A stretch of DNA of 64,000 nt, taken from the NCBI RefSeq assembly GCF_000340215.1, contig NW_006921532.1, forward strand, positions 7,605,910 to 7,669,909, read 5' to 3'. A program made the translations under genes and the position numbers. The notes under the pieces are model-generated. The model saw nothing but the letters and a program-made list of their open reading frames with translations. It was not told the DNA's origin and did no database searches. The DNA comes from Pseudocercospora fijiensis CIRAD86 (Eukaryota; Ascomycota; Dothideomycetes; Mycosphaerellales; Mycosphaerellaceae). This document shows positions 1 through 64,000 of this stretch, piece after piece (positions within the stretch are counted from its first letter, which is position 1; each line of letters begins with the position of its first letter).

Positions 1-1100
1 AAGCGCGTTAAGCTAGTTAACCTACTAGGTAAAGGTATAAGACCGAGCTTTAGGCTTAAGCATATTAAGGACTAGTACTTAAAGAAGATTAATACCCTAT
101 ACCCGCGTAAGAACCGCCTATTTCGCATACTAGCTAGTATATATATAAAGGATAGGCTAATATAGTCTGTATCGGAGGTCTTCCTTCTAGCTCGGTTAAT
201 AGATATATAGGAGGATGTAAATCTTAGCAAAGATCGGTTACTATAGGTCGCACTAGAATTGAATAGATAGTAGTATAAGGATACGGATCTCGACGAGTTG
301 CTTACTATTATTATTAGCATTGCTAAAGCTGTATACGCTAACTAGGATGCCTATAAGGCAGAACAGAAGGCAAAGTAGGATGCTATAGCGAAGGCTATCG
401 TAGATGCTACTAAACAGGTAGGAGAAGAATAGGGTCCTAAAGGTAGTTTAGCCGATCTACGTCTACGTCTAGTAACCTATAGGACTCTATAGCAGATAGA
501 GGCAGAGCAGCGCAACCTAAACTAGTTATTAAGGCGATCTACCTTTGCGAATACTATACGCTAGTCCGGTATATAAGGCAGCCTAGCTTAGTAGGCTTAA
601 CAGGCTTAGTAGGCTTAATAGGCTTAATAGGCTTAATAGGCTTAATAGGCTTAATAGGTACCTACTATAGCGGCGGTACCCTCTAACCCTCCTTCTAATA
701 GTACTAATCCTACTAGGCCTTCTACTAACGCACTACTAGCTAGGAAGCGCTAACGCCGTAGTGCTTAGCTATTAGGCGCCCGTCGATCTGCCTCTGCCTC
801 TACTTCTGCCCTTACTAAAGAAGAAGAAGAAGAAGAGATAACTGTCGATAAAGCAACCGAGCGGTTAATACAAGCCTATATTAGTCGTCGTAGTAGTCGT
901 AACATTCGCATTCCTACGGCTACTAAGGGTCTATATAGCGAGGGCGCTCGTACGAGAAGCTTAAGTGCAGTAAGCAGTCGTAGTAGTAGAGTTAACGACA
1001 ATATCCTATCCTAGTATCTGCCGAGTAGGTAGTAGATAGTTAAGTTGCCTCTACGAGAGCTAGCCTAGCTAAGTTAACTCTACGAGAGCTAGTTAAGTTG
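1..1100 (+). pseudogene. decayed ORF of unknown function (5' end outside window)
   Basis: Frame 1 from the first base stays readable for about 360 codons, interrupted only by TAG/TAA codons of the kind RIP makes from Gln and Trp codons. The N-terminal half looks helical and charged (for example EDVNLSKDRLL near 213-245 and AYKAEQKAK near 352-378). It is followed by a glutamine/alanine repeat turned into stops (586-658), a Ser/Pro/Thr-rich stretch, a run of six acidic residues near 822-840, and an Arg/Ser-rich tail. I do not recognise the family. The composition suggests a nuclear protein from an older mobile element, but that is inference. The start is cut off by the window edge. Confidence 0.4.
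586..658 (+). repeat. 9-bp tandem repeat (former Gln/Gln/Ala codons)
   Basis: Tandem units of TAGGCTTAA occur in frame with the surrounding decayed ORF. Reversing CpA to TpA changes gives CAG GCT CAA, so a QAQ-type repeat is the likely ancestor. Each unit now contributes two stop codons. Confidence 0.7.
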
Positions 1101-1275
1101 CTTCTACGAGAGCTAGCCTAGCTAAGTTGCTTCTACGAGAGCTAGCCTAGTTAAGTTGCTTCTACGAGCGTGCTAGTTAAGTTACTTCTACGAGCGTGCT
1201 AGTTAAGTTGCTTCTACGAGTATACTAGTTAAGTTGCTTCTACGAGAGCTAGCCTAGTTAAGTTGCTTCTACGAG
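1045..1275 (+). repeat. about 29-bp tandem repeat
   Basis: Degenerate copies of a unit containing CTACGAGAGCTAGCC and AGTTAAGTTGCTT run seven to eight times with variable unit length; some units carry CTACGAGCGTGCTAG instead. It ends just before a short (CTAGTA)n run near 1,290-1,310. Confidence 0.7.
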
Positions 1276-1486
1276 CGTAGGCCTAGTACTAGTACTAGTA
1301 CTAGTGCTAGAATTAGCATTTAATAAGGTCCTTCCTCGCTACCCTTCTATTATATCCTTATAAGCTCGCTAAGTAGGCTCTTCTATCGTGTCCTTATAGG
1401 CTTGCCCTCGTAGTTAAGCATATTAAATTGGCTGTTAACGCGCTTACCGAGAAGGGCTTATATATAAAAGGGCTTGTATATAAATG

Positions 1487-1545
1487 GTCGTAGGTATCGT
1501 AGTCGTAGGTATCGTAGTCGTAGGTATCGTAGTTGTAGGTATCGT
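1487..1545 (+). repeat. 15-bp tandem repeat
   Basis: About four copies of TCGTAGGTATCGTAG. Further short arrays follow at 1,693-1,735 (10-bp unit CTTTTACGAC) and 1,866-1,897 (10-bp unit CTAGCGAGAC). Confidence 0.75.
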
Positions 1546-2714
1546 AAAAATCGTATATAAGAGCTAGTCGAGAAGCGTAAATTCGAGGAAGCGATAAGGA
1601 TACCGAGTCCCGCTAAGACCCCGGATTTAGTATAGCAGAGCGCTTAATTAGTAGGATTAAACGTTATAGCTGCTTCCTTCCGCGTATTTATAATACCGAC
1701 TTTTACGACTTTTACGACTTTTACGACTTTTATAATAGCATATTACTAATATAGCGAGATACGTCGATTAAGCGCATTTCTAGTAAATAGCGCTAACAAA
1801 AGTGTCTAATACGATAACGACGGCCGCCTTAGGCACTAAGAACTGCCTCTAAAACCCGAGAAGTTACTAGCGAGACTAGCGAGACTAGCGAGACTAGCAC
1901 TATACTTATTGCACCGTATGCTCTTATAGGCACTACAATATATACGGCAAGGATAGATACGTAGGGCGATAATATATATCGAGCGCTCGTAAAAGCACCC
2001 TTCGAGAAGCTACGATAGCCCTCTTACGTTAACGCCCTCTATTACTTAGACTCTCCCTAGAACGATTATTCCGATAACTAGTTACTATACAAGGTAGAGA
2101 AAACGAATAGTAGCGTCCGGGGATCTAATTAACTAGCGGTACTAAGCGGCTATAGAAGCACATACTCCGAAGTACACTAGAATTATATATAGCCTATATG
2201 CTACGTGCAATACGCAGCAATTAACGCATTCTATTACTAACTATAGTACGTATAACCGAAGACAAGGTATATAGGACAGGACTTATTAAGCGAAATACGA
2301 CAGCGATTGCTAAAGCGACACTTATTAGTACTTAGACAATAATAGAGTGTAACCGCGCCCTTAGTGTTAGAGACACCGTAGAAAAGGGTTGTCGAGCGCG
2401 TTGTAGTCGTATAGCAATATTAATGCGCTTACTAGAAGAGGAGGCGCACTATAGTCGGATAACAGTCTTAATACGCTTTCGGATCGGTACGTACTATAGT
2501 CGAATAGTAGTCTTAATACGTAAAGGGCTACAGTCGTATAGCAGTAAAGACTAAGACTAATACTAAGACTAAGCGCCTTCGGGCTTAAGTATACTAGAGG
2601 CCCTTACGTAATAACTAAGGTTATTATAACTAATAGTCCTAACGAAGGCGTTACGTCGACTTAACTAGATACGCGCATATTATCCTATAAAGAATCCGAA
2701 CGTAGGAAGCCTAT

Positions 2715-2957
2715 AGCCGCTACTTAAGGTGTACCTTACTAAAGAGTTTTTACCGAATTAGGCCTAGCCGCTACTTAAGGTGTACCTTACTAAAGAGTTT
2801 TTACCGAGTTAGGCCTATAGCAATACTACGAACTAACCTACTTAGTAGGAGAGTCGCTATCGAGCCGCTACTTAAGGTATACCTTACTAAAGAGTTTTTA
2901 CCGAGTTAGACCGTTAGCCGTATTATAGGTGTACCTTACTAAAGAGTTTTTACCTCC
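2715..2957 (+). repeat. 51-bp repeat, two tandem and two dispersed copies
   Basis: Copies begin at 2,715, 2,766 and 2,863, with a partial copy at 2,916. All contain GTACCTTACTAAAGAGTTTT or a one-base variant of it. The first two are directly tandem with a 51-bp period. Confidence 0.8.
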
Positions 2958-3775
2958 GCTAATCTATCTAAGACCTCTATAGTTTGCACTAAGACTGCGA
3001 TATTCTAACAAAAACTATACTCTTTCGGTTAAATACGCAGTCGACGCCCGCTAAAGCTATAGTATACCTACTCGCTAGGAGAGTCGCCTTCGCAACGTCT
3101 TACGTCGGCAAAGCCTATCGGAGACCTTAAAAGAAAAGAAGGACTAAACAAACTCTACCGATCGAGGAACCTTAACTAACTTAAGCGGTTCTATCGGTAG
3201 CAAGCTATAGGACTAGTTAGGAGATAGTGTTAATCGCTATAAAGCTACCTATATACGACAAAGAGGTATCGACACTATTACATACGCCGATAGCTAGTAT
3301 ATTACTAGGGGTGTTAGTGTATTAGTATATATAGAAGAAGAAGAAGAAGAAGAAGTTAAACTAGGAAGCGTAGGTCTATATTAGCGCATCGTAGGTAAGG
3401 TTTGCCTCTACTAATAGGATTGCGCTATTTACGCTATAATAGTAAGGCAACAATAACGGCTATATATTATCGCACTTTTAATATATTATCGCACTTTTAA
3501 CGTAATAGCCGCCGACTACTACTAGTTAAATACCTAAGGCTAGAATGCCTAAGGCTAGAATTGCTAGCGACTAGAGGCATAGGCAAGGACTTCGCATTAG
3601 GCTATAGCTAGTTTGAAAAGCTCTTCGGTACGATAACAGAATGTGCTCTACGCTCGTTAGCCGACGTAGCTCTTTACTCGAGTTATCGTACGCCCGCATC
3701 CCCGACGAGGTACGTAATCTAGTCTACCGCTACTACTTCGCCGCTAGGCGCGCACTCTAGTCTACGGAGCTATTA

Positions 3776-4453
3776 GCTATTAAGCTATCATCGTACGCCT
3801 AGCCTAGCTAGCTATTAAGCTATTATCGTACGCCTAGCCTGGCTAGCTGTTAAGCTATTATCGTACGCCTAGCCTAGCTAGCTATTAAGCTATTATCGTA
3901 CGCCTAGCCTAGCTAGCTATTAAGCAATTATCGTACGCCTAGCCTAGCTAGCTATTAAGCAATTATCGTACGCCTAGCCTAGCTAGCTATTAAGCAATTA
4001 TCGTACGCCTAGCCTAGCTAGCTATTAAGCAATTATCGCACGCCTAGCCTAGCTAGCTATTAAGCAATTATCGCACGCCTAGCCTAGCTAGCTATTAAGC
4101 AATTATCGCACGCCTAGCCTAGCTAGCTATTAAGCAATTATCGTACGCCTAGCCTAGCTAGCTATTAAGCAATTATCGTACGCCTAGCCTAGCTAGCCAC
4201 CAAACAATTATCGTACGCCTAGCCTAGCTAGCTATTAAGCAATTATCGTACGCCTAGCCTAGCTAGCTATCAAGCAATTATCGCACGCCTAGCCTAGCCA
4301 GCTATTAAACAATTATCGTACGCCTAGCCTAGCTAGCTATTAAACAATTATCGTACGCCTAGCCTAGCTAGCTATTAAGCAATTATCGTATGCCTAGCCT
4401 AGCTAGCTATTAAACAATTATCGTACGCCTAGCCTAGCCTAGCTAGCTATTAA
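3776..4453 (+). repeat. 35-bp satellite array, about 19 copies
   Basis: A unit containing ATTATCGTACGCCTAGCCTA and AGCTAGCTATTAAGCA repeats with an exact 35-bp period, for example at 3,961 and 3,996. Most differences between units are C/T or G/A transitions such as CGTACG/CGCACG and GCTATTAAGC/GCTATTAAAC, as expected of RIP acting on an already amplified array. Confidence 0.9.
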
Positions 4454-4567
4454 GGCACGTACTCTAGTCTACCGCTACTACTTTAATCTAGAGCTGCTAT
4501 AGGATAACGACGATATTATAGGCGTTGTTTTAGCACTTAGACAAGAATAGTCCTTCCTTAATATATT

Positions 4568-4636
4568 AAATATTATACTCTATACTCTATACTCTATACT
4601 CTATGCTCTATACTCTATGCTCTATGCTCTATGCTC
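4568..4636 (+). repeat. 7-bp microsatellite
   Basis: About nine copies of TACTCTA / TGCTCTA. It lies immediately beyond the 3' end of the minus-strand DUF6589-like gene. Confidence 0.8.
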
Positions 4637-4640
4637 TGTT

Positions 4641-6210
4641 CCTTTAAAAGTTACTACTACCCTTACTACTAAGGCTACCTATGCGTGCGAGGAGACCTAT
4701 ATTAGCTCCTTCTACTCTACCGTTGCTAGCGCTAGCGCTAGTGCCTATGCTAGTTATGTCCTAGGTTTCTATACCCTCGAATAGCTAAGTAGTACTATCT
4801 GTAAGCTGAACCTATACATTATCTCGCTCTAGATTAAGTACTACATCCTTAATTAGACCGTAATTAACACTATCTAGGCGCTCTATAGCATTAGGACCCT
4901 CTAAGGCATTAGATTCTAGCACCGTAGTACGGCCTCGAATAAAGTTCTAGTTAGTAGCGTTAAAGTTCTCGACGACTAATAGTATCTAATCTATACCGAT
5001 ATTCTAGATATCGTCCGAGAGCGTAAAATCTCCGTGCTACTACTTCGCGAACCTATCGATACGGATTTTATTAGCTCGATTAAATACGCCCGCGCTAATA
5101 TCCTTATTAGTATAGTAACTAGTCCGATAGATACTAGAATTCTCCCTAAATATATCGCGGATAAGGCGAGATGCCTCTCGGTTTATCGATACTCGTTTAA
5201 AGGCAGTAGCAAGTCTATAAGTCGAATTAGTAAGGCGATTATAGTCCTCGGATAGGGCATAGTTAATAAGCTTAATTATCTTATTACTACCGACAGTATA
5301 GCCCTTCTTTCTAGACTAATTAACGGTTATAGTAGCAAGGACCGCCTTCTGTGGGTCCTTAGTACTACCCTTATTAAGGAGGAAATAGAAATAGGTTATT
5401 AGACGACTATAGTTGCTCTGTCTAGCTCTAAGGAACATCGGGATAGTATAGTCTACGTATCGACGAAGGTAACCGACGTCCTAGATACGGACAGTATAGC
5501 GAACGCGTAGGAATAAGGAGATCTCCTTTACTAGTCTATATATAGAGGTAAAGGCCGCATCTAGCCTAGTTAGTATAGCGCTATTATCGCCGGCAGGTCG
5601 ATTAGGTATACCCTCCTATACCTCGGGTAATAAGAGCAGCTTATACATTTCCTTTAGGATGTCTATATACTTAGTAGTAGAGATCTTCTCGATAATAGCC
5701 TACTTAACGACCTTAGGCCGGGTCTAGTTACCTTTACTAGCAAGATCCTTAGAGATATAGCTACGGTTAACTATAATCTAGAGGAACACGGCGATAGTGC
5801 GGGCCTTAAAGCAACGCTTTAGTAGTCGCTATATCCGGAAGAATTTTAGCGACTTTAGATTAACCTCTTTTATACCCTAGAAATCGATATTAGACAACAG
5901 GGAGAAGTCTATACGGTTACCGGCCTTGTTCTTATTCTAATAGGTACGGAAAGGCGTAAAGTATAGGTTTATAAAGATATAGAACTAAGCGGGCACTAGA
6001 AGGACATGCTGCTTCCTATCGTATGTAGCCTTGTTCTCGACACCGCTAAAGATTATAGCTAGTATACGCTCGATAGTAAGCTAATTACTAACGTTAATAA
6101 TTAACCTATTATCGAAGATCGGATTATCGGGCTTTAGACTAAGGTTGCCTTAGTAGATATCGTCGTATACTAAGGCAGTGCCCTTATTAGAGATCTCGTT
6201 ATTCTACGAT
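4641..6210 (-). pseudogene. DUF6589-like gene, 3' half (interrupted by the hAT element)
   Basis: Read on the minus strand from the hAT junction, one frame runs to about 4,641 with only RIP-type stops. Early motifs are GTALVYDDIYQGN, a degraded GDQLT-type block (now NVSNQLTIERI) and FYIFINLYFTPFRTY, where Tyr replaces probable His (CAT to TAT). From memory these match the layout of fungal DUF6589 proteins, a family common in repeat-rich fungal genomes. Removing the 8-bp TSD joins this half in frame to the half at 16,121-17,960, across LAMPLS and NNEISNKG, so this was one gene before the insertion. Its biochemical function is unknown. The family name rests on by-eye motif matching. Confidence 0.55.
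6203..6210 (+). repeat. left target-site duplication of the hAT element
   Basis: TCTACGAT directly abuts the left terminal inverted repeat and is repeated at 16,121-16,128 beside the right one. An 8-bp duplication is diagnostic of hAT-superfamily integration. Confidence 0.9.
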
Positions 6211-6230
6211 TAGACCCCGCAGTGGTTCGG
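6211..6230 (+). repeat. left terminal inverted repeat of the hAT element
   Basis: TAGACCCCGCAGTGGTTCGG. Its reverse complement occurs at 16,101-16,120 with one transition difference. It is followed inward by GT-rich subterminal repeats (GGTTTAGTTTGCTAAG-like) typical of hAT ends. Confidence 0.9.
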
Positions 6231-6641
6231 GTTGGTTTGGTTTAGTTTGCTAAGCCGAAACTCTAGTTTAGTTTGGGTTGGTTTGCTAAGCAACTACATA
6301 AGTAGCTAGTTCGAACTATATAATTTATCGGTTTTTAAGAAGTGTACGAATGTATACGTAGCTTTAAGCAAGCCCTTTATAAGACTTAGCAGTATAGCCG
6401 GCAGCGTAGCCGGCATTTTTAGTCCTTAGTACTTATAGAATTTTCGAATCCCACTTAGGCTACGTAGTTGTATAAAGGTACTTATATGACCTCAAATCTA
6501 TAGACAATTAGCTAAGGGCACTAACCAATCAAAAGCATATACATATATACAAGGCATTATAGTTCAGTTCGGAAACTGTACTCCTTAGGTATAAATTTTA
6601 TCCTTTCGTTTACGGTTCAATTCCCTAACTGCTTAGCAGAA

Positions 6642-7163
6642 TGTCTTTATCTAGATCTAGGTAGAACTCATCGATTTCCCTAGAAGTCCTCCTTCTTAAG
6701 AAGTTTATACACTTTCCTACCGAACTATTCGACAACATTAAGTACTAGGATAGCTCCTCCCTTAGTATCGGCATAGTATATAAAAGAGCTATAAGGCAGC
6801 TCTATAGAACGTTCTACTAGTCACTCGCTATACTAAGGCCGAATGCTAGTTCGTTCCTTAGAACTCTTAGTTATTTAGGAGATATAAAGGGTAGGGCAGG
6901 TAGTGACTTCGTATTGTATAAGGAGGTAGAGGCTGCTATAGAAGAGGCCTTCAACCTATAGAAGATAGTAAAAGATATAGAGGCAGCTATAGGTCTAGGT
7001 ACCTAGTTGAATTTCTAGTAGGTAGAGTATAAGGATATTTAGAGGGAGTATTAGGTAGAGTTGCGAAGGCAGGTATATAATATGCTCTAGAAAACAGGGA
7101 TAGTGCCTATAACTATAACTATTAGGCTCTTCAACCTTCCTTATTTTTCCCTGTTTTCTTTTT
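6642..7163 (+). pseudogene. decayed ORF in the hAT element, function unknown
   Basis: An ATG at 6,642 opens a frame of about 170 codons broken only by TAG codons. The reading contains FIHFPTELFDNIKY near the start and an acidic, helical stretch (EVEAAIEEAF, VKDIEAAIG) in the middle. A block near 7,231-7,320 downstream contains the element's GCCGGC repeat followed by GTACTAACGGGATTTTAG, a plausible plus-strand branch and acceptor site, so the gene may have had another exon. I do not recognise the protein. Confidence 0.4.
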
Positions 7164-7504
7164 ATAAAAATCTAAACTAATATAAATCAACCGGAATGTC
7201 TATCTTCTTTTAGTTCTTTGAAAAACCTAGCAGCGTAGCTAGTAGCGTAGCCGGCAGCGTAGCCGGCAGCGTAGCCGGCCTTTTTACTCCTTAGTACTAA
7301 CGGGATTTTAGGAGACTTCTATTCCGTATAGCTAATAAAGTATACTGTACTATATATATATGCTTAGAGAGTATTTAGAGCGCGGTATACAGCGCCGTAT
7401 AACAGCGGCTCATTTCGTATATAGAAAAGCTTGTAGACGATACTACGAATATCCTTCCTACTAGTATATCTATCCTATCTAGCACTATCTCGAATGTAGA
7501 CATT

Positions 7505-8177
7505 CTAGCCTTTTAGGATCTAATCGAGTGCTTTGAAATCCTTATCTATAATCGTTATACGCTTCGCGTAGATAGCTATAAGGTTAACCGCTAAAATAGT
7601 ATTAGTATAGTCCGAAAAGAGGTAGAAGAGAAATATATATTCGAAGATACGAACTAGGTAGGCTTCTATAGCCTCTTAAAGGGCGCCTATCGCGGAGGCT
7701 TAGAAGCGAAGGTCTATTCTATAATCCTAGGCAATTTCGCGAACAAGTCGTTAGAAAGGAGTTTTGCGGATTAGGAGCTTAGAACTCTTCTAATACTGCC
7801 GAATCTTACGGAGGGCTACGGCTAAAGAAGGATTAGTAAAAAGACAGTAAGAATGCCGGCTACGCTACCGGCTACGCTACCGGCTACGCTGCCGGCTGTA
7901 AATAGGACTTACTTCCTAGGCGCTATCGACGCTTCGTACGATTGCTACTAGTAGTAGAAGCGCTAGTTGTCGTCTTACGTAGAGCCTTGCCCGCCGTTGT
8001 CTTACGCGGAGCCTTGCTCGCGACGCCCTTTCTAGTACCGGAGCTAGCGGCAGTAGTAGCAGCTATCTTACGTTAATATACTATACTCGCTCCTTTATTT
8101 CCGATCTTGTTGCGACCCGTAGAAGTAGTAGGTCCCTTCTTGCGAGGCGTCGTAACTTAGTTAAGTAGATTCGCTAT
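7505..8177 (-). pseudogene. histone H3-like gene B inside the hAT element (three exons)
   Basis: Minus-strand exons 8,177-7,913, 7,821-7,639 and 7,590-7,505 encode a histone H3-type protein. Exon 1 gives a tail of about 88 residues rich in Lys, Arg, Ser and Thr (for example APRKTTAGKALRKTT). H3 normally has about 44 residues before the GTVALR block. Spliced exon 2 gives GTVALRKIRQY, LLIRKTPF, RLVREIA, IDLRF and ASAIGAL. Its five stops sit exactly at the glutamines conserved in H3 (after RQY, PF, EIA, RF and GAL). Exon 3 continues VNLIAIYAKRITI. Loop 1 is not lengthened as in most CENP-A proteins. The C-terminus after helix 3 diverges from H3. Intron 1 has a GTAAGT donor and the element's GCCGGC repeat. 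Intron 2 (48 bp) has a TACTAATAC branch site; its donor is now AT, probably RIPed GT. The H3 fold is read directly; its role in transposition or chromatin is unknown. Confidence 0.85.
7822..7912 (-). repeat. GCCGGC-repeat intron in H3-like gene B
   Basis: A 91-bp intron from GTAAGT to TTTACTAATCC...TTTAG. Most of its length is a 12-bp repeat (GCCGGCAGCGTA). It interrupts the codon for Thr in GTVALR. The equivalent position in H3-like gene A has no intron. Confidence 0.75.
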
Positions 8178-8705
8178 TATAAAAGTCGTCGAATTAAGGA
8201 AAAAAGTGCGTTACGAAGGTATACGAAGGCGCGCGCGGAGCGAGGGTATTACGGAGGTAGCAGATATAGAGCGTAGAGGTATAGGTATCGATACGAAGGT
8301 TGAATATAGCGAGAGAGGTAGTGTCGCGGTATCGCTAGGCAATAGAGTAAGCTTCGCGTAAGCCTATATTATAGTAACGTTAGAGCAAGGAAAGAAGGCA
8401 GGTACGGCTGAAAAAGGCAGGTACGGCAGACTTTGAAATATAGCCGGCATATATAGCCGGTATAGTAATAGGCGAAAGCCTCCTTTTAATAAATAGCCGG
8501 CGTGATAATAGTATCCTACTATAGTATAGATATTCTTTAGTAATGCCTTTACTAGCTATAGTAATCTTATAAGTAACCTAGGCCTATTGCTAGTAAATAT
8601 AAGAAATATTAGGTAGGCTATACTAAACAAGCTAGTTATTTAGCAGAAAAAGGCCTACTACCGTCTCTATATGCCGGCTACGGGTGCCGACTATCGCTCT
8701 AAATT
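8178..8705. other. spacer inside the hAT element
   Basis: No gene recognised. Two or three GCCGGC-type motif clusters lie at 8,443-8,505 and 8,673-8,690. A short purine-rich, CpG-rich stretch (8,228-8,290) could belong to the promoter side of H3-like gene B, but no defined signal is visible. Confidence 0.4.
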
Positions 8706-9427
8706 CAACTCCGCCCTATCTCGGAGGCTAAGGTACCGAGCGGAAACCCTATAGCTTATATTCACTCGGTTATCGCGGAGCGCTTACAGGTAAGGTATTA
8801 GAAAAGAGTATAAAAAGTACGAGAAGAGTATCCTAGGATATAGGTCGTAAGTGAATAAGAGTAGCACGCCTAGTTATTTATATAGTACGTTACTCTATAC
8901 GACTAAGAGCCTATATTACCTTGTACTTCGCTTATAAGACCTCGACTCTACTAGTATACTATCGATCTCCTCCTCGGTCGCTAATACGCTGTCTTAATTC
9001 TTCTTCGAGTTACCGGACTTAGTGCGTATCTATAGCTATATAATAGCGCTACGTATTATAGAGAATCAACTCCGCCGTATCTCGAAGGCTAAGGTACCGA
9101 GCGGAAACCCGATAGCTTATATTTACTCGGTTGTCGCGGAGCGCTTATAGGTGAGGTATTAGAAAAGAGTATAAAAAGTACGAGAAGAGTATCCTAGGAT
9201 ATAGGTCGTAAGTAAATAAGAGTAGTACGCCTAGTTATTTATATAGTACGTTACTCTATACGACTAAGAGCCTATATTATCTTATGCTTCGCTTATAAGA
9301 CCTCGACTCTACTAGTATACTATCGATCTCCTTCTCGGTCGCTAATACGCTGTCTCAATTCTTCTTCGAGTTGCCGGACTTAGTACGTATCTATAGCTAT
9401 ATAATAGCGCTACGCATTATAGAGAAT
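8706..9427 (+). repeat. 361-bp direct tandem duplication
   Basis: Copy 1 is 8,706-9,066 and copy 2 is 9,067-9,427. Both begin CAACTCCGCC and end ATTATAGAGAAT. They differ at roughly a dozen positions, including transitions such as GTGCG/GTACG and a few transversions. Readable frames exist on both strands: minus ATEKEIDSILVESRSYKRS, plus EYKKYEKSILGYRS. I cannot decide which was coding. It occurs only inside the hAT element. Confidence 0.85.
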
Positions 9428-9439
9428 TTCTCGTTAAAG

Positions 9440-9720
9440 TTTCTCTCTTATAGGCTTACTATCTACCTCGTAGTATAGAGGATCAAAGTGCTAATACTAA
9501 AGAATCTCCTTATAGTTAGGATACTAGGGCTCCTTAGGACCTTTGTATTTTAGGTCTAAATAGAGACGTATTATAAACGTTCCATCGCCCTTTCGCTTAC
9601 TACCCGCTAGGTCGCGATATGCGAAGAAACTAATCTAAATGTAGCTCGTCTCTGTAATAGCCGGATAAATATAGAGCGCTAGGTTTCTACTTCGTACCTT
9701 AGATTTAGGGACGGCGCGGA
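9440..9720 (-). pseudogene. decayed ORF fragment, function unknown
   Basis: The minus strand just downstream of H3-like gene A reads about 85 codons with RIP-type stops, including SKVRSRNLALYIYPAITETS and FFAYRDLAGSKRKGDGTFI. It may be a separate gene or the far C-terminal end of a neighbour. I do not recognise it. Confidence 0.3.
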
Positions 9721-9727
9721 GATAAAA

Positions 9728-10426
9728 TCAGAAATGTAGCCGGTACCTATAGCCGGCAAAACGATGCGAAAATAGGCCTCCTCCTAGGTTAATCTAACGA
9801 CTAAATACAATTTCTAACTAATCCGCTGTAAACCGACGCCGAATTTTAGCTAGCAGCTGTATATCTTTATTTTAAAGAGTAACCCGCTTCGTATAGATAG
9901 TAAGGAGGTTTAAAAGCTTAAGCTCGGTTACGAGAAATGCCTCCGTAGCTTCCTAAAGAGCACTAATCGCCTTAGCCGTAAATCGTATACTAGACCGAAA
10001 ATCTAATGTAATTTCTCGGACGAGTCGCTAGAAGGGAGTCTTAGGGATTAAAAGCTCGGTCCCTCTTTTGTTTTAAAAAAGCCGGATCTAGCGAAGGGCA
10101 ATAGTACCTAGTTTGAAGCGCCGCTTCTTTATCGTCGAGTCCTACCTTATTCCCTTTCTTTTAATAGAAAGATAACTTTTCTTCGCGACAGTCTTTGTCC
10201 GCCTACTCTTTTTAGCCTTCTCCTATCTACCTATAGCCTTCTTGTTTTTCGGTACTGTTTTCCGAGGAACCCCCTTCCTTCGTATATACTACGGAGAGCC
10301 TTACTCTTCCGATATCTCGTTCTCGCTACGGTCTCCCTATACTTAGCTTACTTTACCCTTACCCTTTAGCCTCTAAAGATATTTATCTACGCGTTTAGGC
10401 GACGAGGGTATATCGGTAGGACCTAG
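9728..10426 (-). pseudogene. histone H3-like gene A inside the hAT element
   Basis: The minus-strand frame has an N-terminal tail of roughly 105 residues dominated by Lys, Arg and Ser (RRKGVPRKTVPKNKKAIGR near 10,270-10,210). A full histone H3 fold follows at about 10,130-9,834: KKRRFKLGTIALR, TELLIPKTPF, RLVREITLDFRSSIRF, AISAL, EATEAFLV, LLTIYTKRVTL and NKDIQLLAKI. Stops in the fold lie at H3 Gln positions (PF-stop-RLVREI, SAL-stop-EATEA) or at Trp/Gln-type codons. Unlike gene B there is no intron at the GTVALR position or after the FED position. The frame runs past the usual H3 C-terminus to a TGA at 9,728-9,730. Loop 1 has normal H3 length, but the tail is far longer than canonical H3, so this is a divergent H3 variant. 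The start codon cannot be placed; 10,426 is the upstream limit of the clear frame. Confidence 0.85.
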
Positions 10427-10716
10427 AAATTAATAAGTATATAATCGTAAGGAGACATTAATGCTTCTTACCTTCTAGAACAAATAGTCTTCTATTAAAC
10501 CGCCTTATTAGGTTATCGTTAGATTCGAATAAAGGATAGTAGCTTAAGGAAGGGGAGGCAGCCGGCTTAGGAAGGCCCGAAGAGCCGAATCCTTAAGGTA
10601 TATTTGTCTTTAAGAATATAGGGAAAGGGAAGAAGGAGAGGAAGAGCGAATAGAGAATTAGAAATAGTCCGTAGGTAAGCGGGGTCGGTTGCTATAGCAA
10701 CTAGTCTGTTTAGGTC

Positions 10717-10773
10717 CTAGGAATTCGAAATACATTTCGGATATATACCGGCTATATACGCCGGCTATATTAC
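10717..10773 (-). repeat. probable GCCGGC-repeat intron near the transposase 3' end
   Basis: Starts GTAATATAGCCGGC and ends ATTCCTAG, with two GCCGG motifs. No clear branch site remains, so this intron call is weaker than the others. Confidence 0.4.
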
Positions 10774-12117
10774 CTTATACGTAAACGCTTCGTCTCCTTA
10801 AAGCTGCTCTAAGCCTATATACGTTTCCGCTTCTCGACCTAGTATCGCCTTCTACCTCCGCCCTCCTCCTCTTCGTTATCGCTAATTAGGGTTTCGCTTA
10901 GACTAAATTTCGTATTCTCTTCGCGCTCCTAGGTTTCTTCGATCTTAAGATTTTCTAATTCCTCGATTAACTCCTTTAGTATAATCTTTAGTAACCTGCC
11001 TTAGCGATTCTAGTAGAGGAGATAGTATCGGAATACTATAATAGATTCGAAGGTAGTAGGCGAGTATATTCGATTAAAGCGGCCCTAGTAACGAGCGATA
11101 CTAAAAGACCTCTTATAGCCTATACCTACGCTCGGGATAGCGAGGACGTCCCGAGCGACCGACGCTATCGTTAGAAACTTAGGCTCTAACCGCTGCTATA
11201 TAGCGAGAATATCGTCTCCGAATTCGTTTAGAAGACCGGTAAGATCTAGAGATTATTAGCCCTCTTTCCGAGCCTACGGGTTTATACTTACTCGCGCGCC
11301 GATAGAGATCGAACTCTTCTTTATTTACTTTAGTAGTTGCTTCCTCTTCTGCCTCTACTTCCTACCTACGAAACAGGTATAATATCGGAGCCTTCTAAAC
11401 CTTCTTTTTCTTTATAGGAGCTATATTTAGACTAGTTTCTTTCCGACGCTCGTAGAATATCTTTTCTAGAATAGTCTAGTAATGCTTCGGCTATACCTCG
11501 TCCGCCTTCTATTCCGGCCTCTACTAGTATATATCCTTTTCTACCGGGTTAAGCAAGCACGTAACGCTATAGATATCCCCGAACGAGTTAAAGGTAGCAC
11601 TGTAATATTTATGCAACTTAGTATAGGAGGTGTCTATAGCTTTTGTTATAGCTACTTTCTAGGGAACGCTCTTCTTAGCTAGCTTAGCTACGGTTTCCTC
11701 GAGCTCGTTAAAGAGCTAGTTATAGTACGTAAAGACAAGGTAGATCGTCGGTCCTCGGGTTCTTCTAATCGTAGTAGTAACCTTCGCGTAATGCTTACTA
11801 ATATCGACGAGATACTCTGCTTAGCGCTATTCGGCGGCGGTAAGGCCGAGCTACTTAATACCCTCGGAACTCTAATAGATCTCGAGAGCGGTACGTAAAG
11901 TATATCCCCTCGTAACTATATAGAAAGTCGAATCGAACCGGGTCTTAACGTCTTAGGTAAAACGGAGTAGGCGCTAAGGAGGCCGCTTTTGCTATCGCTT
12001 ATTCTATGCGATATTCTAGGCATCGGTTTTAGGGCGCTCGATTAGGTTCTTTTAAATAGCCTCGAATCGGTTATATCTCTATAAGCTCGAGTTCGTATAT
12101 ATTGCTAGACGACGAAG

Positions 12118-12186
12118 CTAGAGAAAAAGAGTTAGAACTATACTAGGTTGCCGGCTATAGGTGCCGGCTACGGATAAAAGTTATAC
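12118..12186 (-). repeat. GCCGGC-repeat intron in the hAT transposase
   Basis: A 69-bp intron: donor GTATAACT, two GCCGGC motifs, branch-like TTCTAACTC, acceptor CTCTAG. Confidence 0.65.
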
Positions 12187-13141
12187 CTTATATAAAACGA
12201 GAGCGAGGCTCTCTACCTTATCCCGTCTTATTGCTATAATAAGTTTCTCGACTTTCGACTTTGCTTTATCCTTATCTAGGATCTTCTATTAGTCGTCGTT
12301 TAATAGTGCAATTTTAAGCGTCTTAAAGAGGGCTCGGATCGCGATTTGAACTATATAAGCGAGGTAGGGAAACTTCTATAGGGATGCAACTAGTAACGAC
12401 GTCGGCTCCGATTTAATAGGGCTAGGGCTATTAATAGGCTCCTCTTTATCGTTATTATCGTGCGTATTGTCGTGCGTATCCGGAATCGTAGCGAGCTTAA
12501 CATTCGGAAGATTAAGCTAGATTGTAGACCTTATAATCTCCTCTACGTACTCGACCCTATCGATACAATTAGTGATTTTAAAGATATATGCGAGTAAATT
12601 GTATATACAACGCCTTATACAATGTTCGATTATTACTAGCGTTATCCGTAGTAATCGAGATCAGTTTCGTTGTTACGCTAACCCTGTCTATTACCGTATA
12701 GACAAGCTTCGCTATATCCTTACTAGTATAGGAACCTAGAATTTCAGGGAATCCGATTATAAGTTCCTAGAGTTTCTAATCCGAATTAATAAAGTATAGT
12801 ATAATCGAGAGGAAGGAGGCTCTTACAGTCCGGCTTAACTAGCTATTAATAGCAATAGCTACTCGGCGAGTATTACGGAGGATCTCCCGAATGTCGTCTA
12901 ACGTAGCCTCTTTGTTCTTTTCGAACATAATACGCTAGGTTGTCGCGCCGAGAAATAGGGGAGGGTAGTTTATAAGATATAGGTATGTCTTCTATATAGA
13001 CTCCCTTTCGTAGAAGTCTTCCGGAAGACCGTTTGTAGCTAGCATTTCGTTTGCTAGTTACTTAAAGTCTTCGGGGGAGAAATCGGTAGCCTTTAATCCT
13101 AGAGCTTCCTTTAGCGTAGCCTATAATAATTAGCTAGATCT

Positions 13142-13220
13142 CTACGGTTAATTTAGGTAGCCGGAATCTATAGCCGGTAGCTATAGCCGGTAGCTATAGC
13201 CGGCATTTTAGAAGACATAC
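13142..13220 (-). repeat. GCCGGC-repeat intron in the hAT transposase
   Basis: A 79-bp intron with donor GTATGT, one GCCGGC and three CCGGCTATAG-type motifs in tandem with a 13-bp period, and acceptor CCGTAG. The exon reading resumes directly afterwards. Confidence 0.7.
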
Positions 13221-14550
13221 CTCTTTCTAGAACGCTATATCTATATTAACTCTCCTCTCTCCTTAAGATTCCTAATACTGTTTAGAATAGAGATAGTTCG
13301 TAGGCGATAAGTTCCTATCCCCTAGTTTCGGGTATTTTGAGATTGAACCGTAGAAGTTACGGACAATTACTAGTTAACCTTTAAGTCGAGAAGTCGTATA
13401 ACGGTGCAATGCCCCCTCTATAAAGAACTTCTAGAATGTGTCCGTTCGCTCCTTACTCCCCTATCGCATCGAGTACTTCCGGAGTTTACACTCCTTCGAA
13501 CGTAAGTATAAAGGGAACTATATCTTATAGACCTATTAATTAAACTGCTCTATATACTCGGGTTTCTAAAGATACGCCTAGCTAGCCTTTTCGAAGATTT
13601 CCGGGTTAATACTCGATGTTCTTATATCTCCGAACAACCTTCTACTTAGACTCCGTAAAGGTAAGGACTAGGTAGTGGTATCCTGTAATGAATTCCTACT
13701 ACTAGGATTCGGAGAGGATAAATCTAGCCCTAATCGTAGTCTAGGACTCGATAGGCTCGAAGGTGAGTATACGACCTCCTCTCGACGTTGTCGCAATCTC
13801 GCTCGTATACTAGACTGTTTCGACTGTCGTCTCGTTGTTACCCTTCCTAGTATAGCGCCTAGTATATATATAATGTCGGTCGGCATGTTTTAAGGTTTCG
13901 TACGGTAAGGTAAGGACTTAGGAGTAGTAGATATATACTAGTAGCTATAGAGAAACACCCTTTCTTTTATAGCATCGTATCGTTAGGAATAGCTAGGCAG
14001 TAAATAGCTAGCTACCTTTTTTTTTTGTTTCCTAGCTACCTAACTACTAGATTTTTTTTCCTAGCTACCCTAGCTAGCCTAACTACTAGAATTTCTTTCC
14101 TAGCTACCCTAACTACCTAAATTTTGCCTTCTATACGGCGGCTCTCTCCTACTAACGGAACCGAGCTACTATACCTAACGAATCTAAGCTCGTTTTCAGT
14201 CTTAATCTATCCTCTTTCGGTATAAGACACTCGATAAGCAAATGCTTAGGCCGAGTCTAACTACGAAACCTAAGACTAACTAATAGCTCTATTAACTAAT
14301 CCTAATCCTCGAACTCCTTCCGCTTCTTAGTAAAGACCTTAAAGAGCGCTCGAGCTTCTTCGGGTGCCTACGGAGTAGTCGAGATAAAGCCGTATCGCTA
14401 AAATAGGTAATCCTTCGGAGGCTTATATAGAGATTTAGAGAATTCTAACGCCAACCTATCCTACTAGCAGCTTAGATTCCGGATACAAGCCCTCTCTGCC
14501 TTAGTAAAGATTTTATATAGCAGTAGCACTCTACCTTCGAGAAACGCTTT

Positions 14551-14598
14551 CTATTTAACTATTAGTATCTACCGGCTACGAACGCCGGCTATATATAC
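14551..14598 (-). repeat. 48-bp GCCGGC-repeat intron in the basic-protein gene
   Basis: Donor GTATAT, two GCCGG motifs, a perfect GATACTAATAG branch context and acceptor AAATAG, all within 48 bp. Confidence 0.75.
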
Positions 14599-15097
14599 CG
14601 AGTATAGAATAATTACCTATACCCCTTCCTCCTATAGTAACACTTCTACCGTCCTTAGATACCTAGCCCCGATCGCATTAATCGCAAGCTACTTTGCCTT
14701 TATAGACGTAAAGGCTTCGCTCTAATACTAATAAAGAAACTTCTACTCTATATCGAGGATATAAAGACGACTAGTCTCGATTCCAATCCTTGCTAGCTTT
14801 TTATAGTAGCTTTAACTATAATTTTCTAGATTGATAGGACTTATACCTTAGCCCTTTACTAGTATCTCGTCTCTTTAACTATACTCGATCTACTCCTAGC
14901 GCTTATCGTCTATAGCGTTAGGCCCTAAGACTGCACCTATTACTAGATCGATGTATAGTATCTCCTCGCTTTTTTTAGTTCCTTTATTCGTAGTATTAAG
15001 CTCTGTCGCGGTATCCTAAACTCTAGCATTATTGTTCTCGGCTATCTAAACATCTCCGTTACTATCGGTCGTATCGATAGAGGTAGCGGCTATAGGT

Positions 15098-15204
15098 CTA
15101 AATACTATTAGTTAACGTATTAAAGAAAAATATGCCGGCTATAGCTGCCGGCTACGGCTGCCGGCTATAGCTGCTAGCTACGGCCGCTAGCTAGATTGAC
15201 TTAC
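15098..15204 (-). repeat. GCCGGC-repeat intron in the basic-protein gene
   Basis: Donor GTAAGTC, several GCCGGC/CTAGCGGC motifs, branch GTTAACTAATAG, acceptor TATTTAG; 107 bp. Confidence 0.75.
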
Positions 15205-15659
15205 GCTGCTAGAACTTTACGCTCGAAAACTAGCCGCAATTCTTTCCTCCTCTTAGCCTTCTTTTAGGTTGTCTTCTTATTCTAACCTTTACTTTTTTCT
15301 ATAGGCGCTAGCTATCGATAGAATGCCTTATTCCGCGCCTTTCTTCTCTTATCCTTAGCTCTTTTATCCTTATCTATCTTGTCCTTTCTCTCGCGGTCTC
15401 GTACGGAATTCTTCTTCGTAGAGTACTCCTCTTTAGTCTTGCGCTTTTTAGTTAGACGCTTAGGCAAAACAAACTCGCGGTCTTTAGTTCTATCTTCTGT
15501 TTAGCGCGCGGCGCGCTTCTCTCTTACTATTGTAAGGGAAAGGGGCGGGGGCGTAGCGTATAGTAGTTGTTGTCGGTATAGGTATAGAGGAAGAAGTTAA
15601 AAGTATAAGAATGTCGCGAAGCCCTAATTGTTGCCGCCTACGTAACGTTATATAGGTAA

Positions 15660-15985
15660 GCTTTCGCAACTACGGTAACTACGCCCCGGCAATAGCAACT
15701 ACGCCCTAGTAACGGCAACTACGCCCTAGCAACGGCAACTACGCCCTAGCAACGGTAATAAAGCGTAGTAAATACAACCTAGTAACTATTATAGCCGGCA
15801 ATCGTAGCCGGCAGTCGAATAAGAGTGTCCTTGTAGCAAAACTACGCCCTAGTAACGGCAACTACGCCCTAGCAACGGCAACTACGCCCTAGCAACGGCA
15901 AAAGAGCGTAGTAAATATAATAGAGTTACTATTATAGCCGGCAATCGTAGCCGGCAGTCGAATAAGAGTGTCCTTATAGTAAAAC
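15660..15985 (+). repeat. nested tandem repeats at the right end of the hAT element
   Basis: A 20-bp unit (CAACTACGCCCTAGCAACGG) occurs in two blocks. Each block is followed by a shared segment with GCCGGC motifs and TCGAATAAGAGTGTCCTT, giving a higher-order period of about 144-146 bp. Such subterminal arrays are common near hAT ends and may have bound transposase; that role is inference. Confidence 0.8.
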
Positions 15986-16100
15986 TAATACAGTCTCTAG
16001 TTCAAACTAGGAATCTATATAGTTCGAAAAAACTAAACCGGAACTAGGGAGCTAGTTCGCCGCTAAGAAACTAAACTATATACGTTTAGTAGTTCGGAAA

Positions 16101-16120
16101 CCGAACCACTACGGGGTCTA
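16101..16120 (-). repeat. right terminal inverted repeat of the hAT element
   Basis: CCGAACCACTACGGGGTCTA, the inverted copy of the left end, is followed directly by the TSD at 16,121-16,128. The inner flank carries CTTAGCGG/GTTTAG motifs like those inside the left end. Confidence 0.9.
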
Positions 16121-17960
16121 TCTACGATAGAGGCATAGCTAGTAGCTAGGTCTTACTACGGAAGCTATAGTCAATCTCCGGATATACTAGTTCTTCGACT
16201 AGATTACTAGTATCCTTCGCTACCTTAAAGATCGTCTTAATCGCGTTACTAAACACATATATACAAGCTTCGTAGAGCTAGTACATTTCGACTGCTATAA
16301 TAGTATTATTATTGTCGATGTTTTAGATAATGTTCTTAGTTAGGACTAGCTTCGAGCGGTCTAGTATATCCTACGTTAAACCCCTCTCTAGTATATCCTC
16401 GTAGAGAGCGATATACGAGTTAGTAATGTTAACCTATTTATTGTTGTCGGCAATGTCCTATATTAGCGTTAGCAAGTGCTCTAGTATAGTAACTAATATC
16501 TATATACCTAATCCTTCCGCTTTGCTTAGCGATTGAAGTTGTCGTAGTAGATCTACTAGATATATAACTTAGCCTACTCTAAGATCCTTAGCCGCTAAGT
16601 GTTAGCATTCTTCTTAATTAACGCCTAGATCGTCTTATACGAAGGAAGCAGGCCTATACTATATAGGGTATCGATAAGCGGAGCTAGTAGGTTGCTAATA
16701 TATACTAATAGAAGGCTAAGCGACTTTAGTATCTAGGAGGCCCGCTTTATTGCTATTAAATATACTACTATGTATATAATCGTATAGATACGCTTCTATA
16801 TTATGTTCCGCTTGTCCTCGAACGACATTGCTCGCTATACGGTGTCCTTATAGGTATTTAGTAGTATAAAGTCCTTAAGTAGGCGGTACTAATTCGGAGC
16901 GATATTATAGATTATATCGTATATATCGGAGAGACAACGTAGTAGTATAAGGCTGTCTTCTAGCTTATACGCATTAAAGAACTTCTTACTAACTAAGTTC
17001 TTAACCTTAGCTCGTAGCTATATAGCACTAATAAGATGCTCGTTTAGTAGTATATCTTAAACCGCCTATATACGCTTGCGGTAGGTCTTAGTGCCCTCCT
17101 TACTAAACTATATAAATATTATCTTCTCTATTAGCAATTTAAGCTAACTAAGATACTTTATAGCAAGGATATACTTCTACTTTAGCGTACGGCGCTAACT
17201 ACGGACGCTAGTAGCGACAACGAGCTCGCCTTCGTTATCGCCTTCGTTATCGCCTTTATTATCGTCTGCTTCTTCTATCTCGTTAAGGCCGCGCTTACTA
17301 GGCCGCTATATAGGCCGATCGTCGTTATTATTAGAGGCATTGCTAGTATAGCGCTCATCCTCTAACTCGCCCTCGCTCTACGACTCTTTATCTATATTAG
17401 TATCCTCGTCCTTAGTTAGACTATTATTAACTAGCTAAGCGTATATAACATTCCGATTAGCGTTCCTTAGGCGGCGAGCAGACCGCTTAGGCGGTTAGCG
17501 GATAGGCTAGCGTCGAGCAGCTAAGCGGTCTTTATTGCCTAGTATATACTTAGAGTTGTAATAATCGCTATAATACTAGCGCTAGCGGCGGCGGTCTTTA
17601 TCGAATAGACTAGCGAATATAGGACCTAATATATCTAGTAGATCTAATAGATCGGAAGTCTCTCCTAGTAGCGGTAGATCTTCTAAAGTAGCTATTTCTT
17701 TGTCTTCCTCGTCTAGTCGAGGTAGTAAGTCGACGTTTTATTCTTCGCTATAGCGGTCTAGCTTAGAGGTTAGTAGTACTTCTATTAGATAAGATAAGCT
17801 ATGCTAATTATCTCCGCTACGACGATTAAGCTTAGAAGTGTTAGCTTAATTAGTTAAGTCGGAGCCGCTTATAGTGTCGCTTGTACTACTAGTACTAGTA
17901 TTTATTAGCGCTCGAAGTAGTCGACTCGAGTAGCTAGCTAGCTAGCTAGCTAAAGTCGCC
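16121..17960 (-). pseudogene. DUF6589-like gene, 5' half
   Basis: The minus strand from about 17,960 to the hAT junction contains an acidic and Arg/Ser-rich N-terminal part. The core follows, with SYKTI, LIKKNANT and IYYDNFNR (about 16,555-16,530), then a helical block with NSYIALYEDILERGL and VYPEIDYSFRSKT next to the junction. A YDNFN-type motif followed by a GDQLT-type motif is what I remember of fungal DUF6589 proteins. The first 8 bases (16,121-16,128) are the right TSD of the hAT. The frame joins to 6,210 after its removal. Confidence 0.55.
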
Positions 17961-18147
17961 TCCGCTATTTAGCTAGATCTTAATAATAAGAAGTCGTAGG
18001 GGGTTGCTTATTACTACAAAGTTAGTTAGGAATACTAGGTCTACGAGCTCGTAGGTGTTTCGGGTATATTAGGGATAGTATATCTAGAGGCTTCTAAGCC
18101 GCTAGTAAATACTATCGGCAGAGTAGCGAGAACTTAGCACTACTACG
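17961..18147. other. host DNA left of retroelement G1
   Basis: No gene seen. It ends with CTACG (18,143-18,147), the left TSD of G1, and so was once contiguous with 46,109 onward. Confidence 0.6.
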
Positions 18148-18334
18148 TATAAAGGGCTACGCCCTAGGTAGAAAGCGCTAGCCTTAGGCATTCGGCCTAC
18201 GCGACTCTAACCTACTACTTAGCGCTTAGCGTACCGTATAAAACTATTCGGATTTACGTAGATAGACTTAGCTCTTTATCGAACCTATTAAGTCTTATAT
18301 CTAGCATCTACGTACGCGTTGCTTACCCGTAATA
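18148..18334 (+). repeat. G1 5' LTR
   Basis: 187 bp, starting TATAAAGGGC (probably TGTAAAGGGC before RIP) and ending CCCGTAATA (probably TAACA). It matches 45,917-46,103 except for transitions. A tRNA-type primer-binding site probably lies just inside (TTAGGTTCGATC). Confidence 0.9.
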
Positions 18335-18424
18335 TTAGGTTCGATCTTTAATATAGGAAACGCTAAGGTTTGTTAGAAACCCGAGTAAGATAGCTAGGGG
18401 AACGCTGCCCCTACCGTACTAGAG

Positions 18425-19576
18425 ATAACTAGGGACGAGATCTATCGTGCCTTCGAGAGTCTCTATACTAGATAGTAGACGATAGAAGCCTAGCTATAAG
18501 CTACTCGTTCCGCGCTCTAATACGCGGAAGCGTCTCGCTAGCCCGGGCCTCCCGAAGCTAGTTTAGTACGAGACTAGTCTACGAACGAGATCCTAAAGGG
18601 ACTACTAGAAACTCTCTCGGCTTCCGGCTAAAACGTAACGGCGTCCTACGAGTAGAAACTACTATCGTAGGATAGGAAAGCCGAGTCGTTCCGGGACTAC
18701 CTACTACGACTAAGAAGTTCGTACCGAGTTCGTTCCGGGCTAAAACTAAAGCTCTCCGAAGATTACTACTAGGATACTATATACGATACCCTACCGGCAA
18801 AGGAACGCGCTAGGATGCGCTACTTCTAGGAAAGAGGAAGCCTTACGAAAGGAAAGGACCCCGAAGCTTTCTTCTAGCAACTCGAGGACGTCTTCGCGGA
18901 TAGTAACGAAGCTATAAAGGCGCTAGAGCAACTCTAAGCCCTAAGGCACTCCTAGGGACAACCTTAGTACGACTACTAGCTAGAATTCGACGGCCTCCTA
19001 CTAAGCGTAGGTAGAGACTATTAGATAGACGATACGAAAATCGGGTATTTAAAGAATACCTTCTCGAACGCGGCTAAGACCTATACTACCGCCGTACTAA
19101 AGATTAAGGATTACTACCTCTATACGGAGGAGGTCGAGCGGATTATAACGAACCTCGAGTCGATAGATTAGTTTAAACAGGCTACGAAACGCTAGTAAGA
19201 AAGGAAGAAAGAAGTAGCGAGTCCTACGGTCGTTATTCCCCCCTATACGGCCCCTACGACGAACCCGAAGGTCGACTCTAATAGAGACGTAGTTATAAAT
19301 CCCGCTTAAACTAACGCTTCCTATAGAAAGAACCGCGGAGCCTAATAATCGACGGCGGGGAAACCTAGGGCTAAATAGGTCGACTCTATAGAAAGAGAGA
19401 AGCGTAAGGAGAAAAGACTCTACTTCCGCTATAGAGCGAGCGGATACTATATTCGAGATTGCCCGTACGCCCCGCTAGCTTAGCCTACTAAGATTAGTAT
19501 CGCCTTTATATAACCTATTCTAGAGGACGCGGAAGAATAGTCGGACTTAAGTAGTTCCGACTCGGGAAAAGAGTAA
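18425..19576 (+). pseudogene. G1 gag (capsid/nucleocapsid)
   Basis: The frame opens at ATA (former ATG) 18,425 and reads about 383 codons with RIP stops. It includes a gag-like helical region (AESFRDYLLRLRSSYRVRSG, KDPEAFF, LEDVFAD) and near 19,417-19,470 a degraded CCHC zinc knuckle (YFRYRASGYYIRDC), in which Tyr replaces two Cys and the His (TGC to TAC, CAT to TAT). The product would form the particle shell and bind RNA. pol follows in another frame. Confidence 0.75.
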
Positions 19577-19579
19577 CTC

Positions 19580-22221
19580 CTACTCGTAGTTAGGAGTCGG
19601 GAGTAGATAGAGTATAGGCAAGGAAATAGGAAGAAGTTAAAAAGGATATAAACGGGAATCTTATATATACCGATATAGTCCTCGAAAATAACGTCGGAAC
19701 TTCTACTCTTATCGACGAAGGATACTAGTATTACGCTATAATTAATACGGGCCTAGCTAAAGGCCTCGGACTTAGCTATATTAGCCGTAAGTCCCGAGAA
19801 GTAAAAGGAGCGTCGTCGGTAATATAAGACGCGAAAATTGTAGAAGTCGTCGCCTTCTAGATAGAAATTAACGGATTCTAATAAATAGTATACGCTTACG
19901 TCGTACCGGGATTAGCTTTCCCCCTTATTCTAGGGAACCTATAGAAGGTATATAATAAGGTTAGGACCGCGCCTAAGAAACGACGGTACTACTACGGGAG
20001 GGCTCGGTATTAGATTAAAAAAGGGCGCTATTACCGCGAAGTCGATACAAACGGGAATATCGCTACGATTAACGCCGTAAGAAGCCTACTTACCGCGATA
20101 ATTGCCGAGGATATTAAAAAGGCCCTAAAAACAAAGGAATACCCGACGATCGAGGAGCTAAAGAAGAAGCTACCCCCGGAGGTTCGCAATATAGCTACGC
20201 TATTTTGTTAAAGGGAAGCCGATAAGTTAGCGCCCTATCGTCCCGGTATCGACTATACGATAGAACTCTAGAAGAAACTAGACGGATCCTAGCCTTAACT
20301 CCCTTAGGGTCCGCTCTATAGTATATCGAAATAAGAACTCTTAGTCTTACGGAAGTCGCTAGACGAGCTACTAAAGAAGGGGTTTATAAGACCGGCGAAC
20401 TCCGAAGCGGCGGCGCCTATACTATTTGTTAAGAAGCCTAGGGGAGGACTACGGTTCTACTACGACTATAGGGCGCTTAACGCTCTAACGAAGCAAGATA
20501 GATACCCCCTCCTACTAATCCCGGATACTATAAGGAACCTAACAGAGGCCTAGTAGTTAACTAAGGTTAACGTAGTCTCGGCCTTTTATAAGATTAGAAT
20601 AGCAAAAGGATACGAGTATAAGACGGCCTTCCGGACGAAGCTAGGCTCGTTCGAATAGCTAGTATGCCCGTTTAGTTTGTCCGGAGCCCCGGCTACATTT
20701 TAACGGTATATTAATACTCTCCTATAGGAGTATCTAGACGACTTCGCGTTAGTATATATAGACGACGTAGTTATCTACTCGAGCGGGTCGAGGGAAGACT
20801 ATTTCCGTAAGGTAAGAGCAGTACTTAAGAAGCTTTAGAACGGAGGCCTTTACCTCGATATTAAAAAGAGCGAATTCGCCTAGAAAAAGATTAAGTACCT
20901 AGGATTTATCGTCTACGCCGACGGAGGAGGAGTATTAGCTAACCCCGAAAAGGTAGAAGCCGTACGAAAATAGGTAGTACCTAAGACCTAAAAGGAAGTT
21001 CGTCGTTTCTTAGGATTTACGAACTACTACCGTATATTCGTACCGAACTATTCTAAGATCTCCGTACTATTAACTACGCTTACCGGTAAGGGAACCCCGT
21101 TCGCCTAGGGAGAAGAATAGGACAAAGCGTTCGAGACGCTAAAGGACAAATTCTACCGCGCCCTAGTACTTACCTAGTAGAACCCGTCCCTCCCTACCTT
21201 CCTTAGGACAGATTGTAGCGGGTTCGCGATTAGGGGCGCCCTTATCTAAGAAAAGGCGGGAATCCGCCGACCGGTAGGCTTCTTTTCGAAGAAACTAAAT
21301 AAGGCGGAGATTAATTACAATATCTACGATAAGGAAATGCTCGTAGTCGTATCTAGTATTAAGTTTTAGGACTCCGAGCTAAAATTATATAGCCCCTTTA
21401 CGATTTAGACGGACTATAAGAACCTAGAATACTTTATAGTAAAGCGCTAGCTATCCGAAAGACAGATCCGATAGTAGGAAGAACTAGCGAAGCACTAGTT
21501 TACTCTAGTCTACCGGCCGGGAATCGAAGCTATCCTACTAGATACCTTATCGAAGAGAGAATAAGATACGTTAGGCTAAGACGACAAGCTTTCGAGGTTC
21601 CGGAGATTCTTAGAGCCGGACCTCTCTCTAAAATAGCCGGAAAACGTCTAGATTTCTAGTACTACTATCTATAGCTTCCTACGTATAACGAAGGCGAGCC
21701 CGTTATCCCTACTCGCGAACGAAACGGAGCCTACGTAGCCTTCGCCGGAAAGCGCTAAACTATTCTAGGACCTAGAGATAAACGATATATAGAAGAGCAT
21801 TGTCGAGAAAGATACAGTATACTAGACGGTAGTACGGAAAATCCGTAAGGGATATAGAATATTGCAACCGGAAATTAAAGTAAAAATTTAGATTAGGGAT
21901 TGTATAATAGACCCTAAGGGGTTCCTTCGCTACCGCGGCAAGCTCTAGGTTCTAGGAGCCCTAGCGATAACGGAAACCAAATATAAAGATATAGGGGCCG
22001 AGGAACTATAGTAGGATATACTACGTACGAAGATTATCTAGTCGATCTACGACTCGCCGCTCTACGGCTACCCCGGCCGGGATTCTACTACTTCTATACT
22101 AGGTCGCGACTTTTACTAGCCGCTATAGTCGAAGTAGGTACGGCAATTTCTACGGAACTGTAACTATTATAGACGTAATAAGGTATAGAGGGAACACAAA
22201 TACGGCCTCCTAAAACCCCTA
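19580..22221 (+). pseudogene. G1 pol, part 1 (protease, RT, RNase H, integrase zinc domain)
   Basis: A protease-like segment (about 19,680-19,900) is followed by reverse transcriptase with [11 protein letters not shown] near 20,428, PFGLS-type PFSLSGAPATF, and an intact YIDD catalytic box (ALVYIDDVVIYS, 20,746-20,781). RNase H follows (about 21,190-21,560; [21 protein letters not shown]). The zinc-binding N-domain of integrase comes next, up to the G3a insertion at 22,221. The last five bases are the TSD CCCTA. RIP stops interrupt the frame throughout. Confidence 0.85.
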
Positions 22222-22417
22222 TATTAGGGCTAAAGAGGCTATATGTAATTAGTATGTAACTAGGCTAAGTAAAGCTAGGGTCTTAGTGCCTTAGGTAGGG
22301 CTTAGCGCTTAGTAATAGGCTAACTTGCCTACCTTCCTCCCTCTCCTCCTAGCTCCTTATCGAATACTACCTATACCTACTACTACCCTATCTACCTGCT
22401 AATATACCCTTATTATA
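22222..22417 (+). repeat. G3a 5' LTR
   Basis: 196 bp, nearly identical to 36,348-36,543. It is followed by TAGTATTCGATCC, the likely primer-binding site (TGG-start before RIP), and a 162-bp leader. Confidence 0.9.
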
Positions 22418-22579
22418 TAGTATTCGATCCACCCTTTAAGGGCAGTAGCTAGATAGTCCTTATTTTAAGCTTTTAGCGGTATAGCTACGAAAACTATCGA
22501 TTTAACTATATTACGCCTAAAGAACAGGACCTATACGTACTATTCTATCGAAACAACCGTACTAATTATTAAGCAAGGC

Positions 22580-22777
22580 TGTTAGGACTAAAGAGGTTAT
22601 ACGCGATTAGTATGTAACTAGGCTCGAGTGAAGCTAGGGTCTTAATGCCTCAGGCAGGGCTTGGCGCTTAGCGTTAGGCTAACTAGCCTGCCTTCCTCCC
22701 TCTCCTCTTAGACCTCTATCGAATACTATACTAATTCACTACCACCCTATCTACCTGCTAACATAACCCTTCTTATA
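22580..22777 (+). repeat. G3b 5' LTR
   Basis: 198 bp, TGTTAGGACT to CTTCTTATA. It is followed by TAGTATTCGATCT (likely primer-binding site) and a leader of about 270 bp before gag. Confidence 0.9.
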
Positions 22778-23049
22778 TAGTATTCGATCTACCCTTTAAG
22801 GGCAGCAGCTAGATAGTTCTTATTTCAAGCTTTTAGCGGCATAGCTACGAGCAAGACTAATCTAACTATATTGCGCCTAAAGAACGGGACCTATACGTAC
22901 TATTCTATCGAAACAACCGTACCAATTATTAAGCAAGGCCTTCTATACGGCCTATTATACTAAGTTAAGTATACTAAGCCGATATCTACTAATCCCGCTA
23001 TATCCGTATCTTAGGGGCTAACAATACATTATTAGTATCGCCCCTTACA

Positions 23050-24393
23050 ATGGCCGGTTTATTACGAAACAACAACCGTGCTACTGCTAGTAGCGCTAGC
23101 AACGACAACGCTAGTAGCACAGTTCCCGCTAAAGTGCCTACTAAAGTACCTCCTGCTAAAGAGCCTACCGGAGAGCCTATTAAAGAAGAACCTACAATTC
23201 TAGGTAATAATCTAGAATTGCCTGTTAACGACATTCTTAATAACATTGTTAATCGACGATATAGCTAGCTAGCCTTTGGCCCCTAGCTAGTAGCGAGACT
23301 TTAAGAAGCTACTTAAAACAGGCTTACTGCCCTACGTTAAGAATAATAGCTAAAGGACAACCTCCTCGAAATTCGCCGCCTTTAGGAGGCCCTAACAACC
23401 AATACTAAGCCGATAGTAGGGCCCTCCTTACTATTAGTCCTAGTCTAGAAGAAGGATACTAAACTTAAGGACTATACCGTGTTTGATAGCTCTAGTCGCA
23501 AGCAATACAATAATTACATACGTAATTGTAAGCTTAACTAGCGAAATGCACTAAGGGCTCTTCTAGACGACTATTCCTTAGTTATTTACGCTATATAGTA
23601 CATCAATAGTAACCCAAAGCGCACCTAGGACGACTATTTCGATTCCCTTAATAATTAGACTACTATTCAGTAGAAAACCTATAAGACTATTATACTAGAC
23701 ACTCTTAGAAACCCGATACTAAGACAACAGTATGCTTAGGACTAATACCTTCGAGCTAAATAAAAGACTGACTAGTCGGCTCGTTTATTTGAGGCCTATT
23801 TAAAGACCCTCGAGGATGACCTTCCGGCTAAGACTAATTCTATATAGATCTCGGAAATACGCCTAAAACTGAGATAGGAATTGGTCCTTAAATTAGACCG
23901 CCGCCGTGTGTTTAAACAGGCTAACCTTATACGTATTTAATTTATAGTTGAAGTCGAGACTATAGAGCGTGCAGTATAGCTCTAACAACGGTTAGAATCT
24001 AAGATACGCCTAGCTACCTATCGTAGCCGCGGAGGAAATCAAGGTTCGTATTAGAACAATACTAGTGCTAATAATAGAGGTAGTAACAACAACGACCGTA
24101 GGAGAAGCCGTAGCCGACGGCTATATAGAGGAGGCCGTAATAGGGGCCGTAGAAGGGGCTCGTATCCCTATAGTACTAATCGCTCGGCTAATAATAGCGG
24201 CAATAGCTATAGCAATCCCCTAACCGGACTGAAGTGCTTCAATTGTAATAGCACTAGCTATCTACTAGGCTAATGCGACAAACCTAAGGACTAGGCCCGA
24301 ATCGACCGCGCTGCCGCTAAGCACTAAAAGCACCTTTTAGTAGCTAACGCCACCCCTATAGGCTAACCTTCTTATTAGTCGAAAAAAGAATAA
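23050..24393 (+). pseudogene. G3b gag
   Basis: The ATG at 23,050 is intact and opens 72 codons without a stop (MAGLLRNNNRATASSASN, a Ser/Ala- then Pro/Thr/Glu-rich N-terminus). The frame then continues with RIP stops to TAA 24,391-24,393, 447 codons in all. An Arg/Gly-rich RNA-binding stretch (about 24,095-24,165) precedes a degraded CCHC knuckle (CFNCNSTSYLLG-stop-C, 24,241-24,282) whose His is now Tyr. The opposite-strand open frame here is a shadow. Confidence 0.8.
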
Positions 24394-27300
24394 GCGCCGC
24401 ACTAACTATTAGCCTTATACGGCGTAAAACCATCGATATAGTGCTAGCTATTATACGTACCTATCTCGTAGGAGATACGTATAGGAACAACTATAAGACT
24501 AAGGTTACGCTAGACCTAGGAAATTCAGTTAGCGCCCTTATTAGCTATCGCCTAGCTAAGCAATTAGACCTTCGATAACTGCCTAGGACTAACCTGCTAA
24601 CCCTTACTTAGTTTAATAACGCTCGGCACTTGACCTACGGAGCCTACTATATCTATATAGCCCTAAGAGACGACCTCGGCAATAAGCGCCTACTAAACTT
24701 TACTGCCTACGTAGTAGACATAGACAGCCTCCTATCTAAGATTGTTATTAGCAACCCTGTTCTTAAGTACTATGCTATAGTTATAGACTTGGGCAGTTAA
24801 TAGTAGCGATTTAGGATCGCTAGGAAAGAGGACACTAAACATATCGATGTTAGCGAGTGCCCTAACGATATTAGGGTCCTATTTATCGGCAACCTAACAC
24901 CTGCCGCAGCTAACCTAATAGTCGACCTATTAGGCGATAACGATAAGCCTATGCCCCCTAATAGTATAGACTCTAATTAGCTTACTCGTATACCGGAGCC
25001 TATTCGAGAAACCTATACTAATGTGTTTAAATACTGCTTAGTATCGACATTGCCTATGTTTAAAGAGACGGATTATAAGATTGATATTATAGAGGGCAAG
25101 GAGGTTCCTTTTAGGCTACTCTACAACCTTAGTAAGCGCGAGCTTGCTATGTTGCGTAAGTACCTAGAGGAAAACCTAGCTAGTAGTCGTGTTCGGTACA
25201 GTAATGGCCCTGCTAGCGCCCCTATCCTATTCGTACTAAAGAAGGATAGTAGCCTACGCCTGTATGTTAATTATCGTAGGCTTAACGCTGTTACTATTAA
25301 AGACCGCTGCCTACTTCCTCTTATTAATAAGACCCTCGATCGCCTTTCTAGTACTTACTACTACACTATATTAGACATTAAGGATGTATACTATCGCATC
25401 CGTATCCGTAAGGGTAATGAATAGAAAACAGCCTTCCGTACCCGCTATAGCTATTTCGAGTATCTAGTTATGCCATTTAGGCTAGCAAACGCCCCTATAA
25501 TATTCTAGTCCTACATCAATCGGGCCCTATTAGGCCTATTAGATTACCTCTATATAGTTTACCTAGATAACATCCTAGTTTATATACACTCTCCTAACAT
25601 TGCGGAATACTAGGCTATAGTCCGTAAGGTACTCGATCGCCTAAGGGCCTATAGCTTGTATTGCAAGCCTTCTAAATGTACCTTTGCTACTAAAGAGGTA
25701 TTATTCCTCGGCTTCCTCGTATTAACTAAGGGTGTCAAGGCTAATCCTAATTGGATTAAGACTATTACTAAATAGCCTGTTCCTACGTTAATTAAGGAGC
25801 TGTAGTCGTTCCTCGGTTTTGCTAACTTCTATCGCCGATTTATTAAGGGCTATTCGAGGCATGTAATGCTACTAACTAAACTTACTAAAACTAAGGCTAA
25901 CCCGACTAGAGAGTTTAAATGGACTAACAAAGCGCGAGCCGCTTTTAACGGTTTGAAGCAGCGCTTTACTAAATTCCCCTTGTTGTACTATTTCGTACTA
26001 AGCAAACAGATCCGCATTGAGACTAACGCTTTACAGTTTGCTGTATTAGCTATTATGTTACAACAGGCTAATGACAATTACTAGCACCCGATTGCTTTCT
26101 TCTCGAGGAAGATAATTAATACTAAGCGTCGCTACGAGACCTACGAGCAAGAGCTCTTAGCTATTGTTAAAGCCTTTAAGCACTAGCGCTACTATCTCGA
26201 TAGTGCCTAGCATACTATTTAGGTCTATACGGACTATAACAACCTCCGTAGAATTACGAAGGTTACTAGGGTTATAGGTCGACAGGCTAGATAGGCCGTC
26301 TACCTCGCTAGGTTTGATTTTAATATATTATATCGGCTAGGCGTAAGCAACCCTGCTAATAGCCTATCGAGGCGACCTAATTACGATAGCGGGACTTAGC
26401 AATCTATCAATTTATTGTTTCTAACCCTATAGTATAAGATTGCTATAGCCCGTATTATTAATAAGCAAGCGCAGGATAAGCGGCTTACCGGACTCCGCGA
26501 CGGCTTAAAGCATATTAATGCTCTTGCTATATTAATAGTGCGTGTTAAGGACATAGATAGGAGAAGTTATAATAACTCCCTAGTCGATATTGCTATATAC
26601 AGTAACAGCGATAGCACTGCTGCAGTTAATCCGGCTGCTAGTACTATTAGATATATATAATGCGTACCTCGTTTAATAGCAAGGGTGCTATTAAATAACC
26701 TTATAAACGGGGATAGTCAATCGTTTATAGATAAGCTGTTACGGGCTTAGCAGAGGGACGCCTTTGCTGCTAAACGTATAGACAAGCTTATAAGTAGGCG
26801 AAAGACTCGATCTAGCAAGAGTAACAATTAGTCGATCGATAACAAAGGTTATTTAAAGTTTAAGGGCAGATACTATGTCCCCGCTAAACATTCGATCCGA
26901 TAAGAACTTCTCAAGCGACACTATAATAGTGAGCTTGCCGGTTACTATAGCATAGAGAGGTCGCACGAGCTACTATCGCGTACATACTACTAGCTAAATA
27001 GTAAGCGGGACATAAAGGACTACGTAAATACGTATACCGTATATTAACGAGTCAAAGCGCCGAAGCACTTGCTATTCGGCGAGTTGTCTTTACTCCCTGT
27101 TCTAAAGAAGCTATTTATAGAGCTTATAATAGACTTTATTATAGGACTTCCGCCTGCTAAGCGTAGGGGGGAAGTATACGATACTATCCTTGTTATAGTA
27201 GATCGATTCACTAAGGGCGCTCGATATATCCCGGCGCGTAAGGATTAGACTGCTATTAATATAGCAGAGGCGCTATAGACTGACATCTTCTGTACCTATT

Positions 27301-28256
27301 AGGGAACCCCTAAGGGGATAGTCTCCGATAGGGGCTCGATATTCATATCGCACTATTAGAGCGAAATATGCCTATAGCTAAGACTAAAGTATCGGCTATT
27401 AATAGCCTTCTATCTATAGACTAACGGTTAAACAGAGAGGCAGAATGCTACCCTATAGCAGTACCTGCGTAGTTACATTAATAAGAACCCCGAGGACTAG
27501 GTCAACCTCCTATAACTAGCTGAATTCGTATACAATAACAGTATCTACTTATCTACTAAGGTGTCGCCTTATTTTGCTATAATAGGCTAGAACGCCGCCT
27601 TACTATAAGATCTATTTACCTCGCTCGAGGCCGAGCGTAAGGAAAGGGAAGCGCGTTAAGTACCCGAAACACTAGCGGCTATTAAGAGGGTTTAGAAGAT
27701 GCGAGAAATCTATACTAAGATAGCCGAGAAGTTAACAAAGGCTTAAGAGTACTAAAAGACCTACTACGACAAGCACTATACGCTAATAACCTTTAAACAA
27801 GGCGATATAGTTATACTAAGCACTAAGAACCTCCGCATCCGCAAACACCTATTACCCGATAGCAAAACAAGGCCCAAGCTCGCACTAAGATATATTAGCC
27901 TATTCCGTATCCGAGAACCGAAGGGTACACAGGCCTACTAGTTATAGCTTCTACCCTATTACACTATCTATAACACCTTCTATGTATCCCTCCTTAAGCT
28001 ATACTATTAACGCGAGGGGGATAAAGCCCCTGCTAAACACGAAGACATACTAGCGGATAGCGAAGAGCTGTAGTCTATAGAACGTATCCTGCAGCACCGG
28101 ACTAGGAAAGGCAAGAAGGAGTACCTATTAAGATAGTAAGGCTATTTACCTAAATAGGACTCGTAGGAGGCTAAAGACTCGTTTAAGGACATAACTGAGT
28201 TATTAGATAAGTATTAGACTAGCGTAAAGAACACGAAGAAGGCTAAGAGCTTATAA
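24394..28256 (+). pseudogene. G3b pol (protease, RT, RNase H, integrase, chromodomain)
   Basis: pol lies in a frame shifted relative to gag. Protease region: KVTLDLGNSVSALIS (24,501-24,545), where the usual DS/TGA is DLGN. RT: 25,023-25,424 is stop-free (LFVLKKDSSLRLYVNYRRLN, TILDIKDVYYRI). The active box is YLDN at about 25,559-25,570 instead of YLDD. RNase H spans about 25,990-26,380. The integrase core has LIIDFIIGLP, GIVSDRGSIFIS and TERQNATL. A chromodomain-like C-terminus (ERILQHRTRKGKKEYLL) follows, and TAA is at 28,254-28,256. Confidence 0.88.
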
Positions 28257-29509
28257 TGCCTATAATATTACTACTAAGCCTAGGAACAATGCTACCCCCG
28301 GGGTGCTATTAGGCTAACTAATTAGAGGCCGGCAAACTAGGACAATAAGACTATACTACTATAGTGAACGCGCACCGAGTGTTAACAAGCGCGCTATAAC
28401 GCGTTAACTATTCGCTGCTCTTTTAGGAAACCACCTCTCTACTAACGCGCCCTATAAGGCCCTTCTCCTAGTATTTAGGTCCCCCTCTTACTCCCTTATT
28501 CTATCGAGGCCTTAAGGCCTAGGCGATCTGCGAGGACTGCGCGCGCGTAAATAGTAATAATAATAGTAACGACGGCGTTACGCTTATACTAAAGGGCGAT
28601 ACGGCCGGCGCGGCTATGTTAGTAACGGTATTGCCGAGTTGTTGTTAGTTAAAGAAGGAAATTAGAAGAAGGTAAAGTTAGCGCTAAGACGACTAGCGCC
28701 GCTATTATTAACATTACTTGCTATTGTCGCTGCGCCTATAGATACAACCTTACCTGCACTACGAGCCTAAGGCACCTTTAATCAAACTTTAATTAAAACT
28801 TTAAGCCTTGATTAAAACTTTGAGGCTAAGTCAAAACTTTAACCAAGTTAAAAGATTGAGCGACTAATAGACTAACTAAGGGCAAAACTATAGAGCTAAG
28901 CTAGCTAGGGTCGATCTTGCGGACAATAGGTTACTCCTCGATCTATCTAACCCTTTAAGCGAGGCGAACCTCTACTACTGCACTTATAATAGCCTTTACC
29001 TATAGAAACTAGAAGAACTAAGTTTTTTAAAAAGATATAATTAGTTAACACTTGAAGGCTGCTAAACCTAGCTAATTAGGGCTAGCGAAACTACGAATAA
29101 TAAGAACAATAACCCTCGGAACGGACAAACCCTCGGAAGCGGACATTGCTAGGTCTTTTAAGAGTAGACGCAAAGAACTCGATACGATATCACTTAGAAC
29201 GGAGGCAGTGCTATAATACCTCGTACGTCTACCTATTATAGTAGGGAAGACGCGCTCGTATTGTAATTGGTCGATAGTCCTTAATTCTTATAGTTATATA
29301 TTACTTTATTGTATATAGGGATAGCGCAGTTAGAGTTAGACATTGTATTGTATTAGAGGTAAGGTTTAACATAGTTATATAATCGGTAATTGCGTATTCA
29401 ATTTAGCGCGGACTAAGAAGCTTGCTAGACCTGCTAAGTTAGTAGCGATAGAGGTTGAGAATAGGATATAGACTAGCTACGAGGGCGCGGCCTTTAGAAG
29501 GGAAGCGTA
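28257..29509 (+). other. G3b 3' non-coding region and polypurine tract
   Basis: 1.25 kb without a readable gene. It contains an AT-rich repeat (TTTAATTAAAACTTTAA-type, about 28,775-28,860) and ends with AGAAGGGAAGCG directly before the 3' LTR, the likely polypurine tract. The same region is present in the other G3 copies. Confidence 0.6.
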
Positions 29510-29707
29510 TATTAGGACCAAAGAGGTTATACGCGATTAGCATGTAACTAGGCTCGAGTGAAGCTAGGGTCTTAATGCCTTAGGCAGGGCTTGGCGCTTA
29601 GCGTTAGGCTAACTAGCCTGCCTTCCTCCCTCTCCTCTTAGACCTCTATCGAATACTATACTAATTCACTACCACCCTATCTACCTACTAATATAACCCT
29701 TCTTACA
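29510..29707 (+). repeat. G3b 3' LTR
   Basis: 198 bp, TATTAGGACC to CTTCTTACA, matching 22,580-22,777. It is followed at once by the TSD AAGGC and the resumed body of G3a. Confidence 0.9.
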
Positions 29708-29822
29708 AAGGCCTTCTATATAGCCTATTATACTAAGTTAAGTATACTAAGCCGATACCTACTAATTCCGCTATATCCGTATCTTAAGGGCTAATAATAT
29801 ATTATTAGTGTCGCCCCTTATA

Positions 29823-31184
29823 ATAGCCGGTTTATTACGAAACAACAACCGTACTACCGCTAGCAGCGCTAGCAATAACAACGCTAGTAGCATAGTGCCT
29901 ACTAAAGTGCCTACTAAAGCACCTACTAAAGTGCCTCCTACCGAAGGGCCTACTATAGGACCTACTAAAGAAGAACCTATAATTCTAGGTAACGACCTAG
30001 AATTGCCCGTCGACGACATTCTTAACAATATTATTAACCGTCGATATAGCTAACTAGCCTTTAGCCCCTAGCTAGTAGCGAGGCTTTAAGAAGCTACCTA
30101 AAACAGGCTTACTGCCTTGCGTTAAGAACAGTAGCTAAAGGATAATCTTCTCGAGATTCGCCGCCTCTAGGAATCTCTAACAACTACTACTAAGCTAACA
30201 GTAGGACCTTCTTTACTACCTATCTAAAAGAAGGATACTAAACTTAAGGACTGTACCGTATTTAATAGCTCTAGTCGGAAGCAGTACAACGACTATATTC
30301 GTAACTATAAACTTAACTAACGCAACGCACTAAGAGCGCTACTAGACGACTATTCCTTAGTCGTATACGCTATATAGTACATCAATAGCGACTTAAAGCG
30401 TATATAGGATAACTATTTTAACTCCCTTAACGATTAAACCGCTATTTAGTAGCAGACCTATAAAACTATTATACTAGATACCCTTAGAAACCCTATACTA
30501 AGGCAATAACATACTTAGGACCTATATCTTCGAGCTAAATAGAAGACTGATTAATCGGCTCGCTTATTCGAGGCCTATTTAAAAACCCTTAAAGACGACC
30601 TTCCGCCTAAGACTAATTCTATATAGATCTCCGAGATACGCCTAAAACTTAGATAGGAGCTTATCCTCGAATTGGACCGTCGCCGTATATTTAAATAGGC
30701 TAACCTAATACGCATTCAATTTATAGTCGAGGTAGAAACAGCTAAACGAGCTGTCTAACTTTAATAACGACTAGAATCGAGGATCCGGCTAGCTAGTACT
30801 AACCGCGGCAATCGTAGTAGCCGCGGAGGAAACTAAGGTTCCTACTATAATAACAATACTAACAATAGGAATAGTAACAATAACCGTAGAAGAGGCCGTA
30901 GCCGCCGGCTATATAGAGGAGGCCGCGATAGGGGCCGTAGAAGGGGCTCGTATCCCTATAATGCTAACCGCTCGACTAATAATAGTAGCAACAATAGCTA
31001 CGGCAACAATCCCCCGACCGGATTAAAGTGCTTTAATTATAATAGCACTAGCTATCTACTAGGCTAGTGCGACAAACCTAAGGACTAGGCCCGAATTAAC
31101 CGTGCTTCCGCTAAGTATAGGAAACACCTTTTAGCCGCTAATGCTACCCTAGTCGGCTCTTTTAATTAGTCGAAAAAAGAGTAA
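29823..31184 (+). pseudogene. G3a gag
   Basis: Same architecture as G3b gag. The start is ATA at 29,823 (ATG in G3b), 453 codons run to TAA 31,182-31,184, and the N-terminus is Pro/Thr-repeat rich (VPTKVPTKAPTKVPP). The CCHC knuckle reads CFNYNSTSYLLG-stop-C, so it has lost a Cys as well as the His (TGT to TAT). Confidence 0.8.
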
Positions 31185-34100
31185 GCGCCGCACTAACTGT
31201 TAGCCTTATGCGGCGTAAAACTATCGACATTGTACTAGCTATTACACGTACCTGTCTTATATAGGACACATATAGAGACAGCTATAAGACTAAGGTTATG
31301 CTAGATCTAGGAAATTCAGTTAGTGCCCTTATTAGCTATCGCCTAGCTAAGCAATTAGACCTTCGACAACTGCCGAAGACTAACCTGCTAACCCTTGCTT
31401 AGTTTAATAACGCTCGGTACTTAACCTATAGAGCCTACTATGTTCCTATAGTTCTAAAGGACGACCTCGGAAATAAACGCCTACTAGACTTTACTGCCTA
31501 CGTAGTAGATATAGACAACCTATATAGGGGAGCTACTATTGTTATTAGCAACCCTGTTCTTAAGTACTATGCTATAGTTATAGACTTAGGCAGTTAACAA
31601 TAGCGATTTAGAATCGCTAGGAGAGAGGACATTAAATACATCGATATTAGCGAGTGTCCTAATAATATTAGGGTCCTGTTTATTAGCAACCTAACCCCCG
31701 CCTTAGCTAATCTAACTGCCGACCTGCTCGGTAGTAATAACGATAAACTAGTGCCCCCTAATAGTATAGATCCTAAACAACTTAAGCGTATACTAGAACC
31801 TATTCGAGAGACCTATATTAATGTGTTTAAACACTACTTAGCATCGACATTGCCTATATTTAAAGAGACGGATTATAAGATTGATATTATAGAGGGCAAG
31901 GAGGTTCCTTTTAGCCCCCTCTACAACCTTAGTAAACGAGAGCTTGCTATACTACGTAAGTACCTAGAGGAAAACCTAGCTAATAGCCGGATACGGTATA
32001 GTAACAGCCCTGCTAGTGCACTAATCCTGTTTGTTCTAAAGAAGGATAGTAGCCTACGGTTATACGTTAATTACCGTAGACTTAATGCTATTACTATTAA
32101 AGACCGCTGTCTACTTCCGCTTATTAATAAGACCCTCGATCGCCTTTCTAGGGCCTACTTCTACACTATACTAGACATTAAGGATGCGTACTATCGCATC
32201 TGTATCCGCAAGGGCGATAAATAGAAGACAGCCTTTCGTACTCGTTATAGCTATTTCGAGTACTTAGTTATACTATTCGGCTTAGCTAATGCCCCTACAA
32301 CATTCTAGTCCTATATTAATCGGGCCCTTTCGGGCCTATTAGACTATCTCTATATAGTTTACCTAGATAACATCCTAGTTTATATACACTTACCTAATAT
32401 TGCAGAACACTAGGCCGTAGTACGCAAGGTCCTCGACCGCCTACGAGCCTATAGACTGTATTACAAACCTTCTAAATGTACCTTTACTACTAAGGAGGTG
32501 TTATTCCTTAGCTTCCTCGTATTAACCGAGGGTGTTAAGGCTAATCCTAATCGGATTAAGACTATTACTAAATGGCCTGTTCCTACGTTAATTAAGGAAC
32601 TATAGTCGTTTCTCGGTTTTACTAACTTCTATCGCCGATTTATTAAGGGCTATTCGAGGTATGTAATGCTATTAACTAAGCTTACTAAGACTAAGGCAAA
32701 CCCTTCTAGAGAGTTTAGGTAGACTAACAAAACACAAGCCGCTTTTAACGGTCTAAAGAAGCGATTTACTAAAGTCCCCTTGTTATACTATTTCGTACTA
32801 AGTAAATAGATCCGAATTAAGACTAACGCTTTATAGTTCGCTATATTAGCTATTATGTTACAATAGGCTAATAATACCTATTAGTACCCGATTGCCTTCT
32901 TTTTACGAAAGATAATTAATATAGAGCGTCGCTACGAGACCTACGAGTAAGAGCTCCTAGCTATTATCGAGGCCTTTAAATATTAGAGGCACTATCTCGA
33001 TAGTACATAGCATACTATTTAGGTCTATATAGACTATAACAACCTCCGTAGCATTACTAAGGTTACTAGGGTTATAGGTCGATAGGCTAGATAGGCCGTC
33101 TACCTCGCTAGGTTTGATTTTAATATATTATATCGGCTAGGCGTAAGCAACCCTACTAATAGCCTATCGAGGCGACCTAATTACGATAGCGAGACCTAAC
33201 ATATTAATTCTTTGTTTCTAACCCTATAGTATAAGATTGCTATAGCCCGTGTTGTTAATAAGCAAGCGTAGAATAAGCGGACTTCCGGACCCCGCGGCGG
33301 TAACAAATACTATAGCGGAGTTGTCGTTCTTCTAGTACGCGTTAGAAAGGACGTAGATCGCTCGAGCTATAATAACTCGATTGAAGACATTGCTATCTAT
33401 AGTAATAGCCTATATAGCGATAGCACTATAGAAGAGGTTGTAGTAGTTCCGGCTGCTAGTACTATTAGATATATACAATGCGTACCTCGTTTAATAGCGA
33501 TAGTGCTATTAAATAACCTTATAAATAGGGATAGTTAATCGTTTATAGATAAGCTATTACGGGCTTAGCAGAGGGACGCCTTTACTATCGAACGTATTAA
33601 TAAGCTTATAAGTAGGCGAACGACTCGATCTAGTAAGAGTAACAATAATTAGTCGATCGACGACAAAGGTTACTTGAAGTTTAAGAGTAGATACTATGTC
33701 CCCGCTAAACAATCGATTAGATAAGAGCTTTTAAAGAGGCACTATAATAGTAAGCTCGCTAGTTACTATAGCATAGAGAGGTCGCACGAGTTACTATCGC
33801 GTATATACTACTAGCCAAATAGTAAGCGGCATATAAAGGAGTATATACAGACCTATATAGTATGCTAGCGAGTTAAAGCACTAAAGCACTTACTATTTAG
33901 CGAGTTGTCTTTACTCCCTGTTCTAAAGAAGCCTTTTATAGAGCTTATAATAGACTTTATTATAGGTCTTCCCCCTACTAAGCGAAGAGGAAGCAAAGAC
34001 GTCTTTAACGCTATACTAGTTATTATAGACCGATTTACTAAGGGTGCTCGCTATATTCCTGCTCGGAAGGATTAGACAGCTATTAATATAGCTAAAGCAC

Positions 34101-35095
34101 TATAGAACAACATCTTCTATAGCTATTAGGGAACCCCTAAGGGGATAGTCTCCGATAGGGGCACGACATTCATATCGTACTATTAGAGCGAAATATGCCT
34201 ATAGCTAAGACTAAAGCATCGGCTACTAATAGCCTTCTATCTATAAACTGACGGTTAAACAGAGAGGCAGAATGCTACCCTGTAGCAGTACCTACGCAGT
34301 TACATTAATAAGAACTCCGAGGACTAGGTTAACCTCCTACAACTAGCTAAATTCGTATACAATAATAGTGTCTACTTATCTACTAAGGTCTCCCCTTATT
34401 TTGCTATAATAGGCTAGAACGCTACCTTACTATAAGACCTATTTACCTCGCTCGAGGCCGAGCGCAAGGAAAGGGAAGCGTGTTAAGTACTAACACCTAA
34501 GACACTAGCGGCTATTAAGAGGGTTTAGAAGATGCGAGAGATTCACGCTAAGATAGCTAACAAACTAGCAAAGGCACAGGCCTATTAGAAGGCCTATTAC
34601 GACAAACATTACATACCGAGGACCTTTAAGCAAGGCGATATAGTTATGCTAAGCACTAAGAACCTCCGTATCCGCAAGCACCTATTACCTAATAGCAAAA
34701 CAAGGCCCAAGCTCGCACTAAGATACATTAGTCTATTCCGCATTCGAGAAGTTAAGGGCTCCTCCGTATAGGCCTATTAGTTGTAGCTTCTACCTTATTA
34801 TACTATCTATAACACCTTCTACGTATCCCTCCTTAAACTATACTACTAGCGTAAAGGCGATGAAGCGCCTGCTAAGTTAGAAGAAGTCTTAGCTAATAGT
34901 AAAGAGCTATAGTCTATAGAACGTATCCTAAAGCACCGGACTAGGCAAGGCAAGAAGGAGTACCTACTAAGATAGTAGGGCTATTTACTAGAATAGGACT
35001 TATAGGAAGCTAAAGACTCCTTTAAGGACATAACCGAGTTGTTAGATAAGTATTAGACTAGCGTGAAGAATAAGAAGAAGGCTAAGGGCCTATAA
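31185..35095 (+). pseudogene. G3a pol
   Basis: Protease LDLGNSVSALIS; RT open without stops at 31,751-32,224 (157 codons, LILFVLKKDSSLRLYVNYRR, TILDIKDAYYRI); active box YLDN near 32,360. RNase H, integrase (LIIDFIIGLP, GIVSDRGTTFIS, TERQNATL) and a chromodomain-like tail follow to TAA 35,093-35,095. RIP has turned the Trp and Gln codons to stops. Confidence 0.87.
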
Positions 35096-36347
35096 TGTTA
35101 CTAGAAAGGCCTAGGAACAATACTACCCCCGGGGTACTATTAAGCTAACTAATTAGAGGCAAGCAATTGTTAGTAAAGGACAACAAGACTATACTACGAT
35201 AACGAACGCGCAACGAGTACTAACGAGCGCACTATAACTGTTAACTAATCGCCTGCTCTTTTAAGGAATCTACCTCTTTACTAGCGTACTCTATAAGGTC
35301 CTCCTCTTAGCGCCCCTCTTGTTTCTACGTCCTATTAGAGCCCTAAGGCCTAGGCGGTCGATAGAGGCGGCGCGCGCGCGTAGGCGAATAGTGTTAGTAA
35401 TAATAATAGTAACGACGGCGTTACGCTTATACTAAAGGGCGACACGGCCGGCGCGGCTATATTAGTAACGGTATTGCGGAGTATATTATTAGTCGAAGAA
35501 GGAAATCGAAAGCAAGGTAGAGTTAGCGCTAAGACGACTAGCGCCGCTATTGTTAACATTACTTGCTATTGTCGCTGCGCCTATAGATACAACCTTACCT
35601 ATACTACGAGCCTAAGGCACCTTTAATTAAAACTTTAATTAAAACTTTAAGGCTAAGTTAAAGCTTTAAGCCGCTTAAAAGATTAAGTAGACTAATAGAC
35701 TAACTAACTAAGGGCAAAAACTATAGAGCTAAGCTAGCTAGGGTCGATCTTACGGACAATAGGTTACTCCTCGATCTATCTAACCCTTTAAGCGAGGCGA
35801 ACCTCTACTACTATACTTATAATAGCCTTTACTTATAGAAACTAGACGAGCTGTGTTTTTTGAAAAGATAAGATAAGATTGACACTTAAAGGCTACTAAA
35901 CCTAGCTAATTAGGGCTAGCGAAACTACGAACAATAAGAATAATAACCCTCGGAAGCGGATAAACCCTCGGAAGCGGACATTGCTAGGTCTTTTAAGAGT
36001 AGACGCAAAGAACTCGATACGACATTACTTAGAACAGAGGCAGTGCTGCAATACCTCGTACGTCTACCTATTATAGTAGGGAAGACGCGCTCGTATTGTA
36101 ATTAGTCGAAGGCCTTTAATTCTTATAGATACATATTACTTTATAGTTTATTATATACAGAGATAGCGCAGTTAGAGTTATATATTATATTGTTTAAAGG
36201 TAAGGTTTGACATAGTTACATAATCAGATAGTTAAGTGTTTAATTTAGCGCGGGCTAAGCAGCTTATCGGACTTGCTAAGTTAGCGGCAATAGAGGTCGT
36301 AGAATATAAACAGGCTACAAAGGCGCGGCCTTTAGAAGGGAAGCGTA
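35096..36347 (+). other. G3a 3' non-coding region
   Basis: Homologous to 28,257-29,509, with the same AT-rich repeat and an AGAAGGGAAGCG polypurine tract before the LTR. The short minus-strand open frame at 35,350-35,559 is not conserved in the other copies and I do not call it. Confidence 0.6.
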
Positions 36348-36543
36348 TATTAGGGCTAAAGAGGCTATACGTAATTGGTATGTAACTAGGCTAAGTAAAG
36401 CTAGGGTCTTAGTGCCTTAGGCAGGGCTTGGCGCTTAGTAATAGGCTAACTTGCCTGCCTTCCTCCCTCTCCTTCTAGCTCCTTATCGAATACTACCTAT
36501 ACCTACTACTACCCTATCTACCTGCTAATATACCCTTATTATA
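36348..36543 (+). repeat. G3a 3' LTR
   Basis: 196 bp, TATTAGGGCT to CTTATTATA, nearly identical to 22,222-22,417. It is followed by CCCTA and the resumed G1 integrase. Confidence 0.9.
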
Positions 36544-36548
36544 CCCTA

Positions 36549-37349
36549 CCGGTACCCGACCGTTTCTTCTAGGAAATCTCGATAGACTTTATAACTAACC
36601 TGCCGGAGTTAGATAGGAACCGGTATCTATAGGTAATTAAAGACTGCCTTAGTAAATAGATCGCCCTTATCGGTACTCCCTCTATAAAAGTAGAGGAATA
36701 CGCGGTTTTGTTTCTAAAATACTAGGTTAGGTATTACGGACTTCCTCGTACTATTACTAGCGATAGAGGTACGAATTAGATAAGTACTTTCTAGAGGGAG
36801 ATATGTCGACTACTTAGCGTAAAGTAGAGGTTAAGCTCCGCCTACTACCTATAAACTAATAGGGGTCCGGAGCGCGTAAACTAGGACATATAAGCTTACC
36901 TACGGAACTATATTAACTAGATACAGTCCGATTAGAACTAATAGCTTCCTACGGTAGAACTAGCGTTTAATAGAAGATACTAAGCGGGGTTAGGAATAAG
37001 CTCTTTCTTCGCGACTTACGGTTACGAATCTACCTCCCCTGTTATATTAGAAGAGGATCTAGCTATCGACAGACGGCTAACTGCCGCGAAACGGACGGAG
37101 GAGTTCGTAAATAAGATTAAGAAGATCTTAGATCTATACTAAGTACAAATAGCGGAAGCTATATAGAAGTAAGAGGATAGCGCAAATAAGACTAGAACTC
37201 TAGCGCCGGTATATTATATCGGAGACAAGGTCTAGCTCGACCTAAGGAATTACTAGACCGGTAGACTAAAGAAGAGCCTCGACTCGAAGTACGCTAAGTA
37301 TACGGTAGAAGAGGTATTATCGCCTATCTTAGTACAACTCTCGGGGATA
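36549..37349 (+). pseudogene. G1 pol, part 2 (integrase core)
   Basis: The frame resumes after the CCCTA duplication with PVPDRFF and EISIDFITNLPELDRNRY, containing the first catalytic Asp. RTITSDRGTN holds the second Asp and GPERVN the Glu position. GPY/F-like C-domain sequence (YAKYTVEEVLSPI) then runs to the G2 insertion. The joint to part 1 reads GLLKPL-PVPDRFF without a shift. The short right-hand end is completed at 44,258. Confidence 0.87.
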
Positions 37350-37354
37350 CCTAG

Positions 37355-37700
37355 TGTTACGGTTACTCGCGATAGATCGTTAAGTAACTTCTTATTACGT
37401 GCAAGCCGAGGCTTCTTTAAAGAGGCTAATATAAGCGGGAGGCAGAGACAGAATAATTAGTACAAAGGTAATTCTAATTAGTAAGTAGGTAACATAAGTT
37501 AAACGCCTCGAGCTATAAGGGCATTCCGGCGTTCCTAAATACAAAGGAGATATCTTGTCTATAGTCGTAAGCGACGTAAGCGACGCTGTCGCTCTCGACC
37601 GCTCCTATCGCTCCTAGTAAGATAGAGCGATAGCTTAGCCTACTAGTCTTAGCGTCGCTCTAAGATTATATAAGGACTCTAACTAATTAGATCCGTAATA
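37355..37700 (-). repeat. G2 3' LTR
   Basis: 346 bp. The internal side is AAGGAGGGGGATAG on the minus strand, a clear polypurine tract. About 10 transitions separate it from the other LTR. Confidence 0.92.
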
Positions 37701-37744
37701 CTATCCCCCTCCTTAAGCGGGATAGTCTCTTATTCCGGGACTTT

Positions 37745-38350
37745 CTAATTCTAACTTCTTTATTATACTAAAGTTATCTAAGGATTTGTCTTCTCGCTAG
37801 CGTAAGGAAAATATCGCAAATAATATCCTTACCGACTGCTTCGAAATGCCGATCCGCTACTTTTATTACGAATAGGCCGGTAAACCCTATAAAGTCGATC
37901 TTCGTTCCGGTCGCTACTCCGAGTGCGCCCTATACGGCTAGTCCTATAATATGCAAGTTACTCGTATAGAGTATAAAAAAATCCGGAAGGCGCGCCTAAA
38001 GATAGCTAAAGATCTTAAAGCGGCCGAAGAGGAGGAGGACCTCCTTACGCGGAAGCTTTTCGAGCATCGTATAAAGGTCCGTCGCTTACGTAAGTCGCTA
38101 CGTATAAAGGAGGATCGGGAGATACAAGCTCTTAAGGCAAAGGAAGCCTCTATTTAATAGGCGGAGGAGCTCGAAAGAGAGCTAGGCTCTTCGCCTATAA
38201 AGCCGATAATATTCTCGTTGCCTACTAACGAGCCGTTTCCCCTAGATAGCCGATTATAGATATCGCCTTATAACTAGAGTCGTCTAGATAGGACATCCTA
38301 GCCTGTCTCTAAAATCCCTAGTAGGAGTACCGAGAGTCTAGTATCTTAAA
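37745..38350 (+). pseudogene. antisense accessory ORF of G2: Cys-rich plus coiled-coil protein
   Basis: On the strand opposite to G2 pol, between pol and the 3' LTR, one frame stays readable for about 200 codons. It starts with a damaged Cys-rich block: DCFEMPIRYFYYE, then RSGRYSECALYGQSYNM, where several Tyr are probably former Cys. A long charged coiled coil follows, stop-free from the ATG at 37,951 to 38,157 (KIRKARLKIAKDLKAAEEEE, HRIKVRRLRKSLRIKEDRE). A Pro/Ser-rich tail follows the first stops. From memory, many fungal genomes annotate small proteins with this order (C-x2-C cluster, SxRCxxC, coiled coil) and no known function. Its preservation suggests a real gene, perhaps nucleic-acid binding. 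Confidence 0.6.
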
Positions 38351-38553
38351 GATATATATTTTTAATGTTTCCTATCTATTTTATCTTCTAGCTAGTTAGT
38401 CTAGTAGTATAATTCTTAGCTACAAAAGACATAGTTACTAGGTACGCTATTAGAGTCTCCGCTCCTCGAGCTATACTGCCCTAGGTCGTTAAGAACTCTA
38501 AGGCGCTATAATCGATAGGGTCTAAGAGGTCGTAGGTTTAATTCCTATACTAG

Positions 38554-41500
38554 TTATTTCTTTTTTGTCCGGTTTTGATATTTTTTAATTATCTACTAAC
38601 AGTTCTACAGGTTTTCTTTTAGTTCCTAGGTGTTTTCTAAATGTAGGTATCCTTTCTATTTAATAAGGTATTTCTAACCTTGCTAATCTAGGATTTCCTC
38701 GACTTTAAACTTATTTTCTTCCTTAGGTTAGAAGTGAAATGTTTCTTAATACGGTGTTTCGGCGTCTGTAGGTTCTAGTATAGAGATATAGAATACTAGG
38801 TGGATTTTCGCGTCGTCCGGTAGTTTGAGTCGGTAATTAACTAGTCCTTTAGGCTTATTAATCAAAAATGGCCCGACTTTAACGTAGTCTAGTTTCTTAG
38901 TCGATCTCCGGGTTTTTAGATTCTTTGTTAGGAGGTAGACCTTATCCCCCTTTTTTAGCTAAGGTGCTATTTTTCGTTTAGCATTATATAGTCCCGTAAT
39001 CTTTTCTTAAGACTCGGCAATTGCCCTTTGCAATTCTTTATACACCTGCTTTAAGTCTTCTAAAGCGACTATCGCTTTATCCGCGTATAGATACTATAAA
39101 TACTGTTCCCCGAACAGCTGCGGATGTTTCCTAAAATTAGCGAAGAATAGTGTCTCTTTCGTAGTCTTAGATTGTTGGTTGTTTAGTGCAAGTTGTGCTA
39201 TAGGCAATAGCGATGCCTAATTGTTTTATGCGTAATTGACGTAGTGCCGTAAGTATACCTCTAAGGCCTAATTCTTAACTTCCGTTTAGCCGTCTATCTA
39301 TAGATAGTATACCGTTGATAGCTTGTGCTTAATTCCAAGTATCGCTATAAGCGTCTTCTAGTAGTTTGATATAAAGAGCTTGTCTCTATCCGTAATATAG
39401 GTCTTTAGAAATCCGTAGTATCGTATAAGTCTATCTAGTACGAGGTATCCGAGTTGCTCTACCGTACTTGCTTCGTTAGTAGGAATAAAGTATATATATT
39501 TCGTAAGCCTATCGACTATAACAAGTATTATGTCGTAGCTATGTCCTATAACCGGATCCTTAGACTTCGGTAGTTTCGTAATAAAGTCTATTATAACTTC
39601 GTCCTATAGTTTATCTAGTAGCGTCCTAAATTAGATATGTCTATATCTAGCGTATCTATTAGCCTTATTACGCTAACATTGTAGACATTTCTTAATATAT
39701 TCTAGAACTCGTTGTCGCATATATAGGAATCCGAAGCTTCGCTTAACTAGTTCTATTGTTTTTAAAACTCTAGGGTGTCTATTTTCTAGTCCGTCGTAGT
39801 ATTGTCGTATACACTCTGTAACTCGTTCCTTAGGTACTTAGTATTTCCTATATTCGATTAGAAACTGTTCTTCTATATCCTAAAGAACTCGTATAATATA
39901 GTTAAATTCTTTTATATTAGTACTAAGGCTTCCGTCTTAGTTTGCTTTTAATATCTGCTACTGCACTAGTTCGTAACCCTCTATATAGTCGCTACGGCGG
40001 CTTAGTACGTCGGCTCGTCCGTTCTCGCGTCCTAGGGTATAGCGGATTTCGAACTTATACTGTCCTAGTAGCTCCGACTAGCGGGCCTGTCTTCGGGTTA
40101 GTACTTTAGTCGTAGTAAAGTAAGTTAGATTCTTATAATCAGAAAGAATCGTAAGACTTAGTACTCCTTCCGCGTATACTCGCTAGTATTATAGTAATGC
40201 AACTATTGTAAGTAGCTCCTTATTATAGATATCGTAGTTCTATTCCGCGGATAACATCTTTCTCGAGTAATAGGCTACCGGGTATCGTTTCCCGTTATGC
40301 TCCTATGTAAGGCATACTCCTATAGCCCTATCCGACGCGTCTATTTCTATCTAGACCGCCTTACTCCTATCGAATAATCGTAGCGTTAGCGTAGAAACGC
40401 ATTGCTTCTTTAGCTGCCTAAACGCTTCGTCTTCCTTCGTGCTCTAGTTCTATTGCTTATCTTTCTTTATAAGCTCCGTAAGGGGTACCGCTGTCTTAGA
40501 GTAGCTCTCGATAAATTTTCTATTATAGTTGGCTAATCCTAGGAATGATTGTACGTCTTTAACGTATATAGGCGTTAGCTATTCCTATATTGACTTGGTT
40601 TTTTCTAGATCGATCCTGATTCCTATAGTGCTAATAATAAATCCTAGGAATTTAACTTCCTTCTTATAGAATTCGCATTTCTTAGGTGCAGTCTTAAATC
40701 CTACTTAAGTAAATCGTTTAAAGACGTCCTACACTATTCGTATATAGTCCGCGAGAGCTCCCTTAGTATAGACTAAGATATCGTCTATATATACGATAAC
40801 GTATACGTTTAGAAGGTCTTAGAGGACTTCGTTTATAAGGTCTTAATATAACGCTAGGGCATTTGTAAGTCCTATAGGTATAACTAAGAATTCGTAAAGC
40901 CTATATCTTATTCGGAATGCTGTTATCTATTCGTATCTAGCTGCTATACGTATTGCGTAAAACGCATCGCGTAGGTTAATCTTCGTATACTAGTCTAATC
41001 TAGTTAATCGGTCTTGCATTTCTTCGATGTTCGGTAGTAGGTACCGATTCTTAATTATAATGTCGTTAAGTCGTCTAAAATCGACTACTAGCCGTCCTTC
41101 GTCTAATCCGGCTTTCGGAACGAATATTACTAGTAAGGCTGCCGAGGATGTCGACTTCTATATCTAGCCTTTTTCTAATTTCTCTTTTAGCTACTTGTCT
41201 AGGGTTTTAAGCTCTTTCTTAGACATTGCGTATAAGGGTCCCTATAGAGGCTCTTTCCTAGGCTGTAAGTGTATCTTATAATCCTATAGTTGGTGTTTAG
41301 GTAAGGCTACCTTGCCTCTCTCCTCTTTAAAGAGTCGCTTCTACTTACTATACTCTTTAGGAATGTCTAGGTCCGAGATTCTAGTTTCATTCTTCGATAG
41401 CGTATAACTTCTATCCTTCCCGTAATTATTATTATAACCCTCCTAACCTAACGGTAGTATCGATCCGGGTTGAATACGGTTCTCCGTAATTCCTATCGAC

Positions 41501-42250
41501 GTAAACGTCTTACGAGTCGCCCTGCGTTTGTTAATCTTATCTGCCTACGAACGCTGCCGCTATATAGGTTAAATGCCGATTATATAGTCGCATTCCTTAA
41601 ATATAAGTACTCCTTTTCTCTAGTCTACGACTAGGTTATACTTTCTTAACTAAGGTATACCTAATATAATGTTATAACTAGCTATATTAGTAACATCTAA
41701 GACAATCTCCTCGTAGTGCTATTAGATAGCTAGTAGTAACGGTATCGTTTCTCGTTCTATACTAGGTAGCGGTAACCTATCTACTGCTATAAGTTTATAC
41801 GCTCCTTCTCTTCTACTTCGGGTTACGATCCCTCGGCTTTTAACGAATAATTCGGAGGCAAAGTTCCCGCTCGCTCCGGAATCTATTAATGCACTCGTCG
41901 GGTGCCCGTTAACGATAACTTTTATACGGAAGACTGCTATTAATGCTTAAGCGCTTTCGGTATTAAGGAACTCTCTTAGAACGCTCTAATCTAGAGAGTT
42001 AGTCCGTTTCCCGACTAATTAGTAGCCTAACGTTGTTCTAACTAGTTACGGATCCGTAGTCCTACCGTTCGTGCTTCTTCGGCATATAATTTTTCCTCGA
42101 GGGTATCGTTATATATATCCCGTCCCTACGCTGCTATAGCCTTTCGGTATTGCTAATTTAATCGCTAGACCGTCTAACGTATATCTTAAGTAATAATCGT
42201 CCTTTCGTCGGGTAGGACGTATCCGTAGGGCGTAATTATACTTCCTATCG
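38554..42250 (-). pseudogene. G2 pol (protease, RT, RNase H, integrase, chromodomain)
   Basis: Minus strand, in order. Protease HPTSALIDSGASGNFASE (about 41,925-41,870), motif intact. RT with VVDFRRLNDIIIKN (about 41,090), INLRDAFYAIR and YVIVYIDDILVYT (about 40,800-40,765), catalytic YIDD intact. RNase H has EIDASDRAIGV and YDIYNKELL. The integrase zinc domain has CLQCQRNKANRYAR (about 39,690). The core has VIVDIITKLPK, ITDRDKLFIS and TDGQTEVKNQ, all three catalytic positions present. GPY/F-like KVGPFLINKPKGLVNYRLKLP and a chromodomain (KFKVEEILD, KYLIK-stop-KGYLHLENT-stop-ELKENL) end at TAA 38,554-38,556. The chromodomain should steer integration to methylated-H3 chromatin in this class. 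Confidence 0.9.
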
Positions 42251-43890
42251 GTACTCGCTCCGTAATAAAGTTATAGTACGTATAGTCTATAGGTATCCGG
42301 GGGTAATTCTAGAATTTTGCCCGTAAGCTTATCTAGAAATAATTAAATTAGATAGGATCGACCTTCCGTTATCCGTTAACCTTTAGAAACATTTCCTCGT
42401 ATTTGCGTACTAGATATAAGGCGATTGTTCGCGCTACTATAGGTGTATCTATTATAAACGTAAGGATCGTATCGTTGTTAATCCCGAATTCGTCTTTACT
42501 TTCTTTATTCGTAGTTTCTTCCTCGGTATCTAGACTTCCTTCTAAATCTTCTTGCTATTCCTTCTCTTACTAAGGGGACTCCGGTATTTCTAGGATAGCT
42601 CCTAACTCCTCCTCGGGAGGGAATAAAGCTTCCGGATCTCGGTTTTCTTTATCGTCGGTATCTAAGCAAGATTTATTAATCGTTTCTTCTTCTAACTAGG
42701 ATTTCGCATCTTCTCGTACGAGTCGCCTAATCTAAGGGAAGAATCCTACTTCTACTTTAGCAGAATAATAAATTTAGTATTAGTCGTCGTAACAGAATCT
42801 CTAGTAAAGGGTTCTATATACGGGTTCTTATCGTCGTACTATTATATAGATTTGTCGTAGCTCTTTCTTTACGACCTCTACGTAGGTCCTCGGCGCGTTA
42901 TTAATAGAGTATAGCTCTACTACTATTCGGTAGCCTTCTCTGCCCGAGTCCTTTCGTTATATTATATTAAACTGTTCGCGTCGCACTATATTCTTACCGC
43001 GGCAGTTCTGTGCTATATAGCCTTCCTTGCTATACGTATAGTAAGTTAATCTTCCTACTTTCTTAGGCGAACTCTTACCTTTTCTTCCTTTAATTGCTCG
43101 ACCCTTCTAGGTAGCGTCTAGCTCTATTAGTTGCGTACCGTAGTAGTTGTTCCCCTTTAGTTTATCGTAGGTACTATAGTTTCGTCTATTATCGTATCTA
43201 GGAGTATAACTAGCTTTTCTAGAAGTCTTAGAATCGTAACGTCGTTCTAAAGCTCGTTCGTAGAGCCTATCGTCGAGATCGATCGTAACCTTAACTAATG
43301 TTCCTATATTATCTATTTTTCTACCGTCGCGTATAAGCTCGTCTTTAACGTTATCCTTAAAACCTCGCCGATATATTGTTATAAGAGCTTCGTCGTCCTA
43401 ATCCGTAAGTTAGGCGTATTCCTAAAATTTAGCGGCATAATCGGTATATAACCCCTTCTAAGTTAAGTATTAGATAACCCTAACTACGGTAGCAACTTCG
43501 TTAGAAGATCTAAAGACCTTCTTTATCGTACGCTTAAGATTTTCGTAGCTTACGAAGATTCTATCCGAATTGTCGGTCCCGTTGCTATCTAGATAGGTCC
43601 TAAGAAATGGTTTAACCTAATGCTAAGCCCTGCCTCGTATAAACGTCGTTGCGAAGACTAGCTTTAAGTTATCTTAAACCTAGTTAAATATGAAATACAT
43701 ATCTATCTAGCTAACCTAGGTATCGAACTTGTCTCGGTCGCCGTAATAAAAGTCTAGCTTTCCGATCTTAAGAGAATTGTTTCTAGTATAGGTTCCTAGT
43801 ACATTGCTAGTACTAGAGGTAGTACGTCGAGTACTGCCTATCTCGCTAGGGGCGGGAGTTCCCCTTCCGACTTGTAATAAGGCACTTATC
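42251..43890 (-). pseudogene. G2 gag
   Basis: The minus-strand frame from about 43,890 contains KIGKLDFYYGDRDKFDTQVS, FVSYENLKRTIKKVF, AAKFQEYAQLTD and DELIRDGRKID, typical of Ty3 capsid-like proteins. A CCHC knuckle follows (YTYSKEGYIAQNC, about 43,045-43,005), with Tyr in place of two Cys and the His after RIP. A long acidic linker (EEELGAILEIPESPQQEKEQ) joins it to the protease, apparently in one frame, so gag and pol may have been fused. Boundaries are approximate. Confidence 0.75.
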
Positions 43891-43906
43891 CTAAGGGCGT
43901 TTAAAG

Positions 43907-44252
43907 TGTTACGGTTACTCGCGATAGATCGTTAAGTAACTTCTTATTACGTATAAGCCGAGGCTTCTTTAGAGAGGCTAATATAAGCGGGAGGCAGAGA
44001 CAGAATAATTAGTATAAAGGTAATTCTAATTAGTAAGTAAGTAATATAAGTTGAACGCCTCGAGCTATAAGGGCATTCCGGCGTTCCTAAATACAAAGGA
44101 GATATCTTATCTGTAGTCGTAAGCGACGTAAGCGACGCTATCGCTCTCGACCGCTCCTATCGCTCCTAGTAAGATAGAGCGACAGCTTAGCCTACTAGTC
44201 TTAGCGTCGCTCTAAGATTATATAAGGACTCTAACTAATTAGATCCGTAATA
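43907..44252 (-). repeat. G2 5' LTR
   Basis: 346 bp, paired with 37,355-37,700. On the minus strand the sequence directly after the LTR is CTTTAAACGCCCTTAGG, with no obvious TGG-type primer-binding site, so priming may be by another route. Confidence 0.9.
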
Positions 44253-44257
44253 CCTAG

Positions 44258-44594
44258 TAACATTTACCCGGTATTCTATACCGACCTTCTAAGACTTACG
44301 AGCCGGGACCCCCTTCTAGGGTAGGTAACCGACGACGAATAGCCGGACCCTATCTTAATCGAGACGTATAAAGAGTAGCAGGTCGAAGAAATCCTATATG
44401 CCCGAAAAAAGAAGCGAGGCCGAGGGCGAGAAGTACTCGTAAAATAGAGCGGATACTATAAACCTACGTAGGAACCCCTAGACTATATCGCGGATACCTC
44501 CGCGCTAGACGACTTCGAAGCGAAATATAGACAAATCGAGGAGAACGACGGGCCTCTAGGAGATTAGGAGAAGAGAGGAAAACGGAAGAAATAA
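44258..44594 (+). pseudogene. G1 pol, part 3 (chromodomain)
   Basis: After the CCTAG duplication the G1 frame resumes with YPVFYTDLLRL, then a chromodomain: EEILYARKKKRGRGREVLVK-stop-SGYYKPT-stop-EPLDYIADTSAL, where the stops are at the expected Trp positions (VKWSGY, TWEP). TAA at about 44,592-44,594. A C-terminal chromodomain marks G1 as a chromovirus. Confidence 0.88.
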
Positions 44595-45916
44595 CGCGGT
44601 AACCTAGAGTTTTTCCGCGAAGTAACGGGTTTATAGATTCTAGGGACTTTTGCTAACTTCTAGAGTTTAGATTTTCTTACTAACTTATTAGACTTAGAAT
44701 TACTAGAATACTAGAGAGGAGAAACATAATTTAGAGCTAAGAAGAATTTTATTCGGGTATTTATAAGTAAGTATCGGGTCTCCGCCCGAAATTAGAAGGT
44801 TACCTTAGGACTATAAAAAAATAATAATAACATATCCGAAACTACCTAGAAACCCCTAGAAAACCTACGGAAACCTTTACTCCTCTAGCGGACCTAGACG
44901 ATTATTGCTAAAATAGAGGGCGGTCGGAACGCTACTAAAAAAGAGAGGTTAGCGAGAGAAAGTCGAAGGGCAGCGAGGAACTTACGTCTAAGTCTATTAA
45001 GCTACGATATTAGCGACGGTGTTCGTTACCTCCGAGGCGATAGCGCTAAAACAAACGGTTAGCGAGGGTTTTGTCGCGGGAAACAGAGAATCTTACTTAG
45101 ATAACAACCCCTACGGCTAGAGAGACTTAAGGGCTTTCTAGGCCTTAAGAACCTTAAGAAGCTCGGAGTGCTTCTCGGCGATATTAGCGCGGGTCGCGCG
45201 GGTATAGCTAGCGTAGGCTACGTAGGCTATTTAAGGACTAAATAGTTAGCGAGAGATTTAATATAGGAATCGCGATAACTTATAGTAGAGCGTAGGCAAT
45301 TCTCTTACAAGCGTAATTAGCGCAAGCCCTCGAGCTAGCGGGCTTAAGAAAAGTTAGCGGACCCTACGATAAATCGGACGGGAACCTTATAGATTAGTCG
45401 GCGCAGTCTTCGCCGGAGTTATAGTAACTAACGTAGTAAATTCGACGAGCTATCTAGGACAAGTTAATTTTGCGAAGGGAACTAAGGAGGAAGGGGAGGG
45501 ACTTGCGGTATTAGTAGTAGTAGTAGAGGTATATATAAAGAAAAGAGGAAGAAGAAGAAGAAGAGGGAAATATTAATACTCCTAGAAGGCGACGCTAAAG
45601 TAAAGGTCGCGAAAGTAAGGGAAAGCGCGATTATAGGTAAAGCGTTTAAAAGCGCAGTTACGGCGCGTTCTAGAAAGCGGTAAGCAGGTAAAAGAGCGCG
45701 GTTTAGCAGTCGCGAAGAAAGTTATAGTCGTTAAAACCCTAGGTACGGCAACCCCGACCGGAAAGTAGCGGAAACCCCGATCGCAAAGGAGGAAACTACG
45801 AGCGCGTTACTCTAGAGAAGCTTAGATAGGTACAGATCTAACGGATAAAGTAATAGCGATAGAAACTACGGAGGGCTTTCTATCCCCGCTAAGGAAGGGG
45901 AGGAGGATAGGGGTAA
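44595..45916 (+). other. G1 3' region with a weak long frame
   Basis: 1.3 kb between pol and the 3' LTR, longer than usual for a chromovirus. The pol frame can be continued for about 430 codons with RIP-type stops at about one in twenty codons; it reads Arg/Lys/Ser-rich (KKERLARESRRAARNLRLS, RGIYKEKRKKKKKREI). This may be an extra ORF or chance. It ends with the polypurine stretch GGAAGGGGAGGAGGATAGGG before the LTR. Confidence 0.35.
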
Positions 45917-46103
45917 TATAAAGGGCTACGCCCTAGATAGAAAGCGCTAGCCTTAGGCATTCGGCCTACGCGACTCTAACCTACTACTTAGCGCTTAGCG
46001 CACCGCACAAAACTATTCGGATTTACGTAGATAGACTTAGCTCTTTATCGAACCTATTAAGTCCTACATCTAGCATCTGCGTACGCGTTGCTTACCCGTA
46101 ACA
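45917..46103 (+). repeat. G1 3' LTR
   Basis: 187 bp, TATAAAGGGC to CCCGTAACA, followed by the TSD CTACG (46,104-46,108). Its CpA/TpG content is slightly higher than that of the 5' copy. Confidence 0.92.
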
Positions 46104-46108
46104 CTACG

Positions 46109-46773
46109 CCGTACGCACTCGTATATAGTAAGAAAGTCGATCGCGAGTACTTTCTAAAGGGCCTCGAGTTAGTTTAGTTAAAAATAAAGGGGGGTATTAC
46201 TACTACTATTTCCGACGTAGACGAGAACTCGATAGCGAGAAGTCGCGCGCAGGTACATATAGCGAAGAAGTTAGTCGGATAGCCCTAATTAAGGACCTCT
46301 AGGTGTTAACTTAGTATATAGCGATATATTAAGAATCGGTATGTTTAGATAGGCGGATAGCTATAGAAGTAGGCTCGGCTAAATTAGTATAACTTAGCGC
46401 GCACACGTCGTATATACGAGATTTTTAGATCGTTAGACTCGCAATTAGTAGGGCTACAACCTCCTTATATTGGATTTGCTAGTTGTCGTTAGTGTAGCGA
46501 GATCGTATTTTAATAGCGGAATCTACGATAAAAATTAGCAGTTTAGCTTTAGGCCTTTAGGCAAAGGATTAGGTAGAGTAGTATATAATTGGTTATTCGG
46601 AAAGACGGAAGCTAGCCCTAATTTAAATCTATTACGTACAATCTGACCAATTCACTACCGCGCAACGTAATCCTTAATATATAAAGGCCTAAACGGAGGT
46701 AGTACCGCCGTAAAAAGGCGATAAAGGAGGTTTAAAGCTATAGGTAGAGTTACTATATAGTAGCCGTAGCCTA
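46109..46773. other. host DNA right of G1, upstream of the MULE gene
   Basis: Contiguous with 17,961-18,147 before the G1 insertion. A readable stretch on the plus strand near 46,112-46,265 (VYSKKVDREYFLKGLELV, ISDVDENSIARSRAQVHIAK) hints at another decayed ORF, but I cannot assign it. No MULE terminal repeat was recognised. Confidence 0.35.
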
Positions 46774-47569
46774 ATGTCGACGGAATACCTTTATAGTATA
46801 GATCGGCGGTATTTAGATAATATTATTATAGATTAGAGGTCTAATGCGGCGTAGTAGGTAAGGGATAATTATATCTACCTTACGATATATAAAATAGAGG
46901 CTAGATACGACGGACTCGACCCCTAGTTATATAAAGAGCTAGATAAGGAGTTTATAGTATCTAAGGACCTAGTGCTACCGTTTCTCGATAAGATAATAGT
47001 ATAGTATGCTATTGGGTATACTACCGTACGCTTTATACTTCGTACGGTCGGTAAGGCGGCTAGTCCTATATAGGGCGGCGCTAGTGCTAAGAGTGTTATA
47101 ACTAGTGTTAGTAGTAGTAGTAGTAATAGTAGTAGTAGTAGTATTATAGTCGGCGGCAGCGGGGTTAGTTAGTAAGAACAACTTCCTCCCTTAGAAATCG
47201 AGACTGCCTCTTAACCTGCGTATATCTTTAGTAACAACGACGAATATAGTAACTAGTCTAAGTCGGAAACAGAAGAATACTAAGCAGGCTCGTTTGCTAC
47301 TATCGAGAACCCCGAAAACCGTATATTTAATAGCATTATAGCCGCCGAGGAATACGTAGAAACCTTCGCTTTAGAGAAGGGCCTCAAGACGAAGAAGATA
47401 GGCTATAAGCTTAATAAGGACAACGTACTCTAGCGGATAACACGCCGCTACGCGCGGTATTTAATACCTATAATATAGAAAGCAATAAAAGACAAACGAG
47501 AGGCACGGCGGCAGCTTAATCTAATAGTAAAGATACGAGAAGGTTACTCTAAGCTATACGATTACTTAT
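46774..47569 (+). pseudogene. MULE-type transposase gene, 5' part
   Basis: The ATG at 46,774 opens MSTEYLYSIDRRYLDN and a frame with RIP stops through a Ser run (about 47,105-47,150). An N-terminal domain follows: ENPENRIFNSIIAAEEYVETF and ALEKGLKTKKIGYKLNKD, then RRYARYL. The layout (P-x-x-x-x-F-x-S-x-x-A-x-x-Y...FA-x-x-x-G) resembles the FAR1-like DNA-binding domain that precedes MULE transposases. The gene is cut by the G3 compound insertion after LYDYL; the last five bases are the TSD CTTAT. It resumes in frame at 59,564. Confidence 0.7.
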
Positions 47570-47766
47570 TGTAAGAAGGGTTATGTTAGCAGGTAGATAG
47601 GGTAGTAGTGAATTAGTATAGTATTCGATAAGGATCTAGGAGGAGAGGGAGGAAGGCAGGAGAGTTAGCCTAACGCTAAGCGCTAAGCCCTACCTAAGGC
47701 ATCGAGACCCTAGCTTTACTCGGCCTAGTTACATGCTAATTACGTATAGCCTCTTTAGCCCTAATA
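47570..47766 (-). repeat. G3c 3' LTR (outer left)
   Basis: 197 bp, TGTAAGAAGG to CCCTAATA on the plus strand, the reverse complement of the G3 LTRs at 22-36 kb. Confidence 0.9.
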
Positions 47767-49005
47767 TACGCTTCCCTTCTAAAGGCCGCGCCCTCGTAGC
47801 CTGCCTATATTCTAATCCCGACCTCTATTGCCGCTAACTTAGCAAGTCTAATAAGCTGCTTAGCCGCGCTAAATTAAACACTTAACTACCTAATTACGTA
47901 ACTATATCAAACCTCACCTCCAAACAATACAATGTACAACTCTAACTGCGCTATCTCTATATACAATAAGCTATAAAGTAATATATATCTATAAGAATTA
48001 AGGGCCTTCGACTAATTACAATACGAGCGCGTCTTCCCTACTACAATAGATAGACGTACGAGGTATTACAGCCCTACCTCCGTTCTAAGTAATATCGTAT
48101 CGAGTTCTTTGCGTCTACTCTTAAAAGACCTAGCAATGTCCGCTTCCGAGGGTTGTCCGCTTCTAAGGGTTTGTCCGTTCCGAGGGTTGCTCTTGTTATT
48201 ACGAGAGCTATTATTTACTATCGTAGTTTTACTAGCCCCAATTGGTTAGGTTTAGTAGCCTTTAAGTGTCAACTAATTATATCTTTTTAAAAAACTCAGT
48301 TCTTCTAGTTTCTATAGGTAAAGGCTATTATAAGTATAGTAGTAGAGGTTCGCCTCGCTTAAAGGGTTAGATAGATCGAGGAGTAACCTATTGTCCGCAA
48401 GATCGACCCCGGCTAGCTTAGCTCTATAGTTTTGCCCTTAGTTAGTCTATTAGTCGCTTAATCTTTTAGGCGGCTTAAAGTTTTAACTTAGCCTTAAAGT
48501 TTTAATCAAAGTTTTAATTAAGGTGCCTTAGGCTCGTAGTATAGGTAAGGTTATGTCTATAGGCTTAGTAACAATAGCAAGTAATGTCGATAATAGCGGC
48601 GCTAGTCGTCTTAGCGCTAACTTTACCTTGCTTCTAATTTCCTTCTTTAACTAATAACAACTCGGCAATACCGTTACTAATATAGGCGCGCGCCGTTTCT
48701 TCTAATACACCGCCGGCACTATCCGCTACGCGCACGCCTTCGCCGATCGCTTAGGCCTCGAGGCCTCGTTAGAAGAAAGGAACAAGAGGGGGACTTAAAT
48801 ACTAAAAGGAGGGCCTTATTGCGTGCGCTAGTAAAGGGGTAGATCCCTTAAAAGAGTAGGCGATTGGTTAACAGTTATAGCGCGTTTGTTAATGCTTAGT
48901 GCGCGTCTACTATAGTAGTATAGTCTTATTGTCCTAGTTTGTTAGCCTCTAATTAGTTAGCTAATAGCACCCCGGGGGTGCTATTAATCCTAAGCCTTAG
49001 TAACA
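47767..49005 (-). other. G3c 3' non-coding region
   Basis: Homologous in reverse to 28,257-29,509. No gene; the polypurine tract lies next to the LTR. Confidence 0.6.
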
Positions 49006-52000
49006 TTACGAGCTTTTAGCCTTCTTCTTGTTCTTCACACTAGTCTAATACTTATCTAACAACTTAGTTATATCTTTAAAAGAGGCTTTAGCTTCCTACG
49101 AGTCCTATTTAGGTAAATAGCCTTGCTATCTTAGCAGGTACTCCTTCTTGCCTTTCCTAGTCCGGTGCTATAGGATACGTTCTATAGACTATAGCTCTTT
49201 ACCGTCGGCTAGTATTTCTTTATGTTTAGTAGGGGCTTCTTTATTAGGGTCTCCGCGGTAGTAGTATAGTTTGAGGAGGGAGATATAGAAGGTATTATAG
49301 ATAGTATAGTATAGTAGGAGCTATAACTAATAGGCCTAGCTATTGCCCTTCGGTTCTCGGATTCGGAATAGGCTAATGTATCTTAGTGCGAGCTTAGGCC
49401 TTATTTTGCTATTAGGAGATAGGTGTTTACGAATGCGGAGATTCTTTGTACTAAGTATAACTATGTTACCTTGTTTAAAGGTCATTAGCGTATAGTGCTT
49501 GTCGTAGTAGGTCTTTTAGTACTCTTAAGCCTTTGTCAACTTCTCGGCTATCTTAGTATAGATTTCTCGCATCTTCTGAACCCTCTTAATAGCCGCTAGT
49601 GTTTCGGGTACTTAACGCGCTTCCCTTTCCTTGCGCTCGGCCTCGAGCGAGGTAAATGGATCTTATAGTAAGGCAGCGTTCTAGCCTATTACAGCAAAAT
49701 AAGGGGAGACCTTAGTAGATAAGTAGACACTATTATTGTATACGAATTTAGCTAGTTGTAGGAGGTTGACCTAGTCCTCGGGGTTCTTATTAATATAACT
49801 GCGCAGGTACTGCTATAGGGTAGCATTCTGCCTCTCTATTTAACCGTTAGTCTGTAGATAGAAGGCTATCGATAGCCGATGTTTTAGTCTTAGCTATAGG
49901 CATATTTCGCTCTAATAGTGCGATATAAATGTCGAGCCCCTATCGGAGACTATCCCCTTAGGGGTTCCCTAATAGGTATAGAAGATATTAGTCTATAGCG
50001 CCTCTACTATATTAAGAGTAGTCTAATCCTTGCACGCCGGGATATGTCGAGCGCCCTTAGTAAGTCGATCTACTATAATAAGGATAGTATTATACACTTC
50101 CCTCCTACGCTTAGTAGGCGGAAGTCCTATAATAAAGTCTATTATAAGCTCTGCAAATGGCTTCTTTAGAATAGGGAGTAAAGACAACTCGCCGAATAGC
50201 AAGTGCTTCGGCGCTTTAACTCGTTAATATACGGCATACGTATTTACGTAGTCCTTTATGTCCCGCTTACTATTTAGCTAGTAGTATGTGCGCGATAGTA
50301 GCTCGTACGACCTCTCTATACTATAGTAACCGGCAAGCTTACTATTATAGTATCGCTTAAGAAGTTCTTGTCGGATCGAATGTTTAGCGGGGATATAGTA
50401 TCTACCCTTAAACTTTAAATAACCTTTGTTATCGATCGACTAATTGTTACTCTTACTAGATCGAGTCTTTCGCCTACTTACAAGCTTATCGATACGTTTA
50501 GTAGCAAAGGCGTCCCTCTACTAAGCCCGTAACAGCTTATCTGTAAACGATTAACTATCCCTATTTGTAAGGTTATTTAATAGCACCCTCGCTATTAAAC
50601 GAGGTACGTATTATATATATCTAATAGCACTAGCAGCCGGATTAACTGTATTAGTGCTTTAATCGCTGTTACTATATATAGCGATATCGACTAGGGAGTT
50701 ATTATAACTTCTCCTATCTATGTCCTTAGCTCTTGCCTTAATACGCACTGTTAATATAGCAAGAGCATTAATATACTTCAAGCCGTCGCAGAGTCCGGTA
50801 AGCCGCTTATCCTGCGCGTGCTTATTAATAATACGGGCTATAGCAATCTTATGCTATAGGGTTAGAAACAATGAATTAATAGATTACTAAGTCCCGCTGT
50901 CGTAATTAGGTCGCCTCGATAGGCTATTAGCAGGGTTGCTTACGCCTAGCCGATATAATATATTAAAATCAAACCTAGCGAGGTAGACGGCCTATCTAGC
51001 CTATCGACCTATAACCCTAGTAACCTTCGTAATTCTACGGAGGTTGTTATAGTCTATATAGACCTGTATTGTGTATTAAGCCCTATCGAGGTAGTGCCTC
51101 TAATACTTAAAGGCCTCGACAATAGCTAAGAGCTCTTGCTCGTAGGTCTCGTAGCGGCGCTTAGCGTTAATTATCTTCCTCGAGAAGAAGGCAATCGGGT
51201 GCTAATAATAGTTATTATCTGATTGCTAGGATATAATAGCCGATATAGCGAACTGTAAAGCGTTAGTCTTAATTTGGATCTGCTTATTTAGCACGAAATA
51301 GTGTAACAAGGGGACTTTAGTGAATCGCTTCTTTAAACCGTTAAAAGCGGCTTATGCTCTATTAGTCTATTTAAACTCTCTAGTTAGGTTAGCCTTAGTT
51401 TTAGTAAGCTTAGTTAGGGGCATTACATACCGTAAATAGCCCTTAATAAAGCGACGATAGAAATTAGCGAAGCCGAGGAATGATTAAAGCTCCTTAATAC
51501 TAGTAGGCGTTAGCTACTTAGTAATGGTCTTAATCCGGTTAGGATTAGCCTTAACACCCTTAGTTAATACGAGGAAGCTAAGGAAGGACACCTCCTTAGC
51601 AGCGAAGGCACATTCAGAAGGCTTGCAATATAGTCTATAGGCCCGTAGGCGGTCGAGTACCTTACGTACTATAGCCTAGTACTCTACAATATTAGGCGAA
51701 TAGGTATAGACTAGGATGTTATCTAGGTAAACTATACAGAGGTAATCTAATAGGCCCGAAAGGGCCCGATTAATATAGGACTAGAATGTAGCAGGGGCAT
51801 TAGCTAGCCTAAATAGCATAACTAAGTACTCGAAATAGCTATAACGAGTGCGAAAGGCCGTCTTCTATTTATCGCCTTTGCGAATACAGATACGATAGTA
51901 CGCATCCTTAATGTCTAGTATAGTATAGAAGTAAGCCCTAGAAAGGCGATCGAGGGTCTTATTAATAAGCGGAAGTAGACAGCGGTCTTTAATAGTAATA

Positions 52001-52429
52001 GTATTAAGTCTACGGTAATCGACGCATAAACGTAGGCTACTATCCTTCTTTAGAACAAACAGGATAGGTGCACTAGTAGGGCTGTTACTATACCGAATGC
52101 GGCTATTAGCTAGGTTTTCCTCTAGGTACTTACGTAGTATAGCAAGCTCTCGTTTACTAAGGTTATAGAGGGGGCTAAAAGGAACCTCTTTGCCCTCTAT
52201 AATGTTAATCTTATAATCCGTCTCTTTAAACATAGGCAATATCGATGCTAGGTAGTGTTTAAACACATTAATATAGGTCTCTCGGATAGGCTCTAGTATA
52301 CGAGCAAGCTAATTAGGATCTATGCTATTAGGGGGCATAGGCTTATTATTATTACCGAGTAGGTCGACCGTCGGATTAGCTAGGGTTAGGTTGCTAATAA
52401 ATAGGACCCTAATATTATTAGGGCACTCG
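49006..52429 (-). pseudogene. G3c pol, truncated at the 5' side
   Basis: The minus strand from 52,429 to TAA 49,006-49,008 has RT stop-free at 52,266-51,865 (LFVLKKDSSLRLCVDYRRLN, TILDIKDAYYRI). The active box is YLDN (about 51,713-51,730). RNase H, integrase and the chromodomain-like tail follow. gag and protease are missing because the sequence passes directly into the middle LTR at 52,430. Confidence 0.85.
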
Positions 52430-52633
52430 TATAAGAAGGGTTATATTAGCAGGTAGATAGGGTGTAGGTAAATTAGTATAGTATTCGATAGAGATCTAAA
52501 AGGAGAGGGAGGAAGGCAGGCCGCAGGCTAGTTAGCCTAACGCTAAGCGCTAAGCCCTGCCTAAGGTACTAAGACCCTAGCTTTACTCGGCCTAATTATA
52601 TACCAATTACGTATAGCCTCTTTAGCCCTAATA
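52430..52633 (-). repeat. middle LTR (G3d 3' LTR)
   Basis: 204 bp, like the other G3 LTRs but with a 7-bp extra block (CCGCAGG near 52,520). It is followed inward by the normal G3 polypurine region, so it is the 3' LTR of G3d. Confidence 0.85.
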
Positions 52634-53896
52634 CACGCTTCCCTTCTAAAGGCCGCGCCCTCGTAGCTTGTCTATATTCTAATCTCGACCTCTATTGCTA
52701 CTAACTTAGCAGGTCTAATAAGCTGCTTAGTCCGCGCTAAATTGAACACTTAACTACCTGATTATATAACTATATTAAACCTCACTTCTAACATAATACA
52801 ATATGCAACTCTAACTGCGCTATTCTTATATATAATAAAGTAATATATATCTACGAGAATTGAGGGCCTTCGACTAATTACAATACGAGCGCGTCTTCCC
52901 TACTATAATAGGTAGACGTACGAGGTATTGCAGCCCTGCCTCCGCTCTAAGTAATGTCGTACCGAGTTCTTTGCGTCTACTCTTAAAAGACCTAGAAATG
53001 TCCGCTTCCGAGGGTTTGTCCGTTTCCGAGGGATTGTTCTTATTATTACGAGGACTATTATTGTTCGTAGTTTCGCTAGCCCTAATTAGTTAGGTTTAGT
53101 AGCCTTCAAGTATCAACTAATTATATCTTTTTAAAAAACACAGCTCGTCTAGTTTCTATAGGTAAAGGCTATTATAAGTATAGTAGTAGAGGTTCGCCTC
53201 GCTTAAAGGGTTAGATAGATCGAGGAGTAACCTATTGTCTGTAAGATCGACCCCGGCTAGCTTAGCTCTATAGTTTTGCCCTTAGTTAGTTAGTCTATTA
53301 GTCGCTTAATCTTTTAAGCGGCTCAAAGTTTTGATTAAAGTTTTGATTAAACCTTTGATATAGCCATTCTTTTAACTTGTCTAGTAGGGTACGCTCCGGC
53401 TCGTAGTGCAGGTAAGGTTGTGTCTATAGGCGCAGCGGCAATAGCAAGTAATATTAATAATAGCGGCGCTAGTCGTCTTAGCGCTAACTTTACCTTGCTT
53501 CTAATTTCCTTCTTTAACTAATAACAACTCGGCAACACCGTTACTAACATAGCCGTGTCCTTCCTTTCTTAAATAGCAACACACTCCGCAACACCGTTAC
53601 TAATATAGGCGTGTGCCGTTTCTTCTAACACACCGCCGGCACTATCCGCTATGCGCGCGCCTTCGCCGATCGCTTAGGCCTCGAGGCCTCGTTAGAATAA
53701 GGGAACAAGAGGGGGACCTATAGGGCGCGTTAGTAAAGAGGTAGAGCCCTTAAAAGAGCATACGATTGATTGATTAACGCGTCGTAGCGCGCCGGGTGTA
53801 GTCTTATTGTCCTTTATTACTAACAATTGCTTGTCTCTAATTAGTTAGCTAATAGTACCCCGGGGGTAGTATTAATCCTAGGCCTTAATAGTAACA
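52634..53896 (-). other. G3d 3' non-coding region
   Basis: Homologous to the other G3 3' regions, with a local extra stretch near 53,345-53,395 and a partial internal duplication near 53,535-53,640 (ACACCGTTACTAA twice). No gene. Confidence 0.55.
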
Positions 53897-56800
53897 TTAT
53901 AAGCTTTTAGCCTTCTTCTTGTTCTTTACGCTAGTCTAATACTTATCTAACAACTCGGTTATGTCCTTAAAGGAATCTTTAGCTTCCTATAAGTCCTATT
54001 CTAGTAAATAGCCTTGCTATCTTAATAGGTACTCCTTCTTGCCTTGTCTAGTCCGATAGTTTAGGATACGTTCTATAGACTATAGTTCTTCGCTATTAGC
54101 TAAGACTTCTTCTAACTTAGTAGGCGCTTTATCGCCTTCGCGTTAGTAGTACGGTTTAAGGAGGGAGATATAGAAGGTATTATAGATAGTATAATAAGGT
54201 AGAAGCTATAACTAGTAGGCCTAGCTATTGCCCTTCGGTTCTCGGATTCGGAATAGGCTAATGAACCGTAGTGCCAGTTTAGGGCGTGTTTTGCTATCGG
54301 GTAATAGGTGTTTGCGGATGCGGAGGTTCTTTATACTAAGCATAACTATGTCGCCTTGCTTAAAGGTTATCGGTATATAACGCTTATTATAGTAGGTCTT
54401 TTAGTACTCTTAAGCCTTTGTTAGCTTCTTAGCTATCTTAGTATAGATTTCTCGCATCTTTTGAACCCTCTTAATAGCCGCTAGTATCTTAGGTTAACCC
54501 GCTTCCCTTTCCTTACGCTCGGCCTCGAGCGATAGGGGATCTTATAGTATAGCTGCGTTCTAGCCTATTATAGCTATATATAGTAACACCTTAGTTAATA
54601 AGTAGACACTGTTATTATATACGAATTCAGCTAGCTATAGGAGGTTAACCTAGTCGTTAGGGTTCTCGTTAATATAACTGCGTAGGTACTGCTATAGGGT
54701 AGCATTCTGCCTTTTAGTCTGCCTATCTGTTTGTAGATAGAATGCTATAGACAGGCGATACTTAAGTCTCAGCTATAGGCAAATCTTACTCTAATAGTAA
54801 GATATGAATATCGAGCCCCGGTCGGAGACTATCCCCTTAGGGGTTCCCTAATAGCTATAGAAGATATTGTTCTATAACGACTTAGCTAGGTTAATAGCCG
54901 TCTAATCCTTTCGGGTAGGAATGTAACGAGCGCCCTTAGTAAACCGATCTACGACAACTAGGATAGCATTATATATATCCTTGCTACCCCTGCGCTTAGT
55001 AGGCGGGAGGCCTATAATGAAATCTATTGTAAGCTTAGCAAATAGCTTCTTTAGAATAGGGAGTGAAGACAACTCGCTAAATAGTAAGTGCTTTAGTGCT
55101 TTAACTCGTTAATATACGGCATACGTGTTTACGTAGTCCTTTATATCCCGCTTACTATTTGGCTAGTAGTATATACGCGATAGTAGCTCGTGCGACCTCT
55201 CTATACTATAGTAACCGGCAAGCTTACTATTATAGTGTCGCTTAAGAAGCTCTTATCGGATCGAATATTTAGCGGGGACATAGTATCTGCCCTTAAACTT
55301 TAAATAACCTTTGTTATCGATCGACTAGTTATTACTCTTACTAGATCGAGTCTTTCGCCTACTTATAAGCTTGTCTATACGTTTAGTAGCAAAGGCGTCC
55401 CTCTGCTAAGCCCGTAATAGCTTATCTATAAACGATTAACTATCCCTATTTGTAAGGTTATTTAACAGTACCCTCGCTATTAAACGAGGTACGTATTGTA
55501 TGTATCTAATAGCACTAGTAGCCGGATTAACTATATTAGTGCTTCGATCGCTATTACTATATATAGCGATATCGACTAGGGAGTTATTATAACTTCTCCT
55601 ATCTGTGTCCTTAGCTCTTGCCTTAACACGTACTGTTAATATAGTAAGAGTATTAATATGCTTCAAGCCGTCGCGGAGTCCGGTAAGCCGCTTATCCTAC
55701 GCGTACTTATTAACAATACAGGCTATAGCAATCTTATACTATAGGGTTGGAAACAATAAATTAATAGATTGCTAAGTCCCGCTATCGTAATTAGGTCGCC
55801 TCGATAGGCTATTAGCAGGGTTGCTTACGCCTAGCCGATATAATATATTAAAATCAAACCTAGCGAGGTAGACGGCCTATCTAGCCTGTCGACCTATAAC
55901 CCTAGTAACCTTCGTAATTCTACGGAGGTTGTTATAGTCCGTATAGACCTAAATAGTGTACTATGCACTATCGAGATAGTGCCTCTAATACTTAAAGGCC
56001 TCGACAATAGCTAGGAGCTCTTGCTCGTATGTCTCGTAGCTACGCTCTATATTAATTATCTTCCTCGAGAAGAAGGCAATCGGGTGCTAGTAATAGTCAT
56101 TATCTGATTGCTAGGATATAATAGCCGATATAGCGAACTGTAAAGCGTTAGTCTCAATTTGGATCTGCTTATTTAGTACGAAATAGTGTAATAAGGGGAC
56201 TTTAGTAAAGCGTCGCTTTAGACCGTTAAAAGCGGCTTGTACTCTATTAGTCCATTTAAACTCTCTAGTCGGGTTAGCCTTAGTTTTAGTAAGCTTAGTT
56301 AGTAGTATTACGTGCCGCGAGTAACCTTCGATAAATCGACGGTAGAAGTTAGTAAAACCTAGGAATAATTGAAGCTCTTTAATACTAGTAGGCGTCGGCT
56401 ACTTAGTAATAGTCTTAATCCGATTAGGATTAGCCTTAACACCCTTAGTTAATACGAGGAAGCTAAGGAAGGACACCTCTTTAGTAGCAAAGATGCATTT
56501 AGAAGGCTTGCAATACAAGCTATAGGCCCTTAGGCGATCGAGTACCTTACGGACTATAGCCTAGTGTTCCGCAATGTTAGGAGAGTGTATATAAACTAGG
56601 ATGTCATCTAGGTAAACTATACAGAGGTAATCTAATAGGCCTAATAGGGCCCGATTAATATAGGACTAGAATGTAGTAGGGGCATTAGCTAGCCTAAATA
56701 GCATAACTAAGTACTTAAAATAGCTATAGCGAGTACGAAAGGCTGTCTTCTATTCATCGCCCTTACGAATACGGATGCGGTAATAGGCGTCCTTAATGTC

Positions 56801-57775
56801 CAATATAGTATAGTAGTAGGTACTAGAAAGGCGATCGAGGGTCTTATTAATAAGAGGAAGTAGACAACGATCTTTAATAGTAATAGCATTAAGCCTACGA
56901 TAATCGATATAGAGGCGTAGGCTACTATCTTTCTTTAGTACGAACAGGATAGGGGCACTAGCAGGGCTATTACTATACCGTATCCGGCTATTAGCTAGGT
57001 TTTCCTCTAGGTACTTACGTAATATAGCAAGCTCTCGTTCACTAAGGTTATAGAGGGGTCCAAAAGGGACCTTTTTGCCCTCTATAATATTAATCTTATA
57101 ATCCGTCTCTTTAAATATAGGCAATGTCGATGCTAAGTAGTGTTTAAACACATTAATATAGGTCTCTCGAATAGGTTCTAGTATACGCTTAAGCTATTTA
57201 GGATCTATGCTATTAGGGGGCACTAGTTTATCGTTATTACTACCGAGCAGGTCGGCAGTTAGATTAGCTAAGGCGGGAGTTAGGTTGCTAATAAACAGGA
57301 CCCTAATATTATTAGGATACTCGCTAATGTCGATGTGTTTAATGTCCTCTTTCCTAGCGATTCTAAATCGCTATTGTTAACTGCCTAAGTCTATAACTAT
57401 AGTATAGTACTTAAGAATAGGGTTGCTAATAACAATGTCGGATAGGAGGCTGTCTATGTCTACCGCGTAGGCAGTAAAGTTTAGTAGGCGTTTATTTCCG
57501 AGGTCGTCCTTTAGAGCTATATAGACATAGTAGGCTCCGTAGGTTAAGTGCCGAGCGTTATTAAACTAAGCAAGGGTTAGCAGGTTAGTCTTCGGCAGTT
57601 GTCGAAGGTCTAATTGCTTAGCTAGGCGATAGCTAATAAGGGCGCTAACTGAATTTCCGGGGTCTAACCTTAGTCTTATAGTTAGTTCTATACATGTCCG
57701 ATACGAGATAGGTACGTATAATAGCTAGTACAATGTCGATAGTCTTACGCCGTACAAGGCTAATAGTTAGTGCGG
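53897..57775 (-). pseudogene. G3d pol
   Basis: Minus strand. The RT segment 57,151-56,750 is stop-free (LFVLKKDSSLRLYIDYRRLN). The active box is an intact YLDD (about 56,598-56,615), unlike the three other G3 copies. RNase H, integrase and the chromodomain-like tail follow to TAA 53,897-53,899. A stop-free stretch near 55,666-55,436 lies between RNase H and the integrase zinc domain. G3d is the least damaged G3 pol by this criterion. Confidence 0.88.
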
Positions 57776-57778
57776 CGC

Positions 57779-59092
57779 TTATTCTTTTTAAGAAGGTTGG
57801 CCTATAGGGGTAGCGTTAGCTACTAAAAGGTACTTTCGGTATTCGGCGGCAGTACGGTCGATTCGGGCCTAGTCCTTAGGTTTGTCGTATTAGCCTAGTA
57901 GATAGCTAGTACTATTACAATTAAAGCACTTGGGAGATTATTGCCGTAGCTATTATTACTACTATTGTTAGTCGAGCGGTTAGCATTATAGGGATACGAG
58001 CCCCTTCTACGGCCCCTATCGCGGCCTCCTCTATATAGCCGCCGGCTACGGCTTCTTCTACGATCGTTACTATTCCTATTGTTAGCATTGTTGTCTTAGT
58101 AGGAACCTTAGTTTCCTCCGCGGCTACGATAGGTAGCTAGGCGTATCTTAGATTCTAACCGTTATTAGAGCTATACTATACGTTTAGCTGTTTCTACCTC
58201 GACTATAAATTAAATGCGTATTAGGTTAGTCTGTTTAAACATACGGCGGCGGTCCAATTTAAGGACTAATTCCTATCGCAATTTAGGGCGTATTTCGGAA
58301 ATCTAGATAGAGTCGGTCTTAGCTAGCAGATCGTCCTCGAGGGTCTTTAAATAGGCCTTAAATAAGCGAGCCGATTGATTAGTCTTTTGTTTAGCTCGAA
58401 GGTATTAGTCCTAAGCGTATTATTGCCTTAGTATAGGGTTTCTAAGGGTATCTAGTATAATAGTTTTGTAGGTCTGCTACTAAATAGCGGTCTAATCGTT
58501 AAGGGAGTTAAAATAGTTATCCTAGGTACTATTAATGTACTGTATAGCGTATACGACTAAGGAATAGTCGTCTAGTAGCGCTCTTAGTGCGTTGCGCTAG
58601 TTAAGCTTACAGTTACGAATGTAGTCGTTGTACTACTTTCGGCTAGAGCTATTAAACACAGTATAGTCCTTGAGTTTAGCATCCTTCTTCATCCTTCTTT
58701 TAAATAGAAGGTCCTGCTACTGCTTCTAGTCTAGTAGTAGTTGTTAGGGCTTCCTATAGGCGGCGAATCTCGAGGAGATTATCCTTTAGCTATTGTTCTT
58801 AACGTAGGGCAGTAAGCCTGTTTTAGGTAGCTTCTTAGAGTCTCCCTACTAGTTAGGGGCTAAAGGCTAGTTAGCTATATCGACGGTTAACAATATTGTT
58901 AAGAATGTCGTCGACAGGCAATTCTAGGTCGTTACCTAGAATTATAGGTTCTTCTTTAATAGGTTCTCCGGTAGGCTCTTTAGTAGGAGGTACTTTAGTA
59001 GGCACTTTAGCGGGAACTATACTACTAGCGTTGTTATTGCTAGCGCTGCTAGCGGCAGCACGGTTGTTATTGCTTTGTAATAAGCCGGCTAT
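57779..59092 (-). pseudogene. G3d gag
   Basis: The start is ATA at 59,092-59,090 (ATG in G3b) and the stop TAA at 57,781-57,779. The N-terminus is open for about 70 codons (IIAGLLQSNNNRAAASSASN, then VPPTKEPTGEPIKEEP). An Arg/Gly-rich stretch and the remains of a CCHC knuckle lie near 57,890-57,930. Confidence 0.78.
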
Positions 59093-59361
59093 TATAAGGG
59101 GTAACACTAATAATATATTATAGGCCCCTAAGATGCGGATATAGCGGAATTAGTAGATATCGGCTTAGTGCGATTAACTCGGTATAATAGGCCGTATAGA
59201 AGGCCTTGCTTAATAATTAGTACGGTTGTTTCGATAGAATAGTACGTATAGGTCCCGTTCTTCGGGCGCAATATAGTTAGATTAGTTATTATAGCTATAC
59301 CGCTAAAAGCTTGAAATAAGGACTATCTAGCTGCTACCCTTAAAGGGTAGATCGAATACTA

Positions 59362-59558
59362 TATAAGAAGGGTTATATTAGCAGGTAGATAGGGTAGTAG
59401 TAAATTAGTGTAGTATTCGATAAGGATCTAGGAGGAGAGGGAGGAAGGTAGGAGAGTTGGCCTAACGCTAAGCGCTAAGCCCTGCCTAAGGCATCGAGAC
59501 CCTAGCTTCACTCGGCCTAGTTATATACTAATCACGTATAGCCTCTTTAGCCCTAACA
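59362..59558 (-). repeat. outer right LTR (5' LTR of the compound G3)
   Basis: 197 bp, TATAAGAAGG to CCCTAACA, followed by CTTAT and the resumed MULE frame. On the minus strand its internal side is TAGTATTCGATC, the G3 primer-binding site. Confidence 0.9.
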
Positions 59559-59563
59559 CTTAT

Positions 59564-61680
59564 AGTCTATAACCCTCGCTACTAAGGATTAGTATAATCC
59601 GGACGATAGCTACTAGTCTGTCTTATAGAATAGCTCTAACTATAACTATCTAGCAGTCTATCCGATAGTACTAGCTAACTACCGCCGAAGAGCTCGTACG
59701 ATAGAGATTGTCGAGGCTATATTATAGTTAAGGTCTATAGGCGTTAGCAATTAATAGATTAAGGCCGCTATTAAGCTCCGTTTTAGTAGTAGAGACTAGC
59801 AATCGCCTATTATACCTACTACTTTACGAGACATCTCAAATGCCTAGTAAAAGGCTAAGAAGTTACAACTCGCTAGTAAGTTAGTAGTCGACAAGACGAT
59901 TAAGGACCTCCTATAATAGAACTACTTCGTATAGAAGGGTATTAGCACTAGACTAAGTAGTAAGCAACGGCTAGAATAGCTATATTTCTCGTACCCTAAG
60001 ATAATTAACATCTATAAGAATTGTCCGGATATTATAGTTATAGATTGCACCTATAAAACTAACGAATATAGTATACTATTGCTTGTAATTGCCTTACTTA
60101 ATTAGTTTAACTAAACCTTCCCTCTAGTACTAGTTTTTATACCTAGATAGGCGACTAAGTAGTATTTAATTGCTATTTAGTGCACGTAGGAGTTGTTAGC
60201 AGAATATACCTGTAAAGAGCCTCGCCTTATAATCTATAACTGTAACAAGGCACTAATAAAGGCGCTAGCAAGCGACTAGACTTATTTATATACATAGCTC
60301 TACCGCTAGTATATTAGACGCGTAGTAGAGGCTAATTCGAAGGCCTTCCTTAGCACTAGACCGCCGGATCTAACTACAAGGCGTAGGCTATTAAGTGTAG
60401 CCGTATAGGACTTTATAGACCTATTTAATAAGGCTATTAACTTACTGTCGGTTAAGTCGTTTATAACTAACTCGAAGGCCCTCGAGAACGGCAAGATTAC
60501 CGCTAGTAAAAGCGAGCCTATACGCGACTACTCGGACAATAAAGACTAGCAATCGCTAGCTAGCTATATAGCTAATATATAGTAGGTCTATCGATAGTAC
60601 TATATTAAATACTAGATTAATAGGACGCGGCATTATAGTAATATAACAACCTCGCTAGTAGAAGGTTGTTACGCTAGCATTAAGGTATAGTTAACGACCT
60701 ATAAGAACGATATCTATAGCTTTATTAATAAGATAGTGCCCTACTTCTAGCACTAAGTTAACCGCTATAGGCTTATAGTTAGAGCCGAGATTAGTCGACC
60801 TACTATACTATTCTTAAGCGATCTATTCTACGCTAAAGTTGTTAGCTATATTAGTACCTTCGCTCTACGTAAAGTAGCCGAGCGAAGGGCTCTCGTACGC
60901 GCCGAGCTCGAGAAGCGGAAGTCTAACAGTTATAGGCTATTAGATTGCACCTAGTATTATCGAAGGGTCTATAGCTTAAATTGTATATACTAGATACTAG
61001 CCCTTAAGGAGTCTGTAACCGGCATTCTTACTATTCGTATATTCGAGAAGCACTAGCGAGTACTATAGAGCGATTATAATAGTAACGAGACAACTACTTA
61101 CTATACCTTAGAGCTACTTAAGCGGATTAATAAGCGGCTTAGTCGTACGACTCGGCGTAAGGCTACTAGACCTAAGCTAATTAAATAGGCCGCTAGACAG
61201 GCCGCTAGATAGGCCGCTAGATAGGCCGCTAGATAGGCCGCTAGATAGGCCGCTAGATAGGCTACTAGACAGGCCGCTAGATAGGCCGCTAGATAGGCCG
61301 CTATTAACTAGTAAGAAGCGATAAGATAGGCCGAGCCTAGGAGGCCTATTCTACCGCTACTAGTACTACGAGAACGTTTATATAAGGGCTATATATATAA
61401 AACGGCCTATAGGAGGTATAAGTGCGTTAAAGATAACGTAGACTGCTACTCTAGCTATTATAAGTATAGGCAGTGCGATAGAAACCCTATATCTACTTAT
61501 TTACCTACTTAGGAAGGACCTCTGCCCGCTCCGAGGGCTCTACTAGTATCTATAGCGCTAGTAGTAATACTAGAATATACTAAGATCGTATAGTAGGAGC
61601 TATACGTTAATGCGAGGGTCGTAGAACCTTATTTGCTAGGTAGGCAGTATGCCTAGAACAGTTAGGATTAGCTATATTGT
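59564..61680 (+). pseudogene. MULE-type transposase gene, 3' part
   Basis: The frame resumes after the TSD with SITLATKD and runs about 700 codons with RIP stops. The MULE catalytic core starts at INIYKNCPDIIVIDCTYKTN (about 60,007-60,065; first Asp in VIDCTYKTN). FPLVLVFIPR follows, and RLIIYNCNKALIKAL, in which the second catalytic Asp is probably the Asn of YNC (GAC to AAC by RIP). SLVEGCYASIKVQL (about 60,652-60,692) is the usual C-terminal block with the Glu. A Lys/Arg-rich linker, an Ala/Arg/Gln repeat and a Cys-containing tail (CVKDNVDCYSSYY) follow. It resembles fungal Hop/MULE transposases. The terminal inverted repeats were not found. Confidence 0.78.
61183..61305 (+). repeat. 12-bp coding repeat in the MULE gene
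   Basis: About ten copies of AGGCCGCTAGAT, encoding an Ala-Ala-Arg-Gln repeat (Gln now TAG in most units). Confidence 0.85.
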
Positions 61681-61803
61681 CTAGTTCTATATCTATTATT
61701 TACTTAGTTCCTCTTTCTTACGTTATAATTCTACTTAGCGCTAACGAGAGCACTAGAGGCCTCTATTGCGATATTCTATAGTGTAGATTACTAGCAATAT
61801 AGT
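61681..61803. other. last RIPed bases before the unique flank
   Basis: No gene. Composition changes between about 61,795 and 61,810, where CpA-poor, TpA-rich sequence ends and CACCGAGGCCGGAGCC begins. No target duplication was recognised at this edge. Confidence 0.6.
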
Positions 61804-62164
61804 CTCACCGAGGCCGGAGCCGGCTCTCGGTCCGCGGTCTACGAATAACCAGGGCAGGTTTATGAATAGTCGCGCCCCTGAGATGGGAGTTCCAAGATTG
61901 AAAGCTCGCCGATGATCGGGCCGGCGGAATTCGACCTCCGAAGACGGCCTCAGGCCTCAAATGATACAGTACATGTACCCAACAACGACGAAGATGCTTC
62001 AAACAGTAGCATTCGCCTCCTGAGAATGCTGAGGCGTGCTTGCGCCGGCCCTTCGACATTTGATCTTGGAGGTGTGCTGTCGGATCCACAGAATTACCAT
62101 GTACTGTTACCCAGCGCCTATCCCTCGTCCTCTGTGGGAAACTTGCTAGATGACTGCAGAATTC
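61804..62164. other. non-RIPed intergenic or 5' region
   Basis: Normal fungal composition. Overlapping frames exist on both strands (61,912-62,238 plus, 61,805-62,215 minus), but neither has a recognisable motif and both overlap the start of the gene at 62,165, so I do not call them. Confidence 0.45.
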
Positions 62165-62609
62165 ATGTCTCGATACGTCATATCTATCATCGTCGACGGA
62201 CCGGGCAGACCCCAACCATCGATCCCATTGGGCCCTAGCGGTTCACAAAGAGAACGAACAAAGAGGCACTATGCTCCACGTAAGCGTAATCGACCTCCCG
62301 AGGCTGGTCTATCAATATGATCTGAGGCGCGATGTCGTACTTCGCAGCGCAAGCTCGGAAGGCCCATTCACTGTGGCTGCATTAGCCCAAGGCAGCGTTG
62401 ACAGGGCTGTCCAGCTAATCAGCGAAGAGCCTGCGCCTAGAGATGGGGTGGAGAGATGTCAGGACTGGGTGCTGAGGGCAATGATCACGCTCGAGGCAGA
62501 AGAAATAGTTCCTGCAGGCACATCTCATTGGGTATCTGGCTTGGTCGGCCAACCCGCAAACAGCGTGGCTCGGGCGGTGGGGGAAAGGTGGATATCTCCT
62601 GATGCATGA
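62165..62609 (+). pseudogene. small conserved fungal protein (DUF6914-like), apparently frameshifted
   Basis: The ATG at 62,165 opens MSRYVISIIVDGPGRP. One base must be removed from the C4 run at 62,210-62,213 for the frame to enter NHRSHWALAVHKENEQRGTM and continue, LHV...CQDWVLRAM...AVGERW, to TGA 62,607-62,609. That gives about 148 residues. The HWAL, GTxxHV and CQDWV landmarks and the size fit, from memory, a fungal family of short conserved proteins of unknown function (I believe DUF6914). The stretch from 62,271 alone is open for 112 codons. The codon use is normal and there is no RIP. The extra C may be a real lesion or a sequence error. Confidence 0.55.
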
Positions 62610-62654
62610 GGTTGACCAAATCAGCTGCTGAGTAGTCGTTCTTGGCGGAGGAGA

Positions 62655-63508
62655 TCAGACACCTGTATATCTTGTCAGCGTTTGGTTGAGTCGTTCGAAA
62701 ACTTCATAGTTGTCTCGCTCGTTCTCATCGAAAATTTCATCAAGTGCTGCACCCCATGTTGGCTCACGAGCCCAAGCCCGACACTTGGCCTCAAAGTATT
62801 CTCTGCCGCGAATACTGAAGCCGGCACCTTCCCAATCAATGATACCTGTGATGCGATTCGTTTGCTCGTCCACGAGAATGTTGCCAGGACGCAAGTCTCC
62901 GTGTGAGAAGACTTTGGTGTCGTCCGTGAGTCGAAGAAGCTGCTCAGCCACATCTTGCTCGACATCATCGAATCCGCCCTCTGGGCGCGCGTTGTGCAAT
63001 GCATCGATAAGTCCCTGATTATACTCTCGGCGATCCCTGAACGGTCCGTACGATATTTTGACATTCTTGAACGGAAAATGCATGAAGAAGACATCCATGC
63101 ATGGCTTTTCCCAAAGAGCACCAAAAAGTCTCCGCGCAGGGAGCCCAACTCCTGCACGATGTCTCGTAGTTGGCTCACCAACGAACTTCTGTCGACTGGC
63201 GAGAGCTGCTTCCATATGTGCGACAACGGCTTGCCTGGCACGTGGTCCATGAAGATATAACCAATGCCCTCTGATTCATATGCCTCGTGCACTCATGGGA
63301 CCGAAACCTTTATCGCGCGAGAGACGTAACGCATAGCCTCGGCTTCGCTGAGCTGGACGCCTGCTCCTGCTTTAAGGACTTGATTGGTGTTGTCGATAGT
63401 GTATATGCCAGGCGCATTGTATTCTCGAGGCATGCTCTGCGCTCCTGCTGGGAGCACAAGGTGGTCCTCTGGTGAGGCCAGGAGAGCGGAAATATCAATG
63501 TCGCTCAT
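62655..63508 (-). pseudogene. APH-fold phosphotransferase (aminoglycoside phosphotransferase family), two lesions
   Basis: The minus-strand ATG at 63,508-63,506 starts MSDIDISALLASPEDHLVLP. GIYTIDNTNQVLKAGAGVQL (strand 1-2, ATP-binding Lys region) is followed by AIKVSVP, a TGA at 63,295-63,293, then VHEAYESEGIGYIFMDHVPG, the usual APH hinge. After SLRGDF the frame must shift by one at a T5 run (63,123-63,127) to enter FGALWEKPCMDVFF, GPFRDRREYNQ and the catalytic loop SHGDLRPGNILVDEQ (about 62,910-62,862) with IIDWEGAG as the metal-binding Asp. Stop TGA at 62,657-62,655. The protein would be about 284 residues, normal for fungal APH-domain proteins, whose substrates are mostly unknown. The stop probably replaces Arg (CGA to TGA). 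Everything else is well conserved, so inactivation is recent or the lesions are sequence errors. Confidence 0.8.
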
Positions 63509-64000
63509 GACTTGACGGTATGCCGACGGCGGAAATCCCTTGCTCTTTCTAGCGTTGTCGATTGACAAACAAGTGCTGGTAGGCTGCTAAGCGCTCCTAC
63601 AATTTGTACGTTCTCGTTGCAATTTCTCTTGCGGTGAGGCTCTCTGCCGGCGCCAAGTTTGTCCGTCCCATCAGTTCTTGTAGCGGGTAGCCAGCGCAGC
63701 AATTCACCTGCAGAATAATTCAAGCCACTCCGACATCGAGACTTTAGCTGCCAACCCCTTTCGAGGATCATCATACGTAGCATCGAAGCTGTTATTATTG
63801 CGCAACAACGAGAAGTCGGCTTCGTAGGAGAGATCGCGCGGGCGCGCCTGTCAGACCTTTGAAGGACCAAGGCTCTCCTGATCTGTGCGGAGGAACGAGA
63901 TGCACGCGGACAGCATATGGGCATGAGAATGTCCAGGGAATGCTTCACGTCGAACTCAATGAGGAGAGAAGACGCGAAAGCGGGCTTGAACCCGTTCAGC
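63509..64000. other. upstream region of the APH gene
   Basis: Normal composition. A minus-strand open frame (63,948-63,505) has no recognisable motif and overlaps the APH start in another frame, so it is not called. No promoter element can be supported by eye. Confidence 0.45.

What the first reader, a model, noticed from the sequence alone, without database searches (positions are those of the whole stretch)
7505..8177. Histone H3-like gene carried by a hAT transposon (gene B)
The minus-strand exons spell the H3 core in order (GTVALRKIRQY, LLIRKTPF, RLVREIA, IDLRF, ASAIGAL, EAYLV, AIYAKRITI), with a basic tail about twice the length of the H3 tail. All five stops in exon 2 fall at H3-conserved glutamines, exactly what RIP does to CAG/CAA. 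The gene lies well inside precise hAT termini with an 8-bp duplication. Seen directly: fold, stops, borders. Inference: it was element cargo, possibly used to alter chromatin at the transposon or its targets.
Basis: partly seen in the sequence, partly recalled or inferred. Interest (0 to 1): 0.92.

Follow-up and report, generated by a model that had tools for sequence, protein, structure and literature searches.

The report
Dead histone H3 genes inside transposon
A high-copy fungal DNA transposon carries two broken histone H3-like genes, which was already published; the extra stretch described in one of them looks like a spliced-out intron rather than a protein insertion.

Summary
Gene B (7505-8177, minus strand) matches the Pfam histone profile at 96.5 bits. 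It lies in a complete 9,910-bp element (6211-16120) with 20-bp inverted repeats and 8-bp target duplication TCTACGAT. Its five exon-2 stops fall at H3 glutamines. A second H3-like gene, A (9821-10282), lies in the same element, a high-copy repeat.

What I add: the published '16-amino-acid insertion' is best read as a 48-bp intron. Removing exactly that stretch ranks first of 5,418 variants scored and gives a gap-free alignment to host H3. A 91-bp intron lies one codon from the host's intron 2. So gene B is not intronless, as printed. Three subfamilies keep both genes; exon indels are multiples of three in 8 of 8 rows, suggesting they once coded. Transversion tests were inconclusive. Conserved stops are nearly fixed in the recent burst, so those copies were probably already broken when they spread. 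Function remains untested.

The parts
6211..16120 (.). complete H3-carrying element of 9,910 bp; the genes listed below are on its minus strand
   Evidence: TIR and TSD; left boundary at 6210/6211 in 4 of 6 F1 copies compared, at 6184 in one where a neighbouring repeat overlaps, and broken off at 6935 in one
6203..6210 (.). 8-bp target site duplication TCTACGAT, left
16121..16128 (.). 8-bp target site duplication TCTACGAT, right
6211..6230 (+). terminal inverted repeat, left (TAGACCCCGCAGTGGTTCGG)
16101..16120 (-). terminal inverted repeat, right (one RIP-type difference from the left)
7913..8177 (-). gene B exon 1: long basic tail; start codon not seen (ATA in the copies read)
7822..7912 (-). 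gene B intron 1, 91 bp, GTAAGT...TACTAAT...TAG; holds a 12-bp satellite array; splits the Thr-45 codon
   Evidence: GTAAGT and TAG in 30 of 30 distinct F1 copies; non-triplet length changes between subfamilies
7639..7821 (-). gene B exon 2: H3 alpha-N to alpha-2, with five stops at conserved glutamines
7591..7638 (-). gene B intron 2, 48 bp (the published '16-aa insertion'), ancestral GTATGT...CTAAT...TAG
7505..7590 (-). gene B exon 3: H3 loop 2 and alpha-3, ending in TAG
9821..10282 (-). gene A: second H3-like gene (basic tail and full core, no intron in the core); 5' end not defined
   Evidence: 81.7 bits in the window copy, 93.1 bits in the F2 copy L045; model with the four H3 helices
11050..13050 (-). 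damaged hAT-like transposase in several frames; limits approximate
   Evidence: by eye in six-frame read; PF05699 at 16.6 bits, below its cut-off of 21.4; no hAT domain
14116..14991 (-). ORF X, unidentified, alignable in three subfamilies; limits approximate
   Evidence: no Pfam match, no relative found

Best explanation
The element took up H3 sequence long ago and carries two diverged H3-like genes, A and B. Gene B was a spliced three-exon gene with an enlarged basic tail and an H3-length core. Both genes stayed in frame while the element split into at least three subfamilies, so they were probably translated cargo then (inferred). RIP later turned glutamine codons into stops (shown as pattern). 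The recent F1 burst probably copied elements whose H3 genes already had stops, moved by transposase supplied in trans or by a transposase not yet inactivated (inferred). A role in chromatin is possible only for the ancestral intact genes and is not shown.
For: Borders, TIR and TSD. Pfam histone match. Copy number: 772 candidates, 150 scored, 148 with stops; 435 candidates for gene B DNA, 40 scored, 96-100% identical. Fit to PMC6710886: 73.9-Mb genome, 9.5-9.9 kb element, 20-bp TIR, 8-bp TSD, two H3 copies differing by 16 aa, intact H3 on number 6. Intron 2: rank 1 of 5,418 scored, 167.8 against 146.0 bits; Pfam 81.6 to 96.5; splice-site series GTATGT/GTATAT/ATATGT/ATATAT = 6/5/9/10 of 30 and TAG 30 of 30; gap-free 91-residue core alignment to host H3, 55 identical. 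Exon indels multiples of three in 8 of 8 rows (7 distinct) against 24 of 65 elsewhere. Both genes in 11 of 11 long copies. Near-fixed stops against 31-45% unmutated bases at polymorphic CpA sites.
Against: The window was not compared letter by letter with the published consensus. No transcript was seen, so neither intron is proven; the 48 nt show no transversion between subfamilies in the 8 rows displayed, more conservation than an intron needs. Transversion N/S ratios scatter from 0 to 3.2, so selection on the genes is not shown. F1 gene A has TAG where F2 and F3 have GAG, a stop that RIP alone does not make from GAG. The transposase stays below the Pfam cut-off. The near-fixed stops could partly reflect site-to-site differences in RIP.
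Confidence: 0.8

Rival explanations
1. Published reading: the element picked up an intronless H3 transcript (retrocopy), amplified it passively, and RIP killed the copies; one H3 copy carries a 16-residue insertion by mutation.
For: Gene A has no intron at the host intron-2 position. Intron 2 of gene B is not in host H3, so gene B could be a retrocopy that gained introns later. Selection is not shown.
Against: Gene B has a 91-bp intron one codon from host intron 2 and a 48-bp intron in place of the insertion. Frame-preserving exon indels across subfamilies are not expected of dead passengers.
Confidence: 0.35
2. The two H3 genes are active cargo that the element still uses to change chromatin at itself or its targets.
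For: A related arrangement in P. tritici-repentis has intact H3-like genes and ESTs (PMC3538342, passages).
Against: 148 of the 150 scored histone matches in this genome have stops; the two without are host H3 and host CENP-A. Only 150 of 772 candidates were scored, so an intact copy elsewhere is not excluded.
Confidence: 0.05
3. Gene B is a separate insertion with its own borders inside the hAT, or a chance resemblance to H3.
For: None found.
Against: Both genes in the same order in the window and in 11 of 11 long copies from three subfamilies; E = 1.7e-27 to PF00125. The longest inverted arms nearby, 7237-7288 and 7846-7897, do not border the gene: the second lies inside intron 1.
Confidence: 0.02

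Closest known systems
Histone-H3-carrying hAT element of Pseudocercospora fijiensis (Dhillon et al. 2019, PMC6710886; Results, Discussion part 1 and Methods read)
   Same: Genome size, element length, 20-bp TIR, 8-bp TSD, two H3 copies differing by 16 residues, RIP in the copies, intact H3 on contig/scaffold 6.
   Different: The paper describes the copies as without introns and the 16 residues as an insertion; I read two introns in gene B, and three subfamilies in this genome.
H3L element of Pyrenophora tritici-repentis (Manning et al. 2013, PMC3538342; passages seen)
   Different: About 5.6 kb, one H3-like gene, intact and expressed copies; PMC6710886 reports no sequence similarity between that element and the elements of the six other species. 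I could not compare sequences.
Canonical H3 of the same genome (L001, contig 6)
   Same: Gene B core aligns over 91 residues without a gap, 55 identical, 60 counting stops at glutamines.
   Different: Gene B has a tail of twice the length, different intron positions, and a diverged C-terminal helix.
CENP-A of the same genome (L050, contig 5)
   Same: H3 fold family.
   Different: Genes A and B lack the longer loop 1 and the RW of host CENP-A in the alignment and do not group with it.

Membership tests
hAT DNA transposon | 8-bp target site duplication | tested here: met
   TCTACGAT at both ends of the window element; GAAGTAAA at both ends of the F2 copy L045
hAT DNA transposon | short terminal inverted repeats | tested here: met
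   20 bp with one RIP-type difference
hAT DNA transposon | hAT transposase with recognisable domain | tested here: inconclusive
   PF05699 at 16.6 bits, cut-off 21.4, in the window copy; no hAT domain in nine read-through frames of three copies; PMC6710886 reports DUF659 but not the dimerisation domain
P. fijiensis H3-carrying hAT family | about 9.5-9.9 kb, two H3 copies differing by 16 residues, 20-bp TIR, 8-bp TSD, RIP damage | tested here: met
P. fijiensis H3-carrying hAT family | sequence identity to the published consensus | not testable with these tools
Histone H3 (canonical-type core) | significant match to the core histone profile | tested here: met
   96.5 bits for B, 93.1 for A of L045, 81.7 for A of the window; cut-off 26.4
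Histone H3 (canonical-type core) | H3-length loop 1 and no CENP-A grouping | tested here: met
   alignment and tree
Intronless retrocopy of host H3 | absence of introns | tested here: not met
   for gene B: GTAAGT/TAG 91-bp intron in 30 of 30 copies and 48-bp intron, by sequence signals, no transcript; gene A core has none

The most novel reading that the evidence does not exclude
Fungal hAT elements carry their own old, fast-evolving, spliced H3-variant lineage (genes A and B, perhaps with intact relatives such as P0022), kept by selection through subfamily divergence to act on the chromatin of the element, rather than passive retrocopies of the host gene.
Probability: 0.25. Interest if true: 0.78.

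Novelty: already known. Interest (0 to 1): 0.38.

Why it matters
The element and its H3 genes are in print, so the discovery itself is ordinary. The correction matters to anyone using the published account: if gene B has introns, the absence of introns cannot be used to argue that a transcript was captured, and no insertion in the histone core need be explained. The frame-preserving changes among subfamilies turn 'was the histone ever useful to the transposon?' into a question that related species, and the intact copies reported in P. tritici-repentis, could answer.

Tried and rejected
Selection by transversion-only N/S ratios between subfamilies: too few changes, ratios from 0 to 3.2, no conclusion. 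Pfam search of the transposase in nine read-through frames of three copies: no hAT domain. Relatives of ORF X with a three-row alignment: none at E up to 1 among 7,996 scored candidates; its words come from RIP-damaged sequence, so a miss is weak evidence. Relatives of A (47 hits) and B (146 hits, 120 listed, 7,992 candidates scored): of the 29 sequences I opened, many are canonical or near-canonical H3s; none was a clear intact orthologue, and no genomic context is available. CENP-A origin: not supported. Separate insertion of the H3 gene: not supported. Rfam at gathering thresholds: nothing in the window. Folding gene A without an alignment gave a poor model. A first splice-site script matched nothing because of an error in my pattern; the corrected pattern found 26 rows but allows only transitions at many positions, so it cannot itself show the lack of transversions; searches use no such pattern. 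One search covered only about half the loci because of strand and was redone. Literature: six searches gave PMC6710886 and PMC3538342 as the papers on this subject that I opened; I saw no paper that describes introns in these H3-like genes, but the library holds only open-licence PubMed Central papers and I did not open the other papers listed. PMC3029354 on introns of fungal histone genes was read in part (part 1 of 3); its tables of intron positions were not available.

Full report
What is there. Gene B lies on the minus strand at 7505-8177 and encodes an H3-like protein that I read as three exons (7913-8177, 7639-7821, 7505-7590). It reaches 96.5 bits against the Pfam core histone profile, cut-off 26.4. 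The five stops of exon 2 stand exactly at the five glutamines of host H3 in that stretch. Over 30 distinct copies they read TAG or TAA in 149 of 150 cases. The tail is 87 residues with 21 lysines and arginines and no acidic residue, against 44 and 14 for host H3. No ATG is seen at the presumed start.

The element. TAGACCCCGCAGTGGTTCGG at 6211 has its inverted partner ending at 16120 with one CpA-to-TpA difference, and TCTACGAT flanks both ends. The element is 9,910 bp. A second H3-like gene, A, lies at 9821-10282 on the same strand. Further right on that strand are a damaged hAT-like transposase, whose dimerisation domain scores 16.6 bits against a cut-off of 21.4 and which gave no hAT domain, and an unidentified frame, ORF X.

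Copy number and host. The window lies in an unnamed 73,937,190-base genome. A histone search gave 772 candidates, of which 150 were scored; all 150 matched, 148 of them with stops and 2 without. The two are host H3 on contig 6 and host CENP-A on contig 5. Gene B DNA gave 435 candidates; the 40 scored are 96-100% identical over the query. These counts are lower bounds.

It is published. PMC6710886 (Results, Discussion part 1 of 2 and Methods read) describes in P. fijiensis 784 H3-like sequences in 471 hAT elements, full-length 9.5-9.9 kb, 20-bp TIR, 8-bp TSD, two H3 copies per full-length element differing by a 16-residue insertion, all RIP-inactivated except the original H3 on scaffold 6. An earlier H3-carrying hAT element with intact genes and ESTs is reported in P. 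tritici-repentis (PMC3538342, passages).

The 16-residue insertion is best read as an intron. It is 48 nt, which is 16 codons. In 30 distinct F1 copies its 5' end reads GTATGT in 6, GTATAT in 5, ATATGT in 9 and ATATAT in 10: the pattern expected if RIP (TpG to TpA on this strand) hit an ancestral GTATGT. All 30 end in TAG, and CTAAT lies upstream of the 3' end. I scored the in-frame excisions of 30-90 nt starting in exons 2-3 with a profile of H3 proteins: of 5,418 scored sequences (one without excision) the exact predicted splice ranks first, 167.8 bits against 146.0 with no excision. Excisions of 48 nt shifted by a few bases score nearly as high, so the score fixes length and place, and the splice signals fix the register. 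Pfam rises from 81.6 to 96.5 bits, and the core then aligns to host H3 over 91 residues without a gap. Against this reading, the 48 nt show no transversion between subfamilies in the 8 rows displayed, more conservation than an intron needs, and no transcript was seen.

Intron 1. Gene B also has a 91-bp intron, GTAAGT to TAG in 30 of 30 copies, splitting the codon of Thr-45; host intron 2 splits Gly-44, one codon before (H3 numbering from recall). Its indels between the window and L045 or L049 are 13, 1, 21 and 1 nt, and it holds a 12-bp satellite. Whether it is the host intron shifted by a codon or a later gain is open. Gene A has no intron in its core. So the printed statement that intron sequence is absent does not hold for gene B, although a retrocopy origin followed by intron gain remains possible. 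Fungal H3 genes of Pezizomycotina do have introns, with one hot spot (PMC3029354, part 1 of 3 read; positions not seen).

Were the genes once functional? Three subfamilies were separated: F1 (window, L039-L044, about 97%), F2 (L045-L048, 76-86% to the window over segments above 900 nt) and F3 (L049, 86-89% to the window). The window and all 11 long copies fetched carry both genes; 6 copies were picked by a gene B hit and 5 by a gene A hit. F2 copy L045 is complete, with TSD GAAGTAAA. Between the window and L045 or L049, exon indels are 6, 21, 12 in A and 3, 3, 6, 27, 3 in B: 8 of 8 rows, 7 distinct events, are multiples of three, against 24 of 65 rows of up to 60 nt elsewhere in the aligned blocks. 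That favours translation during divergence; at the elsewhere rate chance would give 7 of 7 about once in a thousand (my arithmetic), though events are few, MAFFT placed them, and the elsewhere rows include transposase. Transversion-only ratios do not settle selection: between subfamilies they run from 0 to 3.2. Against host H3, second-position transversions are 9-15 and third-position 21-25 of 91 codons in 8 rows, which fits some constraint but includes the strongly constrained host branch.

Timing of death. Polymorphic CpA sites in 30 F1 copies keep the unmutated base on average in 31-45% of copies, by context (314 sites), yet the five conserved glutamine sites of gene B keep it in 1 of 150. 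Among 95 sites still CpA in an F2 or F3 copy, 23 are mutated in all 7 F1 copies, while the rest spread from 1 to 7. I infer that the F1 progenitor was already damaged before its burst; strong site-to-site differences in RIP could explain part of this. F1 gene A has TAG in 12 of 12 copies where F2 and F3 have GAG, which also fits an old loss in F1 or a glutamine codon hit by RIP.

Relatives. In a tree of 41 cores, A and B group (92/82) and A groups with P0022, an intact 220-residue protein of unnamed origin (91/85); neither reaches the tool's strong mark, and the branches are long. Neither groups with CENP-A. A model of gene A with TAG and TAA read as Q shows the H3 helices (mean pLDDT 71.4, pTM 0.47), and the 50 structure matches listed are nucleosome entries; since the alignment contained H3s, this only confirms the sequence result.

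Verdict. The finding is known, and its chromatin role is untested. The useful additions are the intron reading, the three subfamilies and the frame evidence.

Noticed in passing
window 7228-7280, 7856-7897, 8437-8464, 9736-9759, 10744-10771, 12149-12171, 13158-13209, 15133-15193: A short CCGGC-rich satellite unit (TAGCCGGCAGCG-like) recurs through the element on both strands, once inside gene B intron 1; it might mark other introns or be an intron-borne repeat.
   Followed up: no
window 8705-9427: Tandem duplication of a 361-bp unit (95% alike) between genes A and B, present in other copies too.
   Followed up: no
window 14116-14991: ORF X, an unidentified frame alignable in all three subfamilies with no indel found in the ORF X block tested (rc 1180-1900) and no relative found; the P. 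tritici-repentis element also has an ORF of unknown function.
   Followed up: partly
window 7505-7821 and the same region in L045-L049: The loop-1/alpha-2 region of gene B differs strongly between subfamilies (for example QDYRIDLRFQASAIGAL against VFY.ADLPF.RSVIEAL), faster than its neighbours.
   Followed up: no
window 3774-4445: A 35-bp tandem array of 19 copies, 95% matches, outside the element.
   Followed up: no
window 22578-59558: Flanks of L039, L040 and L044 match several places of the window at 81-89%, so other RIP-damaged repeat families fill the rest; three 133-aa frames at 25023, 51865 and 56750.
   Followed up: no
window 61800-64000: GC-rich end (53-54%) with much weaker RIP signature and frames of 136-205 aa, possibly the edge of a gene-bearing block.
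   Followed up: no
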